In this document: piece after piece, positions 1-64,000 of the stretch
Numbering within the stretch: position 1 is the first letter of the stretch
How the letters are laid out: each line of letters starts with the position of its first letter
Source of the DNA: a virus
Virus record (IMG/VR): IMGVR_UViG_3300045440_000165
Location: 1-64,000 of that record
Reading direction: 5' to 3' (one strand)
DNA length: 64,000 nt
Notes under the pieces: model-generated
The model's input: only the letters and a program-made list of their open reading frames with translations
What the model was told of the DNA's origin: nothing
The model's database searches: none
Position numbers and translations under genes: made by a program

Positions 1-226
1 CACCATCGATTGATGGGGCAACCTGCCCTTTATTATTCATTACTAGATACACCACTGGCATTGGCCTAGTCGCGGCCTCAATCGGTTGCCACGTTGTCGC
101 ATCCTTCTTCCCTTGCTCGTATGCTTCTGTAACTGCGGTTAAATAATCGCCATTTGCTACAAAACCACCTCGATCATTTGCTTGCACCAAACCTGTCCAT
201 TGTTGCGGAATCGTTAGCTTTGTCAT
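1..226 (-). CDS. Hypothetical protein, N-terminal part, cut by left edge
   Basis: A frame opens with ATG at 226, directly after the TAA stop (229-227) of the protease gene upstream, and stays open for 75 codons to the window edge. The N terminus reads MTKLTIPQQWTGLVQ and a WQPIE segment lies near residue 46. I do not recognise the family. The tight spacing suggests translation in one operon with the papain-like protease. It is too short here to assign a role. Confidence 0.6.
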   Translation of the reverse strand, partial: MTKLTIPQQWTGLVQANDRGGFVANGDYLTAVTEAYEQGKKDATTWQPIEAATRPMPVVYLVMNNKGQVAPSIDG

Positions 227-1453
227 TTATAACCCCATAAAATCAAACGTACCAAACTCTTGATGTAACCCTACTTTAATAATCTCAACAGTATTAGCAT
301 CATACCCTACTTTTGCTACAGCTTCATATACTTTATCAGCATGTTCCCCATCCCATTGCATCGCTACAGATATATACTCAGATAGATCCGTCTTATTCGC
401 TAAAAAATCATGCGCTGAAGCTTCTACAAATTTTGCATCACTTGCTAATTTAATAAATTCGTTATAGATAGTACCTCTAGTTGCGCCATTATCTATCTGG
501 TCTGCCCACCAATGCAATCCACTCTCATCACCTTCACGATTAAACACTGACTTGTAAACAATTTTCATAAATTCATAATTTGATGTGTTTCCATACCAAT
601 GCTGGCCTTCTACAGAGTTAATTAGGGAATCAGAAATTGCAACTTTGTCTCCTCCACTCTCAACTTGCTTAGCCCACCATTGCAAACCACTAATCTCCGC
701 AGGGCGCTTTAAAATGCAAGCATATTGTTGTGCTACTAATTCTTTAGCTGATGTATATTCAAAATCCATCTTATTAAAACCTGTAGCCACTGTAGCTGAA
801 ATTAGATCAATACCATAAGGTTGATTTGCAGGATTAACACCGGGAATCTCCGAGAATGGAATCTTTCCATGACCATTAACACCCCAACCAGTCCATGAAT
901 TGAGCACGTTATAGCTCTGAGTAGACCAATCAACGCCAGTTATTACATATGCATGAGCACCCACCATCGGTGATCCAATACTGTTGCCATTTCCAAATTC
1001 ATTATGTACAAACGCTGTGATCACAACTGGCTTTCCTTGCGACAAATATTCTGTAATCTCTGTAGCAAATCCTGTAGATCCTTGATACATATTTAACCAT
1101 TTATACCCACTAACTTTCTGAGTTGCTGCAAGGTAGTGCACCGATTCGCTTGGCTTGACAAACAGGTTGTGAGAGCCGTAATTAAATGCAGATTCAGGGG
1201 CGATTCCTGTTGTTTTGGCTACGCTCCAAGCAACATCTATATTTGAACCGCCGTCACTTGTGAATTTATTCATCAATATGCGCGTATCATTATAACCTTG
1301 TTGCCGTGATAAATTTTCAACTGGATTGCTCGCAATTTTCGACATCATTTCAAGTACGGAAGGGATGGCATTCCAAACACAAGAATTTTGCCCCCCTTGA
1401 TCATGTGCTTTTGGCATAAGCCAAGATAAATCTACTTTAGTTAGTTTGCTCAT
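227..1453 (-). CDS. Papain-like cysteine protease (C1) fused to DUF4214 repeats
   Basis: This 408-residue protein has a papain-type catalytic domain at about residues 10-225. The Cys is in DQGGQNSCVWNA (Cys25), the His in GAHAYVITG (His167) and the Asn in NSWTGWG (Asn185), in the family order Gln/Cys-His-Asn. Residues about 235-350 hold two DUF4214-type units, recognisable as ISGLQWWAKQ and ESGLHWWADQ. There is no obvious signal peptide or propeptide. DUF4214 units are common in large secreted proteins of proteobacteria, so I infer surface binding or polymer association, with the protease cutting a host or virion protein. It ends one base before the next start. The fusion is unusual for a phage. 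Catalytic assignment is firm; the biological target is unknown. Confidence 0.85.
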   Translation of the reverse strand: MSKLTKVDLSWLMPKAHDQGGQNSCVWNAIPSVLEMMSKIASNPVENLSRQQGYNDTRILMNKFTSDGGSNIDVAWSVAKTTGIAPESAFNYGSHNLFVKPSESVHYLAATQKVSGYKWLNMYQGSTGFATEITEYLSQGKPVVITAFVHNEFGNGNSIGSPMVGAHAYVITGVDWSTQSYNVLNSWTGWGVNGHGKIPFSEIPGVNPANQPYGIDLISATVATGFNKMDFEYTSAKELVAQQYACILKRPAEISGLQWWAKQVESGGDKVAISDSLINSVEGQHWYGNTSNYEFMKIVYKSVFNREGDESGLHWWADQIDNGATRGTIYNEFIKLASDAKFVEASAHDFLANKTDLSEYISVAMQWDGEHADKVYEAVAKVGYDANTVEIIKVGLHQEFGTFDFMGL

Positions 1454-1454
1454 G

Positions 1455-1883
1455 TTATTCCTCTTTTAGTTTTCCATAGTAACGATACCAATTAGGCTTC
1501 ATAGCAATCTTCTCAGAAATACGCTGCCGAATGATAGTAAGAGCTTCTTGTGTAGGGTTGTAATCCCCCAGAAACACTGAATTGCTCTCATACACTCCAT
1601 TAGGATCTAACTCAGACCACTCGTTAAAGTTTCTACCACGCTTACGCAACTCTTCTCTGAGATCATTAAACCTCTGGAAAAGATATGCACCTTTATTATA
1701 AAAGAAGCACACATGCCCAGTGTTAAGAGTGAATACTTTTGGTATTCTTGAAGATACTCCTACTACTCCATAAGCTGTAATCGATCTTGCTAAAGCTTTA
1801 GGCACCATTTTAATCTCACGAAACTCTGCGAATAAGTGTTGATCCATAAGCTCAGATGGTGGTACTAGGTTTATTCTGGTCAT
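1455..1883 (-). CDS. denV: DenV-like pyrimidine dimer DNA glycosylase / AP lyase
   Basis: The 142-residue product aligns from end to end by eye with T4 endonuclease V. The N terminus MTRINLVPPSELMDQH matches the T4 pattern, including Thr2, whose free amine attacks the sugar, and catalytic Glu23 (in AEFREIK). The C-terminal WYRYYGK block corresponds to T4 WYKYYGK. Such enzymes cut the glycosidic bond at UV-induced cyclobutane pyrimidine dimers and then nick the abasic site. An AAAGGGAG ribosome site precedes the ATG. It probably lets the phage repair its DNA without host functions, as expected of a phage from a sunlit habitat (inference). Confidence 0.93.
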   Translation of the reverse strand: MTRINLVPPSELMDQHLFAEFREIKMVPKALARSITAYGVVGVSSRIPKVFTLNTGHVCFFYNKGAYLFQRFNDLREELRKRGRNFNEWSELDPNGVYESNSVFLGDYNPTQEALTIIRQRISEKIAMKPNWYRYYGKLKEE

Positions 1884-1946
1884 AGTGTTTAGCTCCCTTT
1901 GATGTAATATTCGCTGCTATGCTAGTATTCTAAAACATTTCTGAGC

Positions 1947-2408
1947 TTAATACAACCATAAAGTAGCGTCTGAATCAGAAAATATCTCAATAAAATTCTC
2001 TAGCAATACATCCCTATCCCCGTTAGCTAGTCCACCACCAATTAACGGGAGATGAATATGCATATCTGGGGCTTTATATTTTTGATACCCTGCTAGATCC
2101 TTCATAGTCCCAAAAACGCTTGGGTAGTCTACGTATGTAACAGTAGGATCTCTTCCGTAGCCCAACTGAGTAATACAATTAGCAATTAGAATATTATTAT
2201 TCTCGTAATAGTAACTAACAATTTCACCTAAGTAAAGTCTTAGAAATCTATGCCGAGCCTTATAATACTCATATGCTTCTGGAAATAGCTCTTTTAGCTG
2301 CTTTGCAAACCCGCTTCCCATAACACCTTTAGCATTACAGCCATGAGCGATAATACAATCACTAGTGGCATGTGCAAATAAATCACCGCGTTTAATTTTC
2401 AAAGACAT
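1947..2408 (-). CDS. Macro-domain protein (ADP-ribose binding / Appr-1''-p phosphatase-like)
   Basis: The 153-residue protein is a single macro domain. It has GDLF near residue 8, the ADP-ribose pocket segment AHGCNAKGVMGSGFA (residues 21-35, with Asn25), and a second loop LIGGGLANGD near residue 122. Proteins of this branch bind ADP-ribose or remove the phosphate of ADP-ribose 1''-phosphate left by tRNA ligation; some remove ADP-ribose from proteins or nucleic acids. In a phage it could clear ADP-ribose made by host defence or recycle tRNA-splicing products; this is inference. It lies next to denV in the same direction. Confidence 0.88.
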   Translation of the reverse strand: MSLKIKRGDLFAHATSDCIIAHGCNAKGVMGSGFAKQLKELFPEAYEYYKARHRFLRLYLGEIVSYYYENNNILIANCITQLGYGRDPTVTYVDYPSVFGTMKDLAGYQKYKAPDMHIHLPLIGGGLANGDRDVLLENFIEIFSDSDATLWLY

Positions 2409-2456
2409 AACATTCTTTCTTTATTTTCATGTTGTTACTAAGTATATGAGCCTATA

Positions 2457-2489
2457 ACATGTCGCTAAAAATGAAAATTAACGACATGT
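2457..2489. repeat. Perfect 8-bp inverted repeat at a gene end
   Basis: ACATGTCG (2457-2464) and CGACATGT (2482-2489) form a hairpin across the stop codon of the 131-residue gene to the right. There is no T-run, so this is not a classical terminator. It may slow transcription or protect mRNA. Confidence 0.45.
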
Positions 2490-2873
2490 GCAATTACTAC
2501 AAACTTCCTTTAGAATAGTTTTAGTACAAACATCATACCTTAATCCAGCATCTTTAACCCATTCTGCCATCCGTTCATTCTCGGCTAATAGCTTTTTATT
2601 CTCTCTTTCAAGTCTTTTTTCTGTGCTACTTTTTTTAAGGCTACTTTTGGTTTTTATTGTTGGCTTTTTCCAAGACTCCATTAATGCCTTAGCTTTGATT
2701 TCGCCATACTCCCACACTAGCCAATCTTTCCTAGCTGCATGATGTGATGAGCATCCTAATACAGGACTAGAAGGATCGTATTCGAGATACCACCCTACAT
2801 GCCCTACAATATCTCCCTGTCGCTCTTCGTAAGTTACAACTCCATGCTCTTTTGCAAATTTCTTTAGGTTCAT
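2478..2873 (-). CDS. Hypothetical protein with basic coiled-coil C half
   Basis: The 131-residue protein begins MNLKKFAKEHGVVTYEERQG, with a GGAGAG ribosome site before the ATG. Residues about 50-75 are rich in Lys and Ser; residues about 82-105 (EKRLERENKKLLAENERMAE) look like a coiled coil. The end has four cysteines (VCTKTILKEVCSNCTC), a possible metal site. I do not recognise the family. The basic linker and coiled coil would fit a nucleic acid or membrane surface binding protein, but this is speculative. Confidence 0.65.
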   Translation of the reverse strand: MNLKKFAKEHGVVTYEERQGDIVGHVGWYLEYDPSSPVLGCSSHHAARKDWLVWEYGEIKAKALMESWKKPTIKTKSSLKKSSTEKRLERENKKLLAENERMAEWVKDAGLRYDVCTKTILKEVCSNCTCR

Positions 2874-3000
2874 CGAATTCTCTCCTTATTCATTTAAAGC
2901 TCCTATAAGCTGTTTTATTAGTGCTAGGCTACGCTGGTATTACTTTTCAATTTAAAACGCTTGTAGCCCTGTTATAATGGCTTTGACGAGCCTTTTAAGT

Positions 3001-3273
3001 TTAATCGGTATTCCAAGGAAGGCCATTAGGTGGGAGATCCTTCGTATGCATCTCCTTCGGAAGTATTTCCTTCGCCTTAGAACGAACAACCTCTGTGTAT
3101 GCTACAAGTTTAAACTCCGCTGTAGACCTCTTACATTCCGTGCATTGCGTATATCGAGAATCCCCACACCTATACATGTCCTCAACATCTCCCTCTGTAG
3201 CTACAAACTCTGCCTCGCATGTAGGGCATTTACCCTTCCAACGCAGCTTCTTACCTTTCTTAACGCATTCCAT
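3001..3273 (-). CDS. Small zinc-ribbon protein
   Basis: This 90-residue protein carries CPTC at residues 16-19, CGD at about 36 and CTEC at about 45-48. These cysteine pairs are spaced as in a zinc ribbon. A strong AAGGAGG site stands before the ATG. Zinc ribbons of this size in phages are often transcription or RNA-binding factors, but no family is recognised here. The gene is the first of the leftward group next to the non-coding island at 3274-3934. Confidence 0.7.
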   Translation of the reverse strand: MECVKKGKKLRWKGKCPTCEAEFVATEGDVEDMYRCGDSRYTQCTECKRSTAEFKLVAYTEVVRSKAKEILPKEMHTKDLPPNGLPWNTD

Positions 3274-3360
3274 ATCCCCTCCTTGTGTCTAATAATGATA
3301 CGTAGCATAGCAAAGAAATCCTAATAATGCTACTACATTCTAAAATATATTTTTCATTTG

Positions 3361-3389
3361 TTGACAAACTTAACATTCTATGTAATAAT
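3361..3389 (+). promoter_or_regulatory. Strong sigma70-type promoter facing the structured island
   Basis: TTGACA (3361-3366), a 17-base spacer ending in TGT, and AATAAT (3384-3389); the TG at 3381-3382 gives an extended -10. Transcription would start near 3396 and run right, where there is no plus-strand gene before 7049, so its product is probably the RNA at 3396-3620. Confidence 0.75.
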
Positions 3390-3395
3390 CGCGTT

Positions 3396-3620
3396 TGTGT
3401 AGAAATACATGGGGCCGACGGGTGGCGAGCTGGATCATTCGACCGAAAGTGCTAGAAGAATAAAAATAACTATTCTTTGTGCTTGAGACGAGATATTCTG
3501 CTGCTTCTTCATAAGTTCTCTACCTCCAGACAGGCGTATAGACTAACCGTTTATGCAAAGCCGTGGGGGTAGGGGGCCTATGGAGAAGCGGCAGAATATT
3601 CTCTCTCAAGTGCTAGTATT
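3396..3620 (+). ncRNA. Candidate structured non-coding RNA with ~46-bp hairpin
   Basis: Downstream of the promoter at 3361, bases 3479-3513 pair with 3579-3613: 9 outer pairs, then about 23 pairs with one bulge. The helix continues as 3515-3528 with 3564-3577 and ends in a small apical stem (3534-3540 with 3550-3556). Several pairs are G-U, which points to an RNA fold rather than a plain DNA palindrome. An 8-pair stem (3455-3462 with 3471-3478) and a direct repeat AGTGCTAG (3448-3455, 3609-3616) flank it. I see no clear terminator. It does not match 6S, tmRNA or a ribozyme core I know. It may instead act as DNA, for example at an origin. Confidence 0.5.
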
Positions 3621-3670
3621 ATATATACAAGTAATAATATATAATAAATATATATTAATAAGTAATAATG

Positions 3671-3828
3671 TAAGTATCTACTTTAATATCTACTGAAGTA
3701 TTTATTTATGTATCTCCTACAATATCTACTTAAGTATAGTTTAAGTATAATCTTAAGTATCATCTTAAATTACTACATTTATCTATTTATCTAAGAAGAA
3801 TAAAGAACTTAAGTATTATCTTAAGTAT
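3671..3828. repeat. TTAAGTAT direct repeats in AT-rich DNA
   Basis: TTAAGTAT occurs at 3730-3737, 3741-3748, 3753-3760, 3809-3816 and 3821-3828, with related TAAGTAT at 3671-3677. Some copies are one helical turn or so apart (11-12 bases). With the adjacent long hairpin, this looks like iterons and an unwinding region of an origin, though low complexity could also give it. Confidence 0.5.
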
Positions 3829-3934
3829 ATAACTTTAGTTTCTCTACGCTGCATTGTCTGTAGCTTATAACATACATTACAACAATAACTTAATCAATGT
3901 TATTATTATAAACATGTGTTATACATCATCCTTC

Positions 3935-4288
3935 TTATTCAATTAATTTATAAATATCATCAATAATTGATTGTCTATAATTCCAATACTCTTCCTTCAC
4001 ATCCTCATCATACCTCTGCGCTGTAACCATTTTATACCACTCCCATACGTTGCAAAGCTTCTCTGCTGTACAATATCCAAGTTCAGTGTTTCCATGTATT
4101 TTCTTTACTTTAGTCCGATGTTTAACAATCCTGAGTGTTGCAATAGCTCCCTTTAAAACATCATCATCGTCGTAGAATACATATTCAACTTTTACATGAT
4201 GTCCACGGATGTTAGCTAGTACAACACCAATCATCCCCCTACACAATTTCCCATCTTGAAATAAAATTACTCTATCTCCGCGTTTCAT
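3935..4288 (-). CDS. Hypothetical protein
   Basis: The start MKRGDRVIL at 4288 is chosen because AGGAGA lies 8 bases upstream and because its ATG overlaps the preceding stop as TAATG; a 7-codon longer start lacks a ribosome site. The 117-residue product begins with a beta-rich segment (GDRVILFQDGKLCRGMIGVV), like small SH3-type barrels, followed by helices rich in Trp, Tyr and acidic residues. The family is not recognised. Translation is coupled to the 60-residue gene upstream. Confidence 0.65.
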   Translation of the reverse strand: MKRGDRVILFQDGKLCRGMIGVVLANIRGHHVKVEYVFYDDDDVLKGAIATLRIVKHRTKVKKIHGNTELGYCTAEKLCNVWEWYKMVTAQRYDEDVKEEYWNYRQSIIDDIYKLIE

Positions 4289-4470
4289 TACACTTCTCCT
4301 GTAGCACAATAAATATCAAACATTTCCCACCATAGGCCATTATTATCTTCGTCAAAGCTTAATGGATAGCCTTCAGGGTTGCTAAGATGCTTTTCATAAT
4401 AAGCAGTTTTGAATCCCTCTATATCAACCTCAACTTCACAAACAAAATCAAATAAGCTAAGCATATTCAT
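4288..4470 (-). CDS. Hypothetical acidic protein
   Basis: A 60-residue acidic product, MNMLSLFDFVCEVEVDIEGF and onward, with an aromatic C half (GLWWEMFDIY). Its TAA stop overlaps the next ATG. The family is not recognised; context suggests an accessory operon member. Confidence 0.55.
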   Translation of the reverse strand: MNMLSLFDFVCEVEVDIEGFKTAYYEKHLSNPEGYPLSFDEDNNGLWWEMFDIYCATGEV

Positions 4471-4531
4471 CCTTAAATATCAAATTTTAAAATATTAAAT
4501 TTCAGAATTAGGATTTCAAAAGTATAGGTTT

Positions 4532-4660
4532 TCAAATTCCTATGTTTTCATCTGAGGTCAACAAACCCTTCGCAATAGCATATGCGGTTATTAGCGGCAA
4601 TCGCTTTCTAAGTCGCCAGTTTGCACATACGTACATTGCTGCATAATCTCGCTTTCTCAT
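4532..4660 (-). CDS. Small basic protein, 42 residues
   Basis: ATG at 4660 preceded by a near-perfect AAGGAG site 5 bases away, running to TGA at 4532. The product MRKRDYAAMYVCANWRLRKR and onward is strongly basic at the front and helical. I do not recognise it. The ribosome site and agreement with neighbouring strand direction support it as real. Its DNA includes CGCAATAGC, a piece of a repeat seen also near 13709 and 34447. Confidence 0.55.
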   Translation of the reverse strand: MRKRDYAAMYVCANWRLRKRLPLITAYAIAKGLLTSDENIGI

Positions 4661-4785
4661 GTCACTCCTTGTTATAGCCCCTTAGAGCCATTATTTACTA
4701 TCTAAGCCACATCCCTATTAAATTATAATTTAAAGAGCTTGTAGGGGGTTTAAAATCACTCTACTAAGGTTTTTAAGCAAGATTT

Positions 4786-5310
4786 CTAATCTGTGTATAA
4801 CCAATATGATAGAAAATTAACTACGAAATCCACAGATACACATATTTCCCCTTTATTTTGTAAATCATTCCTATCTTCAATAAACATTTCTTTTGTTGGA
4901 TTTTTTAAAATTAAAGTAGACATATCTGAAATTATTTTTGGTAACGGTTTATTTGTCTTTACTTGAAAAACTTGTACACCACCTTTCAGTATAAACATTA
5001 AGTGGTATGTATCCTGCGGCGTATCCTGCGGCGTATCCTGCGGCGTATCCTGCGGCGTATCCTGCGGCGTATCCTCCAGAATATCCTCTTGATATTCCAC
5101 TTCTTTAATCATAGCTTTAAATGCAGCTATCGTACTTCTTACGCCATGCATGAAAATATCTCTTGCTGTGCTTCCATTTCCCCCTCCATACTCCACTGCT
5201 GAACAACATTGTATCTCAGCTTCTTTTAAATATTCTTTATTATCTTCGATAGTTATGTTATCTAAAGCGGATATTAGCGCATCGTAGCTTGTGTATTTTC
5301 CAGTATTCAT
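4786..5310 (-). CDS. Hypothetical protein with tandem DTPQ repeat linker
   Basis: The 174-residue protein has a helical N domain (to about residue 80), a linker of five DTPQ units (about 80-100), and a beta/alpha C domain. The linker comes from five exact 12-base repeats, so its length probably varies by slippage. No family is recognised. The two-domain, flexible-linker design suggests a binding partner at each end. Confidence 0.65.
   Translation of the reverse strand: MNTGKYTSYDALISALDNITIEDNKEYLKEAEIQCCSAVEYGGGNGSTARDIFMHGVRSTIAAFKAMIKEVEYQEDILEDTPQDTPQDTPQDTPQDTPQDTYHLMFILKGGVQVFQVKTNKPLPKIISDMSTLILKNPTKEMFIEDRNDLQNKGEICVSVDFVVNFLSYWLYTD
5011..5070. repeat. Five exact tandem copies of a 12-bp unit
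   Basis: ATCCTGCGGCGT is repeated five times without a mismatch, inside and in frame with the 174-residue gene, where it encodes the DTPQ linker. Exact identity implies recent expansion. Confidence 0.95.
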
Positions 5311-5311
5311 A

Positions 5312-5683
5312 TTATTCTCCTTTAATTATCAATTTACCTTCTAGACCATGCTTAGTAATATACTCTTGTAAATATTTATTGTGCTCTTCTATGCTAGTGT
5401 GTTGAGAATTAGCTAATTCCGCTTCCTCCAATTCCAACCTTTCCTGCAGGATAATTTCGTCAAAAGTGCTCTTACGGTGATAGAAAGCTTCAACAGAGAA
5501 TAGCAAGTCATCACTATAATCAAAATCTGTCTCTACATTAAATTGTGCTCCACTTCTGCATTCTTCAGGAATAGCTTCCAGCATATCTTTTAATGTAATA
5601 ACAAATTCTTCAAAGTAATGAGCATCGCAAGGGCCAGAAGCTATTACTACTTTCGTTGTATATGGGTGGCTATATGTTTTCAT
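5312..5683 (-). CDS. Hypothetical protein, paralogue of its upstream neighbour
   Basis: Start ATG at 5683 (MKTYSHPYTT) is preferred: AGGAG lies upstream and ATGA overlaps the preceding stop. The 123-residue product contains LKDMLEAIPEECRSGAQF, which resembles LQAALESIPEENRDSAVM in the next protein upstream, so the two look like diverged duplicates. The C half is an acidic coiled coil. Function unknown. Confidence 0.65.
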   Translation of the reverse strand: MKTYSHPYTTKVVIASGPCDAHYFEEFVITLKDMLEAIPEECRSGAQFNVETDFDYSDDLLFSVEAFYHRKSTFDEIILQERLELEEAELANSQHTSIEEHNKYLQEYITKHGLEGKLIIKGE

Positions 5684-5916
5684 TCGAATTCTCCTATATC
5701 CAGATTCCCTATATTTACTTGTGCTAAGTAGCAAACACTAGAGATAACAACACTTTGCCCACGTCTATATGCTGGTGACATAACCATCACTGCGCTATCT
5801 CTATTCTCTTCGGGAATTGACTCCAAAGCAGCTTGCAGTTTTGCAATATAATGCTCTAAATTAAGAGCAAGAAATGTATCCTCTTCCCGAAACACTGTCT
5901 TCCTTCTCTTTGTCAT
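5680..5916 (-). CDS. Hypothetical protein, paralogue of its downstream neighbour
   Basis: A 78-residue product with a helical centre LQAALESIPEENRDSAVMV and beta-rich end. It overlaps both neighbours by four bases (ATGA), so the group is translationally coupled. The shared LExIPEExRxSA segment with the 123-residue product indicates a common fold. Family not recognised. Confidence 0.65.
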   Translation of the reverse strand: MTKRRKTVFREEDTFLALNLEHYIAKLQAALESIPEENRDSAVMVMSPAYRRGQSVVISSVCYLAQVNIGNLDIGEFE

Positions 5917-6158
5917 TTTATTTCCTTAAGTTTTTTATAAATATAAGTTCTAGACACTTTGCAAAGAGTGGCAGCTTGTGAGATTGTTAGCCCTGCCTGC
6001 TTGTGCAGATATGTTGCTAGCATTATAGGATCTATAATTAAGTTTAGGTTAATATTAAAAGCTGCTGCAAGTTCCTCTATGTTGCTATGCTGTAAGTCAT
6101 TACCGCTTTTAACATTACAACGTATCATAGCGGACTCTAAGTTTGTTGGTGATGTCAT
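5913..6158 (-). CDS. Small helix-turn-helix DNA-binding protein
   Basis: The C-terminal third of this 81-residue protein (GLTISQAATLCKVSRTYIYK) is a classic helix-turn-helix like those at the end of resolvases and other homeodomain-like factors. The N half is helical and could dimerise. It is the second gene of the leftward operon driven from 6368-6396 and is the best candidate in this module for a regulator, possibly of the shared palindrome promoters (inference). Confidence 0.7.
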   Translation of the reverse strand: MTSPTNLESAMIRCNVKSGNDLQHSNIEELAAAFNINLNLIIDPIMLATYLHKQAGLTISQAATLCKVSRTYIYKKLKEIK

Positions 6159-6337
6159 ACCTTTCCTTTCATAAGCTCTAATTCAAGTTTTATTGCATTA
6201 CGTAATTCTGTAATCTCATTGATAGCTTGCATGTGACTATTAAATCGCAATTGTGCAACATTATCAAAGTAAGTTAAATCCCTATCCAGCAAATTGTTCA
6301 TTTTATTAATTAATGTTTCTTGGCGTTTATTGAGCAT
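6155..6337 (-). CDS. Small helical protein
   Basis: A 60-residue product, MLNKRQETLINKMNNLLDRD and onward, entirely helical by appearance, with a GGGAG ribosome site. It is the first gene after promoter 6368-6396 and overlaps the helix-turn-helix gene by ATGA. Family not recognised; a partner for the DNA-binding protein is possible. Confidence 0.6.
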   Translation of the reverse strand: MLNKRQETLINKMNNLLDRDLTYFDNVAQLRFNSHMQAINEITELRNAIKLELELMKGKV

Positions 6338-6367
6338 TTTATTCTCCCGTTGTTTGTTAGTGTTAAT

Positions 6368-6396
6368 ATTCTACGTCTAATTTTTGTACATTGCAA
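6368..6396 (-). promoter_or_regulatory. Leftward early promoter with spacer palindrome
   Basis: Read on the minus strand: TTGCAA (6396-6391), 17-base spacer TGTACAAAAATTAGACG, TAGAAT (6373-6368). The spacer keeps the TGT...AATTAGAC pattern seen in four rightward promoters. It drives the operon beginning at 6337. Confidence 0.7.
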
Positions 6397-6525
6397 GTAA
6401 ATGATAAAAATAAATCTGTTATTTTAAAACATGCCCACTATGATTTCAAATCTGAAAATGGCTAGAAAGTCTCCCATTTTTTTACCTTCCTTCTTAAGGG
6501 ATTTTTCCCCATTCCTAACAAAAAG

Positions 6526-6555
6526 ATAACAATTGCTTAAATCATAATATGTCAA
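6526..6555 (-). promoter_or_regulatory. Possible second leftward promoter
   Basis: On the minus strand TTGACA (6555-6550), an 18-base spacer and TGTTAT (6531-6526). The -10 is weak; it may be an auxiliary start for the same operon. Confidence 0.35.
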
Positions 6556-6803
6556 AAAGATAATATTAGCTATTCTGCAATATTTATTTATTGCAATAAT
6601 AAAGAAATAACAACAAATTATATTACTTACATTGTGTTTATATAAATATCCTCTGATAAGCTATTAAACGAGTTATAAGCCATTTTATTAATTCGCCTAG
6701 GTTTGGTATTAACTTCTGAAAATAATCGATTCTAGAGTGGTTTAAAGCGCTTGCTTGCCTCGCATTCAGTGTTAAAATTCAGCTAATTTAAACTCTAAAG
6801 ACG

Positions 6804-6844
6804 CAAAAAAGCACTCACGGCAAGAAATTGTGCCTATGAGTGCT
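6804..6844 (-). terminator. Intrinsic terminator of the small RNA (leftward)
   Basis: On the minus strand AGCACTCA (6844-6837), inner stem GGCA/TGCC, then TGAGTGCT (6817-6810), followed by a run of T (complement of A at 6805-6810). It has no gene directly upstream on that strand, which points to an RNA gene. Confidence 0.8.
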
Positions 6845-6886
6845 AATATATTAATGCTCGAATTGTGGAGGCATTTTGCGCCTCAG
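6804..6886 (-). ncRNA. Candidate ~80-nt small RNA with two hairpins
   Basis: Between promoter 6892-6919 and terminator 6804-6844 lie about 80 bases with no ORF. The RNA would start near 6885, form a first hairpin GAGGC/GCCTC (6884-6880 with 6872-6868), a single-stranded AU-rich stretch, and end in the terminator hairpin with a U-tail. This is the layout of a bacterial trans-acting small RNA. Its promoter resembles the early promoter family, so it could be coexpressed with the early genes. Target unknown. Confidence 0.6.
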
Positions 6887-6891
6887 TTAGA

Positions 6892-6919
6892 ATTTTACAT
6901 GATTTTTTAGACTTTGCAA
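6892..6919 (-). promoter_or_regulatory. Promoter of the candidate small RNA
   Basis: On the minus strand TTGCAA (6919-6914), 16-base spacer AGTCTAAAAAATCATG, TAAAAT (6897-6892). The -35 equals that of the early family; the spacer keeps GTCTAA but has lost the second half of the palindrome. Confidence 0.5.
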
Positions 6920-7048
6920 AGAATTTTTGAGGAATGTCAAATTTAAATTTTTATTGTGGCGTAAGCTTACTAGTGTTGTTAAACACAATTACTGTTGTAG
7001 CACGAATTTATTAATTTATTCACTCACCCACTTAAAGGAATTTTTATC

Positions 7049-7402
7049 ATGTCGCAAATTTTGTGCAGATTAGACAGTCAATTATCCCCAGTGGTTTTTA
7101 TATCTGACAGCATTGACGATAATAAAATATTAGCTTGGAAGAATGGTAATAAAAGTGCTGAAATTGTTAGTCTTGATTATTATAAAACTACTCTACCCTT
7201 AACTATTGCAGATAGTAAATTACTCGCTAAAAAATACAGCGAAGCCACGGGCGATAATGATATAGAGATTCGTCAACGATTGCCAAGACTTTACAAACAG
7301 AAAGATATATTGCAAGATAAAGAACTTAAAAAAGATATTGACCAACAGAAGATTGATGAGCTTGCGCATAAAATCGCTAAGATTATAGCGGAATACCTTT
7401 AG
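7049..7402 (+). CDS. Hypothetical early protein
   Basis: The 117-residue product starts MSQILCRLDSQLSPVVFISD after an AAAGGA site. It has a mixed N half and a charged helical C half ending KIAKIIAEYL. It is the first gene of the rightward early block and lies upstream of promoter 7534. Family not recognised. Confidence 0.65.
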   Translation: MSQILCRLDSQLSPVVFISDSIDDNKILAWKNGNKSAEIVSLDYYKTTLPLTIADSKLLAKKYSEATGDNDIEIRQRLPRLYKQKDILQDKELKKDIDQQKIDELAHKIAKIIAEYL

Positions 7403-7455
7403 TAAGTATCCCCAGTAAAACAGCTTTAAAATTCTTTTTAAATTTATTTTCAAAA

Positions 7456-7513
7456 TTCGCTTGCGTATCTAAACTACTTTTGATATATTGAGGGTCTGGA
7501 CGGGGCAAGCGAA
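7456..7513. repeat. 9-bp inverted repeat upstream of an early promoter
   Basis: TTCGCTTGC (7456-7464) and GCAAGCGAA (7505-7513) pair perfectly around a 40-base loop that holds a smaller GTATC/GATAT stem. It sits between the first early gene and promoter 7534-7562 and could be a weak terminator or regulator site. Confidence 0.5.
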
Positions 7514-7533
7514 AGAAGTAAATAATTTTTTAC

Positions 7534-7562
7534 TTGCAATGTCTAATAATTAGACATATAAT
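7534..7562 (+). promoter_or_regulatory. Early promoter with perfect palindrome in its spacer
   Basis: TTGCAA (7534-7539), 17-base spacer TGTCTAATAATTAGACA, consensus TATAAT (7557-7562). The spacer is a perfect palindrome with 8-base arms, so a dimeric protein bound there would sit between the two RNA polymerase boxes. Best copy of the family. Confidence 0.85.
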
Positions 7563-7594
7563 TAGCTAGGCTTACAAATAAGGGAGTGTTAATC

Positions 7595-8149
7595 ATGCTT
7601 GACAGCATAACAATTGAGAAATGCGGATATTCTTTTGATGTGATTATGGAACAAGATTGTCATATGTCGCCCCCTTGGTTAGATTTTGATGGTCATGGCG
7701 TTATTGTTGACAAAGGTTTGTTTAATCATAAAAAACCAAGCGAATTAAAACTAGGGAGTTATCATTTTTATGATTTTAGATTATCAATGCAAAAAGCGTT
7801 AACTGAATCGTGGAGCATTCCTGAGGATTTAAAGTTACAGCTTGAATTTAAAAAAGGAGCTAATCTTACAAAACGAGAAATTGCGCACCATGCTGTAATG
7901 CAGGATTATAAATATCTATCAGATTGGTGTGATGATAGATGGACATTTGCTGGAATTAGAGTCAAATGCGGGGAAAATGAAAAAAGTTTATGGGGAGTGG
8001 AATATAAATATTTTGTTGATATTGAACAACAGAGTTATTTAATGTCTACAATTCATGATGTAATTGATGAACTTGTGTATACAGTGACTAAGGAGCAACA
8101 GGAAGTTGAATTTTGGAATATGCGCGATGTTGTAACATGCGTTTTATGA
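7595..8149 (+). CDS. Hypothetical early protein
   Basis: ATG at 7595 is chosen because AAGGGAG ends 8 bases before it; an in-frame GTG at 7586 lies within that site. The 184-residue product starts MLDSITIEKCGYSF, has an aromatic-rich N half with HMSPPWLDFDGHG near residue 24, and a C half rich in Asp, Tyr and Trp. Compact soluble protein; family not recognised. First gene behind promoter 7534. Confidence 0.7.
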   Translation: MLDSITIEKCGYSFDVIMEQDCHMSPPWLDFDGHGVIVDKGLFNHKKPSELKLGSYHFYDFRLSMQKALTESWSIPEDLKLQLEFKKGANLTKREIAHHAVMQDYKYLSDWCDDRWTFAGIRVKCGENEKSLWGVEYKYFVDIEQQSYLMSTIHDVIDELVYTVTKEQQEVEFWNMRDVVTCVL

Positions 8150-8190
8150 CATGCGTTTAATATTGGCTTATTCTGTTATGTTAGAATAAG
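8146..8190 (+). promoter_or_regulatory. Possible promoter overlapped by a second inverted repeat
   Basis: ATGACA (8146-8151), 17-base spacer and TATTCT (8169-8174). CTTATTCT (8167-8174) and AGAATAAG (8183-8190) form an 8-base inverted repeat over the -10 and start point. It could be an operator or a short mRNA hairpin between two genes. Confidence 0.4.
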
Positions 8191-8226
8191 GTAGTGTTTA
8201 AAAATTACTTAAATAAAGGAAATAAA

Positions 8227-8568
8227 ATGCCTAAAAAAGAACCTTATGAATACTTGCAAGAACTTGAAAATTCGGCATGGTCTAGAGCTGAATCTTTTAT
8301 AATTATCGATCCTAAAAATAGCCCACTTAGCAAGCATGGCAAAATAAAAGTAGCATACCCCGCGAAAGGTGAAGGGAAATTGCAAGCGTTTGTATGGGAT
8401 ATATTAGGGCATCCGGTGCAACGTGGAGTTGCTAGAGGTTATGGGTATGATAAGTTAAGCTCTGCATTAGCAGGGTTAAAATTTGATACTATCACTTTCA
8501 CGGATCATCCGACAAATTGGGATACGCGATTAAGAGGTGCAGGATATATAATTATTCGCGCAATGTAG
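8227..8568 (+). CDS. Hypothetical early protein
   Basis: ATG at 8227 (MPKKEPYEYLQELE) follows AAAGGAAATAAA; the upstream in-frame start has no ribosome site. The 113-residue product is mostly beta in appearance after a helical start, with GKIKVAYPAKGEGKLQAFVW and a Gly-rich GVARGYGYDK loop. The family is not recognised. Confidence 0.65.
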   Translation: MPKKEPYEYLQELENSAWSRAESFIIIDPKNSPLSKHGKIKVAYPAKGEGKLQAFVWDILGHPVQRGVARGYGYDKLSSALAGLKFDTITFTDHPTNWDTRLRGAGYIIIRAM

Positions 8569-8599
8569 GGTTTTAAAATTACTTAATAAAGGAATAAGC

Positions 8600-8701
8600 A
8601 TGTCAGTATTTAAATTAACAAAAGAACATCAAGCCAAAATTAAATGCGAGGTTTATAGTTTTTTAAAAACTATTTGCCCAAAAGTAGATAGGAAATATTA
8701 A
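8600..8701 (+). CDS. Very small early protein, 33 residues
   Basis: ATG at 8600 after AAAGGAATAAGC, stop at 8701. The product MSVFKLTKEHQAKIKCEVYS and onward is a basic helical peptide. The upstream DNA repeats that of the preceding gene (TTTTAAAATTACTTAATAAA), supporting a real start. Function unknown. Confidence 0.5.
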   Translation: MSVFKLTKEHQAKIKCEVYSFLKTICPKVDRKY

Positions 8702-8703
8702 TC

Positions 8704-8835
8704 GTGTATAAACTAATTAGATTTTGCGCATGGTATCAAGTAGTTTTAGTATCTAACAATAAAGTTATGTTTCAATCAATTAATAAACGACGAGCGCAAG
8801 AATGGTTAGATATTAATTCGATTAATGCAGGGTAG
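8704..8835 (+). CDS. Very small early protein with GTG start, 43 residues
   Basis: GTG at 8704, two bases after the previous stop, with AGGA upstream; product (M)YKLIRFCAWYQVVLVSNN and onward, ending in a short basic helix. It fits between its neighbours with no gap. Family not recognised. Confidence 0.45.
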   Translation: MYKLIRFCAWYQVVLVSNNKVMFQSINKRRAQEWLDINSINAG

Positions 8836-8879
8836 TCTTTGTTACTACGCGCTAACTGCAATTTTAAATAGGTGATATT

Positions 8880-9053
8880 ATGCATATAAATGTAAGATTT
8901 TTTATATATTGCGGTAATAATGAGGAATGGGAGGTTGTAGAGTGTACAGAATCGGAATTTCTCAATGCTGAAGGGGTGATTGAGTATGAAAGGAATACAG
9001 CGTTTCAAAACGGGGTGAATCAAATCTGTCTTACTAAAAATCCTTTTATTTAA
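8880..9053 (+). CDS. Small acidic early protein, 57 residues
   Basis: ATG at 8880 preceded by AGGTGA; product MHINVRFFIYCGNNEEWEVV and onward, with acidic centre. It is followed directly by promoter 9067. Family not recognised. Confidence 0.55.
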   Translation: MHINVRFFIYCGNNEEWEVVECTESEFLNAEGVIEYERNTAFQNGVNQICLTKNPFI

Positions 9054-9066
9054 TCGTAGAATTTAC

Positions 9067-9095
9067 TTGTGTTGTCCACTTTTTAGACTTATAAT
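9067..9095 (+). promoter_or_regulatory. Early promoter, spacer-motif family
   Basis: TTGTGT (9067-9072), 17-base spacer TGTCCACTTTTTAGACT, TATAAT (9090-9095). The spacer ends keep TGTC and AGAC. Confidence 0.7.
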
Positions 9096-9127
9096 TAGTT
9101 GTACTATTAAATTTAAAGGGGAATACT

Positions 9128-9277
9128 ATGCTAGATGAATTATTGTTTGAGGATATTAGTTTTAGCACTAAAATTGTATTGGCAGGGTTTATTTTGTTAG
9201 CTCCTGTATTATATGCCAGTGATAGTATTGTAAATTATGCTATCGCAAATTTTGCTATTTTACATTTTTTATTTTAA
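9128..9277 (+). CDS. Small membrane protein, 49 residues
   Basis: ATG at 9128 with AAAGGGG upstream. The product MLDELLFEDISFSTKIVLAG and onward has one hydrophobic segment at about residues 16-30 and a second hydrophobic tail. Probably an inner-membrane peptide. Function unknown. Confidence 0.55.
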   Translation: MLDELLFEDISFSTKIVLAGFILLAPVLYASDSIVNYAIANFAILHFLF

Positions 9278-9287
9278 GGGGGATATA

Positions 9288-9536
9288 ATGGAAGATTACT
9301 ATATTTTCTTTGTCGCAGAGTGTTACTTAAGCGCTATTATTAACGACGATTACTCAGGGATTGAGGACGATGCAGAGCGTATGAAAGTGAGTGATTTTAT
9401 TGTGGAGTGTCACAGACTAGGTAGGGGACATTTCAGCGTAGACTTAGAATATAGCGAGAATTTCAGGAGGTGCTACATCAGTGGCTTATTCGCGGATTGT
9501 GAGGAATTAAGATATTATGTAAGGAGTAAGGCTTAA
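9288..9536 (+). CDS. Small acidic early protein
   Basis: ATG at 9288 (MEDYYIFFVAECYL) is chosen because AAGGGGG lies 5 bases upstream, unlike longer in-frame starts. The 82-residue product is acidic and aromatic with a possible helix-strand fold. The family is not recognised. Confidence 0.6.
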   Translation: MEDYYIFFVAECYLSAIINDDYSGIEDDAERMKVSDFIVECHRLGRGHFSVDLEYSENFRRCYISGLFADCEELRYYVRSKA

Positions 9537-9556
9537 TATTTATTTTGCTTGTGTGC

Positions 9557-9585
9557 TTGCAATGTCTGAAAATTAGATTTACAAT
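9557..9585 (+). promoter_or_regulatory. Early promoter, spacer-motif family
   Basis: TTGCAA (9557-9562), 17-base spacer TGTCTGAAAATTAGATT, TACAAT (9580-9585). Downstream AGCTAGGCTTACAAATAAGG is the same as after promoter 7534, so the whole promoter-leader block was duplicated. Confidence 0.75.
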
Positions 9586-9617
9586 GCAGCTAGGCTTACA
9601 AATAAGGGAGTGTTATT

Positions 9618-9773
9618 ATGTCGTACGAACAAAGGTATAATTTTACAATGTATTCACCATTGGTAACACTTGCGCCATTGCTAAGGTATAGTCTTGCAAA
9701 CGATGATTTTGGTAATCTTGTCATTGTATCGGCTATTTCGTGGCTGTCAGCTCATTATTTTGTTAATAATTAA
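9618..9773 (+). CDS. Small membrane protein, 51 residues
   Basis: ATG at 9618, with AAGGGAG, directly behind promoter 9557. The product MSYEQRYNFTMYSPLVTLAP and onward has two short hydrophobic stretches (about residues 11-25 and 33-48). Probably membrane-associated. Function unknown. Confidence 0.55.
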   Translation: MSYEQRYNFTMYSPLVTLAPLLRYSLANDDFGNLVIVSAISWLSAHYFVNN

Positions 9774-9787
9774 TTAAGGGATATATC

Positions 9788-9991
9788 ATGTCTAAACATA
9801 CGCCAGTGCATATTATTAGCGCGCATATAACAACTAATTTAAAGACTAACATTAAGACTTACTATTTAAATAGCAAACGAGTATCTAAGGACGTGTATAT
9901 TCTAAAGGAAATAGCAGCTAAAAGTTTTTATTGCTTATATAGAACATGTTCAAAAACCCACTGCAGGGATTATAAGACTTTTATTTATTGA
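9788..9991 (+). CDS. Small basic early protein
   Basis: A 67-residue product after AAGGGA: MSKHTPVHIISAHITTNLKT and onward, basic, with Cys/His pairs near its end (YRTCSKTHCRDY) that might bind a metal. No family recognised. Confidence 0.6.
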   Translation: MSKHTPVHIISAHITTNLKTNIKTYYLNSKRVSKDVYILKEIAAKSFYCLYRTCSKTHCRDYKTFIY

Positions 9992-10001
9992 AAGCATTAT
10001 T

Positions 10002-10229
10002 ATGAGTATATACGAAATTTGGATTAAGCACGATAAAATTCATAGAAAATACAGAAAGTTATCGGTTACAATGAAAGAACCTATGTTTAGTGTTGCAAGC
10101 TTATATGCGGATCAATGGGCGATTGATAACAATCAAAATAGAGATTTAATAGCGGTAAAGATTGTCAATTCTGACACTAGGTCTGAATTTATAATGTGTA
10201 GCAAGGCTACTTTTAGAATTGAAAGTTAA
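10002..10229 (+). CDS. Small basic early protein
   Basis: A 75-residue product, MSIYEIWIKHDKIHRKYRKL and onward, with a basic N half and mixed C half. The ribosome site (AAAG) is weak. Family not recognised; position and strand fit the early block. Confidence 0.55.
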   Translation: MSIYEIWIKHDKIHRKYRKLSVTMKEPMFSVASLYADQWAIDNNQNRDLIAVKIVNSDTRSEFIMCSKATFRIES

Positions 10230-10271
10230 ATTAGAATTTTTAAAGGCTAAGAAATAAAGAGATAAATTTGC

Positions 10272-10300
10272 TTGTAATGTCCACTAATTAGACATATAAT
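10272..10300 (+). promoter_or_regulatory. Early promoter, spacer-motif family
   Basis: TTGTAA (10272-10277), 17-base spacer TGTCCACTAATTAGACA, TATAAT (10295-10300). Fourth rightward copy; the right half of the palindrome is intact. Confidence 0.75.
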
Positions 10301-10336
10301 TAAATACCTTCTTAAATTTAATAAAGGATGTTTCTT

Positions 10337-10504
10337 ATGTTAAAACTAGCATTAGTACGCAAAGCTATAAAGTTATTTCCTGTTGTTGATTACACTAATA
10401 AAGATAATGTTAAACATGCGCGTAAGGAGTGGATAAAGGCGCAATATTATTTAAGAGATAATAAGTTGTCTATGAAGCCGTTGATTAATATCAAGGGAAA
10501 TTAG
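10337..10504 (+). CDS. Small basic early protein, 55 residues
   Basis: ATG at 10337 after AAAGGATG, first gene behind promoter 10272. The product MLKLALVRKAIKLFPVVDYT and onward is strongly basic and helical. Family not recognised. Confidence 0.6.
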   Translation: MLKLALVRKAIKLFPVVDYTNKDNVKHARKEWIKAQYYLRDNKLSMKPLINIKGN

Positions 10505-10505
10505 T

Positions 10506-10787
10506 ATGAGAACATGGACAAAAAGAGATGAATCCAAGTTAGAATATTTAGGTTTAATAGAATTTAAAATTAATAACGAGTGGCATAATTTTGAGATTAT
10601 GCACGACAATGAGTATGTTGTGTTTGGTAGTGCTACGAACACGGGGTTTTTGCAAAGTGGCTATATGCTAAAAGATGAATTCTTAGCATTAGACGAGAAC
10701 TTACAACAGTTACTAGAGGAATTAGAGACGTATTACCATCTAGGTAAAGAATATTGTTCTAGCATTGTCACTAATGAAAGGATGTAA
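10506..10787 (+). CDS. Hypothetical early protein
   Basis: The 93-residue product starts one base after the previous stop with AAGGGA upstream. It is acidic, with beta-like N half and a helical segment ENLQQLLEELETYYHLGKEY. Family not recognised. Confidence 0.62.
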   Translation: MRTWTKRDESKLEYLGLIEFKINNEWHNFEIMHDNEYVVFGSATNTGFLQSGYMLKDEFLALDENLQQLLEELETYYHLGKEYCSSIVTNERM

Positions 10788-10791
10788 AACC

Positions 10792-11190
10792 ATGAAAAAA
10801 GCAATTAAAATCACAGATAGTAATAAAGATGTAATAGAATCTTTATTAAAACAAATCAATGGTCGAAGTGTAACACATGTATATTCATCATTTAAAGATG
10901 TGGAAAGTATTGTAAGTCATGCAGAAAAGCAATTGGCATCTTTACGACTTCCTAAGAAAATGTATAAGGATGCAAAATATACGAGCGTATCCGGTGATAG
11001 TGTTGCAAGCGCGTATAAGTATGGCAGAAATGCAACTGAAATTGTAATTGTTAGAAAATCCGCTGCATGGTATGTTGAGAAGGTTAGAAGTGTAAATGTC
11101 TTTGCAAGCGGCGGAAATGATAGACTTTACTTGACAGAAAAGCAAGATATAGAAGTGGTTAAGAAAGTTAGACAATTATATAATGTGTAA
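10792..11190 (+). CDS. Hypothetical early basic protein
   Basis: ATG at 10792 (MKKAIKITDSNKDVIE) has GAAAGGATG upstream and follows the previous stop by four bases; a longer in-frame start would overlap it. The 132-residue product is basic, with two GGND/GDS type loops and a helical end. The family is not recognised. Confidence 0.65.
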   Translation: MKKAIKITDSNKDVIESLLKQINGRSVTHVYSSFKDVESIVSHAEKQLASLRLPKKMYKDAKYTSVSGDSVASAYKYGRNATEIVIVRKSAAWYVEKVRSVNVFASGGNDRLYLTEKQDIEVVKKVRQLYNV

Positions 11191-11224
11191 TTCATACTAT
11201 TTGCTGGATAAATAAAGGAAATAT

Positions 11225-11521
11225 ATGTCTAATTTAAAAGATAAAATGCCTCCCAGTAATATCAGTACTGAAGAATTCTTTAAGTATTATTGCAAGGATG
11301 ATAATGCTATATTGTTTTACGAGCAAGCTAGAGATTCTCAAGACAATGCAGAAAGAAGAATTAAACCTTTAGAAAATGAAAACGAATGTATAAGGGAACA
11401 ATTAAATTTTGCTTTAGACGCTATCAGAGATATGGAAATTATGCTTGATAGAGTAACAAGATTGACAGAGTATAAAAAAGAGTTTATTAGAATTTTAGAT
11501 GATAGCTATTTGGAAAGATGA
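11225..11521 (+). CDS. Coiled-coil early protein
   Basis: 98 residues; after MSNLKDKMPPSNISTEEFFK the product is a long charged helix (about residues 35-95) with heptad-like spacing. It probably forms a dimer or binds a helical partner. Ribosome site AAAGGAA. The family is not recognised. Confidence 0.65.
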   Translation: MSNLKDKMPPSNISTEEFFKYYCKDDNAILFYEQARDSQDNAERRIKPLENENECIREQLNFALDAIRDMEIMLDRVTRLTEYKKEFIRILDDSYLER

Positions 11522-11533
11522 GAGGGTGTCACA

Positions 11534-11989
11534 ATGAACGAAAATATAATCATAGCAAGTAAAGTAGCCGCAATTAATCAAATGCATAGCTTTATTAATG
11601 GGATAGTTCCAAAGCTTATTGATATGCTAAAACAAGGGTATAAATGTAAAAAGGATGGAAGTTTGTTCGATAAGGATGCAAGGGATTTACAGGGAATAAT
11701 TAACAATGGCAGTGTGAAGTTACATTCTGCATTTGTCGATAGTAATGGGTATTCTGTTGTCTTGAGAGTTAAGAATGCCTATAAAACGGGGGAGTATAGC
11801 TGCAATTACGTAGAGCGTTCTGTGTGGCTATGTTCTTATGAACGAATTTTCGAGGAATTTACTCCATTTTGTGAGAACATGACAGAAAGTTATTATAAGA
11901 ATATTCAAGATATAATAGAAGAAAAGCAAGAGATGATTGATAAATTGCAAGGTGAGATAATGACAGCTAAAAGGGAAATATATTTATAA
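11534..11989 (+). CDS. Hypothetical early protein with helical ends
   Basis: The 151-residue product has a helical N region (MNENIIIASKVAAINQMHSF), a beta-rich middle with several Cys, and a charged helical C end (IIEEKQEMIDKLQGEI). GAGGGTG serves as ribosome site. The family is not recognised. Confidence 0.65.
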   Translation: MNENIIIASKVAAINQMHSFINGIVPKLIDMLKQGYKCKKDGSLFDKDARDLQGIINNGSVKLHSAFVDSNGYSVVLRVKNAYKTGEYSCNYVERSVWLCSYERIFEEFTPFCENMTESYYKNIQDIIEEKQEMIDKLQGEIMTAKREIYL

Positions 11990-11998
11990 AGGGAGTGT

Positions 11999-12319
11999 AT
12001 GATACCAACAACTGATAGAGTGCTATTCTTAGATGCTTACATTGAGTGTGCGGAATGGGCAGACGAGGAGTTACTTGCATACTGCGACACTGAAACATTT
12101 ATGAAAGATGCAATAGAAGATTGCAATTCGTTTATAATAGCTAATGAGGAATTATTAACAGAGTATTGCAATCGCGGCTATGATTTAAGTCAAGCTGGAC
12201 ATGACTTTTGGCTAACACGTCAAGGGCATGGGGCGGGTTTTTGGGATAAAGGCATGGAAGAACTAGGGGAACAATTGACAGCGATTGCCGAAGCATACGG
12301 GAGTTATTGCAATTTATAA
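11999..12319 (+). CDS. Conserved phage protein with FWLTR-GHGAGFWD motif
   Basis: The 106-residue acidic product contains HDFWLTRQGHGAGFWDKG near residues 71-88, a motif I know from many small unknown phage proteins. The role is not established. It is the last gene of the rightward block and is followed 24 bases later by a strong terminator. Confidence 0.75.
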   Translation: MIPTTDRVLFLDAYIECAEWADEELLAYCDTETFMKDAIEDCNSFIIANEELLTEYCNRGYDLSQAGHDFWLTRQGHGAGFWDKGMEELGEQLTAIAEAYGSYCNL

Positions 12320-12342
12320 TAAAAGGAGTATGTTAGGATTAT

Positions 12343-12368
12343 AAGCCACTCTAACCGGTGGCTTTTTT
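12343..12368 (+). terminator. Intrinsic terminator ending the rightward early block
   Basis: AAGCCAC (12343-12349) pairs with GTGGCTT (12358-12364), followed by a T-run to 12368. It closes the early operon. Confidence 0.88.
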
Positions 12369-12593
12369 ATTGCCTATTTATTTGTGCGGCTATGCTATGG
12401 CAATGCTATATTGTATTATAACAAAACATTATTGTGTAATAGGAATATAATGGGAGTGATAATACAAAAGTGGTTTCTAATACTACATCTAGTAGTTTGC
12501 CAGTGTTTTGTTAGTAGCTTATTAGCAGCTTAGTATCAGGGTATTATTATAGTGTTAGTAATATATTATTAATCGAGTAATAGCTTACTAAAG

Positions 12594-12714
12594 TGTGCAA
12601 GTGTGCGGAAAGTACCCTTCTAGTGTACTGCCAAGGGATAACACACAAGGCATTGAGGGGGATGCCAAGGAGTATTCAAAAGAGTGTCTTCGAGAGTATC
12701 CCCAGTGTAGGGGA
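12594..12714 (+). ncRNA. Candidate structured RNA element
   Basis: Several helices crowd within 120 bases: GTGTG/CACAC (12601-12605, 12642-12646) enclosing AGTAC/GTACT (12611-12615, 12625-12629), with CCCTT (12615-12619) able to pair with AAGGG (12633-12637) as a pseudoknot; GGCAT/ATGCC (12649-12653, 12662-12666); GGGGAT/ATCCCC; CCCC/GGGG (12700-12703, 12710-12713). No clear promoter is seen, so strand and expression are uncertain. Confidence 0.3.
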
Positions 12715-12834
12715 GGAATAATTTGATGTGAAACAAAAAAATGTTGCCCTTCTTAGGTAGAACGGCATAAAATAGCGCGATAGATGTAAATCACAGCATA
12801 AAATATCAAATCATCAACATAAACATTACAATAA

Positions 12835-12860
12835 ATGCTATCGTAGAGTGATGATAGCAT
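12835..12860. repeat. 8-bp perfect inverted repeat
   Basis: ATGCTATC (12835-12842) and GATAGCAT (12853-12860) with a 10-base loop. There is no T-run; it may be a protein-binding site. Confidence 0.5.
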
Positions 12861-13142
12861 TCAATCCTGCAGCATCCCGTATAATCCCTATATAAATCAA
12901 TGACTTACGTGTGGTCAGTGTATGTCTACCCTCTACCTATGTGTAAGATGCCATTGTTCATTGACTCTTTATACGATGCCCATAGATGCCCCTAAAACCC
13001 CACGAGTGGCTCCAGCACTGGGTTTGAGGGTAGAGTACCAACAGAGGGCTATTAACGCCATGGTGATATTTTAGACTAGGAAATGAGGGATTTTAGGGAT
13101 ATGCGGTGGCCGTTACACCCCCCAAATAGAAATTTCCTATAC

Positions 13143-13254
13143 ATTTCCAAGGGTATTTCTAGATATTTTCAAGGATTTCTAAGGTATTTCTAAGGGTTTT
13201 ACGGGGATTTTATATATGTTTTACAGCCGCTATCCGATAATTTTACAGCCGCTA
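13143..13254. repeat. Iteron-like repeats
   Basis: Five degenerate units of ATTTCTAAGG-type lie end to end at 13143-13196, followed by an exact 14-base direct repeat TTTTACAGCCGCTA at 13219-13232 and 13241-13254 (22 bases apart, two helical turns). This spacing fits binding sites for a replication or recombination protein. Confidence 0.5.
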
Positions 13255-13619
13255 ATAGCTTTTTGATATTTCCCACTATCACTAATTAATAGCCAATTTA
13301 AAATGGAAAATAGCCTAAAAATTTTAGCCTGAAAAATATTAAGGGAAGGAGATGATAGATATAGTAGATATATCAAAGTTACTGAATGTTACTTATAAGC
13401 AATGATATTTTGAGTGATATTTTGGGAGAGTTACTGGGTATAAATATTGAATATAAACGCTAGCAATAGACACTAAGTATTGACACTAGATATAGTATAA
13501 TAATTATGTAATATTATTTTGCACAAATGAATATATAAATATTTACATATTACAAGGTTTATAAGCTACAGATTGTATTGTGAGAATATAACCTATAACT
13601 TATAAATGGATATGAGGGA

Positions 13620-13796
13620 TTACTTAGGAACGTGGACACGAGGTATTCGCTAGTAGGTACGAGCTACCTGAACGAAGTGATTATCTGCGAATGCTAGCGA
13701 ATTACATGCGCAATAGCGAATCCTACGAACGTAGTGAGGTATCGATGAGCGATAGCGAGTTACCATCTGGTAACAATATCCTACCACCTTGTGGTA
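13620..13796. repeat. Palindrome cluster beside the serine recombinase gene
   Basis: Short palindromes follow each other: GGTACGAGCTACC near 13657, CTACGAACGTAG near 13724, GTTACCATCTGGTAAC near 13759 and TACCACCTTGTGGTA near 13782, the last inside the recombinase 3' end. CGCAATAGCGAAT (13709-13721) recurs inverted at 34447-34459. These could be resolution sites for the recombinase or selfish small palindromes. Confidence 0.5.
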
Positions 13797-14500
13797 ATAT
13801 TCGCCACAGTCTTAGCATACCATTTCCCTCCCCGTTGAGTTTTATTACCATGTAAATTTAACTCTTCAGCTATAGCATGAAAGCTCATCCCATCTTTACG
13901 CATACGAGAGATTGTAGGTTTCATGAACAATGCAAAATTATCAGCTTCTTGCTTATTAGCAATTACACTTTGCTTGTTAGCTTTATGAGCATGAGCGGCT
14001 ACAGTTGGAAGAGACATTCCTAATGGCTCCCCTCTGGCTTTCTTAGCAGCGAAAGCAGCTTTAGTCCTCTCACCAATCTTCCTACGCTCCTCTTCTGCAA
14101 AGGAAGCTCTCAATTGAATTTCTAGAGGAGATACATCTATCCCGCATTCAGCTACGATAAATTTGGCAGAGCCATATTTGGTAGAAGAGTCCATGAGATT
14201 GAATATAAAGCTAGCTTTCCTAGACAGCCTATCAATCTTAGAAATTAGAATAGAAGCTCCTATCTTCTGAGCATCTTTGAAAGCTTGCTTTAGTATGGGC
14301 CTTCTATCAAGATCATATTTACCAGATACTATTTCTACCCTAGTATCAATTATCTCAATACCGTGGTAGCTTGCAAAGCGCTTCATATCTTCTATTTGAG
14401 CTTCCACCCCTAATCCTGATTTCCCTTGCTCTGTAGTGGAAACACGAGCATAGGCTATTACTTGCTTGCAAGCTATAGCTTGTTTAGATATTGATTTCAT
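13781..14500 (-). CDS. Serine recombinase (resolvase/invertase family)
   Basis: The 239-residue protein has the resolvase N domain: YARVS with nucleophile Ser21 and Arg19, then KIDRLSR near residue 79 and the helix E segment FAEEERRKIGERTKAAFAAK near residue 134. A C-terminal helix-turn-helix region (about 200-239) ends in a segment resembling resolvase DNA-binding ends. The catalytic residues are all present. Resolvases of this kind resolve dimers, invert segments or, less often, integrate DNA. The adjacent palindromes are natural candidates for its site. It does not by itself prove lysogeny. Confidence 0.88.
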   Translation of the reverse strand: MKSISKQAIACKQVIAYARVSTTEQGKSGLGVEAQIEDMKRFASYHGIEIIDTRVEIVSGKYDLDRRPILKQAFKDAQKIGASILISKIDRLSRKASFIFNLMDSSTKYGSAKFIVAECGIDVSPLEIQLRASFAEEERRKIGERTKAAFAAKKARGEPLGMSLPTVAAHAHKANKQSVIANKQEADNFALFMKPTISRMRKDGMSFHAIAEELNLHGNKTQRGGKWYAKTVANITTRW

Positions 14501-14571
14501 GCATCCTCCAGAAAGTAATGAAATATAGTGTACAGGGATTAGGGGTAGTGTGCAATAATTTATTTAAAAAT

Positions 14572-14877
14572 TTATTTCTTTACCATTAGAGTGAAATATA
14601 TCTCTTCCTCTTTCGATGTCCAAGTCCTAAAAATCCCCTCTTTAGAATCAAATATAATACCAATACTATCTTCTAATTTAAATCCATATAACATATAAGG
14701 GGGTGTATTACTTGGCTGCAATAAATCACTACTTGTCAAGCTGCTACTAAAATCCCAATAATATAAAATCTCATCATCTTCCACAGATAGTTTATTCCTA
14801 ATTATCTCTATTAGAATATTTAATAACCCATAATCCACTTGTGGGTAATCATAGAATCTGTATTTTGCATTATGCAT
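14572..14877 (-). CDS. Hypothetical acidic protein
   Basis: The 101-residue product MHNAKYRFYDYPQVDYGLLN and onward is acidic and aromatic, with helical N half and beta-like C half. Ribosome site GGGAAAG is some distance upstream. The family is not recognised. Confidence 0.6.
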   Translation of the reverse strand: MHNAKYRFYDYPQVDYGLLNILIEIIRNKLSVEDDEILYYWDFSSSLTSSDLLQPSNTPPYMLYGFKLEDSIGIIFDSKEGIFRTWTSKEEEIYFTLMVKK

Positions 14878-14927
14878 TTAATACTTTCCCTTGATAAATA
14901 AATTAACACTTGCTTTTAATGAATAGC

Positions 14928-15125
14928 TTAATGCTTTGCATTAATGAATTCGCTAATAGCGGTCTCCGTAAGTGTGCAAATAGTCTTACAAAATAAATAA
15001 ATAGACATTACAGTAAATAACAATGTCACCATACTAATAGAGAATACTAATAATATCGTCATCTTTACTAGCTCGTATGGAAATAGTAATACTGAAGCTA
15101 TTGCACTACGTTTCTTCTTATACAT
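14928..15125 (-). CDS. Small membrane protein
   Basis: The 65-residue product begins with a basic MYKKKRSA and has a long hydrophobic stretch (about residues 8-48), enough for one or two membrane spans. Ribosome site AAAGGG. Function unknown. Confidence 0.6.
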   Translation of the reverse strand: MYKKKRSAIASVLLFPYELVKMTILLVFSISMVTLLFTVMSIYLFCKTICTLTETAISEFINAKH

Positions 15126-15128
15126 GTA

Positions 15129-15176
15129 ATACCCTTTTTAAAATATGTTTTTATTAAAAATACCCTTTTTAAAATA
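15129..15176. repeat. 17-bp direct repeat at a ribosome site
   Basis: ATACCCTTTTTAAAATA occurs at 15129-15145 and 15160-15176, between two leftward genes. The copy nearer the membrane gene supplies its AAAGGG site, so this is probably a local duplication of a leader. Confidence 0.7.
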
Positions 15177-15181
15177 AATTT

Positions 15182-15400
15182 TCATTTAGGAACAAAATAA
15201 CTAATTTTCAAATAACTATCCACCACCCTACTAAAGTCAGCTAAAAGCTCTTCTGGTGTTTTCCCTATATACATTACAACATCTTCTATCCCTTGCACAT
15301 GTCCAAATAGCATATTACGGTAGAAACACACTTTGATATTTCCTTTGAATCCTTTGTAATACAGAGTTTGCCCTGAAGTCAGTGTATCGCTATTAGTCAT
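15182..15400 (-). CDS. HicB-like protein without a HicA partner
   Basis: Residues about 14-65 match the HicB antitoxin core: YKGFKGNIKVCFYRNMLFGH, a GIEDVVMYIG strand and TPEELLADFSRVVDSYL helix. At 72 residues it lacks the C-terminal DNA-binding part of full HicB. No HicA-like toxin lies nearby. It overlaps the upstream gene by ATGA. It may counter a host HicA toxin or be a repurposed HicB fold; both are inference. Confidence 0.7.
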   Translation of the reverse strand: MTNSDTLTSGQTLYYKGFKGNIKVCFYRNMLFGHVQGIEDVVMYIGKTPEELLADFSRVVDSYLKISYFVPK

Positions 15401-15756
15401 TCTCTATCTCCATAAATTGCAACTTTAATTAGCTTAGAAACAAATAGATAAGCTTCTTGATAGTCTAAGTAGCTTACATCCCCATACTCATCTATATCCC
15501 CACTTATAAACCCTCCATGCACCAATGGGCTAAATAAATCATACTCCCAGTCAGAATTACCAAAGGGGCGTCTACCGCTAAAACTTTCTTTCGTATCCCA
15601 CAGCTTATCTAGTAACATGAACAGGTAGTCTCTGATAGATATTTCATCATCTGCTGCATCACAATAGAATCGTACATTTAATGCAGCTTCATATTTATTA
15701 TCTGTCTCTAGTTCTACAAGCGGGGTGTATTGCACACCATCAATCATTATTTGCAT
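15397..15756 (-). CDS. Hypothetical conserved phage protein
   Basis: ATG at 15756 is chosen because AAGGAG lies 4 bases upstream; a 31-codon longer frame exists but has a weaker site. The 119-residue product starts MQIMIDGVQYTPLVE and contains SGRRPFGNSDWEYDL and GDIDEYGDVSYLD, a pattern I recall from small phage proteins of unknown role. It is coupled to the HicB-like gene. Confidence 0.65.
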   Translation of the reverse strand: MQIMIDGVQYTPLVELETDNKYEAALNVRFYCDAADDEISIRDYLFMLLDKLWDTKESFSGRRPFGNSDWEYDLFSPLVHGGFISGDIDEYGDVSYLDYQEAYLFVSKLIKVAIYGDRE

Positions 15757-15916
15757 ATAGTGCTCCTTGCATAAGATGCTCCTTAAGTAATTAGAATACA
15801 CTTCATTGTTTCCCTTATATCCTAAACAATAGCTAAATTGTTCTTTCATATAACATACTTTCCGCTATACACCGAATAATTAAGAAGGGAGCCGAAGAAT
15901 CCCCTTACAGTAGATT

Positions 15917-16150
15917 CTAGTATGGAAGATACTCCCATTGATAATCTATCATAATTTGTTTTATCTTGCTAATAACATATTCTTCATCTTGCGTATAATA
16001 GAATGTTAATAGCTCCTTGTGTAACTTATCTGTAGGATCAATATCTCGTAAATAAGTATTATAAAAGAATTGTCCTAATCTAAGCTGTGCAGGTTTGATG
16101 CTGCGTAGTGCTACAATGAATTCCTCTAGTGACATAGGGCCTTGTATCAT
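15917..16150 (-). CDS. Hypothetical protein
   Basis: ATG at 16150 with AGAGG nine bases upstream is preferred to an in-frame GTG at 16159. The 77-residue product (MIQGPMSLEEFIVALRSIKP) is helical. The family is not recognised. Confidence 0.55.
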   Translation of the reverse strand: MIQGPMSLEEFIVALRSIKPAQLRLGQFFYNTYLRDIDPTDKLHKELLTFYYTQDEEYVISKIKQIMIDYQWEYLPY

Positions 16151-16152
16151 AA

Positions 16153-16431
16153 TCACCAACCTCTGGGACTAAGATATACTCTAGCATCTTGCCCTGTAAT
16201 TCTCTTGAATTTACATTTCAATGCTTCAATTACATCAAGATCAATATTAATTTCTGTAGCACAGAAATCTCCACTACTCTCGTAAGTAAATCCAGCAATA
16301 GCATCATCTTCTCCGTCACCATCGTAATAGGGGGAACATACATCTAGTTCCTCATCCTCAATCAAATCTTGATGTGTTACTTCTCCGCGAGGAAGTCCCA
16401 CCATAATGCTGGCTGCGTAACATACTCCCAT
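16153..16431 (-). CDS. Hypothetical acidic protein
   Basis: 92 residues, starting MGVCYAASIMVGLPRGEVTH after AAAGGAAA; acidic middle (YYDGDGEDDAIAGF). Family not recognised. It lies just downstream of the phosphoesterase gene. Confidence 0.55.
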   Translation of the reverse strand: MGVCYAASIMVGLPRGEVTHQDLIEDEELDVCSPYYDGDGEDDAIAGFTYESSGDFCATEINIDLDVIEALKCKFKRITGQDARVYLSPRGW

Positions 16432-16445
16432 TATATTTCCTTTAA

Positions 16446-16955
16446 TTATTTATTGATCATTATTTCATGTACATCTTCCAGCGTTAATAGCTTCTTATGT
16501 ACATCCCATCCTACATCCAAACATTTCCCTGTAACACCACTATCTCTACCATGACAATGTCCATGTAACGAATATGAGCCATAGTGCTTCCTATTCCAGC
16601 TTGCAATAGGGAAATGAAACATACACACATGCTGCTTATCTGAAGTAGGAGTTTTAAAAGGTTTTTCTAGGTATAAATGAAACTCTGATACTTCTTTCTT
16701 CAGTTCCTCGTTAAATTTATCATGATTCCCTTTAACGAATATCTTACTACCATTCAATGTACGAAGTAAGTGCAACGTAGTGTCTGTCTTATGGAAACTA
16801 AAATCTCCTAAAATATACACCATATCTGAAGGAGCTACTTGAGAATTCCATGTAGCTTTCATATGTGCATCCATTGCAGGAGTATCTGGAAAGCCCCTCA
16901 TTTCCGCCATAGCTCGATGACCAAAATGTAAATCTGAAGTAAAGAAGATTGTCAT
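16446..16955 (-). CDS. Calcineurin-like metallophosphoesterase
   Basis: All family motifs are visible in 169 residues: TSDLHFGH (Asp8, His10), GDF (50-52), GNHDK (76-80), His114 in FHFP, and HGHCHG (131-136). These bind two metal ions. Short phage enzymes of this class hydrolyse phosphomonoesters or diesters, for example of cyclic nucleotides or RNA ends; the substrate here is unknown. It precedes the zinc-binding 106-residue protein gene in the same operon. Confidence 0.9.
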   Translation of the reverse strand: MTIFFTSDLHFGHRAMAEMRGFPDTPAMDAHMKATWNSQVAPSDMVYILGDFSFHKTDTTLHLLRTLNGSKIFVKGNHDKFNEELKKEVSEFHLYLEKPFKTPTSDKQHVCMFHFPIASWNRKHYGSYSLHGHCHGRDSGVTGKCLDVGWDVHKKLLTLEDVHEIMINK

Positions 16956-16959
16956 AATT

Positions 16960-17280
16960 TTATAAACCTACAAAACGTAGCATACATGCATCGCTACACA
17001 GTGCATATCTTCCGTGCGTAATTGCATCCTCTTCTAGCACTCTGCTTCCACAGTTATCACATGTGCATACCCCATTAAATTCTGTATACACTCCATCCCC
17101 TTTAGACGGGAATTGATCTTTAGTAGCATCTACAATAGTACCATCAATTTTCTCACACCACCAATGTTGCTGATCACCCCAGATATAGTCGAAATAAATA
17201 CCCCGAACTAACCGTAGCGATGCATCCTTGGAGCAAAGTTCTTCTGATATTTCTTTACACTTCCCTCTTAGTGGGTGCAT
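16960..17280 (-). CDS. Conserved phage zinc-binding protein
   Basis: The 106-residue product starts MHPLRGKCKEISEELC, has IWGDQQHWWCEKIDGTIVDA in the middle and a C-terminal CDNCG / LCSDAC zinc-finger-like pair. The MHPLRGKCKE start and the HWW...DGTIVDAT..QFPSKG block recur in unknown phage proteins. Role unknown; zinc binding is inferred from the cysteines. Confidence 0.75.
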   Translation of the reverse strand: MHPLRGKCKEISEELCSKDASLRLVRGIYFDYIWGDQQHWWCEKIDGTIVDATKDQFPSKGDGVYTEFNGVCTCDNCGSRVLEEDAITHGRYALCSDACMLRFVGL

Positions 17281-17346
17281 ATTTTATTCCATTAGAGTGT
17301 TAAAAAGGCAGGCACTTAAGCCCACCTAGTGTTATGCAAGAGCATG

Positions 17347-18060
17347 TCAATGTAGGTCAGTCTTCTTTTTCCTACGCACAGGTTTTTTAGCAATAGAATT
17401 ATTATCCGTAGGATTATTCTCCACAGGTTTAATACTATCCAAAGCCTCTTCCTCTCCCGCCATTTCTTCAATAATAGAAGCTACAAGTTCTTTCCTAGCT
17501 TCCTCTCGTTTATCATACCTTTTATCAAACTCATCTTTCCCCATGTAGAAGTCTTTCCCTGAAAGCATAGCTGATATTTCATGCTCTGTAAAGAAATCTT
17601 TATACATTTCATGGATAATAGCCTTACTAGCTTTTAGTGTATGCGCTACATGACTCTCTACGCTGCTACCAGCACCACCACTACCAAAAGACACTTGGTG
17701 GAACATTAGAGTGATATAAGGGTTGACATACACTTCATCTGCAGCCATGAGTAAGAATGTACCAGCGCTAGCAACATCACTAACAGCATGTACTCCTACA
17801 ATAGCTTTAGTACGTCGCATAGAGTTTAATAACGGTAGGATAGCATGTAAAGCCCCCCCGTTAGTGGAAAGTTTAATATCCATAAAATCTCCCTCACTTG
17901 CAGCATCTAGTACAGTTACAATATCTTCGAATTGTCTTACACTCTCGAAGTCTTCATCAATAGACACTTTATAGGTCATATTGTTAGCTGTGCCAGACAC
18001 TTGAAATGGCTCAGGTTTATTGCTAAGAGCTTCCAACCATTCTTCTGAAAATTTACTCAT
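17347..18060 (-). CDS. ClpP-like serine protease
   Basis: ATG at 18060 is preferred, since AAAGGAG lies 5 bases upstream; a GTG two codons earlier sits inside that site. In the 237-residue product the ClpP/crotonase core covers about residues 30-190: STNGG (oxyanion loop, 65-69), Ser98 in VASAGTF and His121 in LMFHQVSF. The end is a basic tail (PVRRKKKTD). It lies far from the head genes and beside the PhoH-like gene, so it is more likely a processing or turnover protease than the capsid one, which is encoded at 28487-29341. Confidence 0.85.
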   Translation of the reverse strand: MSKFSEEWLEALSNKPEPFQVSGTANNMTYKVSIDEDFESVRQFEDIVTVLDAASEGDFMDIKLSTNGGALHAILPLLNSMRRTKAIVGVHAVSDVASAGTFLLMAADEVYVNPYITLMFHQVSFGSGGAGSSVESHVAHTLKASKAIIHEMYKDFFTEHEISAMLSGKDFYMGKDEFDKRYDKREEARKELVASIIEEMAGEEEALDSIKPVENNPTDNNSIAKKPVRRKKKTDLH

Positions 18061-18109
18061 GCCCACTCCTTTGGTTATATATAATTTTATTAAGGTTAGT
18101 ATAACAATA

Positions 18110-18922
18110 TTATTGGTGGTAGTATAGCTTTACAATAGCCTTACAAAACCCGCTTCGTAGAATATCATCCGGTGTGAAATGCACCACTCCCACACTATCT
18201 TCCAAGCTATCAAGATCACCATCATCTAAATAATCTGGGCAATCTTCAAGAGCCTTACTGATCATTTTAAAGGTACTATCCAATCCGCTACTCTGCCCTT
18301 TATTCACTTGCCTAGTGTCTCCAGTGATAATTAGCTGGCATCCATCCCCGATACGAGATAGTAGTGTTTCATACTCCTCCTCTGTAAGCCCCTGCCCTTC
18401 TTCTAGGATTACTAAAGTATTTTCATAAGATTGCCCACGGATGAATTCAAAAGCTCTAGTAACAATAATTTCTTTATGTTGGCAATAGGAAAGATAGCCA
18501 GCTCCTAAGAATTTCCTAAAATGATCCATAGTTTGTACAAAGAAAGGTGCAAGCTTCTCTTGTTCATTACCAGTAAGCAACCCGATAGTTTTACCATTAA
18601 GTACATTAGGTCTGATCAACACTACTTGATCTACTTTCTTTTGCTTAAGTTGAGAAGAAGCCCAGAAAGCTGCAATAAGACTCTTCCCTGTTCCGGCAGA
18701 TCCTATCAATGCCACCACTTGCTTACCAGCGCGAAGGTAGGCTAGTGCTAATTTCTGATTCTGAGTTTTAGCATCAAACTTAGGCATATTAGGTTGCACT
18801 TGCTCTGCAAATACAGTGAGTCCTCCGTTGCTATCAAACTTTGGCTTTTGTATAGGCTTCTCTCCTTCAACAATTTTATTATTACGAGTTTTGCGTACAT
18901 GCCTTGTTGCAGATTTTGACAT
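18110..18922 (-). CDS. phoH: PhoH-like ATPase
   Basis: The 270-residue protein has the PhoH layout: basic tail (1-50), Walker A GSAGTGKS (74-81), RPNV segment (104-107), Walker B LVILEEGQG (170-178) and a TGDTRQ motif near residue 200. PhoH proteins are P-loop ATPases related to helicase domain I and common in aquatic phages; RNA metabolism is the usual guess. GAGGA is the ribosome site. It overlaps the 54-residue coiled-coil gene. Confidence 0.9.
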   Translation of the reverse strand: MSKSATRHVRKTRNNKIVEGEKPIQKPKFDSNGGLTVFAEQVQPNMPKFDAKTQNQKLALAYLRAGKQVVALIGSAGTGKSLIAAFWASSQLKQKKVDQVVLIRPNVLNGKTIGLLTGNEQEKLAPFFVQTMDHFRKFLGAGYLSYCQHKEIIVTRAFEFIRGQSYENTLVILEEGQGLTEEEYETLLSRIGDGCQLIITGDTRQVNKGQSSGLDSTFKMISKALEDCPDYLDDGDLDSLEDSVGVVHFTPDDILRSGFCKAIVKLYYHQ

Positions 18923-19046
18923 TGTCTTCCTCGGTTATAGTTCTAAGTTCATTAATATATCGCTCTAAGTCACGTATCTTCAATTCACAGTCTCTTATCT
19001 TATCTTGCAACCTCCTAATAACGCGTTCTTCGTTAGTTGAAAACAT
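18882..19046 (-). CDS. Small coiled-coil protein, 54 residues
   Basis: ATG at 19046 with AAAGGA upstream; stop at 18882, inside the start of the PhoH-like gene (41-base overlap in another frame). The product MFSTNEERVIRRLQDKIRDC and onward is a charged amphipathic helix. Overlap lowers certainty, but the ribosome site and heptads support it. Confidence 0.5.
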   Translation of the reverse strand: MFSTNEERVIRRLQDKIRDCELKIRDLERYINELRTITEEDNVKICNKACTQNS

Positions 19047-19088
19047 CTCTATCCTTTATTATTTGTATGCACAATTGAATGAGCTACA

Positions 19089-19304
19089 TTACTTGCGTTT
19101 ATAATTGTCACAAACATCCCGCACGTTGGTTACAGGTATTTTGCCTACTAGAGTCATATACGTTTCCTTATGGGAAGTGATGCAAGTAAAGTCTTCTTTC
19201 CGCAAGGTGATAGTGGGAGAATTAGCTGTAGCAACTGCTAAATAGATAAGAAAAACTATAAGACTACCTATCAGTGTAGCTATAGCTTTTTTTATGAAGC
19301 ACAT
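19089..19304 (-). CDS. Small membrane-anchored protein
   Basis: ATG at 19304 (MCFIKKAIATLIGSLIVFLI) follows GAGGTG and is preferred to a longer start that overlaps upstream. The 71-residue product has a basic start, one span at about residues 7-27 and a soluble end with two Cys, probably periplasmic. Function unknown. Confidence 0.55.
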   Translation of the reverse strand: MCFIKKAIATLIGSLIVFLIYLAVATANSPTITLRKEDFTCITSHKETYMTLVGKIPVTNVRDVCDNYKRK

Positions 19305-19305
19305 A

Positions 19306-19515
19306 CTACACCTCAAGCCACACAACATCAGTCGATAGAATCACTTCCCGCGTTTTAAAAGGAGTAGTAATTTCTAAAGTCACCACCTTATCTTCCTCAT
19401 TAACAAACTTAAATCCATTTATGTGCCCATACTCTCCCCATTTAGTGCCGACTACTGTTCCTATCTTTAGCTTCCAAACTGGTACTCTTGCATTGAACAT
19501 TGTTACGATCATCAC
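19306..19515 (-). CDS. Hypothetical small beta-rich protein
   Basis: The 69-residue product contains KIGTVVGTKWGEYGHINGF and alternating hydrophobic strands, as in a small barrel. AAAGGA precedes the ATG. It overlaps the upstream gene by 74 bases in another frame. Family not recognised. Confidence 0.5.
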   Translation of the reverse strand: MMIVTMFNARVPVWKLKIGTVVGTKWGEYGHINGFKFVNEEDKVVTLEITTPFKTREVILSTDVVWLEV

Positions 19516-19717
19516 ATTCCTTTAAAGCGTTAATAAATTTCCTACCTCTGACAGCATACAAAACTTGAGTTAAGTCTGCTACTTCGGGCATATCCCCTGT
19601 TAGCAAAGCATTTAGACATGAGTGAACATAATCCAACTCACCTTTATACCAAGCCAACTCTTTCTCCAGATCCACTACCCTACCTTTTAATGTTACTAAG
19701 TATTCTGTTTCTGCCAT
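19442..19717 (-). CDS. Hypothetical coiled-coil protein
   Basis: A 91-residue product; MAETEYLVTLKGRVVDLEKE begins a helical hairpin-like region. Weak ribosome site (AAGCGAAG). It follows the 62-residue gene by two bases. The family is not recognised. Confidence 0.5.
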   Translation of the reverse strand: MAETEYLVTLKGRVVDLEKELAWYKGELDYVHSCLNALLTGDMPEVADLTQVLYAVRGRKFINALKECDDRNNVQCKSTSLEAKDRNSSRH

Positions 19718-19719
19718 AC

Positions 19720-19908
19720 TTATTTCTTCGCTTTAGGTTTACTAGCACTCTCTTCCACTTCTTTCACCATATAGATGCAATATTGAAATCCCATTTGAAA
19801 CGGAGCTTCTTTCGGATCAAGAATATACCCATCTTTGGCATAGCTTACAGCTTGCATTACAGCAACTTCCCATGATGGCTCTAGGATCGTAATATTATTA
19901 TTTGTCAT
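19720..19908 (-). CDS. Hypothetical small protein
   Basis: 62 residues: MTNNNITILEPSWEVAVMQA and onward, ending in an acidic-basic tail (EEVEESASKPKAKK, approximate). AAGGAAT is the ribosome site. The family is not recognised. Confidence 0.55.
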   Translation of the reverse strand: MTNNNITILEPSWEVAVMQAVSYAKDGYILDPKEAPFQMGFQYCIYMVKEVEESASKPKAKK

Positions 19909-19955
19909 ACGTTTTATTCCTTATAAATTAAATATTTTAAATTGCATATTTTAAA

Positions 19956-20090
19956 TTACATACTTAGCGGGTCGTTATCATCAATTTCAAATCCTGCTCG
20001 CATTGTGGCAGATTCTAAATCAACATATCCGGTGTCTTCGTAGTGAAGGTATTCTTCGGAATCTTGGTATTCTAGGGTGCTATTACTCAT
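19956..20090 (-). CDS. Small acidic protein, 44 residues
   Basis: ATG at 20090 with GGAGAG upstream, overlapping the end of the previous gene by 8 bases; stop at 19956. The product MSNSTLEYQDSEEYLHYEDT and onward is strongly acidic, as seen in small phage inhibitors that mimic DNA or bind basic surfaces (analogy only). Confidence 0.5.
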   Translation of the reverse strand: MSNSTLEYQDSEEYLHYEDTGYVDLESATMRAGFEIDDNDPLSM

Positions 20091-20310
20091 CATCTCTCCA
20101 GTAGTTTTGTAAATCAATATAATACACTTCGTTAATAAAGTCTAGATAGCTATCTAAGATATTATGTAGTTCCTCCCGCTTGGTTAAAATTTCATTAGTG
20201 TTAGCTATTTGACAAGCTACTTCAAACAGGCCGATAGTATTAAGCATCTTCTTTTCTGTAGCTTTTACATTTAGTGCCGCGTATTTACGCTTAGTGTCAG
20301 GGGATGTCAT
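20083..20310 (-). CDS. Hypothetical helical protein
   Basis: 75 residues, MTSPDTKRKYAALNVKATEK and onward, mostly helical. It is the first gene of the leftward operon behind promoter 20358-20386. The family is not recognised. Confidence 0.6.
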   Translation of the reverse strand: MTSPDTKRKYAALNVKATEKKMLNTIGLFEVACQIANTNEILTKREELHNILDSYLDFINEVYYIDLQNYWRDDE

Positions 20311-20357
20311 TTAGCTCTCTTTGGGTTATTGCACTTTGTGTACGGCACATGCTTTCT

Positions 20358-20386
20358 ATAGTATATGAGGGGTTTTATAAAGTCAA
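20358..20386 (-). promoter_or_regulatory. Leftward sigma70-type promoter
   Basis: On the minus strand TTGACT (20386-20381), 17-base spacer and TACTAT (20363-20358). It would drive the genes from 20310 down to the recombinase. Confidence 0.75.
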
Positions 20387-20415
20387 GCGATTATTTTAGG
20401 AAGATTATTACAAAG

Positions 20416-20444
20416 TTGACAAATAATACTTGACATGTTAGTAT
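20416..20444 (+). promoter_or_regulatory. Rightward sigma70-type promoter of the virion block
   Basis: TTGACA (20416-20421), 17-base spacer ending TGT, TAGTAT (20439-20444): an extended -10. A second TTGACA at 20430-20435 is followed by TATTCT at 15 bases. Drives the block from 20567. Confidence 0.75.
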
Positions 20445-20566
20445 CCCTAGTATTCTAAGTGTACGTTTTACAGGTAACTCCTAAATTTAACGACGCTAAG
20501 TGTGCTTTAAATACTACAGATAATGGTATCTCGGTAGTATTGTTATAACAAATACAAGGAGAAATA

Positions 20567-21025
20567 ATGGCTCGCGGTGATGTAAAACTTTTTGCAGAAT
20601 TCATATTAAAATCTAAAGCTGGTACGGGATTCAATTTAACTTCCGACACGCTTAAACTAGGTATTGTGGGCAACGGTGTTACACCTTCCGTTTCAACTAC
20701 AGATCCACGTTGGGGTGTTGGTGGTACAACAGATTTTTCAGCTCAACAGGTGGCTACAGGTACAGCCTACACAGGCCCTGTCACACTTACTAGCGTTGGC
20801 TATACACGTTCCAGTGGTGTGAACACAATAACAGCAGCAAATATTACCATATCTCAAGATGCCTCTGGTTTTACCACAGGGTATTGGGGTATTTTATACA
20901 ACGATACTGTTGCAGGTAAATTTGCAATTGGTTTTGTCGATTTAGGCGGCCCCGTATCCATCGTTGGTGGCGCACTAAACATCAACTGGAATGCTTCAGG
21001 TATTGCAACTGAGACAGCGAGTTAA
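20567..21025 (+). CDS. Phage virion-associated protein
   Basis: The 152-residue product MARGDVKLFAEFILKSKAGT and onward is beta-rich with many Thr, Ser and Gly, ending in GGALNINWNASGI. I recall this type as small structural or tail-tip proteins next to fibre genes. An AAGGAG site precedes the ATG. The exact role is unknown. Confidence 0.65.
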   Translation: MARGDVKLFAEFILKSKAGTGFNLTSDTLKLGIVGNGVTPSVSTTDPRWGVGGTTDFSAQQVATGTAYTGPVTLTSVGYTRSSGVNTITAANITISQDASGFTTGYWGILYNDTVAGKFAIGFVDLGGPVSIVGGALNINWNASGIATETAS

Positions 21026-21027
21026 TT

Positions 21028-21912
21028 ATGTTAGCTAACTGGGTTAAAGAAACTAGCACTACAACAGGCACTGGCACTTTGACACTAACATCGGTGCCGG
21101 GATTTCCACGCTTCAGCGAAGCATTTGCGGTTAATGAGCTTGTAAATTACGCAATATTAACTGACGATTCTCCCCCTAAACCATTGGAGTGGGGTATTGG
21201 TACTATCGGTGCAAGTAACACCTTGGCACGTTCTGTTGTTCTTGGCACTTATGCTGGTAGTGTATTAGAGACGGGATCTCCTACAGCAGTAAGTTTATCT
21301 GCTGGTACTTATAATATTATTTGTACTCAGGTAATGGGTAGCACAGTACCGGGAATTATCGGTGTAGACTCTACTAACGGTAGCGGTGGCATTCTCGTCC
21401 CGTTTCCGTGGATGACGTCAGGTAGTGCTGGCGGATTAGGCACAACTGCTGATAGACTTTATTTGTGCAACTTTAGGGTTAGTACACCGCGTAAGATTAC
21501 AAGTATAAAAATGCGCGTGGGAATTAGCATAACAGGCAATTGTAGGATGGGTATTTACAAAGTTAAAACTGATGGTACTGCGGGTGAGCTTCTATATTCA
21601 TCTGAGGATATATCCACTACAGCGGGCGGTGTTATTTCATGGACTTTTTCTCCTGCTAAGATTTTACCTCCGGGTTGGTACTATTTTGGTTTTGCACCAA
21701 AGGGTATCGCTCCTAACATGAACGTGTTTTCTTACAATGCTACTTATTCAGCCGAAACATTGGTTGGTACAGATTCTACAGCGGTGCAAGGGATTATTTA
21801 TAAATATGCAGCCCTTTCAGGTGGATGGACAACTTTACCAAATCCTGCACCTACTAGCCTAACGGCTGTGAATAACTCAGCCCCTCCAGCATTTGGCTTG
21901 ACGTTAGGATAA
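21028..21912 (+). CDS. Tail-fibre-type structural protein
   Basis: The first 100 residues (TLTLTSVPGFPRFSEAF, EWGIGTIGASNTLARS, SLSAGTYNIICTQV) form a module seen at the start of various phage tail proteins. The C half (about 150-290) looks like a separate beta-sandwich, possibly sugar-binding. The ATG follows the previous stop by two bases. Role in adsorption is inferred. Confidence 0.65.
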   Translation: MLANWVKETSTTTGTGTLTLTSVPGFPRFSEAFAVNELVNYAILTDDSPPKPLEWGIGTIGASNTLARSVVLGTYAGSVLETGSPTAVSLSAGTYNIICTQVMGSTVPGIIGVDSTNGSGGILVPFPWMTSGSAGGLGTTADRLYLCNFRVSTPRKITSIKMRVGISITGNCRMGIYKVKTDGTAGELLYSSEDISTTAGGVISWTFSPAKILPPGWYYFGFAPKGIAPNMNVFSYNATYSAETLVGTDSTAVQGIIYKYAALSGGWTTLPNPAPTSLTAVNNSAPPAFGLTLG

Positions 21913-21914
21913 TC

Positions 21915-23255
21915 ATGAGTATAGGACTAGAATCATTAGGTTTAATTCCAATTGGTTTGCCGTCCACTAGTCAAGCCAGTAATGCAACTACAGTCAGTTG
22001 TACTACTGGCGCTATGGCAATTGGTGGATTAACCGCGACTGTAGGAACATCTACAACTATTTCATGCTCTGTGGCTTCGTTAAGTGTAGCCGGACTTAGT
22101 GCAAACGTTCAATTTGGCACTATTACGATAACAAGTCCTGTCACTTTTCAAACATTCCAAAGAGATGGATCTAATCAAGCTAATATTGCAATAACAGGTA
22201 CATACACAGGTTCCCCAACGTCTATTCAAGCTAGTTTTAACGGGGGGGCTTGGGCTAATATCGTGGCATCTCCAGCAGGCGGGACTTTTTCAGGTACATT
22301 GTCAGCTCAGTCTATGGGGCAGGGTACCTTATCTGTGAGATTCGGTAATGATACGTCTGTTGTTGCAACTAAGTTAAAAGTTAAAATTGGCGACATCTAC
22401 ATAGTAATGGGGCAATCAAATCACGTTGGTCAAGCACCCAACTATGTGAATCCATCTACTGCAAATGGTAATGCATCAATTTGGGGTGTAGACGGGACTT
22501 GGCGGGAGTTGCTAGAAACAACTTCCGATAGATTTAGTACACGTGCTAATGGCGTGCAATGTAGTGCGATGAATCAGTTGGTAGTTGACGGTCAAGGCTC
22601 GTATTTCGGTGCTTTGGCGACATTGATCATGGCTGCGGGTGTGCCTGTTGCATTTGTGCCGTGCGCGATTGGTAGTTCTGCTATTTCAGGGTGGCAACCC
22701 GGTGGCACACATAATAACCCGGCCACGGCTTACGGCTCAGCATTAACACGTGCTCAATCTGTTGGTAATTTTAAGGCCGCGTTATGGTATCAAGGTGAGA
22801 TGGACGGTCTTTTAGCTACTACTTACGCGACTTATGTATCTCTACTAAACTCATTGATTGATAGCTGGTATGCAGATACCGGCAAAAAGGTAGTTGTTTA
22901 TCTTACTAATCGAACAGGTTCCGGCACATTGTCTGCAGCTCAGACAATCCAGAATGCTCAATTGTATGTTGGTAGGAGTAATGCAAACGCTATTCCCGGA
23001 CCAAACATGGATTTACTGTGGAGTAGCAATGTCCACTACCAAACAGCAGGGGATATAAATGCTGTTGCTTCAAAAACATTTGATGTGTTATCAGCTCAAT
23101 ACTACGGGGGAACTGTAGTCAGTTGCAGCGCAGCTTCCATACCGGATATTGGACTATCATGCTCGATTTCAGCTTCTGGTGGCGCAAGTGCAGCCGTACT
23201 ACCTCACTGGAACCCTCCTCTTTTCTCAAAAATGAACGGAAATTTTCAAGGCTAG
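21915..23255 (+). CDS. Tail-associated carbohydrate esterase (SGNH / CE6 sialate-acetylesterase type)
   Basis: The 446-residue protein has a central hydrolase domain (about 158-395). IYIVMGQSNHVGQ carries Ser168 (block I), GSSAISGW (about 253-260) supplies the Gly/oxyanion block, ALWYQGEMDG (289-298) matches the WYQGE block, and the catalytic His is probably His374 in SSNVHYQTAGD. This is the layout of acetyl-esterases that remove O-acetyl groups from sugars. Flanking it are short beta repeats with an SC...GL signature (residues about 28-65 and 405-425). It very likely deacetylates host capsule, exopolysaccharide or O-antigen during adsorption. Confidence 0.85.
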   Translation: MSIGLESLGLIPIGLPSTSQASNATTVSCTTGAMAIGGLTATVGTSTTISCSVASLSVAGLSANVQFGTITITSPVTFQTFQRDGSNQANIAITGTYTGSPTSIQASFNGGAWANIVASPAGGTFSGTLSAQSMGQGTLSVRFGNDTSVVATKLKVKIGDIYIVMGQSNHVGQAPNYVNPSTANGNASIWGVDGTWRELLETTSDRFSTRANGVQCSAMNQLVVDGQGSYFGALATLIMAAGVPVAFVPCAIGSSAISGWQPGGTHNNPATAYGSALTRAQSVGNFKAALWYQGEMDGLLATTYATYVSLLNSLIDSWYADTGKKVVVYLTNRTGSGTLSAAQTIQNAQLYVGRSNANAIPGPNMDLLWSSNVHYQTAGDINAVASKTFDVLSAQYYGGTVVSCSAASIPDIGLSCSISASGGASAAVLPHWNPPLFSKMNGNFQG

Positions 23256-23258
23256 AAT

Positions 23259-24143
23259 ATGTTACAAACATTTAAAAATGGGCAGGGTTCTGTCGTACTA
23301 AGGGTAAAGTTGCTAGATTCTTCTGCAACAACTGGGGCCGGTCTAACCGGCTTAACAAGCGCATCATCTGGTCTTATTATCTCTACAATTGCAGATAATG
23401 AGGCAACAGCGGTGGCATATACTGTGGCAGGGGCTACTATAGAGACAATTACAACTCTAGGTACTTACGCTGCCCCTACAGCTTCGAAATGCCGATTTAA
23501 GGAAGTGGATGCAACAAACCATAAAGGTGTATATGAGATTCAAATCGCAGATGCTAGATTCGCTGTTGCAAGCGCTAAAAGCCTCATAGTTAGCATTGCT
23601 GGTGCTACGAATTTGGCACAAGCGGATTTTGTAGTCCAATTGCAAAGTGATGATCCGTATATTGCAAAGCCAACTAACTATGCATCTTTGGTTATCGATG
23701 GTAGTGGTCGTGTGGATGTTAGCAAAATTGCTGGTACTGCACAGACAGGAAGAGATATTGGAGCAAGTGTCCTTGTATCTTCTGGTACAGGTACAGGACA
23801 AATTAGTATTACTTCAGGTGTTGTTAGTAGTAATATTACGCAAATCGGTGGTAGTGTTCCTGCACTTACAGGCTTCAAACAAGCAGTTCTTGGTAACGTT
23901 GTTGGTACTGTTGGCTCTGCAAGTTCAACTACTAGTATTGTAACTTCTGCTTTAACTCCTGCTGGCGCTGCAACAGACCAATTTAAAGGTAGGATTATTA
24001 CTTTTGATCAGGCAACAACTACAGTAGCTCTTAGAGGTCAGTCAACAGACATTACAGCAAGTACAAACTCTGCTACTCCTACATTCACAGTTACAGCTCT
24101 TACTACAGCGCCTGTTTCTGGTGACACGTTTAGCATTACTTAA
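23259..24143 (+). CDS. Virion structural protein, fibre-like
   Basis: The 294-residue product starts MLQTFKNGQGSVVLRVKLLD and contains TGAGLTGLTSASSGLIISTI and VDVSKIAGTA segments that I associate with phage appendage proteins. The C half is low-complexity Ser/Thr/Gly with a beta-rich end. Neighbours suggest a tail-tip or head-fibre part. Exact role unknown. Confidence 0.65.
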   Translation: MLQTFKNGQGSVVLRVKLLDSSATTGAGLTGLTSASSGLIISTIADNEATAVAYTVAGATIETITTLGTYAAPTASKCRFKEVDATNHKGVYEIQIADARFAVASAKSLIVSIAGATNLAQADFVVQLQSDDPYIAKPTNYASLVIDGSGRVDVSKIAGTAQTGRDIGASVLVSSGTGTGQISITSGVVSSNITQIGGSVPALTGFKQAVLGNVVGTVGSASSTTSIVTSALTPAGAATDQFKGRIITFDQATTTVALRGQSTDITASTNSATPTFTVTALTTAPVSGDTFSIT

Positions 24144-24145
24144 TC

Positions 24146-24436
24146 ATGGCTATCACTAGGGTTAGTTCTGGCGGGTTTGGAGCTAGAAGGTCTGGCAGCT
24201 TTGCTAGTAAATACGTAGCCCCTGTGGTAATTAAAACTAGACTCGGCTCTTCTGGATTTGGTGTTCGCAGGTCTGGAAGTTTTGCTGGTAAAACAGCATC
24301 AATCACTTCCTCGTTAAAGACAAGGTTGGGTTCCGGTGGTTTTGGCGTTAGAAGAGCTGGTAGTTTTTTAAGTAAATCACAGACAGGAAGTATTTTAGCT
24401 TCATGTTTAACAATAGTGCGTAGACGCAGGAGATAG
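24146..24436 (+). CDS. Three-fold repeat protein, GFG-RR-GSF motif
   Basis: The 96-residue product has three copies of a unit of about 30-40 residues: SSGGFGARRSGSFASK, LGSSGFGVRRSGSFAGK and LGSGGFGVRRAGSFLSK, and ends in RRRRR. It is very basic and Gly/Ser-rich. No family is recognised. Basic repeats among virion genes suggest binding to DNA or to an acidic virion surface. Confidence 0.65.
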   Translation: MAITRVSSGGFGARRSGSFASKYVAPVVIKTRLGSSGFGVRRSGSFAGKTASITSSLKTRLGSGGFGVRRAGSFLSKSQTGSILASCLTIVRRRRR

Positions 24437-24438
24437 AT

Positions 24439-24834
24439 ATGGCAGTAAGAAGTGTTTCTAGAGGTTTAGTAGGGTCATCAAGCGTTAGCCTTGAAGATGG
24501 CTCCAAGATATTTGATGATGAACTAGGAAGAGTTGTCACTATCTCTTGGAGCGGTTTGCTCAATGGTGACTCAGGGGAGCCTGCTAATTTAGCAGAATTC
24601 TCAGATAGAAGTATACAGATTGCAGGTACGCTAGGCACAGGTGGAACAATAGTAGTGGAAGGATCTAATGATGGTACAACTTATTATACGTTAAAAGATC
24701 TATTTGGTACATCCTTATCTACTACTTCTCTAATATTAGCTGGAATAGCTGAAATTACAAAATGGATACGGGTGAGGGTAACAGCAGGTAATGGTTCTAC
24801 AAATCTACAAGCTATTATTGTAGCACGTAGATAG
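24439..24834 (+). CDS. Virion-associated beta-rich protein
   Basis: 131 residues; the middle TGGTIVVEGSNDGTTYYTLK and the WIRVRVTAGNGSTNLQAIIV end resemble beta-sandwich units seen in phage head or tail decoration proteins. Start follows the repeat-protein stop by two bases. Role not certain. Confidence 0.6.
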   Translation: MAVRSVSRGLVGSSSVSLEDGSKIFDDELGRVVTISWSGLLNGDSGEPANLAEFSDRSIQIAGTLGTGGTIVVEGSNDGTTYYTLKDLFGTSLSTTSLILAGIAEITKWIRVRVTAGNGSTNLQAIIVARR

Positions 24835-24870
24835 TATCAAATTAGTAGTATAACTCTCGGCAGGAAAATT

Positions 24871-25212
24871 ATGACAAAACCTAAAATAGCTGTCAAAGAA
24901 CAGCCACTCTTTTTTAAAAAGAAACATGAACTAGCTAAACTCCTTAAGGAAATTGAAAAAGGCAGCGAAGAAAGTGTGCATCTTTTACTCACTACCATGA
25001 GGGATGAAAAGACAGATTTAAAAACCAGAATCTTAATTGCTGAGAGTATTATCACAATGCAAACAAAGATTGCAGATCAAATTAGTAGAGATACATTGAA
25101 CAGACAAATTGCTGAAATCAAGATTAATGGGCTTTCAAAGCCGCTATCAATAGATGAAGATCAGCCAAGGGTTATGCCGATGATTGATTTAAATAATATC
25201 CGAGAGGTATAG
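24871..25212 (+). CDS. Helical protein before terL, possible small terminase
   Basis: The 113-residue product is helical throughout (LAKLLKEIEKGSEESVHLLL) with a basic start, and lies directly before the large terminase gene, the usual place of the small subunit. No helix-turn-helix is obvious and the family is not recognised, so the call rests on position and size. Confidence 0.45.
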   Translation: MTKPKIAVKEQPLFFKKKHELAKLLKEIEKGSEESVHLLLTTMRDEKTDLKTRILIAESIITMQTKIADQISRDTLNRQIAEIKINGLSKPLSIDEDQPRVMPMIDLNNIREV

Positions 25213-25216
25213 AAAT

Positions 25217-25245
25217 TTGACAAATAATAAGTTATAAATTATACT
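25217..25245 (+). promoter_or_regulatory. Sigma70-type promoter before terL
   Basis: TTGACA (25217-25222), 17-base spacer, TATACT (25240-25245). It would give the terminase gene a leader of nearly 190 bases. Confidence 0.75.
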
Positions 25246-25276
25246 TTACAAGTAAATAACACATTTACAAATTATA

Positions 25277-25405
25277 GTAACCCTACCAGACAGAGTTCAA
25301 ATCGGGTTACTTCACTGTTAATGCTACTCCGCGTAGTGTTGATAGATTAGAGGAGAGGGTACTAAGTATTGTAGTACCGCGTTACGGGGCAGGAAGGGTA
25401 GCCCC
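25277..25405 (+). promoter_or_regulatory. Structured leader or packaging-site candidate before terL
   Basis: Four hairpins follow one another: GTAACCC/GGGTTAC (25277-25283, 25304-25310), CTAC/GTAG (25324-25336), GGTACT/AGTACC (25358-25363, 25373-25378) and GGGGC/GCCCC (25386-25390, 25401-25405). They lie between the promoter and the TTG start of terL, where either mRNA control or a cos/pac site would be expected. Confidence 0.45.
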
Positions 25406-25444
25406 TGACAAGAATAATTAAAGCAAATAATAAGAGGATTACAG

Positions 25445-26881
25445 TTGACAAAAGAACAAGCTCCTGTGTTCTCTCCCAGTTCAGAGTGCCATAGGATATT
25501 TCTAAACTGTAAGAGTAACTTTATCATATTTGGTGGTGGCGCGGGGTGCGGGAAAACGCATCAAGCCCTAATGCTCATCTTGAAATATAAAGATGATCCT
25601 AATTTCAGAGCTGTATTCATCCGAGAAACATCTACGCAGCTATCACAAGCGGGTGGTTTGTTCCAAGAAGCACAAGCTATGTGGAAATATTTTGGCGCGG
25701 TATTTAAATACATGCCAAATATGAGTGCCACATTTCCTTCAGGTGCTCAAGTACAGTTTAAAGTGTGCGGTGCTGATAGAGATATTTCAAACTACGACGG
25801 TGGACAATACTCATTAGTAATTTTTGATGAAGCTCAAAACCACTCAGAAGTGCAGGTACGTTATCTAGAATCTCGTATCCGCTCTAAAGCTAAAGGCCCA
25901 CACCAGTTAATAGCAACATGTAATCCAAAGTTTAATTCTTGGCTATTGCCATTTGTTCATCCTTACCTAGATCCTGATTCTGGTATTCCTAATCCGGATA
26001 TGTTCGCTAAGGAAATGTACTATGGCTCCTACGGCGGTAAGATAGTAATTGGCAGATCAAAAGAAGAGCTAATAGCTCAATATCCAGATATAAGCTGCCA
26101 AAGTTATACCTTCATTGCAGCTACAATCGCAGATAATCCTATCATGCGAAAGCTCAACCCAGAGTATGTAAAACGACTTGAAGGCTTGAAGCGAGTAGAA
26201 AGAGAACGATTATTATTAGGCTCATGGTTTGCTAAAGAAAACAATTCATCCTACTTTAAACGAGATTGGGTAGAAATAATAGACAAGCCTCCTACTAATG
26301 CAGCTATGCGCGTTAGAGGTATGGACTTTGCAGCAACACTCCCATCGGAGAGTAATCCTAATCCAGACTGGACAGCTTCTGTTCTAGTTAGTAGAACTCC
26401 AGACTTCTATGTTATCGAGCATGTCGAGCGCTACAGGAAACTTACTAACAGCGTTCTTGAACATATTGTAGAGACAGCTAAAGCTGATAGAGGGTACTCA
26501 GGTGATGTACCTGTCTATTTCCCTAGAGATCCCGGCGCTGCTGGTGCTCAGTCTAGCATGTTTTTTATTAAATATCTAGTGGAACATGGGGTGATAGCCA
26601 AAGCTGAAAAAAGCTCAGGGCATTCGGGTAAGTTATCTAGAGCACAGCCATTCTTAAGCTTATGTGAAGCTGGCTTGGTTAAGGTTGTTAAAGGAGATTG
26701 GAACGCTGATTTCTTTAACGAGCTAGAAGAATATGTAGATGGTAAGCGAGGACAGAAAGATGATATGTGGGATGCTTGTGCTACAGCGTTTAAAGCTGTT
26801 ATGAAGCAGAATACATTACCTTCATTTTCACTACCTTCTGGTATGACTCAAGCTAGTCCTATACCAACTATACATGGATAG
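25445..26881 (+). CDS. terL: Terminase large subunit
   Basis: The 478-residue protein has an N-terminal ATPase with Walker A FGGGAGCGKT (29-38), Walker B LVIFDEA (124-130) and a coupling TCNP motif near residue 160. The C-terminal nuclease starts at GMDFA (about 296) and includes acidic residues near KDDMWDA (about 438). It packages DNA into the head through the portal. The start is a TTG with AAGAGG upstream; no in-frame ATG precedes Walker A. Confidence 0.93.
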   Translation: MTKEQAPVFSPSSECHRIFLNCKSNFIIFGGGAGCGKTHQALMLILKYKDDPNFRAVFIRETSTQLSQAGGLFQEAQAMWKYFGAVFKYMPNMSATFPSGAQVQFKVCGADRDISNYDGGQYSLVIFDEAQNHSEVQVRYLESRIRSKAKGPHQLIATCNPKFNSWLLPFVHPYLDPDSGIPNPDMFAKEMYYGSYGGKIVIGRSKEELIAQYPDISCQSYTFIAATIADNPIMRKLNPEYVKRLEGLKRVERERLLLGSWFAKENNSSYFKRDWVEIIDKPPTNAAMRVRGMDFAATLPSESNPNPDWTASVLVSRTPDFYVIEHVERYRKLTNSVLEHIVETAKADRGYSGDVPVYFPRDPGAAGAQSSMFFIKYLVEHGVIAKAEKSSGHSGKLSRAQPFLSLCEAGLVKVVKGDWNADFFNELEEYVDGKRGQKDDMWDACATAFKAVMKQNTLPSFSLPSGMTQASPIPTIHG

Positions 26882-26894
26882 AAATGTGTAGTAT

Positions 26895-26923
26895 TTGACA
26901 TATAATGTTGCCTATGTTATACT
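26895..26923 (+). promoter_or_regulatory. Sigma70-type promoter before the portal gene
   Basis: TTGACA (26895-26900), 17-base spacer ending TGT, TATACT (26918-26923), with extended -10 TG. Confidence 0.78.
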
Positions 26924-26968
26924 TCAGAAATTCGAAATAATTGCAACAATACAATATAAGGGTGTTTT

Positions 26969-28474
26969 ATGGCTAGAAAAGCCCAATCGAAAGATAATGC
27001 GGCTAATTTGGCTGCAGATGCCGATGCCAGTATTCCACGAATATCTCTAGGAGAGACAGGCTTCACTGGGCTACGTGTCACTAACAAGCAGATAGTAGAA
27101 GAGTCTAACAGAGTATTCAGATACCCTAGCACGCTTAAAGTGGTATCTGAGATGAAAGTAGATCCCACTGTAGCTGCAGCTCTAAATATCTATAAAATAA
27201 TGATAGGCCGAGTTAAGTGGACTGTCAAGCCACCTGAAGATGCAACAGATAAAGAAATTGCTAGAGCTAAGTTTGTAGAGTCTTGCATGGATGACATGGA
27301 TAGCACTTGGAATAACTTTATTAGTGAAGTTACTTCATATCTACCTTATGGATTTGCAGTCATTGAAAAAGTGATGCGACGCAGGCTTAAGCGCAATGGT
27401 AGTAAATTTAACGATGGGCTTGTAGGTCTTGCAAAGCTAGCTCCTCGTGGTCAGGATACAATTAAAAATTGGTATTTCTCCCCTGACGGACGAGAGTTTC
27501 TTGGAGTGGGGCAGTCAATTGCTAATCTAGAAAATAGCTACAGATATGTCAATGTCACTAATGCTGAAGATGGATTAGTAACTATCCCACGCGAGAAGTT
27601 TCTATTATTTTGCGCAGATAGTGAAAAAGATAATCCTCAAGGCAGATCAATTCTAAAATCCGTATATCTCCCTTACAAGCAACTCACCTTACTAAAAGAT
27701 CAGTTGATGCTAGGTGTTAGTAAAGATTTACAAGGGATTCCAAAAGTTGGTATGCCAGTTAAGTATTTTGACACCAACGCTAGCGCAGAAGACAGAGCCG
27801 TATATCAAGGATTTAAAGACATTGTAGATGGATTAGCTGCAGGTACTAGAAGCGGAATTATGTATCCGCTAATATTCGATGAGATTTCAAAGCAGCCTTT
27901 ATTCTCTGTAGACTTGCTAGAAGCTAAGGGTGGTAAAGCTTTTGATATTCCGGGCATTATTAAGTCTCTCCAGAATGACATTCTAACAGCTCTTAATGTA
28001 GATATTATCAAACTTGGTAGCGATTCAAAAGGTAGTTTTAGTCTTGCAGATAGCAAAGAAAATCTGTTAGCTATGGCACTAGAGTTTAGGTTACAAGAAA
28101 TTCGTGCTGTGCTTAATAAAGATTTGATGGTTGATCTATTCCGTCGTAATGGTTGGGATATAGAAAGATTACCAACATTTGAATTTGGTGATCTTGTAGA
28201 CATCGATACAGAAGCTTTCTCCAAGTTAATTCAACGTTGTGCTAGTGTAGGTCTTGTCAATGCAGATAAAGATATTATTAATAAAGTGCGTGAAGTTATT
28301 GGCGTACCTATTATACCAGAAGATCAAGAAATAGACAGAGATACGTTAATAGGCTCTACAAGCAGATCTGGAGACGGAATGGCTGCAGGTAAATCTGGTA
28401 ATGGTACATCGGATATTGGTGGAGATAGTAATAAGCAAGATGCTTCTGCTGCAAATGCAGACAATAAAGCCTAA
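26969..28474 (+). CDS. Portal protein (DUF935 / Mu gp29 type)
   Basis: The 501-residue protein has the portal profile: early KVVSEMKVDPTVAAALNIYK, a strand-rich clip and stem region, DILTALNVDIIKLGSDSKG near residue 340, and a disordered Gly/Ser/Asn tail. Portals form the ring through which DNA enters the head. Size and place between terL and the head protease agree. A near-consensus promoter lies 46 bases upstream. Confidence 0.85.
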   Translation: MARKAQSKDNAANLAADADASIPRISLGETGFTGLRVTNKQIVEESNRVFRYPSTLKVVSEMKVDPTVAAALNIYKIMIGRVKWTVKPPEDATDKEIARAKFVESCMDDMDSTWNNFISEVTSYLPYGFAVIEKVMRRRLKRNGSKFNDGLVGLAKLAPRGQDTIKNWYFSPDGREFLGVGQSIANLENSYRYVNVTNAEDGLVTIPREKFLLFCADSEKDNPQGRSILKSVYLPYKQLTLLKDQLMLGVSKDLQGIPKVGMPVKYFDTNASAEDRAVYQGFKDIVDGLAAGTRSGIMYPLIFDEISKQPLFSVDLLEAKGGKAFDIPGIIKSLQNDILTALNVDIIKLGSDSKGSFSLADSKENLLAMALEFRLQEIRAVLNKDLMVDLFRRNGWDIERLPTFEFGDLVDIDTEAFSKLIQRCASVGLVNADKDIINKVREVIGVPIIPEDQEIDRDTLIGSTSRSGDGMAAGKSGNGTSDIGGDSNKQDASAANADNKA

Positions 28475-28486
28475 TAAGGATATTTA

Positions 28487-29341
28487 ATGAGTAAAAAACT
28501 ATTAAGGCTTACAGAAGCTTTGTATTCTCAGCCACATTTAATTTCGCAAACAGGGTTTAATACAATTAGTCAATACCTCAGCAATCGTAACAGGTTTGGC
28601 TTAATGAATCCATCGGGGAATATGCTCAACGAGGAAGATGACACTCCAGAGGATTTAGATGATTTCTCTGTAGAGCTTGGCATCGGAGTTGTGCAAGTAC
28701 AAGGAGCTTTAACATATAAACCTGTTAATAGTATGTGTGCTGATGTTGGTTGCAGCTACGAAGACATCTTAGAGCAAGTTGGGGAAATGATTGACGCTGG
28801 TGTAAAGACTATCGTTTTCAATTGTGACTCTCCCGGTGGTGAAGGATACGGTGCATTTGAATGTGCTGATGAAATTCGTAAGATGTGTGATGCAACTGGT
28901 GTATACACAATAGCTTATAACGATGGATGTATGGCTTCAGCTTGCTACGCGTTAGCTTGTCAATGTGATGAAGTAGTATCAAATCCAGCAGCAGAAACTG
29001 GCAGCATTGGTGTCTTGATAGCTTTGCACAATGATAGCAAGATGTTAGAAGAAATGGGAATAGCTCGCAGCTTTATCTCTGCAGGAGAACAGAAGATTCC
29101 TTTCACGGAAGACGGAGCTTGGAAGCCAGAGTTTATTGCAGATTTACAAAATAAAGTAGATACAATGTATCAATCATTCTGTGAGCATGTATCTAAGTAC
29201 ACAGGACTTTCTGTTGACAGTATCAGAAGTACGCAAGCTAAATGTTTTCTTGCTGATGATGCTTTAGCGTTAGGGTTAGTAAACAGTGTGATGACACGTT
29301 CTGCTTTTGTTGAATACATCTTATCAAAACAGAATAAATAG
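28487..29341 (+). CDS. S49-family head maturation protease
   Basis: The 284-residue protein has the SppA-like core: NCDSPGGEG (112-120), Ser151 in GCMASACYALA and Lys203 in SAGEQKIPF, which form the Ser/Lys dyad of the S49 family. It is followed by a scaffold-like gene and capsid genes, as in lambda-type heads, so it most likely trims scaffold and capsid proteins. It is one of two ClpP-fold enzymes in the window. Confidence 0.9.
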   Translation: MSKKLLRLTEALYSQPHLISQTGFNTISQYLSNRNRFGLMNPSGNMLNEEDDTPEDLDDFSVELGIGVVQVQGALTYKPVNSMCADVGCSYEDILEQVGEMIDAGVKTIVFNCDSPGGEGYGAFECADEIRKMCDATGVYTIAYNDGCMASACYALACQCDEVVSNPAAETGSIGVLIALHNDSKMLEEMGIARSFISAGEQKIPFTEDGAWKPEFIADLQNKVDTMYQSFCEHVSKYTGLSVDSIRSTQAKCFLADDALALGLVNSVMTRSAFVEYILSKQNK

Positions 29342-29349
29342 GAGTAGGA

Positions 29350-29892
29350 ATGTTAGACAAATTAAAAAAAGCAGCTAAACAAGTTTTCAATACACAAACG
29401 GATGAAGTTATGCCAATTTTAGCAGAAGTAGTTAAGGAAGATATTAAACTAGATTTTGATGGTATGCAAGCAGAACTTTCAAATCTTAAATCTTCTTACG
29501 AATCTCAAACTTCCGTTCTCGGAAAATTAACAGAAGAGTTTTCAAAGCTGCAAGCAGAGGCTAGTAATTACAAGCAAGAGTTGGATGCGGCTTTAGGTCT
29601 TGTAGCATCTTTGCAAAAAGAAAACAAAGATGCAAAGATGTCAGCTAGGAAGTCTGCAGTTGAAGCATCTATTGGTACAGAAAAAGCTGATGCATTCTTA
29701 GCAGCAACAGAAGGCTTGGATGACGAAGCATTTACCGCTATTGCAACTGCTCTAGCAAGCTCTATGGAAGTGGAAGCTAATTCTCCCATGTTCAAAGAAG
29801 TTGGTGTCACAGGTAAGACAGAGAGTGAACATTTAGCTAATGAAGAAACACCAGAAATGAAAATCCTCAAGAAAAAGTATCCCAAGAAGTAG
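29350..29892 (+). CDS. Probable scaffolding protein
   Basis: The 180-residue product is acidic and helical with a coiled coil (about residues 35-95) and a short basic end (KILKKKYPKK), the usual design of scaffold proteins that bind the capsid by a basic tail. It lies between the protease and the capsid genes. No sequence family is recognised; the call is by design and order. Confidence 0.7.
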   Translation: MLDKLKKAAKQVFNTQTDEVMPILAEVVKEDIKLDFDGMQAELSNLKSSYESQTSVLGKLTEEFSKLQAEASNYKQELDAALGLVASLQKENKDAKMSARKSAVEASIGTEKADAFLAATEGLDDEAFTAIATALASSMEVEANSPMFKEVGVTGKTESEHLANEETPEMKILKKKYPKK

Positions 29893-29932
29893 TAAGAATA
29901 TTATCAAGAAGTTAAATTAAAAGGAATATAAA

Positions 29933-30625
29933 ATGAGCGTAATTGCTACAAGCACTAATGTTTTCTCAACTGTTATCAAGCACGAATATGAGCCAAGCGT
30001 AGGTTTTTGCCGCGAAGCTGTCACCGTGTATGATTCAGCTAGCACTTTCACACCGGGATCTGTTCTTGGTCGTTTCTTGGCAAGCCCTGTTTGCACTCCA
30101 GCAGCAGTAGTAGGTACTGGTAACGGTAGTATCGGCACTGTCACAGGTACAGGTAAAGCTATTGTTGGTACTTACACATTGCGTATCGTGTTGGCAGCAG
30201 CTAATGCAGGTAACTTCGAATTGTTCAACCCTAATGGTGTATTGGTTGGCGTAGGTACTGTAGGTACAGCATTCGTATCTCCAGACATGACTTTCACTTT
30301 AGCCGATGGTTCCACAGACTTTGCTCTCGGTGACACTATTGCTATCGCTGTAACTGGCACCTACAAATACAAACTTGTAGAAGCTACTGCAACTGATGGC
30401 ACAGCCGTTGCTGCAGGTATTTATATTGCTGATGCGTTGGGTAATTCTGGTGATGTAGCTATTGCAGCTAACACAGATACCACTGTCTTGGCAATCGTTC
30501 GTGGCCCTGTTGTGTACTCAAAAGATGAGCTTTCTTTCGGAGCTTCTGTTGATACCACTGCAGAGAAGAATAAAGCGTATGCAGAATTGGCGGCTCTTGG
30601 TATTGTTGCTGCTACCACAGCCTAA
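29933..30625 (+). CDS. Head decoration protein, lambda gpD-like
   Basis: In the 230-residue protein, FTPGSVLGRFLASPVC near residue 39, RGPVVYSKDELSFG near 195 and a final KAYAELAALGIVAA helix follow the gpD-type decoration pattern. An extra beta-rich stretch (about 60-160) enlarges it beyond lambda gpD (110 residues). It precedes the gpE-like capsid gene. It should bind the capsid surface as trimers and stabilise the expanded head. Confidence 0.8.
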   Translation: MSVIATSTNVFSTVIKHEYEPSVGFCREAVTVYDSASTFTPGSVLGRFLASPVCTPAAVVGTGNGSIGTVTGTGKAIVGTYTLRIVLAAANAGNFELFNPNGVLVGVGTVGTAFVSPDMTFTLADGSTDFALGDTIAIAVTGTYKYKLVEATATDGTAVAAGIYIADALGNSGDVAIAANTDTTVLAIVRGPVVYSKDELSFGASVDTTAEKNKAYAELAALGIVAATTA

Positions 30626-30660
30626 TTAACAATACTATAATAAATAAATAAGGAAATATT

Positions 30661-31686
30661 ATGATCGTCAGAAGTTTTGCTAATGGTTTTGAGCTACAAG
30701 ATTGGACACAAGAAGTAAATGTTATCCCTAACACATGGGGTACTATTGGACAACTTGGTATTTTTGATGTAGAGCCTGTAGCCGAGCATACAGTGGTATT
30801 TGAAGAAATCATCAAGAACGGCGCATTGATTGTTGATCGTGTGCGTGGTGATCGTGGTAGCGTAGGTAAGGATGCTGTTCGTAAGCTTCACTCTTTCGCT
30901 GTACCTCACTTCCCATATGATGACTACATCTCTCCAAGTGATTTGCAAGGTAAGCGTGCTTATGGTTCTGCTTCTGATGCCGAAACACTTGAGAATGTCC
31001 GTACTCGTAAGATGGAAATCGCTCGCCGTAACCATGCTATGACTCTTGAAGCTGCTCGTGCTCAAGCTATCGTTGCTGGCACTGTATATGCTCCAAGTGG
31101 CACTGTATCACAAAACTGGTTTACTGAGTTTGGCAAGACACAAACTTCTGTAGATTTCTTGTTTGGTACATCTACTACCGAAGTTATGGGTAAGATTGAA
31201 ACTGGCCTTGCTGCAATTCAAGACAATGCTGGTAGCTCAACGTCTATGTCTGGTGTAGTTGCTTTGTGTTCCCCAACATGGTTTGCTAAGTTGATTTCTC
31301 ATGCAACTACTAAAACCGCATATTCTTCGTACTCAAGTATGCAAGAGCCATTGCGCCAACGTCTAGCTGCTGGTGGTAGTGCTACAGTGTTGCGTCGTGA
31401 ATTCTATCATGGTGGTGTGCTCTTTATCGAAATGCGTGATGCGTATAACGGTACTCAGTTGATCACTGCAGGTAAAGCTTACATGTTGCCACAAGGTACA
31501 GATGCATTTAAGACATACTTCTCTCCAGCAAATCGCTTTGGCTTGACTAACACATTGGGCGAAGAAGTTTACATGTTTGAACATGCAGATCTACGTGGCA
31601 CAAAGATTGAGATCGAAACTGAATCTAACTTTGTTAACGCTTTGCTCCGTCCTGAGTTGGTAATCGAGTTGACAAGCTCTAACTAA
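30661..31686 (+). CDS. Major capsid protein, lambda gpE-like
   Basis: The 341-residue protein matches the gpE family in length and landmarks: an early WTQEVNVIPNTWGTIG, VRKLHSFAVPHFPYDDYI, the long helix RTRKMEIARRNHAMTLEAAR and a PANRFGLTNTLGEEVYMFEH end. It forms the head shell. GAAATATT and AAGG supply the ribosome site. A hairpin terminator follows 24 bases later. Confidence 0.9.
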   Translation: MIVRSFANGFELQDWTQEVNVIPNTWGTIGQLGIFDVEPVAEHTVVFEEIIKNGALIVDRVRGDRGSVGKDAVRKLHSFAVPHFPYDDYISPSDLQGKRAYGSASDAETLENVRTRKMEIARRNHAMTLEAARAQAIVAGTVYAPSGTVSQNWFTEFGKTQTSVDFLFGTSTTEVMGKIETGLAAIQDNAGSSTSMSGVVALCSPTWFAKLISHATTKTAYSSYSSMQEPLRQRLAAGGSATVLRREFYHGGVLFIEMRDAYNGTQLITAGKAYMLPQGTDAFKTYFSPANRFGLTNTLGEEVYMFEHADLRGTKIEIETESNFVNALLRPELVIELTSSN

Positions 31687-31710
31687 TCTTAATAAGTTAG
31701 TAAATTTAAT

Positions 31711-31732
31711 AGCCCCTCTTGGGGCTGTTATT
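31711..31732 (+). terminator. Hairpin terminator after the major capsid gene
   Basis: AGCCCC (31711-31716), TCTT loop, GGGGCT (31721-31726), then GTTATTT. The T-run is imperfect, so partial read-through is likely; it would raise capsid transcripts over neck transcripts. Confidence 0.65.
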
Positions 31733-31785
31733 TAAAGCCATTTACAATATCGTAGATAGCTTTAAATAATATCAGGAGAAGTAGA

Positions 31786-32226
31786 ATGGCAAATATTGAC
31801 CCTACAACAAGTATTGGGAAACTAAGACTACGTTGTGGCGATTTCATGGACATACCTATAATGCCAGACTCCGTATATCAGTCTGCATTAGATGACAACG
31901 ATGGCAATCTACCTAGAGCTTCTATTCTGATGGCTCAGTATATTTTGGCTAGCCTCACATGCCAAGTACGTCAGAAACTGGCTCAAGTGGAAGTGTATGG
32001 GGATCAATGGTATTCACAATACTTATCATTTATTAAAGCAACATTGTTAAATCCTAACTTCATGCAGATAGCCCCAATACCTTATGGCGCTGGTATCACT
32101 GTAACACACCCTCTGCAGCAATTTCAAGAGGATTGGAATAATAATTACTCAAGTGGTACTCAATCGCAAGATATGAATCTATCCGCTATAGGGGGATTTA
32201 CAGATGGCACAAATTACGGCTATTAA
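31786..32226 (+). CDS. Neck protein (head-tail connector)
   Basis: The 146-residue protein is helical in its first 90 residues (LRLRCGDFMDIPIMPDSVYQ, ILMAQYILASLTCQVRQKLA), as in connector proteins that follow the capsid gene. The end is disordered. Role inferred from fold and position. Ribosome site AGGAGAAG. Confidence 0.6.
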   Translation: MANIDPTTSIGKLRLRCGDFMDIPIMPDSVYQSALDDNDGNLPRASILMAQYILASLTCQVRQKLAQVEVYGDQWYSQYLSFIKATLLNPNFMQIAPIPYGAGITVTHPLQQFQEDWNNNYSSGTQSQDMNLSAIGGFTDGTNYGY

Positions 32227-32614
32227 CCAATTGGATAGAGTTGTTACCAATCTGATGAATAGATACGGAGTTGCTGCAAAAGTGTTAGTAGCTGGCAATC
32301 CTGTTTATGACCATGATACTCAAACTGTAACTTCAACAGATGTTGAATATACAATAAATGCTATGTTTTTCGATATGACACGGCAGATGAATGGTATTAG
32401 GGATATTGCTAATAGCTTGGTGCAAGAAGGTGACAAGCAAGTGTTTATTCAGCCTACAGAAAAAGCTAGTGTTGCATCGGCAGCAATGCCAATCCCGCAA
32501 GCCAATAAAGATAAAGTGCAAGTAGGGAACAAGATTTACAAGATAGTGACAGTGAAGCAACTAAATACAACAATGGACAATTGTATATTTTACGAATGTT
32601 ATTGCAGGGAATAA
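32204..32614 (+). CDS. Head-closure-type neck protein
   Basis: The 136-residue product overlaps the previous gene by 23 bases. It has a helix (QLDRVVTNLMNRYGVAAKVL), then beta strands such as VFIQPTEKASVASAA and KIYKIVTVKQLNTTMDNCIF, like small beta-barrel closure proteins. Assigned by order and appearance. Confidence 0.6.
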   Translation: MAQITAINQLDRVVTNLMNRYGVAAKVLVAGNPVYDHDTQTVTSTDVEYTINAMFFDMTRQMNGIRDIANSLVQEGDKQVFIQPTEKASVASAAMPIPQANKDKVQVGNKIYKIVTVKQLNTTMDNCIFYECYCRE

Positions 32615-32639
32615 CTACTAGCGTAGTATAGTCGCTAAT

Positions 32640-32668
32640 TTGACAACATTATTTAGCAATGTTATAAT
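32640..32668 (+). promoter_or_regulatory. Consensus sigma70 promoter inside the structural block
   Basis: TTGACA (32640-32645), 17-base spacer ending AATGT, TATAAT (32663-32668): both boxes match the consensus, with an extended -10 TG. One of the strongest promoters in the window. Confidence 0.85.
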
Positions 32669-32686
32669 TCAAGTCAAAAGGGAAAT

Positions 32687-33121
32687 ATGGGATCTTTTAC
32701 AGCTTCCTTAGAGAAGAATATAAACAAGGCTTTAGCAGAAGTAAATGACAAGTGTTACATAATTGCATTCGATTTGTTTACTACAGTTGTTTCTCTATCC
32801 CCTACTCAACCTTCAGCTAAGTATGCTAAAGGGCATTTCATAAATAATTGGTTTTCTGCTGCCAATACTTACAACTTCTCCACCACACCAGCTATTAGCT
32901 ATGACGGTATGGCTAGTCTTTCTAACATTGCAGCTTTAAAAGCTACAAGAGTATTTCATGGGAATGATGGCTTTGTTAGCCTAAGCAACTCCCTAAGCTA
33001 TGCCAGAAATGTAGAGTATGACGGGTGGAAACAAAGTGAGAATCCAAGCTGGTCTGGCAACGTAGGGCCATATGCTCCTGTGAGAACAGCGTTACTAATG
33101 ACAGCACCAAAGTATAGGTAG
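32687..33121 (+). CDS. HK97 gp10-like neck/tail joining protein
   Basis: The 144-residue protein has an early helix (SLEKNINKALAEVNDKCYII), an AKYAKGHFINNWF segment and ends SGNVGPYAPVRTALLM, a P-Y-x-P-V-R pattern typical of gp10-type proteins. These join the neck to the tail terminator. Directly behind promoter 32640. Confidence 0.75.
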   Translation: MGSFTASLEKNINKALAEVNDKCYIIAFDLFTTVVSLSPTQPSAKYAKGHFINNWFSAANTYNFSTTPAISYDGMASLSNIAALKATRVFHGNDGFVSLSNSLSYARNVEYDGWKQSENPSWSGNVGPYAPVRTALLMTAPKYR

Positions 33122-33130
33122 GAATGGCAT

Positions 33131-33526
33131 ATGAGTATTAAGACAGAGCTACAAAAGAGGGTAACAGATTTTGCCACTGCTCAAAGCATCCCTGTAGCCT
33201 TACCAAATGTTCCTTTCACAAAACCTTCGATTTCAACAGGTAAGTTTTTAGAAGTAATATTTTTAGGATCTGTAACAATTAATCCAGATATAGGGGCAGT
33301 GAGTGAACGAGAAACTGGAGTTATGCAAATTAATGTATGCGTTCCTTTGGGGCAGGGTGACGGGATTGGCGATTCATTGGCAGCCAATATTAAAAACCTT
33401 TTTCCAGTAGTACCAAAGACAGGGACAGTGAGCATAGAACGCCCTGCAAATATAGCACAATCAATTACAAGAGAAGATGGTTGGAGAGTAATCCCTATCA
33501 GTATCTCTTATAGACAAGAACGTTAA
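33131..33526 (+). CDS. Tail terminator / completion protein (DUF4128-like)
   Basis: In the 131-residue protein, a helical start (MSIKTELQKRVTDFATAQSI) is followed by KFLEVIFLGS, GVMQINVCVPLGQGDG and IPISISYRQER strands, as in gpU-type tail terminators. It caps the tail tube at the neck. Order agrees. Confidence 0.75.
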   Translation: MSIKTELQKRVTDFATAQSIPVALPNVPFTKPSISTGKFLEVIFLGSVTINPDIGAVSERETGVMQINVCVPLGQGDGIGDSLAANIKNLFPVVPKTGTVSIERPANIAQSITREDGWRVIPISISYRQER

Positions 33527-33548
33527 TTAACTCAAAAGGAAATGTAAT

Positions 33549-33902
33549 ATGGCAGTTATCACAGAAACAACAGTAACAGGCGTAAATGGCGTAGTTACTC
33601 TTGCTAGCACAACACTTGGAGCTAGCGACACATTGGTGTACTCCTCCGGCACAGGTCAATATTTGGAACTGAGTAATTCCACAGGTGGCTCTCTAACAGC
33701 AACTATCACAGGGTCTTCTGCTACTACTATTGCTCCAGATGGCTTAGGCGGTACAGTTTCTGTTGCTGGCGGCTATGCTATCACAGTAGCTGCAGGTGCT
33801 ACCAAGATTATTAAACTTGATAAAATTTCAGCATATCTTGCTGGTACTATTACTGTTACAGGTGCAGCAACCTTGACAGCTCGTTTGTTTGCTGCTAAAT
33901 AA
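33549..33902 (+). CDS. Virion-associated beta-rich protein
   Basis: 117 residues, MAVITETTVTGVNGVVTLAS and onward: alternating strands, Thr/Gly-rich, no charged helices. It lies between the terminator and tube genes; possibly a minor tail or decoration protein. The family is not recognised. Confidence 0.6.
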   Translation: MAVITETTVTGVNGVVTLASTTLGASDTLVYSSGTGQYLELSNSTGGSLTATITGSSATTIAPDGLGGTVSVAGGYAITVAAGATKIIKLDKISAYLAGTITVTGAATLTARLFAAK

Positions 33903-33915
33903 TAAGGAATTATAA

Positions 33916-34359
33916 ATGACTACTAACTCTTTTACAAGTGCTGGCTCAACTGTATCTATCTCTGCTGGTGTACCTGCAACAATTGACTCTGCTGGCTTTG
34001 GCGCTCTTACCTACACAGCTATTGGTGAAATCACTAGCGCTGGTGAATTCGGTAAATCTTTTACTCTCGTAACACACAACCCTCTTGGTGATCGTAACAC
34101 ATACAAGAAAAAAGGCTCCTCTAATAACGGTACTATGGCTTTGCAAATGGCTCGCGTACCTTCAGATGCAGGTCAAGTATTGTTGCTTGCAGCTCTTGCT
34201 TCAGATGCTAACTATGCATTTAAAGTTGTATTGCAGAATGGTACTATTGAATATTTCCAAGGTGTTGTGATGAAATATACAACTAACATTGGCTCTGTTA
34301 ATCAAATCACTGCTGCTGCTGTTGATATTGAAATTACTGGCGCTATCGTTGAAGTGTAA
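33916..34359 (+). CDS. Major tail tube protein
   Basis: The 147-residue protein has tail-tube features: YTAIGEITSAGEFGKSF near residue 30, VTHNPLGDRNTYKKKGS near 52, and strands VLQNGTIEYFQGVVMKYTT and AAAVDIEITGAIVEV at the end. It should form stacked hexamers around the tape measure. Followed by the G gene, as in lambda. Confidence 0.82.
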   Translation: MTTNSFTSAGSTVSISAGVPATIDSAGFGALTYTAIGEITSAGEFGKSFTLVTHNPLGDRNTYKKKGSSNNGTMALQMARVPSDAGQVLLLAALASDANYAFKVVLQNGTIEYFQGVVMKYTTNIGSVNQITAAAVDIEITGAIVEV

Positions 34360-34414
34360 TAACAAGTAGTGTAACGCAAGCGTAGCGTAATCCTAACGGA
34401 TTGTAACACAAAAT

Positions 34415-34446
34415 GGAAGTGTAGCAAGAGGCACTTCCTTAAGTTT
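34415..34446 (+). terminator. Hairpin after the tail tube gene
   Basis: GGAAGTG (34415-34421) pairs with CACTTCC (34432-34438), followed by TTAAGTTTA. A moderate terminator; with promoter 34571 it separates tube and chaperone transcripts. Confidence 0.5.
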
Positions 34447-34507
34447 ATTCGCTATTGCGTATGTATATTCGCTATTCGCAAATAGCATATGCACATATGC
34501 AATGGCA
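34447..34507. repeat. Short repeats with dispersed 13-bp copy
   Basis: ATTCGCTATTGCG (34447-34459) is the exact reverse complement of 13709-13721; a partial copy ATTCGCTATTCGC follows, then GCATATGC and CATATGC palindromes. Confidence 0.6.
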
Positions 34508-34570
34508 AATGAGTTTAAGGAAGGCTTCTAAGAATACCACGAAAGCCCTTAAATAGTCAAAGAACTATAC

Positions 34571-34598
34571 TTGGCAGTAAACATTAATAACATATAAA
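34571..34598 (+). promoter_or_regulatory. Promoter before the tail chaperone gene
   Basis: TTGGCA (34571-34576), 16-base spacer, TATAAA (34593-34598), 20 bases before the ATG. Confidence 0.6.
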
Positions 34599-34617
34599 AT
34601 ACTATAGGAACTCTACC

Positions 34618-35016
34618 ATGTTTGATTTAGCATCATTAGCACCAAAAGATACATTTGAATTGCAACTTCGTCACCCTGTAACAGAAGAATTGTTATTCGC
34701 AGATGAAGGTAAAACTAAACCTGTTGAGATTATTCTGTGGGGTACTAGCTCCAAAGCATATCGCAAAGCTCTCACCAATATGCAAAACCGTAATCTTAAG
34801 CGTAGCGATAAACAACGTACTGCTGAAGTGATGCGCGAAGAGGGTGTTGAGTTGCTTGTAGCTTGCTCACAAGGCGCTAAAAACCTTGCACTTAATGGCG
34901 TAGATATTAGCTCTGCAGATGACTTCCGTAAGTTGTATAGCGATGATAAATTTGATTGGCTTAAAGCGCAAGTAGATAAAGCTTTGGGTGATGTTTCAAA
35001 TTTTATTCAAGCGTAA
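34618..35016 (+). CDS. Tail assembly chaperone G
   Basis: This 132-residue soluble helical protein lies between the tube and tape measure genes, where lambda-type phages keep gpG. It starts MFDLASLAPKDTFELQLRHP. The last codons include the slippery run AAATTTT (34998-35004) in the correct phase. Chaperones of this type keep the tape measure soluble while the tube forms around it. Confidence 0.82.
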   Translation: MFDLASLAPKDTFELQLRHPVTEELLFADEGKTKPVEIILWGTSSKAYRKALTNMQNRNLKRSDKQRTAEVMREEGVELLVACSQGAKNLALNGVDISSADDFRKLYSDDKFDWLKAQVDKALGDVSNFIQA

Positions 35017-35525
35017 CAGATGCATTAGTCTTAAGGGTACGGCAGTTAGCATGGTATTCTGCCATCCCTGAAGGACAAAAAGAAAGTAGATTAGAGTCTT
35101 TTAAGAATAGAATAAAAGCAAGAAGTAATAACCCAGACTCTAATCCAGACAATTTAGCAGAAGAAGTCCCTCAAGAGGCTCAAGAGATTCCATTACCGGA
35201 CATTCCGAACGGTGCTGAATATCTTGAGTCTTTTTTGTTTTCTGCTGGCACTGCTACGCAAACAGGGATGGGATTAGTACCGTTAAGCTGGACAGAGATA
35301 AAAGCATGGGCGGATTGTAGTGGATTTGCAGATACCGTATCTCCTTGGGAATTAATACTAATAAGAAAACTAAGTGAAGAATATTGTGCAGAATACCATA
35401 GAGCCTCAGATGTAAGAAGGCCGGAGCCATATCTTCCTGTTATAGAAAATGTAGAAGAAGTAAGAGATAAAGTAGCAAATCAATTAGCAAGCATATTTAG
35501 CGGCTATAAGAAGATAAAAGGATAA
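34618..35525 (+). CDS. Frameshift product GT of the tail assembly chaperone
   Basis: A -1 slip at A AAT TTT (34998-35004) leads from the G frame into a frame open from there to TAA at 35525. The fusion is about 302 residues: 129 from G, then about 173 beginning YSSVTDALVLRVRQLAWYSA. The extension has no convincing start and no stop in 174 codons. Such G-GT fusions are typical for long-tailed phages. The C part includes GLVPLSWTEIKAWADCSG, a segment common in these T domains. Confidence 0.82.
34998..35004 (+). promoter_or_regulatory. Slippery heptamer for programmed -1 frameshift
   Basis: AAATTTT read as A AAT TTT in the G frame has the X XXY YYZ form. Position 34998 is a third codon base, as required. 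It lies four codons before the G stop. Confidence 0.8.
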
Positions 35526-35530
35526 TAGGT

Positions 35531-38500
35531 ATGAGCATAGATGTATCAACCTTGGCAATTGAGGTACGATCAACAGGCATTAAACAAGCTGCTGAAGAAC
35601 TAAAGCAAATAGCCACAAGTGGAAAAGCGGCTGAAGATAGAGTTAAAACACTAACCGAGTCTATTGGCAAACTATCGAAAGTATTTACAGAAGGCGCTGG
35701 TACTGCTGCAGCTTTTAAACAAGCTATGCAAGGAATAGACACATCTATAGGTGCTCAGGGAGCTTCTATGTCTATGCTTGGTAAGTCTATGAAAGAACTA
35801 AACTCTAGCACATCTGTGCTAAATTCTGGCATTAGCGGGTTGAGTCCTAAAGTGAGAGATAGCAATGTAGCTATCATGAGCAGTGCTAAAGTAATGGACA
35901 CAGCTCATGCAGCAGCTAGAGGTTTATCTGGCAGCTTAGGTGCTCTATGGATAACCTACGGAAACTTAGTGCCGATGATGGCAGGTATTGCTGTGGGTGC
36001 TTCACTGAAGGGTATTGTAAGTGTAGGTAAGGAAGTAGAGAATACCCTAGAGAATGTACGTATCATGGGGCAATCTACTACTGAGCAAGTCAATCAGATG
36101 CGAGAGGCTATCTACAATTTAGGCACTGGCGTTAAAGGGCCAAAAGATGTAGCAGAAGCTTTCCAAGTGTTAACCTTGGCAGGTTTGAATGCTAAAGAAG
36201 CTATGCAGGGTATTGGTGCAGCTTTAAACTTATCTATTGTCGGTGGTGTTAGTATTGAGAAAGCTTCAGAGGTATTAGTGCAAGTAGGTACTTCGTTAGG
36301 TTATACAGCAGATGGCTTTGCTCACGTAGGTGATGTTATTGCTAAAACTGCAGCAGTGTCTATGTCCTCTGTGGCGAGTATTTCTGGCGCTTTTAAATCT
36401 GCAGCTTCGGTAGGTGAATTGTACGGAGCTTCATTGCAAGATATTGGTGTCAGCTTGGCAACACTATCTAACTTAGGTATCCAAGATACTGCTGCAGGTA
36501 CTGCGTTGAAAAATTTCTATGGGGATTTATCTAAGAGCACTGATAAAGTTAGTGTAGCTTTTAAAGCTATGAAAATGTCCTTAGCTGATTTAAAAGATGC
36601 TGACGGATATTTCCTTCCTATCGTAGAAGTGGTTACAAAGTTGGATAAAGGTCTTAGCAACCTAACTGGCCCTGAGAGACAGAAAGCAATGACCATGCTG
36701 TTTCAAGAGCGTGGTGTTAAAGATGCTACAGGGTTGTTTAAAGCTTTAGATACAGCCTCTACCGAGCTAAATGAAAAAGGTGAGAAGTACGCCACAAAGC
36801 TAGAAGAAATCAACGATAGAATCCACAAGAGCTACGGCTTTGCAGCACTAGGTGCTATAGCAATGTCCCAAACAACTCAAGGGCAATTGAAAGCTGTAGC
36901 CAACACTCTAGAAACGACATTCCTAAAAGCATTCCAAGAAGTAGAGCCTCAAATTGGAAGTGTAGCACGAGCATTATCTGCAGCGTTTAAATCTGATGAA
37001 TTTGTTAGCGCTATTAAGAATATTGCAATAGCTGTAGCCGACCTTACCAAGTGGATAGTTGATCACTACAATTGGATTGAAAAATTAATACTAGCCTATA
37101 TCTCTTTCAAAGGGATAGGCATGGTTGCGTCTCTAACGCAAATGGGAGTAGCTTTCGGAGCTACAACAATTGCTGCTAGAGGATTTGCATTAGCGTTAGG
37201 GCCGATAGCTGTTGGTATTGCTGCTGTATCTGCCGCATGGTTGTATTTCTATAATCTTAAGAAAAGTACGGAATCTACTTTTGATGAGAGTTCTGTAAAG
37301 GGTTTTGAAGCTCAAGTTGTTGCAATGGAAGAAGCTAATGCTGCCCTCACAACACAAATTGAGTTGCGCTTGAAAGGTGAGACAGAACAAAGTATTGCTG
37401 CAAAAATGGAAGAGAAGCGGCAGCAACAAAGTATTAGCAGAGCTAGGGAAGCTTCTGCAGCTAGTGTTAAAATTCTAGAGCTAGAGCTGGAGAAGAAGAA
37501 AATAGCATTAAACGATTACGAGCAAGGTAAGTTGGACAGGCTAAATAAAGGGGAGAAAGTAGGAACTATACCTTCTAAAGTTAAGGCTGTTATCGATGAG
37601 GAAAAGAAATTAACCGAAGCACGAGAATTGAATATTAACCTCCTCAAAAGATCAGAAGCAGTTCAAGAAGGTATTATAAATAAATCTAAATACTTAGCTG
37701 ATGAGCAAGACAGGATAGCTAAAGCTGCAAGAATTAAAAACACAGGCTCTGACAAGATTCCTACAAAAGACTCAGAAGGGTCTGAGAAAGCTAGTTTCCT
37801 CAAAGCTGAAAGATTAAACTTAGAGAAGTTACTAGAGACATACCGCGAGCGTACCATAGCTGTGCAAGAGTCTGCTGATAGCGAACTTCGGGTAATGGCT
37901 AACGTAGAACAAGCGAGGGTTACAGCTAATTTTAACAATAACAAATATGCAAGTGAGAGAATTTACCAAGCAGAGTTGGAATTAGCAAAGCTTGTTGATA
38001 TAGCTAAGTTTGAGCAACAAAAAGCTAACGCAATAGCGGAACAAAAGAACAAGATTACTGAAATTATCCGTCGAGAAGAAGCATACCAAAAAGATGCTGA
38101 AAACTCTGGAGGCACACGTCTAGGTCTAATAGAGAAGCAAACTATCGCTTTATTTAGATTCAATGGTGAGTCGGAAGAAAGTATTAAAAAGTGGAGAGAA
38201 ATGGCAAAAGTCTCTGATGAGATGGTTGCTAGTGAAGCTGCTCGCGCTAAAATGAAAACAGCTACAGAGAAACTTAATGTAGACACTGGCAGCTTGAAGC
38301 AACAAGCCGATGCTCTATTTGAGTTAGGAACAGCAGGTAAGAAATCTGAATTAGCTATCGCTGAATTGCAAGTTGCTGAAGGTAAGTTTGCTGGTGCAGC
38401 AGATGAGTTTATGACTAAGCAATACCTGAAAGCTGCAGCGTCTAAAGACTCGGCTAAAGCATATCTGGATGCAGCTAAGATTGCTGGCGAATTGATAGAC

Positions 38501-41500
38501 GAGCAATTAAACAAAGAGCAAGCACTATTGGATGCTACATTAGGCATCGAGCAAGCTAAAGTGTCTGCTATAGCAAGGTCTAAAAATGCCACCATTGATT
38601 TAGCTATGAAGGGGATAGAAGCGGAGATAGCTTACAATAATGCTTTTGAAATATCTTCCACGTCTCAGATTGAGCAACTAAATAAACTGGCAGATTTAAA
38701 AGAGAAGTTTGCTGTAAAAACTTCTGAAAATTTCAAGATAGCAGGTTTAGAAGATACTGGCACAGTGCTTGAAAAGATGAGTAAATCTGTAGGTAACTTA
38801 GGTAACTCTTTCTCAGGTGCTGGCAAAGCATTAAAAGGTTTTGCAGAATCTTTTAAAGATATGGCTGCGATTGAAAAACAGACAGCTAAAGATGGTAATA
38901 AGAACTTAGAGGGTAGGGTAGCTGTCTACGGCAATATGGCGGGAGCTGCTAAGAATTTCTTTAAAGAAAATACTACAGGATATAAACTACTCCACAGCCT
39001 AGAGACAGGGCTGCATGTATTCCAAATGGCTATGCAAGCTGAAAAACTTGTAACTAGCTTAACGACTACAGCAGCCATAACAACAGCAGAAGTGGCAAGT
39101 CAGGGGGTAGTAACTGCTGCAGTAACCACAGGGGAGACAGCGAGGAATGCTGCCAAAGTTCCCGGAGTATTTATGTCTTTTCTATCATCCCTTGGCCCTT
39201 GGGGTATGGCTGCTGCTGCTATTGCTATTGGCGCTGTTTTGGGAGGTGCATTTAGCGGAGGTGGTGCTAGTGTGGATGTGGCAAAACAACGCCAAGAAAC
39301 TCAAAGCACAGGAACAGTATTAGGAGATGATACAGCTAAATCCGAATCTATTGTTAATTCCTTAGACAAGCTGGTAAGCGACTCTAACATAGCTTTATCC
39401 CACTCTTCGAATATGCTAGTAGAGTTACGTAGCATCCGTGATGGTATTTCTGGTATGGCTTCATTTGTATCTCAATCGTCAGGGTTACGTGGCACAGCGG
39501 CTGACGAAAGATCTGCTGGTGTTGGAAGCTCTAGAACATTCTTAGGGTTTTCTTCTAGTTCCAGAGAGTTAGTAGATTCTGGTATTGTCTTTGATAAGGT
39601 AACAACAGAAGCTAATAGCCTTGTCAACAAAGCTATAATGGAGAAGTATAAAAAATCTATAGAAGAGTTTAATGCTAACATAGCAAAGTCAAGCGATGAA
39701 GAATCTCAGTATGCATACATCTATGCCCCACAGAAACCCGAGTTACAGAAGTCTTCTCAAACTGTAGGCAGTGTAATGGATCAAGGTGTATCCGCTCGTG
39801 GGTATCAAGATATTTACGAAAAGAAATCATCATTTTTTGGATTGTTTAATAGCTCTTCTAATAAAACTGAATTCTCAGATTTGAAACAAGGGTTGAAAGA
39901 CCAATTTGGAAAAACTGTATCTTCCATGTTTTCTTCCATTGTTGAAGCTGCAGCTTTCTTAGGTAAAGACAAAGGTGTGATGTCTGAAGCATTGAAGTCT
40001 ATTTCATTCGAGCAAGCAGGATTGGATAAGATTAGTCTTAAAGGGTTATCTGGTGCTGATATAGAAAGAGAATTGCAATCTGCATTTAGTATGCTCGGTG
40101 ATAAGATGGCAGAAGTAGCAATGCCTGCAATAGCACAATTCCAGAAAGTTGGAGAAGGATTATTCCAAACTTTAGTAAGAGTGTCAAGTGGTGTTGAGTC
40201 AGCTAGATTTGAGTTAGATAAGTTGAATATTGCTTCTATCGATTACACAGATATTATCAACAAGCAAGGTGATACATCGACAGAGATAGTTAGAGACAGT
40301 ATTATTGCATTTGAAAGAATGAATAACTCTGCTGAAGGTATTAGCAATATTATTAGAACTATGGATGGAGTTGCGCAAGATCTAGCATCAACTTATAAAG
40401 ATCTATCAGTTGTTAGAGAAATGATGAATTCTAACGGGCTGAATGGTAATACATTATCTAGTGCCACTATCTGGGGTGCTGGCGGTATTGATAACCTTAA
40501 ATCTGGAATTCAAGATTATTTCAAGGGATTCTTTACAGATGTAGAACAGAATGCTTCTAAGCTATCGGCACTAACTAAAGAGTTTAACAGCATGGGTTTA
40601 TCTATCCCTGCAACTAAAGCTGAGTTTAAGTCTTTAATACAATCTTTAGATAACGGCTCAGAGAGTGGCAGCAAAATGGTAGGTAAGTTGTTAAGTATGT
40701 CTGGAGCGTTTGCTGATGTCTCTGATGCAATAGATGCAGCTACTAAGGTGGCAACTGAAGCAGCTAAAGAAGCGGCAGATGCAGCAGCTAAAGCTAAAGA
40801 GGAAACATTAAAGCTTGCGCAAGATGGTGTTAATGATGCTTTGTCTGTATTAACTAAATCGGTTAATGCTCAAAAGAAAGCTGTGCAAGATAAGGCAGCG
40901 TTAGACAAAGCAGCAGCGCAAGTGCAGCTTAAAGATGCTACAGATTTGTTATCTTCATTAACAGGTATTTCTAACATCTTCAAAACTAGCTTGGCTGCAT
41001 TAGATCCAATGTCAAGAAAGAGTGCTCAAGATTTGCTTAACTCTGCATTGTCAGTTTCTAATGGTGGTGGGGATATTTCTAAGATTAAAGGATTACAAGA
41101 TGCTGTATCTGCAGTAGGTAAGCCAAGTGAACAGATGTTTGCAAGCTTATTTGATTTCCAGAAAGATCAGCAGCAAACTATTAACACTATTACTAGCCTG
41201 AAAGCTAATACTGACAAGCAAGTTTCAGAACAACAATTGACAGTAAATGCTATCAATGATACAATAAAGGCTATTGAAGATAGCACAACAAAAGAATTGG
41301 CAAGACTGGATGGTATTGTTTCTTCAGCTCAAGCTCAAATCGATGCTATCAATGGTGTTACTAACGCTGTCCTCACTGTGCAAGAAGCTTTATTTAATCT
41401 GGCGGATGCTTTGGGAGTGTTAAAAGCAGCTAAAGGCCCTCAACCTACTGTAGCTATTCCGGGGTTTGATTCTAAGGAATATAAAGATTCCACTAGCAAA

Positions 41501-42052
41501 TTAACAAACAGAGTTCAAGATTATGGCTCACAGCATGGCGGTGATGCTTACTTCTTGATCAAAGGTGTTAATGATTATGCTGCAAAGATGGCTAATGCTG
41601 AGAATCTAGTAAAGCAATTAGGTGGCTCTGACCCTTCCAAGTTTGGCACTATTTCTGACGCTATTCTAAATACAACAGGTAAAACTCAAGGGTATTGGGC
41701 AGAAGTTCAAAGGCAATTTGACTCCGGTATGAATCCGACAACAAGCTCTATTCCGGGTTTTGCTGTAGGTACTAATTATGTCCCACAAGACATGCTAGCA
41801 AATATTCATGCTGGTGAGCGCATCATTCCTGCAGCAGATAATGCTGAATTAATGAATAGACTTCGTAACCCACAGCAAGGTAGTGAAACATTGATAGCTG
41901 AAATAAAGAACTTGCGTCAAGAGCTTTCAGATATTAAAGCTACAATTGTTGCTGGTGATGTTGCTAATGTACAAGCTACTAAGGAACAAGTTAAGATGTA
42001 CAAGAAGTGGGATTCCGATGGACTTCCTGACGTAAGAAATATTACCGCTTAA
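35531..42052 (+). CDS. Tail tape measure protein
   Basis: At 2173 residues this is the largest gene. The N part is helical; hydrophobic segments lie near residues 140-160 and 530-560. The region about 175-420 (VENTLENVRIMGQSTTEQVN and onward) matches the TP901-type tape measure core. A membrane-like stretch GPWGMAAAAIAIGAVLGGAF lies near 1225, and long coiled coils fill the rest. The end (GFAVGTNYVPQDMLANIHAGE) is typical of tape measures. At about 0.15 nm per residue the tail would be roughly 0.33 micrometres long (inference). Confidence 0.93.
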   Translation: MSIDVSTLAIEVRSTGIKQAAEELKQIATSGKAAEDRVKTLTESIGKLSKVFTEGAGTAAAFKQAMQGIDTSIGAQGASMSMLGKSMKELNSSTSVLNSGISGLSPKVRDSNVAIMSSAKVMDTAHAAARGLSGSLGALWITYGNLVPMMAGIAVGASLKGIVSVGKEVENTLENVRIMGQSTTEQVNQMREAIYNLGTGVKGPKDVAEAFQVLTLAGLNAKEAMQGIGAALNLSIVGGVSIEKASEVLVQVGTSLGYTADGFAHVGDVIAKTAAVSMSSVASISGAFKSAASVGELYGASLQDIGVSLATLSNLGIQDTAAGTALKNFYGDLSKSTDKVSVAFKAMKMSLADLKDADGYFLPIVEVVTKLDKGLSNLTGPERQKAMTMLFQERGVKDATGLFKALDTASTELNEKGEKYATKLEEINDRIHKSYGFAALGAIAMSQTTQGQLKAVANTLETTFLKAFQEVEPQIGSVARALSAAFKSDEFVSAIKNIAIAVADLTKWIVDHYNWIEKLILAYISFKGIGMVASLTQMGVAFGATTIAARGFALALGPIAVGIAAVSAAWLYFYNLKKSTESTFDESSVKGFEAQVVAMEEANAALTTQIELRLKGETEQSIAAKMEEKRQQQSISRAREASAASVKILELELEKKKIALNDYEQGKLDRLNKGEKVGTIPSKVKAVIDEEKKLTEARELNINLLKRSEAVQEGIINKSKYLADEQDRIAKAARIKNTGSDKIPTKDSEGSEKASFLKAERLNLEKLLETYRERTIAVQESADSELRVMANVEQARVTANFNNNKYASERIYQAELELAKLVDIAKFEQQKANAIAEQKNKITEIIRREEAYQKDAENSGGTRLGLIEKQTIALFRFNGESEESIKKWREMAKVSDEMVASEAARAKMKTATEKLNVDTGSLKQQADALFELGTAGKKSELAIAELQVAEGKFAGAADEFMTKQYLKAAASKDSAKAYLDAAKIAGELIDEQLNKEQALLDATLGIEQAKVSAIARSKNATIDLAMKGIEAEIAYNNAFEISSTSQIEQLNKLADLKEKFAVKTSENFKIAGLEDTGTVLEKMSKSVGNLGNSFSGAGKALKGFAESFKDMAAIEKQTAKDGNKNLEGRVAVYGNMAGAAKNFFKENTTGYKLLHSLETGLHVFQMAMQAEKLVTSLTTTAAITTAEVASQGVVTAAVTTGETARNAAKVPGVFMSFLSSLGPWGMAAAAIAIGAVLGGAFSGGGASVDVAKQRQETQSTGTVLGDDTAKSESIVNSLDKLVSDSNIALSHSSNMLVELRSIRDGISGMASFVSQSSGLRGTAADERSAGVGSSRTFLGFSSSSRELVDSGIVFDKVTTEANSLVNKAIMEKYKKSIEEFNANIAKSSDEESQYAYIYAPQKPELQKSSQTVGSVMDQGVSARGYQDIYEKKSSFFGLFNSSSNKTEFSDLKQGLKDQFGKTVSSMFSSIVEAAAFLGKDKGVMSEALKSISFEQAGLDKISLKGLSGADIERELQSAFSMLGDKMAEVAMPAIAQFQKVGEGLFQTLVRVSSGVESARFELDKLNIASIDYTDIINKQGDTSTEIVRDSIIAFERMNNSAEGISNIIRTMDGVAQDLASTYKDLSVVREMMNSNGLNGNTLSSATIWGAGGIDNLKSGIQDYFKGFFTDVEQNASKLSALTKEFNSMGLSIPATKAEFKSLIQSLDNGSESGSKMVGKLLSMSGAFADVSDAIDAATKVATEAAKEAADAAAKAKEETLKLAQDGVNDALSVLTKSVNAQKKAVQDKAALDKAAAQVQLKDATDLLSSLTGISNIFKTSLAALDPMSRKSAQDLLNSALSVSNGGGDISKIKGLQDAVSAVGKPSEQMFASLFDFQKDQQQTINTITSLKANTDKQVSEQQLTVNAINDTIKAIEDSTTKELARLDGIVSSAQAQIDAINGVTNAVLTVQEALFNLADALGVLKAAKGPQPTVAIPGFDSKEYKDSTSKLTNRVQDYGSQHGGDAYFLIKGVNDYAAKMANAENLVKQLGGSDPSKFGTISDAILNTTGKTQGYWAEVQRQFDSGMNPTTSSIPGFAVGTNYVPQDMLANIHAGERIIPAADNAELMNRLRNPQQGSETLIAEIKNLRQELSDIKATIVAGDVANVQATKEQVKMYKKWDSDGLPDVRNITA

Positions 42053-42065
42053 TTTAAGAGGATCA

Positions 42066-43220
42066 ATGAAAATAATTAGACCTGTTAATGTAGCGGATAG
42101 TACATTAACATCGTCTACCATATTAGAGAATGACTATGCAGCGCACTCGGTATCCACCGTTTATGCTGCTGGTGATTTTATAATGGAAGTAGATACAAAT
42201 GTCCATAAAATTTATCAATCTTTAGTTGGGGTGAGGGCTACAGTTACTTTAACAATAGCATCCCCTTGTGTTGTAACATTTTCCGGTACAATCCCTGCAG
42301 CAGACACTCCCGTAGTATTTACAACGACAGGGGCTTTGCCTACAGGAGTTTTGCCCGGCACTGTCTACTATGTAAAATCTCCCACAACTACAGGCTTTAA
42401 TATTAGTGCTACAGTTGGTGGAGCTAATATCAATACTTCAGGTTCTCAATCTGGGGTGCATACAGCCGTAGCTTCAGCAAACTATAATAAAGATATTACC
42501 AATACAACATATTGGATAGACGCTGGAGCTACCAATCGTTGGAGGATGTTCGATTCTAGCATAACTTCCCAAACATCCGCAAGTGATGAAATAGAGGTGG
42601 TGTTTGATTTAGGTGAGAGAGTGGATACAATAACCTTACTCAACATTAGTGCTAAAAGTGCTAGGGTTGTTGTTGAGGATGCTGTGGATGGTGTTGTTTA
42701 TGATAGTACAGCAAATCTTATAAGTTCAGGCGGTATTACTGATTTATATTTGTATTTCTTCGAGCCTGTAGAACGAGTAGCAGATTTTGTGTTTGAAGAT
42801 CTTCCCCCTTATGCCAATCCAACTATCACTATAACTCTAGAAGATCCTAGCAACACTGTGTTATGCGGAGGATGTGTACTAGGACTCTCCAGAGATTTTA
42901 GTGACGATGGTATGGGAGTGGAAAGAGGTGCTAAAACAGGTATTCAAGACTACTCTATTAAACAGAGAGATACTTTCGGGAATTATACCATCTTGGAAAG
43001 AGCTTTTAATAAGCGAGCTGATTTCACCGTCTATGTACCGTCAGACTTAACAGAGGCATTACAAACTACCCTCTCCCGTTACAGAGCCACCCCTATTGTT
43101 TACATAGGGCATGTAGAACATAAGACAACAATAATATATGGTTTCTACAAAGACTTTAGCATAGAGATTGCATACCCTACCTTCTCTGTTTGCACTATTT
43201 CACTAGAAGGCTTAACATAA
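42066..43220 (+). CDS. Distal tail protein
   Basis: The 384-residue protein follows the tape measure. It is beta-rich, with a Thr/Gly-rich inserted domain (about 55-135) and a C part (about 190-384) including FDLGERVDTITLLNISAKSA and LQTTLSRYRATPIVYIG, as in baseplate hub-side proteins. Exact equivalence to a known distal tail protein is not certain. Confidence 0.65.
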   Translation: MKIIRPVNVADSTLTSSTILENDYAAHSVSTVYAAGDFIMEVDTNVHKIYQSLVGVRATVTLTIASPCVVTFSGTIPAADTPVVFTTTGALPTGVLPGTVYYVKSPTTTGFNISATVGGANINTSGSQSGVHTAVASANYNKDITNTTYWIDAGATNRWRMFDSSITSQTSASDEIEVVFDLGERVDTITLLNISAKSARVVVEDAVDGVVYDSTANLISSGGITDLYLYFFEPVERVADFVFEDLPPYANPTITITLEDPSNTVLCGGCVLGLSRDFSDDGMGVERGAKTGIQDYSIKQRDTFGNYTILERAFNKRADFTVYVPSDLTEALQTTLSRYRATPIVYIGHVEHKTTIIYGFYKDFSIEIAYPTFSVCTISLEGLT

Positions 43221-43233
43221 TTAAAAGTAAAAT

Positions 43234-45249
43234 ATGACAATATCTGCACTACCTACAATACCGTCAAGGAATCAAGATCCTGCTACATTTGTAGCGAATG
43301 CTGACGCTTTCCTTGCTGCACTACCTACTTTTCGCACAGAGGCTAACGCTTTAGCTGTCACTGTCGATGCGAATACAACATTATCTACAACTAACGCGAA
43401 TACATCAACCACTAAAGCTGCTGAGGCTGCTGCTAGTGCTGTTGCTGCTATCTCTGCGGCAAATGTTGCTGTATGGGTTAGTGGTACAACTTATGCGCAA
43501 TACATTTGTGTAATTAGCCCTGCTAACTACCTTACATATCGCAGGAAAGTAGCTGGAGCTGGAACTACAGATCCTTCTGCCGACGGTACAAACTGGGTAG
43601 TGGTGGCTAATAACACCGGACTTGGTGGTACTGCAATAACAGGTAATGTCACGCTTACATCTTCTAGCGATGCGGCTATGACAGTGACTCCTTCAACTCA
43701 TGGCCTATACATTACTCTCCCTGCCGCAACTACATGCGTGGAGGCTAGTTTATTATTTAGCATTTACAATGCAGGGGATTATGACTATGGAGTGAAAGAT
43801 AGTGCAGGTACTCAGCTCGGTTGGATTAGACCAAGAACTGGAGCGGTAATAGGATTGTCAGATAGTAGCACATCTGCAGGGGTGTGGGCATATTACGGGC
43901 TTGAGAAGGTGGGAATTACAGCCTCGAAGATTACGAGTAGTCTTACAGGGGTGGATGCAGGAATAATTGCAGTGGAGCTTGATAGTGATAGAACATGCTA
44001 TTTGTTCGGGCAAACAAATTGCTATGGTATTGTTTATAATTCCGCTACCTGCACATGGGGGTCAGCATCCCTAATCCGAGCGACTATTCAAGCTGTTGCT
44101 TATAGAGCAATACTGAGCACAACAGATCAGGTGCTTGTAATTAGTAGCAACACAACAACAGGGGTGGAAGCTGTAACATTGACGATTAGCGGAACTGGCA
44201 TCACTGTAAATTCAGGGACTAAAGCAACGGCAACGCTGGCAGGGAATTACGCAGCTTTTAGTCAGCTTGTATCCGTTCCTGCACAGTCCGCTTTTGTTAT
44301 TGGGTATGGACGGGCAACAAATATGAGTGCAATACGAGCAATCACCATCTCAGGTACAACACCGACAATTAGCTCAGAATTGGCTCTGCTAACAACAACT
44401 GCAGAAGCACCTATTATGTTTGTATCTGGATCTGTAGTTAGGACAGTGAATGCAACTAGCACACTACTGACTGCAACTCCAGCAACCATTTCAGGATCGT
44501 CAACACCTGTCGCAGGAACACCAGTAAACGAAACAACTACAGCAGCAAACATACGAGCAACAATTAATGGTAATGGTAATATCGTATGCCAGTATATTAA
44601 TACAAACCATTGCGCTGCTATATTCAAACTTACAGGGACAGTGGAAGCAAGCAGCACAGCCATACTTAACGGTGTATCTGTGCCTTCTGTAACTACCTAC
44701 ACAGATTACGCACATATAGGTAGTAATAAAACTGTCTTTATAGCTTCCGTAAATAATGCCTTCTGGTATGCTAATATTTTAACAGATACTGCCGGTACAG
44801 TAAGCGTTGGAACTCAGATTACAGGGCCGTGGACTGCATCTGTTAGCACAAATGCACATATAGGGACATCAGGGAACAATGTGAGGTTTGCAGTGGGAAC
44901 GACAGCCAGTTTGGGGCAAATAACCTTAGACTGCTCCAGCACGTCTCCTGTCTTATCCTCAGTTAGTTCTCTCTACAGCGCTGGAGTATCTTCCCCCTTA
45001 CCATCTGATAAGTATGGCGTGATGGGTACTAGGCAGCTATCCACTGGATCTACTTTCTACACGATTGGCGGTGCAACCTATAGAGATGCTACGTTCACTA
45101 CCAATACTATTCAAACACGTAATCCTGTGAGTGTAGGTGCAAACGTTACCAGCGGGGATGTTGGCTATCACGCGAACAACAAGAAAAGTTACAGTGGTGG
45201 GATTGGTTCTAGCGCATTTGTAATAACTAGAGTGGAGGCTGCAGCATGA
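43234..45249 (+). CDS. Tail fibre / host-recognition protein
   Basis: In the 671-residue protein, the N part (SALPTIPSRNQDPATFVANA) is the tail-binding start found in many fibres, followed by an Ala/Thr-rich coiled coil and a carbohydrate-binding-like WVSGTTYAQYICVISPANYL module (about 82-120). The C part (about 215-671) has repeated beta motifs, perhaps a propeller. It is probably the main receptor-binding protein. Confidence 0.75.
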   Translation: MTISALPTIPSRNQDPATFVANADAFLAALPTFRTEANALAVTVDANTTLSTTNANTSTTKAAEAAASAVAAISAANVAVWVSGTTYAQYICVISPANYLTYRRKVAGAGTTDPSADGTNWVVVANNTGLGGTAITGNVTLTSSSDAAMTVTPSTHGLYITLPAATTCVEASLLFSIYNAGDYDYGVKDSAGTQLGWIRPRTGAVIGLSDSSTSAGVWAYYGLEKVGITASKITSSLTGVDAGIIAVELDSDRTCYLFGQTNCYGIVYNSATCTWGSASLIRATIQAVAYRAILSTTDQVLVISSNTTTGVEAVTLTISGTGITVNSGTKATATLAGNYAAFSQLVSVPAQSAFVIGYGRATNMSAIRAITISGTTPTISSELALLTTTAEAPIMFVSGSVVRTVNATSTLLTATPATISGSSTPVAGTPVNETTTAANIRATINGNGNIVCQYINTNHCAAIFKLTGTVEASSTAILNGVSVPSVTTYTDYAHIGSNKTVFIASVNNAFWYANILTDTAGTVSVGTQITGPWTASVSTNAHIGTSGNNVRFAVGTTASLGQITLDCSSTSPVLSSVSSLYSAGVSSPLPSDKYGVMGTRQLSTGSTFYTIGGATYRDATFTTNTIQTRNPVSVGANVTSGDVGYHANNKKSYSGGIGSSAFVITRVEAAA

Positions 45250-45665
45250 AACAATTAAATACAGCAATTGGTATTTTCAGTGGCTTTTCAAACATTGAAA
45301 CTTTAGAAGATCGTTACCGTTGCGACGGTGTTGATTACCAATTTTCAGTAGTGGGGGAGGCAACAATAGAAGATTATATCCCCCCTCCTCCTGTAGCTCT
45401 AGCACCTACTATCCCAGAAAAAACTAGTAGGCTATGTGCAAGATTAACTCTATTACATGCTGGCAAGTGGAATTTAATTCAACCTGCTATAGATCTACTA
45501 GAAGAACCTCAGAAATCTGTAGCACAAGCTTTCTTTGAGGATGCTGAATACTGGTATAGAGATGATCCATTTGTAGCTCTACTAGCACCTGTGATAGGTA
45601 TGAGTGAGATGGAAGTGGATGAGTTGTTTATAGCTGCAGAAATTCTTCGTAGCTCACGGCAATAG
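45246..45665 (+). CDS. Fibre-associated protein (possible fibre chaperone)
   Basis: The 139-residue protein starts in an ATGA overlap with the fibre gene. The C half (AKWNLIQPAIDLLEE-like helix, AEYWYRDDPFVALLAPVIGM and MEVDELFIAAE) resembles the small helical proteins that accompany fibres. A Pro-rich linker is at about residues 44-58. A role in fibre assembly is inferred. Confidence 0.65.
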   Translation: MKQLNTAIGIFSGFSNIETLEDRYRCDGVDYQFSVVGEATIEDYIPPPPVALAPTIPEKTSRLCARLTLLHAGKWNLIQPAIDLLEEPQKSVAQAFFEDAEYWYRDDPFVALLAPVIGMSEMEVDELFIAAEILRSSRQ

Positions 45666-45673
45666 GAATTCTT

Positions 45674-46177
45674 ATGAAATATTCTGACATAAGAGATGAT
45701 ATTCGTTCGGGGGATATTATAGCACTTAGTCATAGCTCATGGAGTAGTTATCATGACTTAGAAGTGCAAGCTGTGCGAACAGCTACACAAAGCGAGTATA
45801 GTCATATATGTGTAGCTTGGGTATTTGCTAACCGGGTGTTTGTCATAGAAGCTGTAAATCCCTTAGTAAGAATCATCCCTCTGAGCAATATGAAAGAGGA
45901 AGGTTTCTACTGGATACAATCTCAAAATGAGATGTCTAATGAAGAGCTAGAGTTTGCAATGGGTAAGGTGGGGTTGGAAGGATATTCTAAACTACAAGCT
46001 ATTGCAGCTCAATTCAACATGCTTGACATTGGCGAAGATAGGCTGTGGGAATGTGCAGAACTTGTTATTGCTATGCGCAAGCTATCAGGATGGGACTTAG
46101 GTAATAAAGCCACCCCTGCTGCTTGTATTAAAGAAGCTCTACGGCAAGGGTATTCTTTAAAGTTTGTAGAGGCTTAA
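45674..46177 (+). CDS. Permuted NlpC/P60-like (YiiX-type) hydrolase
   Basis: The 167-residue product begins with RSGDIIALSH, has His44 in EYSHICVAW and a later Cys127 in LWECAELV. The order His before Cys is that of circularly permuted papain-like amidases (YiiX/YaeF type). Such enzymes cut amide or ester bonds in peptidoglycan peptides or lipids. It stands between tail fibre and lysis genes, so a role in entry or lysis is likely (inference). Confidence 0.75.
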   Translation: MKYSDIRDDIRSGDIIALSHSSWSSYHDLEVQAVRTATQSEYSHICVAWVFANRVFVIEAVNPLVRIIPLSNMKEEGFYWIQSQNEMSNEELEFAMGKVGLEGYSKLQAIAAQFNMLDIGEDRLWECAELVIAMRKLSGWDLGNKATPAACIKEALRQGYSLKFVEA

Positions 46178-46180
46178 TAT

Positions 46181-46681
46181 ATGCTGTATGCAGAATTACT
46201 AAGCCAACTATCTCTGGACGAATTAATAAAAAACGATATAGGAAACACTCAGATGGTTATTAACCTAACATTTCTTCAGTTATTAGCCATACTAGGCACA
46301 GGTGTAGTAGTAGCTGCAGGATTCATAACATGGCTAACAAAGCAAGTGGCTACAATAACACACAAATGGACAGTGTTCGAGACAGCATTCTCTGACATGA
46401 AAACTGACTTGGATAGCGTTAAAGATAGCAGGCAATCTAATGATGAGCTACTAAAGAAGATGGTGGAGCGTATTGTGGCACTAGAAAACCATGCAGAGAC
46501 AGCAGCATTGCGCCATGAGATTATGATTATCAAGAGTCAAATGGTGGGTTGGGATACTCTCACGCGTATAGAACGTACATTAGCTTTAATAGCATCGTCA
46601 GGTAATGGCAACCAAGCTATGGGTGCTGTATCAGATGTATTGAAAGCTGAAAGGGAAAGTAGGGAGGGGACACGTCAATGA
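46181..46681 (+). CDS. Membrane-anchored coiled-coil lysis protein candidate
   Basis: The 166-residue protein has one hydrophobic span (about residues 27-50, LTFLQLLAILGTGVVVAAGF), followed by a long coiled coil. This single-span, outward coiled-coil design is that of an inner-membrane spanin, though some holins also look so. It directly precedes the muramidase (ATGA overlap). Confidence 0.6.
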   Translation: MLYAELLSQLSLDELIKNDIGNTQMVINLTFLQLLAILGTGVVVAAGFITWLTKQVATITHKWTVFETAFSDMKTDLDSVKDSRQSNDELLKKMVERIVALENHAETAALRHEIMIIKSQMVGWDTLTRIERTLALIASSGNGNQAMGAVSDVLKAERESREGTRQ

Positions 46682-47217
46682 TTGTTCAAAAGATTATAAA
46701 TGACATCATAGAAGTGGAAGGGGGGTATTCGGACAACCCTAATGACACTGGTGGGAAAACTAAGTATGGCATCACCGAAGCTGTAGCTAGAGCTAATGGG
46801 TGGGCAGGGGATATGAAAGACTTAACTAAAGAGTTTGCATATCAAGTGTATCTCAATCAATACTACAACATCCCTCAGTTTAACAAGGTAGCAGAGTTGT
46901 CAGAAGCTATAGCTGCAGAGTTAACAGATACAGCAGTTAATTGTGGTGTGCCTACAGCCTGCCCTATGCTGCAAGAAGCTCTCAATCTCTTGAATAGGCA
47001 AGATAAAGATTATACAGATGTATTGGTTGATGGGCATATCGGTAGTAACACTCTTGTGGCCCTAGCCAAGTACTTGCAGAGACGAGGCAGTGAAGGTGAG
47101 AAAGTGATGTTAAAAATGCTTAACATTATGCAAGGGAGTCATTATATCAAGATAACTAAATCTCGCCCTGCTAACGAACAATTCATCTACGGATGGATAG
47201 CTAATAGGATTGGATAA
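46678..47217 (+). CDS. Endolysin: GH108 N-acetylmuramidase
   Basis: The 179-residue protein opens with the GH108 signature EGGYSDNPNDTGGKTKYGIT (residues 14-33), where Glu14 is the catalytic acid. A peptidoglycan-binding C part (about 95-175) includes VDGHIGSNTLVAL. It hydrolyses the glycan strands at lysis. There is no signal peptide, so release should need the holin encoded next. Confidence 0.92.
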   Translation: MIVQKIINDIIEVEGGYSDNPNDTGGKTKYGITEAVARANGWAGDMKDLTKEFAYQVYLNQYYNIPQFNKVAELSEAIAAELTDTAVNCGVPTACPMLQEALNLLNRQDKDYTDVLVDGHIGSNTLVALAKYLQRRGSEGEKVMLKMLNIMQGSHYIKITKSRPANEQFIYGWIANRIG

Positions 47218-47219
47218 TT

Positions 47220-47618
47220 ATGTTTGGTAAATTAAAAGCATTCTACGCTGTATTTCAAGCTGGTAAGTCTGTAGCAAATCCAGAAGCTTGGAAGCGTGGG
47301 CAAATAACAGCTACTATCCTAGCTGGTGTGTTTATTGCATTACTGCAGCTTGCAAAGGTGTTTGGGTATGATATTCCAATGGATGAGAATACAGCAACTA
47401 GCATTGCTGCTGGTGTTATTGCCCTTATTAACTGGCTGCTCACTGTTGCAACAACAAATAAAATTGGACTACCCTCTGGAGTGCAAGCAGAGCCACTTCC
47501 AACAATTGTGCCTGAGCTTACAGAAGGTTCAAAGCAATCAAGTGTGCAAGAGGTCAGCAAAGATGCTCAGGAGAGTAGGGCAGAACAATGGCTCAGAGAA
47601 CATACGACAATTGGCTAA
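47220..47618 (+). CDS. Holin-like membrane protein
   Basis: The 132-residue product has two hydrophobic spans (about residues 29-49 and 60-80) separated by a short acidic turn, and a polar C tail. It follows the endolysin by two bases, as expected of a class II holin. A lipobox ORF overlaps its second half in another frame. Confidence 0.75.
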   Translation: MFGKLKAFYAVFQAGKSVANPEAWKRGQITATILAGVFIALLQLAKVFGYDIPMDENTATSIAAGVIALINWLLTVATTNKIGLPSGVQAEPLPTIVPELTEGSKQSSVQEVSKDAQESRAEQWLREHTTIG

Positions 47619-47694
47619 CACAAATAAAGAAGCCGTCCAAGATTATATAGAATCTATAGACGGCTTAACAATATCTGTAACTTGCAATGTATAA
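47368..47694 (+). CDS. Overlapping lipoprotein ORF, candidate outer-membrane spanin
   Basis: In the +1 frame relative to the holin, ATG at 47368 has AAGGTG seven bases upstream and opens a 108-codon frame reaching 76 bases past the holin stop. The start MIFQWMRIQQLALLLVLLPL followed by LTGC is a lipoprotein signal with lipobox. Rz1-type spanins are small lipoproteins often encoded inside another lysis gene. Against it: hydrophobic shadows over membrane spans arise by chance. Confidence 0.4.
   Translation: MIFQWMRIQQLALLLVLLPLLTGCSLLQQQIKLDYPLECKQSHFQQLCLSLQKVQSNQVCKRSAKMLRRVGQNNGSENIRQLANTNKEAVQDYIESIDGLTISVTCNV
47630..47666. repeat. Inverted repeat at the convergent junction
   Basis: AAGCCGTC (47630-47637) and GACGGCTT (47659-47666), with an inner AGATT/AATCT stem. 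The minus-strand side is followed by CTTTATTTG, so it may stop leftward transcription. Confidence 0.55.
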
Positions 47695-47738
47695 TTTTAC
47701 TTTGCTCTTGGTGTATTTGCTCTTGGTAGAGAGCTTTT

Positions 47739-47772
47739 AGAGACTACGCTTAATTGCCTAGTCTCTTTTTTT
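47739..47772 (+). terminator. Strong intrinsic terminator ending the late block
   Basis: AGAGACTA (47739-47746) pairs with TAGTCTCT (47759-47766), followed by seven T. It closes the head-tail-lysis block before the convergent leftward genes. Confidence 0.9.
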
Positions 47773-47774
47773 AT

Positions 47775-48089
47775 TCAACTTGGCGTTGCTTCCAACACTT
47801 GCGCTGTTTTGGCAGCTTTATTGCGGCTCTTAAACCATTTTACATCATTGTAGAAGAATACAACAGCAGAGATGATTTTTGTAATAGCTGCTTTTAAATC
47901 ATTGAATGGTACTTTAGGATTTGTAGTTTCGTAATATGTCTCTAGCAAAGCCAATGCAAAGTTCAATTTCTGAGATCCTGTAGGATTCTCTTCTTGATTT
48001 GCAATTGTCGCTGCCTCTACAGATCGTACCACCTGAAAGATCTTGGGCATAATTTCAAGCAATGTAATACTAACGGATGCAACACTCAT
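47775..48089 (-). CDS. Hypothetical protein
   Basis: 104 residues: MSVASVSITLLEIMPKIFQV and onward, helical, with a mildly hydrophobic middle (AAITKIISAVVFFYNDVKWF) that might touch the membrane. Last gene of the leftward replication block. The family is not recognised. Confidence 0.6.
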   Translation of the reverse strand: MSVASVSITLLEIMPKIFQVVRSVEAATIANQEENPTGSQKLNFALALLETYYETTNPKVPFNDLKAAITKIISAVVFFYNDVKWFKSRNKAAKTAQVLEATPS

Positions 48090-48100
48090 TTTATATTCCT

Positions 48101-48364
48101 TTAATTAAGAGCTTCGTTTAAAACTTCATAGAGATTACCTTTTGCAACAACACCTTCATGCTTCTCTGTAAAGCGAGATTTAAAATATCCAGCTACTTCT
48201 GTTTTTTTAATTCCAGTTGTATTTTCAACTGTCTCTACCAACTCTTTAAACTCTTGTTGAAGCACTTCAATATTTCGCAGGAGTGTCTGAGCTTCTTGGT
48301 TGTAATGTCGAAACACTTCTGTGTCAATTGTCGCATCATTCAAACTGATAATTGTGCCTGCCAT
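48101..48364 (-). CDS. Small helical protein, possible nucleic-acid binder
   Basis: 87 residues; a central coiled coil (EAQTLLRNIEVLQQEFKELV) and a C part TTGIKKTEVAGYFKSRFTEK. The size and this end vaguely recall T4 DsbA-like small DNA-binding proteins, but I cannot confirm it. AAAGGAAA ribosome site. Confidence 0.6.
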   Translation of the reverse strand: MAGTIISLNDATIDTEVFRHYNQEAQTLLRNIEVLQQEFKELVETVENTTGIKKTEVAGYFKSRFTEKHEGVVAKGNLYEVLNEALN

Positions 48365-48453
48365 AAAATATTTCCTTTTCTGTTGTTTTCACACGTCAAT
48401 TGTAAATGTGATAGGTGTTACAGATACGATAGGTATCATAAATGCAGTAGCTA

Positions 48454-48702
48454 TCATAAATACCCCATCACTGCTCCAATGCAAGGAATAAACACCCCTG
48501 CAACTTTTACTATCAATACCCCTGTTATTTCTGTTATAGCTTTTAGTGTGTATAAGTGATATACATTGAGTACATAACCTACTATTCCAAAAACTACAAT
48601 AACTTTTTTGAATATTGTGTACATGTTGTACAAGATGTCAAGAGCAACTTGAGGAATAACACTCTTGACAATACTCACTACTATATCATTAATTCCATTC
48701 AT
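48454..48702 (-). CDS. Small membrane protein
   Basis: 82 residues with at least two hydrophobic spans (about 32-50 and 57-80, ending VAGVFIPCIGAVMGYL). The ribosome site is weak. Function unknown. Confidence 0.55.
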   Translation of the reverse strand: MNGINDIVVSIVKSVIPQVALDILYNMYTIFKKVIVVFGIVGYVLNVYHLYTLKAITEITGVLIVKVAGVFIPCIGAVMGYL

Positions 48703-48770
48703 AACGCTACTCTTCGAGATAAATACTACTGTTCATCGGCTTTACTACGGCTGCTATGTTGCAGCTTAAG

Positions 48771-48801
48771 ATAACAAGGGGCTTATACCTCCCCCTGTTA
48801 T
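48771..48801 (-). terminator. Hairpin after nrdB
   Basis: ATAACA-GGGG (48771-48781) pairs with CCCC-TGTTAT (48791-48801). There is no clear T-run on the minus strand, so termination is uncertain. Confidence 0.4.
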
Positions 48802-48856
48802 TCGTTACTTTAGCACATCAAACAAGAGTAGGCTAGGAATATTTTAATTTAGAATG

Positions 48857-49813
48857 TTAATATTCCCATTCACCTACTAAGCTATTCTTACTGTAAGCTG
48901 TAATAGTGCTTTCAAAGAAATTACCAAACACACCATCTCCTGTTATTTCTTCGATAAATGGCAGAGGGTTTTTATCAATCCCAAATTGGGACTTAAAGCC
49001 TAGCTGCTGCATACGGTAGTCACATACAAAGCGAATATAGTTTTTTAAGTCTTGCTTAGGCATCTTAGACATATCCTCAATGCTATAGCACAAGTCAATA
49101 AACTCGTCTTCCAATGCTACTATAGTACGTGCAGTGTTATAGATACTCTTTTTAAACTCTTCATTAATAACTGAAGGGTGTTCTTCAATAAATATCTTAA
49201 ACAACTCTGTCAACCCTTCTACGTGCAAACTTTCATCAATAACACTCCACTGATTAACACTCACCATTCCGGGTAGGATGCCATGCCTAGAGAAATTAAG
49301 AAGCATAGCAAACGGAGCGAATAGGCTTACACCTTCCATTAACACTTGCTTTGCTAAATACTCTGCAATACCTTTATTAGAGCGCATATTAGATTCTTCA
49401 ATCATAAAGCTATGCTTATCTGCCATAGCTTTATAGTCTAGGAATTCAGACATGAATGCTTCGCTATCGTAGCCTAGGGTGTCGTTAAGTCGCTTATAAG
49501 CTTTTATATGGATCGATTCTCTGTCCGCAAATGACAATAACATCATCCTAGCATCGGCATTTTTGAATACAGGTAGCAACCTCTCTACGTAGCTACTGCA
49601 TACGTTAGTGTCAGCTTGTGTGAATAGGCGTAACACCATCTTAATAAACTCTTTACGCACTTCGCTAATAGCTCCACTCTTCCATTGTGTCACATCTTGA
49701 GACATGTCCGCTTCATCTGGAACCCAGTGACTGCGAGTATGTTTGTCAAAAATGTCTTGTAACTTGTGGAATTTAGGTACAAAAATTTCCGTTGCTTCTG
49801 TAATTTTACTCAT
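48857..49813 (-). CDS. nrdB: Ribonucleotide reductase small subunit (class Ia beta)
   Basis: The 318-residue protein has the NrdB iron site and radical residue in register: first carboxylate Asp36 (WVPDEAD), Glu99 and His102 (DRESIHIKAY), and radical tyrosine Tyr106, seven residues after Glu99 as in E. coli (Glu115, Tyr122). A second EExxH-like set lies at SVIDESLHVEGL (about 197). It makes the radical that NrdA uses to reduce ribonucleotides. Its ATG directly follows the stop of the HNH gene (TGAATG), so translation may be coupled. Confidence 0.93.
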   Translation of the reverse strand: MSKITEATEIFVPKFHKLQDIFDKHTRSHWVPDEADMSQDVTQWKSGAISEVRKEFIKMVLRLFTQADTNVCSSYVERLLPVFKNADARMMLLSFADRESIHIKAYKRLNDTLGYDSEAFMSEFLDYKAMADKHSFMIEESNMRSNKGIAEYLAKQVLMEGVSLFAPFAMLLNFSRHGILPGMVSVNQWSVIDESLHVEGLTELFKIFIEEHPSVINEEFKKSIYNTARTIVALEDEFIDLCYSIEDMSKMPKQDLKNYIRFVCDYRMQQLGFKSQFGIDKNPLPFIEEITGDGVFGNFFESTITAYSKNSLVGEWEY

Positions 49814-50374
49814 TCAATTCTTCCCGTGATTTTCTGTGTAGTTTGCGCCACTTAGATTTAAAAGTTTAATGTTTTCTAACCTGCAATCCACTGCAGCTTT
49901 AAACGCAGGCAGTAACCCCATCTTCTTGACAGAAAACCATCGAGAAACACCCTTCCGATTAATTTTCCAATGAGCTACACAATAAGTAATACTACTCTTC
50001 TGCATAATTGATACGCCAGTAGTGCCTGATGTATTGGCAGAAGACATTCCCCTATTTTCACTATTTGTCTTTTGTGAACAAACCTTTAAATTAGATACCT
50101 TATTGTTTTTAGTATCTCTGTCTATATGGTCAACTTTATCCTTTTCCGTTAATGATATACCGTTCAGTAGGCATACTAACCTATGGCACCTATACTTCTT
50201 ATTTTGTACTTGGACATTGAAATATCTACCTTTAAACCCCCCAGCAACCTGTCCTATAAAAGTCATTGGCCTACTATTGCCGCTTGTCCGTATTTTATTC
50301 CACCTTAGACAACTTGGACTGGATTCATCATAAATAAAGTTTTCCAAAACATCTTGATAACTTAGTTTCTGCAT
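49814..50374 (-). CDS. Free-standing HNH homing endonuclease with AP2-like domain
   Basis: Start at 50374 is chosen because AAGGA lies 8 bases upstream; ATG at 50380 is the alternative. In the 187-residue product an HNH fold (KYRCHRLVCLLNGISL, VDHIDRDTKNNKVSNLKVCS) is followed by an AP2-type DNA-binding end (TSGTTGVSIM, WKINRKGVSRWFSVKKMGL). It lies between nrdA and nrdB, a known hot spot for such genes (for example mobE in T4-like phages). It may cut intron-free or HNH-free nrd genes of rivals. Confidence 0.85.
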   Translation of the reverse strand: MQKLSYQDVLENFIYDESSPSCLRWNKIRTSGNSRPMTFIGQVAGGFKGRYFNVQVQNKKYRCHRLVCLLNGISLTEKDKVDHIDRDTKNNKVSNLKVCSQKTNSENRGMSSANTSGTTGVSIMQKSSITYCVAHWKINRKGVSRWFSVKKMGLLPAFKAAVDCRLENIKLLNLSGANYTENHGKN

Positions 50375-50379
50375 GAGCA

Positions 50380-51330
50380 TTATCCTTCGCAGCTTAAACA
50401 AGTTGACTCAGTAGAGTTGCTTATATCCCAATCCTTGAGAGCTTTGCGTTCAATATCTTTTACGATATTAATATCCCCCTCCCTCTCAGTTCTAAAATAA
50501 TACATAGTAAGTACATTAGGGCTATTTAAAAACTTCAAATGAACACTATTGCTATACTTCCTACTGCTACCATACGGGAAGAACACATTCAATGATTGTG
50601 CTTGACAAACATATTGTCCACGATGCTCTGCTTGCTCAATAATCCAATGTTGATCTAGCTCCATCGCTGTAGCAAATACAGCCTTCTCACGCTCATCTAA
50701 AAAATCTAAATGGCTTACACGTCCTTCATTCTTTCTAATACTTTCCCACACTTCAAAAGTATCTTTTCCTTTAGACTTTAGCAATGTCTCTAAGTGCCTA
50801 TTCTTCACTGTAAAATTACCAGCTCTACTACTCTGCAAAAATATATTCCTAAAGTATGGCTCGATGCTAGGAGATGTATCAAGAATACTAGCGCTATTTG
50901 AGTTAGGTGCAATAGCCATCAATCTACTATTACGCAACCCTGTGCCAATCATATCCTCTGGCTCTCCGCGCTCGATAGCAAGCCTCCTACTTTCTTCCGT
51001 AGCCCTCCCTTTGATTAGCGCAAAGATTTTATTAGTGTGTTGAATAGCACTATTAAATCCCCCGCCTTCAAATGGAATAAGCTTACTTTGCAAATACCCA
51101 TGCCATCCTAAAGTACCTAAGCCTAATGCTCGTTCTGCTTTAGCTGAAAATCTAGCTTTGGCAAGCTCCGGTGGTGCATTGTCAATGAAGCTTTGTAATA
51201 CATTATCCAAGAAGCGTACTAAATCTGCTACGATAGTGGTGTCTTTCCATTCTTCAAATTTCTCTAAGTTCAAGCTACTAAGGCAACAAACGAATGTTCT
51301 GAATTCGTCAGTAGGTAATGTTATTTCACT
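50380..51330 (-). CDS. nrdA: Ribonucleotide reductase large subunit, exon 2
   Basis: The second exon begins AGT GAA ATA ACA (Ser-Glu-Ile-Thr) at 51330 and encodes 316 residues. It has the active-site Glu of NLC-SE, the second redox cysteine in FRTFVCCLSSLN, the YY pair in VLTMYYFRTEREG for radical transfer, and a C-terminal CLSCEG pair that passes electrons. Without splicing the frame lacks a proper start. Its end touches the HNH gene. Confidence 0.92.
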   Translation of the reverse strand, partial: SEITLPTDEFRTFVCCLSSLNLEKFEEWKDTTIVADLVRFLDNVLQSFIDNAPPELAKARFSAKAERALGLGTLGWHGYLQSKLIPFEGGGFNSAIQHTNKIFALIKGRATEESRRLAIERGEPEDMIGTGLRNSRLMAIAPNSNSASILDTSPSIEPYFRNIFLQSSRAGNFTVKNRHLETLLKSKGKDTFEVWESIRKNEGRVSHLDFLDEREKAVFATAMELDQHWIIEQAEHRGQYVCQAQSLNVFFPYGSSRKYSNSVHLKFLNSPNVLTMYYFRTEREGDINIVKDIERKALKDWDISNSTESTCLSCEG

Positions 51331-51717
51331 CGTTGTGTTCAAGATTGGTCGCTAATCAATCCCCGCTCTAATTGGTACACGATGACTACGTATCTCCCCT
51401 GCTTGAAGCTGTGCAGGGCTAGGGCATTACTCCTAGTATTTTCCAATTGCAAGCTGCTACATATCCCTATATAGACCAGACTATATCATCAACCATTTTA
51501 CTCTAGTAACTCCAGCATAACACTGGCAGATGGTTGCTTACCGCTTCGTACCGCTTGGTACTACTCCCTTTTGAGGATAGTCGTTGCTCTTTCCAGATAT
51601 ACCGCTAACTTAGCGCATTCAATTTTATTCTGGCTTAGATCAGGATTACGTGTTCTACGCTTCCCCTGAGTTCAATAAGTTTGCAATATACATTACTGTA
51701 TAAGGGTGCTATTACTA
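51331..51717 (-). ncRNA. Group I intron (IA2 type, no ORF) in nrdA
   Basis: The 387 bases between the exons contain the group I core in order on the minus strand: CAACGACTATCC (51586-51575), the P7.1/P7.2-like GGGAGTAGTACCAAGCGGTA, and GATATAGTCTG (51487-51477), where GACTA pairs with TAGTC as P7. These are almost the same as in the T4 td and nrdB introns. The 3' end reads GAACACAACG with a final G, like GAACATAATG in td; the 5' exon ends in T. An in-frame TAG follows exon 1 at once. No endonuclease ORF is inside. Confidence 0.92.
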
Positions 51718-52686
51718 ACACAAGTTGCTTCCACGAATCTTCAACCCTTTAGCCCTCTGAGTTTCTGGCATCTTCCGATTAGCCTCATCAATCTTCAGCA
51801 GATATGGCTCACCTGTCAACGCTCGATTCTCAAGAATATTCTCCCATACTTCCCGCGCTCTAAGCTCCTCATAAACTTTCCCGCTATGAGGACATACTAG
51901 CGGATAGGTAGTGTTATTCTTAACCGCCTCAATAAACTTATCTGTAATATTAACAGCACTATGATATTGCTGCCTATTATCACTTCGCCTTTTAGCATCT
52001 CCCCCCGGCTTACGGAAATTAATATGCTCTACAATATCAGGGTGATCTACATTCAAGTATGATGCAATAGCTCCACGTCTATTCTGCTGCCTGAAATATC
52101 CAATAGCACTATCCATAACTTTCTGATACGGGATATTACCTACAGCCTTGCCTCCCACTCCACGAATAGAAAGATGTGCTCCAGTACCACCTCCAGACAT
52201 AGAGAGCGTAGCAAGCTCTTGAATAGCTTCTACTTGCCCTTGTGCTGTATCTGGTACATTGAATGCAAAGCAGCTAATAGGAAGTCCATGTTGCTTCTCT
52301 TCTGCAATGAAAGTAGATGTGTACCAATAGTGCTTCCCTTGCTTAGCTTCATCTTCCACCCATCTCCCTTTAGTTGCATTACTAAGCACAGGGGAAGCAT
52401 ACATGAACCAACCATTGTAAACATAGTCATAAATACGTTGAGCTAATTCATAATCCCCGTAGCAGAAAGCAGTAGCAGGGCGAGCTAGAGCTTTAGAAAT
52501 ACTCTCCCCTTCTCGTTTATAAAATCCATCGAGTAATGTCTTAGAAAACTCCGTAATATATGCCGGATCATTCTCATAAATCATAATACCATTGTAGGGT
52601 ATCTTCGTACCATTCTTAGGTACTAAAGTACCTAAATAGGGTACTTTTTCTGCTGAGTTACACACTTCACTAGCATTATTAGACAT
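51718..52686 (-). CDS. nrdA: Ribonucleotide reductase large subunit, exon 1
   Basis: Exon 1 encodes 323 residues. It lacks an ATP cone and starts the catalytic barrel at about residue 30. Cys139 in LPISCFAFNVP is the first redox cysteine. It ends KIRGSNLC, where Cys323 is the thiyl-radical cysteine and Asn321 binds substrate. After splicing the text reads SNLC-SEITLPT, giving a 639-residue class Ia alpha subunit. The intron thus splits the active-site loop between Cys and Glu. It overlaps the upstream gene by 8 bases. Confidence 0.93.
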
Positions 52687-53248
52687 TCTTCAGCTTTCTC
52701 CGTTTAGTTCTAAATTGAATTTTAGGCTCTTCTACATGATAATCAATAGCCATCTTATACCCACCATCTTGCTTATATTGATTACCTCTAATCTCGTACA
52801 GCAGCTTTTCTAATAACGCTATCTGCTCTACAATATATCTTTCTTCATCACTCTCAATAATAGAATAATCTTGTACTTTAGTGTCAGCTTTTTCAGCATT
52901 GAAAGCTGCATAGTCTAAAGAGTTATTCATTAATGATGCCATCTCAATACACAAGCTTTGATCGTAATAACTAGCTGCTACCAACTTATCGTACACTGTA
53001 GCCCATACACTTGTTAAGTGTTTACGATTAACAGATACTTCCCCTCGGATAACATACCCAATAACAACCTTATTAGCTAATGTCCTATGCTGGCTTGTAG
53101 TGTACATTAGCGGATATTCCAGATCAAAGCCAAGCTCTTCTAACACTGGCAATACTAAGTGATCATACTCAGGGGACACCATCTCAAAATAGTTTAAATG
53201 GGCTAACGTACTTACTAATTTTAAATCGTAAACACTAATCGCTTTCAT
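52679..53248 (-). CDS. Hypothetical protein upstream of nrdA
   Basis: The 189-residue product, MKAISVYDLKLVSTLAHLNY and onward, is mostly helical and ends in a basic tail (KIQFRTKRRKLKNV). Overlap with nrdA suggests shared translation. The family is not recognised. Confidence 0.65.
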   Translation of the reverse strand: MKAISVYDLKLVSTLAHLNYFEMVSPEYDHLVLPVLEELGFDLEYPLMYTTSQHRTLANKVVIGYVIRGEVSVNRKHLTSVWATVYDKLVAASYYDQSLCIEMASLMNNSLDYAAFNAEKADTKVQDYSIIESDEERYIVEQIALLEKLLYEIRGNQYKQDGGYKMAIDYHVEEPKIQFRTKRRKLKNV

Positions 53249-53318
53249 AATGCCCCTCGCTATCTTTTGAATATTTTGTTTTAAATATAAAACTATTATA
53301 ATTCATACTATCATCTCT

Positions 53319-53570
53319 TCATATTTGAAATGGATTTTGTAATTTTTGTTGCTGCAACCATTCTAACATATCTGGATTATCTTTGTAAGAATATCTACAA
53401 TTATATTGGTAAGATTCTCCTTTAATGGTGATTTCTTCGTTACTAATAATTGTATCTCCTTCAATAATAGTTGCAAATTGTTGCTGAGGTGCTAGGAAGG
53501 CTATTGTCCCGTCCATGATGCAAGCTAATTGAATAGGGAGATTACCTATTGGTACTTGTATGTGCTGCAT
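53319..53570 (-). CDS. Hypothetical protein
   Basis: 83 residues; beta-rich start (MQHIQVPIGNLPIQLACIMD) and a short helical end (LEWLQQQKLQNPF). Its ATG overlaps the preceding stop as TAATG. The family is not recognised. Confidence 0.6.
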   Translation of the reverse strand: MQHIQVPIGNLPIQLACIMDGTIAFLAPQQQFATIIEGDTIISNEEITIKGESYQYNCRYSYKDNPDMLEWLQQQKLQNPFQI

Positions 53571-53731
53571 TATAAACCCCTACGTAGCAAGTCATCCACT
53601 ATTACCCACGTCAAGGCACATCCGGCGAGAAGAAGTAGAATAATAACGTACACTTTAGGTGCGATACAAGCAAATAACACACCTGCTAAAAATCCCAAGA
53701 CAGCTAAAATTTTAATTAATGTATTTTTCAT
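53570..53731 (-). CDS. Small two-span membrane protein, 53 residues
   Basis: ATG at 53731 (MKNTLIKILAVLGFLAGVLF) overlaps the previous stop by ATGA. Two hydrophobic spans and a basic end (DDLLRRGL). Longer in-frame starts run through the neighbouring gene and are less likely. It could be a holin-like or superinfection protein; unknown. Confidence 0.55.
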   Translation of the reverse strand: MKNTLIKILAVLGFLAGVLFACIAPKVYVIILLLLAGCALTWVIVDDLLRRGL

Positions 53732-53901
53732 GCTTCGTATAACTCCAATATAATACCTGTAAGCATCCATAAACAAGCGCAGACAACTATGCCCAATACA
53801 CTCACAGCCGCGTAGGGGTATATCCTTGCAAACAAAACAAATACCCCTGCAAATACCATTATAGTTAGTAACAATAAGATGCGTAATAGTATATTTCTCA
53901 T
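53728..53901 (-). CDS. Small two-span membrane protein, 57 residues
   Basis: ATG at 53901 overlaps the phosphoesterase stop by ATGA; the stop overlaps the next ATG likewise. The product MRNILLRILLLLTIMVFAGV and onward has two spans. It resembles its neighbour in design, perhaps a duplicate or a hetero-pair. Confidence 0.55.
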   Translation of the reverse strand: MRNILLRILLLLTIMVFAGVFVLFARIYPYAAVSVLGIVVCACLWMLTGIILELYEA

Positions 53902-54761
53902 AACGGAAACGCTTCCAAAATAGGAACACCATCGATAATCAACCCGCAGCCAATGACAGGGCGTTTTAAATTTACATTGTTATAAGCAAAAGCATAACTA
54001 TCATCATCAATAAGACATCCCACCTGCATACTAAAATAAAGTCCAAGACTATTACCCCAATATTGAATGTTAAATTTTTCATGGTAATGCCCTTGTACAG
54101 CACTCATACCCATTGTCTGTGATAGCTTCAAGCCATCTGCAGCTTTACCATGATGGAAGAATACATGCTGGCCTGTAGGTAGTAGCAATGTTAAGTCATT
54201 GTGCCATTTCCATCCGTCACCTACACCTAGAATTTCATTATAGGATTTAATGCAATGCAGAGGGATTCCATGATGCTTTGCTTTCCTATACACAAGACTT
54301 CCGTGATTACTATCTATTAAGTCTACAACTGGAAACATCTTTTCTATTTCTTGAATAACCTTAATTGCCTCTTTAAGTTCATCGCCAGCAGATAGTAAAT
54401 CGGGATGGGAATCGTGAAAAGAAATCTGGTGATATTCAAGTTCATCTCCGATAATTACAACCCTAGTAGGATTATGCTTATCCTTCAATCTTTGCAAGAA
54501 TTCAATCAGTCCGTTTACATGATAAGGAATATGCATATCGCTAATAACTAAGATACTAGCATTCCTAGCAACTTCATCATCCACATCATCATTCTTCATC
54601 GCTTCATACTTGCGCAAGAAATCCGACACTGTAGAGCGAGGGACATCTAACACTCTTGCAATATCTCTCCAAGATAATACTTCAGATTTGTGAAGTGCAA
54701 TAGCATCTTTCTGCCAATCGCTTGCAGATGTTTGTTTGTTATTTTTCAAATTAGCTCCCAA
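53898..54761 (-). CDS. Metallophosphoesterase with N-terminal helix-turn-helix
   Basis: In the 287-residue protein, residues about 15-52 (LSWRDIARVLDVPRSTVSDF) form a helix-turn-helix. The rest is a calcineurin-like phosphoesterase: VISDMHIPYH, VIIGDELEYHQ, DSNHGS, FFHHGK and VQGHYHEKF. This combination is found in phage proteins next to replication genes and suggests a DNA-guided nuclease or phosphatase. It lies among replication genes. Substrate unknown. Confidence 0.87.
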   Translation of the reverse strand: MGANLKNNKQTSASDWQKDAIALHKSEVLSWRDIARVLDVPRSTVSDFLRKYEAMKNDDVDDEVARNASILVISDMHIPYHVNGLIEFLQRLKDKHNPTRVVIIGDELEYHQISFHDSHPDLLSAGDELKEAIKVIQEIEKMFPVVDLIDSNHGSLVYRKAKHHGIPLHCIKSYNEILGVGDGWKWHNDLTLLLPTGQHVFFHHGKAADGLKLSQTMGMSAVQGHYHEKFNIQYWGNSLGLYFSMQVGCLIDDDSYAFAYNNVNLKRPVIGCGLIIDGVPILEAFPL

Positions 54762-54763
54762 TA

Positions 54764-55045
54764 TTATTTATTGTAAAGGTCAACAAGCTTATTCACATCA
54801 CTTACAGGTACAAATCCAAATCTACTAAATCCTTCATTATTAGTTATCACTACTTCCACTGTCTCCCAAGGGCCAATATTACTTTTAGGAGAACACTCAT
54901 GTACGAAAGAAGCATTGACAGTTACTAAATACCCATTCTTGCAAGTGATAGGGGGAGCTACACAGTGGATAAAATTACAAGTAATATCTGGATCGCTGTA
55001 GTCTCGTGTTTGTTCTAAATATGTGTTAGTGCAAAAGTTACTCAC
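54764..55045 (-). CDS. Hypothetical protein
   Basis: 93 residues: MSNFCTNTYLEQTRDYSDPD and onward, Cys-rich and beta-like. It overlaps the HNH gene upstream by ATGA. The family is not recognised. Confidence 0.58.
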   Translation of the reverse strand: MSNFCTNTYLEQTRDYSDPDITCNFIHCVAPPITCKNGYLVTVNASFVHECSPKSNIGPWETVEVVITNNEGFSRFGFVPVSDVNKLVDLYNK

Positions 55046-55599
55046 GTATTGCTCCTTTTGTTTAATATTACTGTTAATACTTCTCTTCGCTGCTTTGCAT
55101 TTGTAAGACCACTATACCCGTGCTTTTTAAATAGTGCAAGCATCTCTTTACTATTCTCTTTCTTTAGTAGTCGAATCACTTCTTTCTCTACTTTAGCTTC
55201 TTCAAAACTTATCCCCATGTTTTGAGCATGAGAGACAATCTTATGACAAGGTTTACATAAAGCTCGCAAGTCTTTCAAAGAGATTATTAACAACCTTGTT
55301 ACAAACTCTTTAATGTCTTCTAGCTTATTCAAACTACCTGCAGGAGTCTTATGATCAATTTCAATATCAGATTGTAAGAAATCTTTCTTGCATATTTCAC
55401 ACTTCATTCCCCATACTTCAGGGAACTTAGTAGCACTTTTAGCATTAGGATTCTTTATTCGCTTTCTGTTTAGCTTTATGTACTCTAGCTTGACAGGGGC
55501 TTTGCTCCACCCTTTGCGAAATACCCCCCTAAGCCAATTCCAGAAAGCTGACTCTGTCTTCCAGACATGACTTAACTCTACCCAAGGCTTATTGTTCAC
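55042..55599 (-). CDS. HNH nuclease with zinc knuckle
   Basis: The 185-residue protein has paired cysteines CEIC (about 69-72) and CKPCH (about 117-121) framing the HNH core DIEIDHKTPAG (about 78-88). Basic helices surround it. Such proteins are common single-gene HNH nucleases in phage replication blocks; unlike the other two HNH proteins it lacks a homing-type DNA-binding module and may serve replication or packaging. Confidence 0.82.
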   Translation of the reverse strand: MNNKPWVELSHVWKTESAFWNWLRGVFRKGWSKAPVKLEYIKLNRKRIKNPNAKSATKFPEVWGMKCEICKKDFLQSDIEIDHKTPAGSLNKLEDIKEFVTRLLIISLKDLRALCKPCHKIVSHAQNMGISFEEAKVEKEVIRLLKKENSKEMLALFKKHGYSGLTNAKQRREVLTVILNKRSNT

Positions 55600-55906
55600 C
55601 TATCAGCCTTTCTCCTTTTACATCTGCACCGATAGGTATCAGCTTAAATTTCTTAAGTATGACCTGTATGTCCTCATTAAAATCCTCTATTTCTGGTAGC
55701 ATCTCACATATCACTGTAGGGGTTTCTCCTCCTTTAAATTTAATTGTCAGAGATGTTACTAAGTTTGCATCTAACCCTAAGCACTTACACATCTGCGTTG
55801 CTAATTCTGAGTGCATTTCCAATATTCGCTCGTGTTCAGTTTTCTCAGGTACTTTATGACTACTCAACTTAAATAAGTCTTCCCAGTCTATTTTACTACT
55901 CATCAT
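55589..55906 (-). CDS. Hypothetical protein
   Basis: 105 residues; helical start (SKIDWEDLFKLSSHKVPEKT) and a strand VTSLTIKFKGGETPTVICEM. It overlaps both neighbours by about 11 bases. The family is not recognised. Confidence 0.6.
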   Translation of the reverse strand: MMSSKIDWEDLFKLSSHKVPEKTEHERILEMHSELATQMCKCLGLDANLVTSLTIKFKGGETPTVICEMLPEIEDFNEDIQVILKKFKLIPIGADVKGERLIGEQ

Positions 55907-56897
55907 ATACCCCCAATCTCTTCAACACATTAGCAATATTAAGCCTATCCCCTTCCCATCTCTGCATAAACGCACAGTCAGCATACATCTGCATAATTTC
56001 TAACCATGACTTAGTGTGCCTCTCACCCTTCCAACACTTATACGTAACAGGGGTAGGATACCAAGATTTATACTTAGCTACTATTGCTTCTAATGCTTCC
56101 TTATCATTTGTTGCATTCTTAAGGATGTCATAAGCTCCTACATCTCCTAATTTACCTTTAGCAATCTCGCAAGGCTTATAGCAATCTACAGGGTCGCCAT
56201 ATAGCAATTGAAACCAAAGGAATGCTCTACCTTTCCCTTTAATACTCTTACTATACGTAGGCTCACCATTAGCTTTCTTTACTCCCGCGTCCTTCAAGAT
56301 ACACTCAAGACCACCATACCCTTCGATAAGCTCTGGCTCATCCATCGTAGTCCAATTAAGCAACCATCCGGGGCCATGAGTAGCATCCTTATCAATACTA
56401 GCTTGCACAATGTATTCTTTATCTCTATACCCTTGATACATATACCCTGTAAGAATATCATCAGCTTCTACACCTTCGGATATTTCTGCATTGTGTGTAA
56501 AAATAAGATAATCTTTACAAGCTTGTAGCTGCAATGGCTTCGAACTATCCTTCCTATTATCTTTATAGCGCGTAGGGAGTGGTAAATCGAGCCTAAAATT
56601 ATCCTTACCAGATATAACAATGTGATACCTATTACATTTTGCTTTAGCTAATATAGAGTCAATTGACCATTTAATCCCTGCTAGAGCATTTGCAATAGGG
56701 GCAGCTTCTTGCTTAGGTGTTAATGTGTATTCATCTACCTTATCTTCTGCCCACTCTTTAAAGCTAGTAGCTGTGTTAAATACAAATTCTTCTAGAGTTT
56801 CTTTGTGTGTTGCTACGACTGTTCTTTTCTCGTTAGCTGCTGCACATCTGTATGCTAACAAATCTCCATCTATAACGCATAGCTTGTTTCCTTTCAT
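55896..56897 (-). CDS. 5'-3' exonuclease, T7 gp6 type (PIN/FEN fold)
   Basis: The 333-residue protein shows the acidic sites of the FEN/PIN fold: VIDGDLLAYRCA (about 8-19), TRYKDNRKDSS (about 109-119), GVEADDILTGY (about 141-151) and ASIDKDATHG (about 165-174). T7 gp6 and T5-type enzymes with these motifs remove primers and degrade host DNA. It lies between the single-strand binding and other replication genes. Confidence 0.85.
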   Translation of the reverse strand: MKGNKLCVIDGDLLAYRCAAANEKRTVVATHKETLEEFVFNTATSFKEWAEDKVDEYTLTPKQEAAPIANALAGIKWSIDSILAKAKCNRYHIVISGKDNFRLDLPLPTRYKDNRKDSSKPLQLQACKDYLIFTHNAEISEGVEADDILTGYMYQGYRDKEYIVQASIDKDATHGPGWLLNWTTMDEPELIEGYGGLECILKDAGVKKANGEPTYSKSIKGKGRAFLWFQLLYGDPVDCYKPCEIAKGKLGDVGAYDILKNATNDKEALEAIVAKYKSWYPTPVTYKCWKGERHTKSWLEIMQMYADCAFMQRWEGDRLNIANVLKRLGVYDE

Positions 56898-56918
56898 ACA
56901 TCTCTCCTGTCAGTTAAT

Positions 56919-56951
56919 AAAAATCCCCACCGTAATTTCTAGGGTGAGGAT
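56919..56951 (-). terminator. Intrinsic terminator after the single-strand binding gene
   Basis: On the minus strand ATCCTCACC (56951-56943) pairs with GGTGGGGAT (56931-56923), then TTTTATT. It separates the binding-protein transcript from the exonuclease gene. Confidence 0.75.
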
Positions 56952-56964
56952 ACTATGGAGATGC

Positions 56965-57642
56965 TTAATCGAATGGAAACTCTTCATCCTCTTCGGAATC
57001 TTTGGCTTCTTTCTTAGCTGGAGCTTTAGGTTTCTTTGGTGCTTCTTGTTTAGGCTCTTGTTTTTTAGCTTCCGGCTTCTTATCCTCTGCTTCTTCATTA
57101 CCATCTTCAAATTCAGATCCGGCAGTGTAGCTAGATTCTGTTCTGACATACTCTTTCAAATCTGTAACAAGGATATTCTTCAAGTATAAAGATGCACCAC
57201 CAGAGTCACGTTCAAACTTGTCAATACTAATAACACCGTAGCTACCATTACCTACTAGCTTTTCATAGGTAATATCAACATGGGTATTCTTCACTTTATG
57301 GAATACGCGAGGACGGAAGATTTCAGGTACAGGTTTTCCAGTCTTACCTAGCTCCACACTCTTGCGTAGAGTTAGAATCCATACATTCTTTCCAGCACCT
57401 TCTGGCAAATCACATTTATAGGTTTCCTCAAACGTGGAAGACTTTACTTTTTTAATAGAGAGTAGTGTATCGAGAGACTTACCATACTCTTCCAATTCAT
57501 CCACGAAGTCTTCATCTGTCAGCACAACAGAAGCTTTCCATTCATCCGGCTTCTTTGGTGTACCCGGCTTAACATAAGCTTTAACTGACTCTTGCACTTG
57601 CACGTAAACAAGTGTACCTTCAATTTTATCAAAATTTGGCAT
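56965..57642 (-). CDS. Single-stranded DNA-binding protein, T7 gp2.5 type
   Basis: The 225-residue protein has a beta-rich DNA-binding part (about 1-165, with TLVYVQVQESVKAYV and RPRVFHKVKNTHVDITYEKL), then a Lys/Pro/Glu linker and the acidic end DSEEDEEFPFD. The acidic tail with an aromatic end is the hallmark by which such proteins recruit polymerase and helicase. Length is close to T7 gp2.5 (232). Good match by layout rather than by motif. Confidence 0.8.
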   Translation of the reverse strand: MPNFDKIEGTLVYVQVQESVKAYVKPGTPKKPDEWKASVVLTDEDFVDELEEYGKSLDTLLSIKKVKSSTFEETYKCDLPEGAGKNVWILTLRKSVELGKTGKPVPEIFRPRVFHKVKNTHVDITYEKLVGNGSYGVISIDKFERDSGGASLYLKNILVTDLKEYVRTESSYTAGSEFEDGNEEAEDKKPEAKKQEPKQEAPKKPKAPAKKEAKDSEEDEEFPFD

Positions 57643-57653
57643 TACTAATTTCC

Positions 57654-57770
57654 TTAATTAATATTTTTAAATAAAGTACACACCTTGTTAAAAGCTTGTA
57701 CGCAAAATCCACCTACTACTACACCAACTAACACTAAACATATTTCAGATAAATGTGACACTACAAACAT
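57654..57770 (-). CDS. Small membrane peptide, 38 residues
   Basis: ATG at 57770 with AGGA upstream. The product MFVVSHLSEICLVLVGVVVG and onward has one span. It fills the space between the lipoprotein and binding-protein genes. Confidence 0.5.
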   Translation of the reverse strand: MFVVSHLSEICLVLVGVVVGGFCVQAFNKVCTLFKNIN

Positions 57771-57794
57771 ATAAATCCTATTTGGATGCTAATC

Positions 57795-58214
57795 CTATTT
57801 GGCTATCTTAGGCAAAGGGAATGGAACTACTTCCGGCTTCTGACAATGCCCATCCTGCTCCGCAAATGGCTTAGACTTAAACTCAGAATCTAGCAAGCAT
57901 CCCGTGGCTCCTGAGAATGTTGAGCACTTCAATACCACTGTGCGACTAGCATCTGGTGAGAATAGCTTGATAGTGGCCCATCCATCTCCTTGAGGGCAAT
58001 TAGGCATCTGCGTAGAGTCTCCATTAGAAACTGCTGTAAAATCTCGCACAGGAGGGTTTTCTGCACGATAACGTTGAGCATTGAATAGCGCATTATCTCG
58101 TGCCATCTGTTTGGCTTCTTCGAGGGTATTAAAAGATACCTCTTTGCTTCCACATGCTGCTAAAATAATAGCTACGCTTGTAGCTGCCATAATGTTTTTA
58201 AATTTCATCTTCAT
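57795..58214 (-). CDS. Putative lipoprotein
   Basis: The 139-residue product has a basic start, hydrophobic core and lipobox (MKMKFKNIMAATSVAIILAAC), so Cys21 would be lipidated. The mature part has three or four Cys and a Pro-rich end. Phage lipoproteins made early can block superinfection at the outer membrane; that role is inference. Confidence 0.7.
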   Translation of the reverse strand: MKMKFKNIMAATSVAIILAACGSKEVSFNTLEEAKQMARDNALFNAQRYRAENPPVRDFTAVSNGDSTQMPNCPQGDGWATIKLFSPDASRTVVLKCSTFSGATGCLLDSEFKSKPFAEQDGHCQKPEVVPFPLPKIAK

Positions 58215-58223
58215 CCTTTTTAT

Positions 58224-58442
58224 TTAAAGTATCAAGTCTGCGAGCTGGCAGCTCATGCAAGAGCAAAAATCGATAATTGCCGCGATCATGTGTGTAGTGA
58301 TATACACACCAAATACAACCCACACTTCACTGGAAGCTCCCGCTGCTTGCAAAATATAACTCATCAAATAAAACCACAAAGGGAGCGCTACAAGTAATGT
58401 TAAGGCTCCAGCTATTGTGTTTAGTGTGTGTTTATTGCTCAT
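58224..58442 (-). CDS. Small membrane protein
   Basis: ATG at 58442 (MSNKHTLNTIAGAL) is chosen for AAAGG upstream. The 72-residue product has two spans (about 9-32 and 38-58) and Cys-rich end (FCSCMSCQ). It lies in a group of small membrane genes. Confidence 0.6.
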   Translation of the reverse strand: MSNKHTLNTIAGALTLLVALPLWFYLMSYILQAAGASSEVWVVFGVYITTHMIAAIIDFCSCMSCQLADLIL

Positions 58443-58456
58443 AAAATACCTTTGCA

Positions 58457-58558
58457 TTACTTACGTTTAAAAAACTTCATTACTTTATATAAAGCAAATA
58501 CCACAGATGAAGCTGCCATAGCCAAAGCCACTCGCGCTGCTGCCAATGCATTAACCAT
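58457..58558 (-). CDS. Small membrane peptide, 33 residues
   Basis: ATG at 58558 with GAGG upstream; product MVNALAAARVALAMAASSVV and onward with one span and basic end KFFKRK. It overlaps the previous gene by 8 bases. Confidence 0.5.
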   Translation of the reverse strand: MVNALAAARVALAMAASSVVFALYKVMKFFKRK

Positions 58559-58763
58559 TATTACGTCCTCGCTTTTTAGCTGCTTTCTTAGCTGCTTTGC
58601 CTGCTCTAGCACGTAATGAGTTTAGATAAGTCCCTTTCATAAGAGAATCCCAAACCAATGTTGTTAGCTTACTTTGCACAAATACTTTAGCTGACATACG
58701 CCTAGCTTTGTAATCCTCAAATGTTTCGTTTTCTGCTCTAGCGGGGTTTAACAGGTTATTCAT
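58551..58763 (-). CDS. Small basic protein
   Basis: The 70-residue product starts MNNLLNPARAENETFEDYKA; the FEDYKARRMSAK segment recurs in small unknown phage proteins. The end is a Lys/Arg/Ala-rich tail. AAGGAGAAA ribosome site. Possibly nucleic-acid binding. Confidence 0.65.
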   Translation of the reverse strand: MNNLLNPARAENETFEDYKARRMSAKVFVQSKLTTLVWDSLMKGTYLNSLRARAGKAAKKAAKKRGRNNG

Positions 58764-58792
58764 TTTTTCTCCTTGGCAATTAAAAATATTTT

Positions 58793-58966
58793 TTAGTAAG
58801 GATTTTGCTCAAGTATTTCTGAAATATATTTCAGCTCTCTCGCTTCTTCCTCTAAAAACTTTACATCTGATCTTGAAGACTCGTTGATATTTACTATGAA
58901 ATCAGATCCTTCACATTCAAAAACATGTTGAGCATATTTTTCAAGTAATACTTTGTAATCTATCAC
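58793..58966 (-). CDS. Small acidic protein with GTG start, 57 residues
   Basis: GTG at 58966 with GGAGG four bases upstream; product (M)IDYKVLLEKYAQHVFECEG and onward, acidic and helical, to TAA at 58793. It fills the gap next to the tRNA gene. The family is not recognised. Confidence 0.5.
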   Translation of the reverse strand: MIDYKVLLEKYAQHVFECEGSDFIVNINESSRSDVKFLEEEARELKYISEILEQNPY

Positions 58967-58982
58967 ACTTCCTCCGAATTCT

Positions 58983-59058
58983 TGGTGCTCCCCGCAGGAT
59001 TCGAACCCGCGACCTCCTGATTACAAGTCAGGTACTCTACCAACTGAGTTAGAGGAGC
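58983..59058 (-). tRNA. tRNA-Thr (anticodon TGT)
   Basis: A full cloverleaf reads on the minus strand: acceptor GCTCCTC paired with GGGGAGC, D arm with GTTGGTAGAG, anticodon stem CCTGA/TCAGG around TTGTAA (anticodon TGT, reading ACA), T arm GCGGG-TTCGAAT-CCTGC, and encoded CCA. All invariant positions look normal. It probably supports translation of ACA codons, frequent in this AT-rich genome. Confidence 0.95.
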
Positions 59059-59104
59059 ATTTCAGTAACGCTTATTATACTACATCTAAAATAAAAAAGT
59101 AAAA

Positions 59105-59317
59105 CTATTTTGTAGCGCTATTAAAAATACTATCAAACCCATCTACTATCTCAACTTCCGCCCAAGCAGCTATGTGATGTACATTGCCATCCTTATCGGT
59201 ACAGAATGAATACATACCGTCAAGATGGTCAAATAGTAGCACAGATTCTCCTACACGGATATAAGTATTTCTAGGTATTCTATATAGCTCTTTAGTTTTT
59301 ACGCTTGTGTGTTCCAT
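59105..59317 (-). CDS. Hypothetical small beta-rich protein
   Basis: ATG at 59317 (MEHTSVKTKELYRIPRNTYI) with AGGA upstream is preferred to a GTG two codons earlier. The 70-residue product alternates strands (RVGESVLLFDHLDGMYSFCT). It overlaps nothing essential. The family is not recognised. Confidence 0.6.
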   Translation of the reverse strand: MEHTSVKTKELYRIPRNTYIRVGESVLLFDHLDGMYSFCTDKDGNVHHIAAWAEVEIVDGFDSIFNSATK

Positions 59318-59319
59318 AA

Positions 59320-59586
59320 TCACATCCTATGCCATTCTAGTAATTCATCTTCAATCAATTCATAATCGTAAGGAGATAGTAGCTGGCTAACATCCTTATT
59401 ATCATACCACACTCCAACAACCTCTACACAATCCGGCTCTGCTGGTGAGTTTAATGTCTCTGGAAACCCTTTATAGTAGGAATATTTAACTTCTAATGGT
59501 GTCTCTTGCACTTCATAGATAGCGTCTAGTTGGAAATCTACAACAGCTATAAAATACTTAGGTAGCTTGCCACGCGGAGTAATCAT
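59320..59586 (-). CDS. Hypothetical acidic protein
   Basis: 88 residues: MITPRGKLPKYFIAVVDFQL and onward, with acidic aromatic end. It overlaps the previous gene by ATGA. The family is not recognised. Confidence 0.58.
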   Translation of the reverse strand: MITPRGKLPKYFIAVVDFQLDAIYEVQETPLEVKYSYYKGFPETLNSPAEPDCVEVVGVWYDNKDVSQLLSPYDYELIEDELLEWHRM

Positions 59587-60050
59587 AGCTCATCCATCCT
59601 TGCAATTAAGTTATACTCTTCTTCTGTCATACCCATCCTATCTAAAGAATTAATATTTCTTTCTAGCGAATACGCAGACATAAGAATCATCGTTGTATTG
59701 TGTGTGCTATACCCTTTCTTATACAGCCAATCAAGAAGCCATCTACTATTTACCTTGTAGGTGTTGGTAGTAGCTGTTCTTTCTACTATAGTACCTCTAG
59801 GCCAATCCTTGCTAAGCTTCACAAAGTAGGGGAATGTTATCAGCACTCTCGGTTCTTTGTTGATTATAGCAGCAGTGGCTAGAGTTACTAGCTTCTTATA
59901 ATCTTTCTTTGTAGCTTTCTTAGTCTTATCTCTTAGTTCCTTCGAAGCTTTATAACGAAATCTAGGCTTGCTAGATGGGTGTATAGCTTCGCTATGAATT
60001 TCTACTTCTGAAGGATGTACCTCTAAAAGCTCTTCTATGTTTTCTTCCAT
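59583..60050 (-). CDS. Hypothetical protein
   Basis: ATG at 60050 (MEENIEELLEVHPSEVEIHS) follows the stop of the 53-residue gene by one base (TAACATG), which suggests coupled translation. The 155-residue product has an acidic start, a basic helical middle (SKELRDKTKKATKKDYKKLV) and mixed C part. The family is not recognised. Confidence 0.62.
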   Translation of the reverse strand: MEENIEELLEVHPSEVEIHSEAIHPSSKPRFRYKASKELRDKTKKATKKDYKKLVTLATAAIINKEPRVLITFPYFVKLSKDWPRGTIVERTATTNTYKVNSRWLLDWLYKKGYSTHNTTMILMSAYSLERNINSLDRMGMTEEEYNLIARMDEL

Positions 60051-60051
60051 G

Positions 60052-60213
60052 TTAATTATTAATAAGCTCGTTAATATAATTAGCATCGTGGCTGTTTAGC
60101 TCTAGTTCTAATAGCTCATGGTAATGGATAAAATCTGAAATTGAAATCTCCCCGTTTTCGAGCATAGAATTTAGAGATGCAACGCCTTGATTGTATTCTT
60201 CTTTAGTAATCAT
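60052..60213 (-). CDS. Small acidic helical protein, 53 residues
   Basis: ATG at 60213 with a perfect AAGGAG site six bases upstream; stop at 60052. The product MITKEEYNQGVASLNSMLEN and onward is acidic and helical, ending NYINELINN. Family not recognised; start signals are strong. Confidence 0.65.
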   Translation of the reverse strand: MITKEEYNQGVASLNSMLENGEISISDFIHYHELLELELNSHDANYINELINN

Positions 60214-60222
60214 GCTAGCTCC

Positions 60223-60756
60223 TTATGGAAAAATATAGTTTTGTGAAATGTGCTTCCAGTTTTGACGGCGTTTAATACTAGATACCCTACCATGATTATA
60301 TCCCATATCTCTGATACTAGCAGCAGAATATCCAGCAGCTAGTAGCTCACAAATTTCTATAACTGTTTTTTCAGAAGTAAAGGCTCTCGCATTATTTTCT
60401 CCTGTTGCAGAACGTCTCTTTGTATCGTAAGAATATTTAATATTATCTCCGTGCGATAACCATTCTAGGTTACTGACATGGTTATTATTCCTAACACAAT
60501 CTTTGTGGTTAACGTCAGACAAGTTATCGGGGTTAGGAATCCAAGCTAGCGCTACTAATCTGTGCACAGATACAGAAGTCTTTTTACCATCGCGCACTAG
60601 AGATACAATTACATACCCTTTTTCAGTTGTATGTTGTAATACTTTCTCCCCATTTAATTTAGCCACTATGCCGCATTGCGATACTAGCAAACCAAATATA
60701 GGTTTAAAAACAACACCGTTAAACACTTTCTCTTCATTTAGTGACACTCTGCCCAA
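60223..60756 (-). CDS. HNH homing endonuclease (NUMOD4/HNH type)
   Basis: In the 177-residue protein, an NUMOD4-like start with GIVAKLNGEKVLQ is followed by the HNH core HRLVALAWIPNPDNLSDVNH and KDCVRNNNHVSNLEW (about 65-100), and a C-terminal helix-turn-helix (SAASIRDMGYNHGRVSSIKR). It begins 19 bases inside the end of the DNA polymerase gene, a typical insertion next to a conserved essential gene. It probably spreads by cutting polymerase genes that lack it. Confidence 0.85.
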   Translation of the reverse strand: MGRVSLNEEKVFNGVVFKPIFGLLVSQCGIVAKLNGEKVLQHTTEKGYVIVSLVRDGKKTSVSVHRLVALAWIPNPDNLSDVNHKDCVRNNNHVSNLEWLSHGDNIKYSYDTKRRSATGENNARAFTSEKTVIEICELLAAGYSAASIRDMGYNHGRVSSIKRRQNWKHISQNYIFP

Positions 60757-63329
60757 TTCCTTCCTATTATATACCCTGCGGTAAGTTTTACATTTAAATT
60801 ATAATACTCTCCAGCTTTATTGGCGGACAAGGATGCTATCTCCCCAACTCTACTATAAGCTACATAATAACCCTTATTGCTGTGCCCTATATCACTCCAT
60901 ATCTTATCTGTTTGTGCATTTTTAAACGTTTTGGCCATATCTTCCGCTGCTTTCACGTCTTCTTGATTATTCCAGTCCAACACAGGAAATATTTTAAATT
61001 TTACAAACGCTTTAGAAACTTCATCCTGAAATTCATCGTGCGACATTATCAACTGTTGCGAGAATTTTCTTTCTAGTCTGTCTTCTGTCCAAAAGTCAAT
61101 AGTAAATCCCTCATCTCTTAGCATTCTATCTTTTATAACCATAGCCCGCTTTGCCGAGATATTACCAGCAGATTGAAACAAGCTGTTAATAAGAGCACTA
61201 GCAGACCTAGTAGGAATTTTTCTACCATCAATCCCTATAATAAACTTCTTACCTCCTGAAGTCTCCCAAAAATGAGTAATCTCCTCCATCAACAACGCCA
61301 AAGGTTTTGCAGCCTCCCAAAAAGCATTAAACACCTTTTCACCCATAGCTTCAGAGCATCCGATAGTTTTAGCAATACGTTTAGGTCTAGCTCCATAGCT
61401 CGCAGCGTATTTCACGTTTTTAGCTGGTGTTCTGGCAAAAGGTTCCCCAATAACTTCAGAGATTTTTTTAGCTGTAAGCGTATGAATGTCGTTAGGCTTT
61501 TCTCCAAGCAGCGATTTACAATATGGCTGACCGTCTTCATCAAATTTGTGACAGTAGTGTCCTTCAATCCTAGCCTCCAGTCCGTCAAAGTCCGCACCGA
61601 TCTGTAAAAATCCCTCTTTAGCATTAACGCCGAACAAGCTACGCATCTCTTTACCATATAGTGACGAAACGCGTGGCACGTTAACAACAATCCTGTGTTT
61701 CATCCTAGTCGTAGCAGCCCCACAAGTATCCGCAGGAGTGGGAATTCTATGATCCTCTGCAATCCTATCATTACTCAGCCATCCCTTACTAGCCTCTTCA
61801 TCTTCATCATCCAAATCCTCAGGATCAAAGCCACCACCTAAGATACTATTCCTTCTGTGACTATATGTAAGATAATCCGATACATCCTTAGCATGTGCAA
61901 ACTTATCTGACATTTCTAATAAAGCTGGATCAATCTCTTTCTCCATGCCCACTGTCAGCGTAGGGTTGGTATAAACTTTCATTGGTCGTTTAGTGTGATC
62001 ATGCCCTAGTAGTTTCTTGCGTAGAGATTTCTCATCCACTACTTCCAAATACTCTAGCCTATCCTTCTTAAATGGACTAGCTATAGTTTGTGCAATATAT
62101 CTCTCACATGTCTCAACATACTTATCAAACTCCAGCTTCTTCTTGCGAGAGTCTACAGTAAGATCCCTCTCTTTGTAAGCTGTAGGATTCCATCCGATAG
62201 ATACAAGCCATCCTTTGATATGGGTGGTGTCTCTGATAGTAGCTGGAACATGCGTTACTATAGGCTCTTGTGGGATTGGTAGCTTATATTCTTTATCAAA
62301 TAACTTGGCATAGTAATCTCCCTCTTCAGTCTTAGTAATACTCCCACCATGCTTCTCCACCCATTTCTCAATATTACTACTAAGCTCACCATTCTTCTTA
62401 AATTGCACCTTAGAAGGGATATAATCCTTAGCTGCTGTCTTGCCTATTGGTTTAGGAGGAATCAATGGCTCTACAATAGCTTTTAACACAGCCATCTTCT
62501 CATCCAAGTCCTTCACACATTCAATAGCCAAATCAGTATCAAAATAAAACCCTCTATGCTCTTGGCGAGTGATAATCTCAGCTACAGCTTTCTCTAGCTG
62601 GTATGGTTCATCCCAAGGCCAATCTCCCCATTCCTTCAGGAGAAATTGCCATGTCTTATAGTTTGACATTACATCCTGAGCATTATAGACAAGCATCTCA
62701 GGGTGATATATTTCAAACTCTGCACCTTTAGGAGCATTCTTATCAATAATCCCTAGCTCGATAGCCTTAGCTCTCCAATCAATCTTCTCGGAGCCATGCA
62801 TCTTGCCGAAATATTCCAAGCTGTGCATTAAGCGATCAGGGTTGAGAGTTTTAGATAATACTAGAGTATCTGTAATTGTGATAGGCTTATAAGTGCCAGT
62901 AGCAACATCCCCAATGCTATCCTTATTACGAGAATAATACTTGGTTTTAGTTCCATCGTACACTCCAATCTTATAATCCAACCCTGCAGCAGCTTTTAAC
63001 ACTAGCAAATCATAATTGATAATGTTATGGCCGATAAGCTCCGTAGCGTTACCAAGAATAAAATTCTTAACTGAATAGTAGAAATCTTGTAACGAGTGTA
63101 AAACTTTTGTAATTACTTCCAAGCAACCTTGCACTATCGCTTTAGCTGGTGTTTTTTGTTGCTCATTGTTTGCATCGTAAACAAACCTGTACATTAGCTT
63201 TGTATCAATGTCAAAAAACACAGCACAATGTACTTTAAAATGGTCTTTAAGGCGATAAGGTGAAGAATTATAGTCAACAGTTGTAGAATTTAATAATCCA
63301 TTAGCTTCTATATCAAATACTAAACGCAT
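60738..63329 (-). CDS. DNA polymerase, family A, T7 type
   Basis: The 863-residue protein has a 3'-5' exonuclease (FDIEANGL with Asp5 and Glu7; LIGHNIINYD; YNAQDV) and family A motifs: A GADFDGLEARI (Asp580), B RTPAKNVKYAASYGA (about 633-647) and C SHDEF (His764-Glu766). It ends NWAECH, like NWAICH in T7, where the last His matters for activity. It is longer than T7 polymerase (704), mainly between the exonuclease and palm. GGAAGAAG precedes the ATG. It copies the genome; no helicase-primase is in the window. Confidence 0.94.
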   Translation of the reverse strand: MRLVFDIEANGLLNSTTVDYNSSPYRLKDHFKVHCAVFFDIDTKLMYRFVYDANNEQQKTPAKAIVQGCLEVITKVLHSLQDFYYSVKNFILGNATELIGHNIINYDLLVLKAAAGLDYKIGVYDGTKTKYYSRNKDSIGDVATGTYKPITITDTLVLSKTLNPDRLMHSLEYFGKMHGSEKIDWRAKAIELGIIDKNAPKGAEFEIYHPEMLVYNAQDVMSNYKTWQFLLKEWGDWPWDEPYQLEKAVAEIITRQEHRGFYFDTDLAIECVKDLDEKMAVLKAIVEPLIPPKPIGKTAAKDYIPSKVQFKKNGELSSNIEKWVEKHGGSITKTEEGDYYAKLFDKEYKLPIPQEPIVTHVPATIRDTTHIKGWLVSIGWNPTAYKERDLTVDSRKKKLEFDKYVETCERYIAQTIASPFKKDRLEYLEVVDEKSLRKKLLGHDHTKRPMKVYTNPTLTVGMEKEIDPALLEMSDKFAHAKDVSDYLTYSHRRNSILGGGFDPEDLDDEDEEASKGWLSNDRIAEDHRIPTPADTCGAATTRMKHRIVVNVPRVSSLYGKEMRSLFGVNAKEGFLQIGADFDGLEARIEGHYCHKFDEDGQPYCKSLLGEKPNDIHTLTAKKISEVIGEPFARTPAKNVKYAASYGARPKRIAKTIGCSEAMGEKVFNAFWEAAKPLALLMEEITHFWETSGGKKFIIGIDGRKIPTRSASALINSLFQSAGNISAKRAMVIKDRMLRDEGFTIDFWTEDRLERKFSQQLIMSHDEFQDEVSKAFVKFKIFPVLDWNNQEDVKAAEDMAKTFKNAQTDKIWSDIGHSNKGYYVAYSRVGEIASLSANKAGEYYNLNVKLTAGYIIGRNWAECH

Positions 63330-63405
63330 AATTCTTCTTCCTTAGTTGTTAATTGCAATACTGAAAACTACTTTATATTTGCTTCAAGCTATTTGCTAGA
63401 CAAGC

Positions 63406-63672
63406 CTATGTGCTAGCCATAAACCCTTCAAAATCCCCCACAAGATCCATGCCAATAGCTAGAGCTGCTAGCCTATCAAAATTTAATACTTGGCATATTT
63501 TAACAGAATCTCTAGTTAAAAACATCTCTGTAGCATCTCCATTGAATCCTACAGCAAAACCATACTTATGCAAAGTGTTATTTACCCACGCTATTGCAGC
63601 TTCTGTATCATCCACTTTTAATACAGACTGTTCATAGCTTATAGTTGAATGCTTCATCCCTAGTTGTTCCAT
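63406..63672 (-). CDS. Hypothetical protein
   Basis: 88 residues: MEQLGMKHSTISYEQSVLKV and onward, acidic, mixed helix and strand. AAGGG is the ribosome site. It lies between the polymerase and a membrane gene. The family is not recognised. Confidence 0.6.
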   Translation of the reverse strand: MEQLGMKHSTISYEQSVLKVDDTEAAIAWVNNTLHKYGFAVGFNGDATEMFLTRDSVKICQVLNFDRLAALAIGMDLVGDFEGFMAST

Positions 63673-63716
63673 ATTAACCCTTAAGTGAAAAATTATTTTC
63701 CGAGTGAAAATTATTA

Positions 63717-63983
63717 TTAATTTCTATGTAAAAAATTATGATGTAGCCAAGTGCTAAATAGCGATCCTAGCCCACCACCAAGCCCAATAGGTAGTACAAT
63801 CCATCCCCATCCATTGTGAGCTGTAGTAGATATAACATACACTTCACAAATAGCCATTAGCATTGATGTTGGCAATATGAGATAGTAGTGCTTAAATACT
63901 ACGTGTAGCTGCTGTGCGCTTTTCAACGCAATAAAGATAAAAGAGGATATAAAAGCTAGACCATAGAGCACGTAGCTTTCCAT
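63717..63983 (-). CDS. Small membrane protein
   Basis: 88 residues with about three hydrophobic spans (3-22, 33-52, 58-80) and a His-rich end (HHNFLHRN). AGGGGAG is the ribosome site. It could belong to small phage membrane proteins of unknown role; probable inner-membrane location. Confidence 0.6.
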   Translation of the reverse strand: MESYVLYGLAFISSFIFIALKSAQQLHVVFKHYYLILPTSMLMAICEVYVISTTAHNGWGWIVLPIGLGGGLGSLFSTWLHHNFLHRN

Positions 63984-64000
63984 ATCATTCTCCCCTAGCA

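Follow-up and report, generated by a model that had tools for sequence, protein, structure and literature searches.

Five probable early promoters of a PAK_P3-like phage with a conserved, partly palindromic spacer

Five promoters in a phage related to the PAK_P3/KPP10 group resemble one another not only in their -35 and -10 boxes but also in the sequence between them, which is 17 bases long in all five. The preliminary description of this DNA had proposed that a protein binds between the boxes as a dimer. A sequence element within the spacer has good support, as it is conserved between at least three lineages of copies and as related phages keep a different but likewise conserved spacer element; a dimer on the dyad is plausible, with modest statistics and two good copies in its favour.

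Five promoters of one class

The window, i.e., the whole stretch of DNA described, makes up the first 64 kb of a record of 75,734 bases. The terminase, DNA polymerase and capsid resemble those of PAK_P3/KPP10/Pakpunavirus-like phages at about 40-53% identity, and Limnohabitans phage DC31 gives the best capsid match (53%) among the named phages in the sampled matches listed. Relatives in IMG/VR are short contigs with 93-96% identity and longer contigs with at most 76%.

A pattern search of the full record placed the five sites where they had been described (Table 1): with up to three mismatches allowed, exactly these five were found, and the reversed-pattern control gave none. A PWM built from the five scores them at 34.5-40.8 bits, and the next-best position, which falls in the polymerase gene, at 13.6 bits; when each site was omitted in turn from the PWM, it still ranked third to fifth among all positions. 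Four sites point rightward and one leftward, as the earlier account of divergent copies on both strands had it, and the distance from the end of the -10 box to the ATG is 28-33 bases throughout. A sigma-70 consensus scan lists 7534, 10272, 9557 and 6368 (9-10 of 12 matches), and 9067 falls short of the listing through its -35 box; it should be noted that the scan gave 48 sites where 36 were expected, so that a listing is weak by itself. The five sites are most likely one class of host sigma-70 promoters.

Both gene blocks served by these promoters are probably early genes, by analogy with PAK_P3, in which RNA-seq has identified a block of ORFans, gp74-gp112, as the early region (PMC4933390). 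This PAK_P3 block holds many of that phage's annotated promoters. In the window, a small ORF (7049-7402) sits between the divergent promoters, and the leftward block includes a 174-aa ORF (4786-5310, minus strand) in which DTPQ is repeated many times over in frame (DTPQDTPQDTPQ...). A lysogeny module was not recognised among the ORFs that were read, and a gene for a serine recombinase is present.

Table 1. Promoters, leaders and gene blocks in the window
Feature	Position	Strand	Remarks
Promoter TTGCAA-tgtacaaaaattagacg-TAGAAT	6368-6396	-	Spacer 6374-6390, 4/8 palindromic; leftward operon, ATG 6337
Promoter TTGCAA-tgtctaataattagaca-TATAAT	7534-7562	+	Spacer 7540-7556, perfect 8/8 palindrome; before ATG 7595
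Promoter TTGTGT-tgtccactttttagact-TATAAT	9067-9095	+	Spacer 9073-9089, 4/8; before ATG 9128
Promoter TTGCAA-tgtctgaaaattagatt-TACAAT	9557-9585	+	Spacer 9563-9579, 4/8; before ATG 9618
Promoter TTGTAA-tgtccactaattagaca-TATAAT	10272-10300	+	Spacer 10278-10294, 6/8; before ATG 10328 or 10337
Leader GCTAGGCTTACAAATAAGGGAGTGTTA, 27 bases	7565-7591	+	Identical to 9589-9615
Leader GCTAGGCTTACAAATAAGGGAGTGTTA, second copy	9589-9615	+	
Rightward block of small ORFs	7586-12319	+	Four of the five promoters; mostly without family matches; probable early genes
Leftward operon, ORF 1, 60 aa	6155-6337	-	Starts at ATG 6337; no family
Leftward operon, ORF 2, 81 aa	5913-6158	-	C-terminal helix-turn-helix; candidate regulator by position

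Conservation and relatedness of the copies

All five copies have in common C-TTG at the -35 box, TGT at spacer positions 1-3, TTAGA at spacer positions 11-15, and TA.AAT at the -10 box; the spacer consensus is TGTCYAM-TAA-TTAGACA. The boxes had been described as variable around a constant spacer, a contrast that the alignment contradicts: five of six positions are invariant in the -10 box, three of six in the -35 box (plus the C just upstream) and eight of 17 in the spacer. The boxes thus vary no more than the spacer does.

Not every copy is independent of the others. The promoter-leader units at 7534 and 9557 are probably duplicates, as their identical leaders suggest, and the copies at 9067 and 10272 have the left spacer half and pieces of the leader in common. 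Together with 6368 they form three lineages, and the effective copy number is about three. Recent duplication of one promoter-leader cassette, the spacers having had too little time to diverge much, would explain the pairs within lineages, but as an account of the whole family it is unlikely: between lineages there is for the most part little likeness in the leaders and upstream flanks, whereas the 29-base promoter remains similar. If each lineage is represented by one member, identity extends to 12 of the 17 positions of the spacer (p ~7e-9 against an AT-rich background), and the least favourable choice of members leaves eight (p 1.6e-4). Judged by these comparisons, duplication alone does not account for the likeness of the spacers. 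The cassettes of this kind known from T4-type phages, the PeSLs, pair a promoter with a terminator stem-loop (PMC2988021; PMC4503421), whereas the five promoters have no such stem-loop in common, and none of the terminator-like sites at 12343, 9219, 8335, 12666 and 7390 adjoins a promoter in a repeated manner. Like the window promoters, T4 early promoters and PeSLs have a consensus that extends beyond the boxes and are repeated among small early genes, but the additional consensus in T4 consists of TGn and UP elements, without a spacer palindrome (PMC2988021; PMC4503421).

Dyad symmetry

The best copy, 7534, is indeed a perfect palindrome with 8-base arms. A palindrome across the entire spacer, as had been claimed, is seen in this copy only; 10272 retains six of eight Watson-Crick pairs, each of the other three retains four, and conservation is lacking at the outermost base on the right. 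Over the five copies, 26 of 40 cells are paired (Watson-Crick), with a column permutation p of 0.0014 for a fixed centre and 0.009 when the centre is left free; without copy 7534 the value is 0.011, and it is 0.04 when each copy pair is represented by its less favourable member. Sliding one arm by 1-3 bases lowers the paired cells from 72.5% to 15-43% (G-U counted). A dyad in the five-copy spacer family is thus modestly supported.

The dyad is a sequence element and not a hairpin, as indicated by arms that do not covary: a compensatory change was found in no pair of the dyad across the five copies. A hairpin or cruciform acting as a structure, as in the early promoters of phage N4, could be suspected from the single-strand fold of 7534 (-5.2 kcal/mol, z -5.2), but the other four copies fold weakly or not at all, and an ORF resembling the giant virion RNA polymerase was not seen apart from a tape-measure-like protein. 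This explanation is very improbable, and an N4-type hairpin promoter is largely refuted by the fold and covariation results.

Two further explanations start from the position of the dyad or from the gene content. A dyad that lies wholly between the boxes would suit activation of the MerR type, in which a dimer untwists an over-long spacer. MerR promoters need spacers of 19-20 bases, and the 17 bases found in all five copies, the sigma-70 optimum, refute this type of activation, to which we attach next to no probability. The palindrome might instead bind the phage serine recombinase (13781-14500), acting also as a repressor; the gene is present, and the left arm, TGTCYRNTA, is similar to the half-sites that resolvases of the Tn3 type use. 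Known dimer sites of recombinases span 25-34 bases, but TGTC to GACA covers only 17, and among 14 half-site-like matches in the genome there is no inverted pair at a spacing of 25-34 bases, which leaves a very slight chance for such a site. The hairpin, MerR and recombinase-site readings were all set aside, as was a MotA reading (see below).

A candidate regulator

That one regulator could switch both early blocks, as had been suggested, fits the layout of the promoters, and the regulator itself is putative. The proposed protein, the 81-residue helix-turn-helix protein, is encoded in the leftward operon, and nothing links it to the site; it is a candidate by position only. Its gene is second after the leftward promoter, so that a self-regulating loop is possible. 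Several Pfam helix-turn-helix models match its C-terminus weakly, all below the curated cut-offs. Of five AlphaFold2 single-sequence models one is confident (85.9 versus 48-59), and the PDB matches of the model are generic. A homologue was not found in IMG/VR or in the related records; an apparent relative in genome G029 was rejected, since the ORF runs antisense to the terminase gene of G029. The other early ORFs tested included no conspicuous DNA-binding protein.

Motif searches and promoters of related phages

The exact motif had no match in IMG/VR, and a looser 17-base motif matched 18 contigs once each, several of them carrying one identical sequence and none a comparable promoter family. 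The motif was absent from the bacterial and archaeal genomes searched. A spacer not conserved in related phages had been named in advance as an outcome that would refute the idea; the exact spacer occurs in none of 46 related records, but these records are essentially devoid of the neighbouring early genes tested as well, and the absence is therefore not decisive. The proteins at 7586, 8227, 5312 and 5913, used as queries, retrieved no early-gene relatives from IMG/VR, and for the 7586 protein nine phage records contain weak relatives (27-34%). Limnohabitans phage DC31 contains no comparable promoter family, and no description of these promoters was found in the open-access papers searched.

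Promoters of the relatives' own were sought with a fixed-seed PWM and a reversed-sequence null; a freely iterated PWM converged on coding noise and was dropped. A class with the form GTGCTTGNNNTGCTTAGNNNGCTTNNG-TANNAT recurs in five related genomes (G004, G008, G010, G012 and G013), in which the sites are mostly clustered within one region per genome and lie before small ORFs. Over the 28 distinct sites, conservation at bases 2-5 of the spacer is about that of the TTG of the -35 box and exceeds that of most of the -10 box, and a direct repeat of TGCTT with period 9 extends from the -35 box into the spacer (p <0.001). These promoters resemble those of the window in being a repeated class with a CTTG -35 box and a strongly conserved 17-base spacer, and AACAAAC-GGAG occurs in some leaders of both; they differ in that the spacer holds a period-9 direct repeat and no palindrome. 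Under the PWM of this clade, window copy 9557 exceeds the null. The shared traits suggest common descent of the class.

The spacer element might be read asymmetrically, with the dyad as an incidental feature; the reader would be the host polymerase, another factor of the host or an activator made by the phage. In the window, the right half, TTAGA, is conserved more strongly than its left partner, and the weak -35 boxes (TTGCAA, TTGTAA and TTGTGT) could call for an activator; in the 28 sites of the relatives the direct repeat comes without a significant palindrome (p 0.06). Against this stand the significant dyad of the window promoters and its perfect copy at 7534, as well as the lack of a direct repeat in the spacer motif of the five promoters (p 0.81). 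A MotA-type activator was likewise not found: the MotA family (PF09114, PF09158) has no match in this genome or in 14 related records. An asymmetric element has a minor but real share of the probability. TGCTT near -30 in the relatives recalls the MotA box of T4 (PMC2988021), and the repeats resemble T4 MotA boxes both in sequence and in where they lie. The phages that carry them have no match to the MotA family.

A third arrangement is found in PAK_P4, in which six promoters among small hypothetical genes carry GGCCATTC-N5-GAATGGCC over the -10 box. These phages are related to that of the window and have one palindrome at promoters in blocks of small hypothetical genes (at six promoters in PAK_P4, at single ones in PAK_P3), but the spacer has 16 bases, the palindrome straddles the -10 box instead of the spacer centre and the sequence is unrelated.

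A built-in operator as the preferred explanation

The explanation that we prefer, with confidence a little short of even, is that these are early promoters of the sigma-70 type, each of which contains an operator at which a dimeric phage regulator shuts off both blocks. The sequences show the sites and their placement, the conserved spacer, a modest dyad and the lack of covariation; the early timing, the binding of a protein, its dimeric state, repression in preference to activation and the identity of the regulator are inferred. In this scheme, the host sigma-70 polymerase would read the five promoters on phage entry. A small phage protein made early, probably dimeric, would then bind the 17-base operator in the spacer and exclude the polymerase. 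Both early blocks would fall silent, and with them the leftward operon, in which the regulator itself may be encoded. The graded symmetry of the copies (8/8, 6/8 and 4/8) would result in graded affinity. Repression is preferred because the site lies wholly under the footprint of the polymerase.

This operator would agree with the finding that all five sites precede ORFs and none occurs elsewhere in the record, with the conservation of the spacer between lineages, with a dyad that is centred on the spacer and shows no compensatory changes, with the helix-turn-helix gene in the leftward operon, and with the relatives, which have their own promoter families in which the spacer is conserved and, in PAK_P4, a palindrome over the -10 box. 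Three observations argue against it. Three of the five copies retain only four of eight pairs; copies 7534 and 9557 have kept an identical leader, yet the symmetry of the spacer has been lost by decay, contrary to what strong selection on a dyad would lead one to expect; and the conserved spacer of the related clade is a direct repeat, not a palindrome.

Operators inside the spacers of phage early promoters are classical, with lambda OL1/OR1 and P22 Arc as examples. The lambda operators lie inside the early promoters pL and pR; they are pseudo-palindromes of about 17 bases located mostly in the spacers of divergent early promoters, and one dimer can block both. The window sites would resemble them in this, with a dyad that is modestly supported for the family and perfect in one copy. 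The window differs in sequence, in having a single putative operator at each of its five promoters, where tandem triplets of operators were not seen, and in that no CI/Cro homologue was identified, the helix-turn-helix protein having sub-threshold family matches only. The Arc operator in Pant also lies between the -35 and -10 boxes of a phage promoter and is bound by a small repressor (putative here), but it serves a single promoter, and Arc is a ribbon-helix-helix protein whereas the window candidate has a helix-turn-helix. The spacer sequence and its repetition at five promoters are new in this phage, and the proposed type of control is familiar.

The elements compared here, apparently a spacer inverted repeat in the window, direct TGCTT repeats in the sister clade and a palindrome over the -10 box in PAK_P4, raise the rather doubtful prospect that each PAK_P3/KPP10-like lineage builds its own fast-changing early-promoter element, read by lineage-specific regulators, and that operator and regulator diversify together, at a faster pace than the promoters. 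If this were true, such regulators would time or shut off early transcription. The switch-off of early genes in virulent phages is often not understood, and the shut-off in T4 has been reviewed as relying on strategies still unknown (PMC2988021). An operator-like spacer common to five promoters marks a regulon and offers a bait for the controlling phage protein; if the families of the sister clade and PAK_P4 work alike, they would form a natural series for studying operator-regulator turnover.

Other observations

Genome G029 (L086, L087) contains a further promoter family, with five members whose spacer is conserved in part (TTGACAaaaCACAACtatTGTGGTATAAT), at 2402-, 13345-, 16900-, 16978+ and 25267+ (sign giving the strand); some copies precede head genes, and one contains CACAA-cta-TTGTG.

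Inverted repeats with the -10 box in the loop are enriched in sigma-70 promoters of this phage group (L160, L162, L159, L156 and relatives such as G029, G028 and G013), the left arm lying in the spacer and the right arm at the end of the -10 box and in the discriminator. Arms of at least 7 bases occur in 15 of 301 native promoters, compared with 0.6% after an exchange of halves among promoters within a genome (p 6e-10), and in 16 of 308 in place, compared with 0-6 after shifting. The arm sequences vary by promoter (AGGGCTC/GAGCCCT, ACCTAGAGT/ACTCTAGGT, TGTGGTGAA/TTCACCACA), so that the recurring feature is the dyad and not the sequence. In the window phage, none of 10 promoters has such arms of 6 bases or more.

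Elsewhere in the window, a group I intron (51457-51727, minus strand; Rfam RF00028, 68 bits) separates two ORFs that resemble halves of the gene for the large subunit of ribonucleotide reductase.
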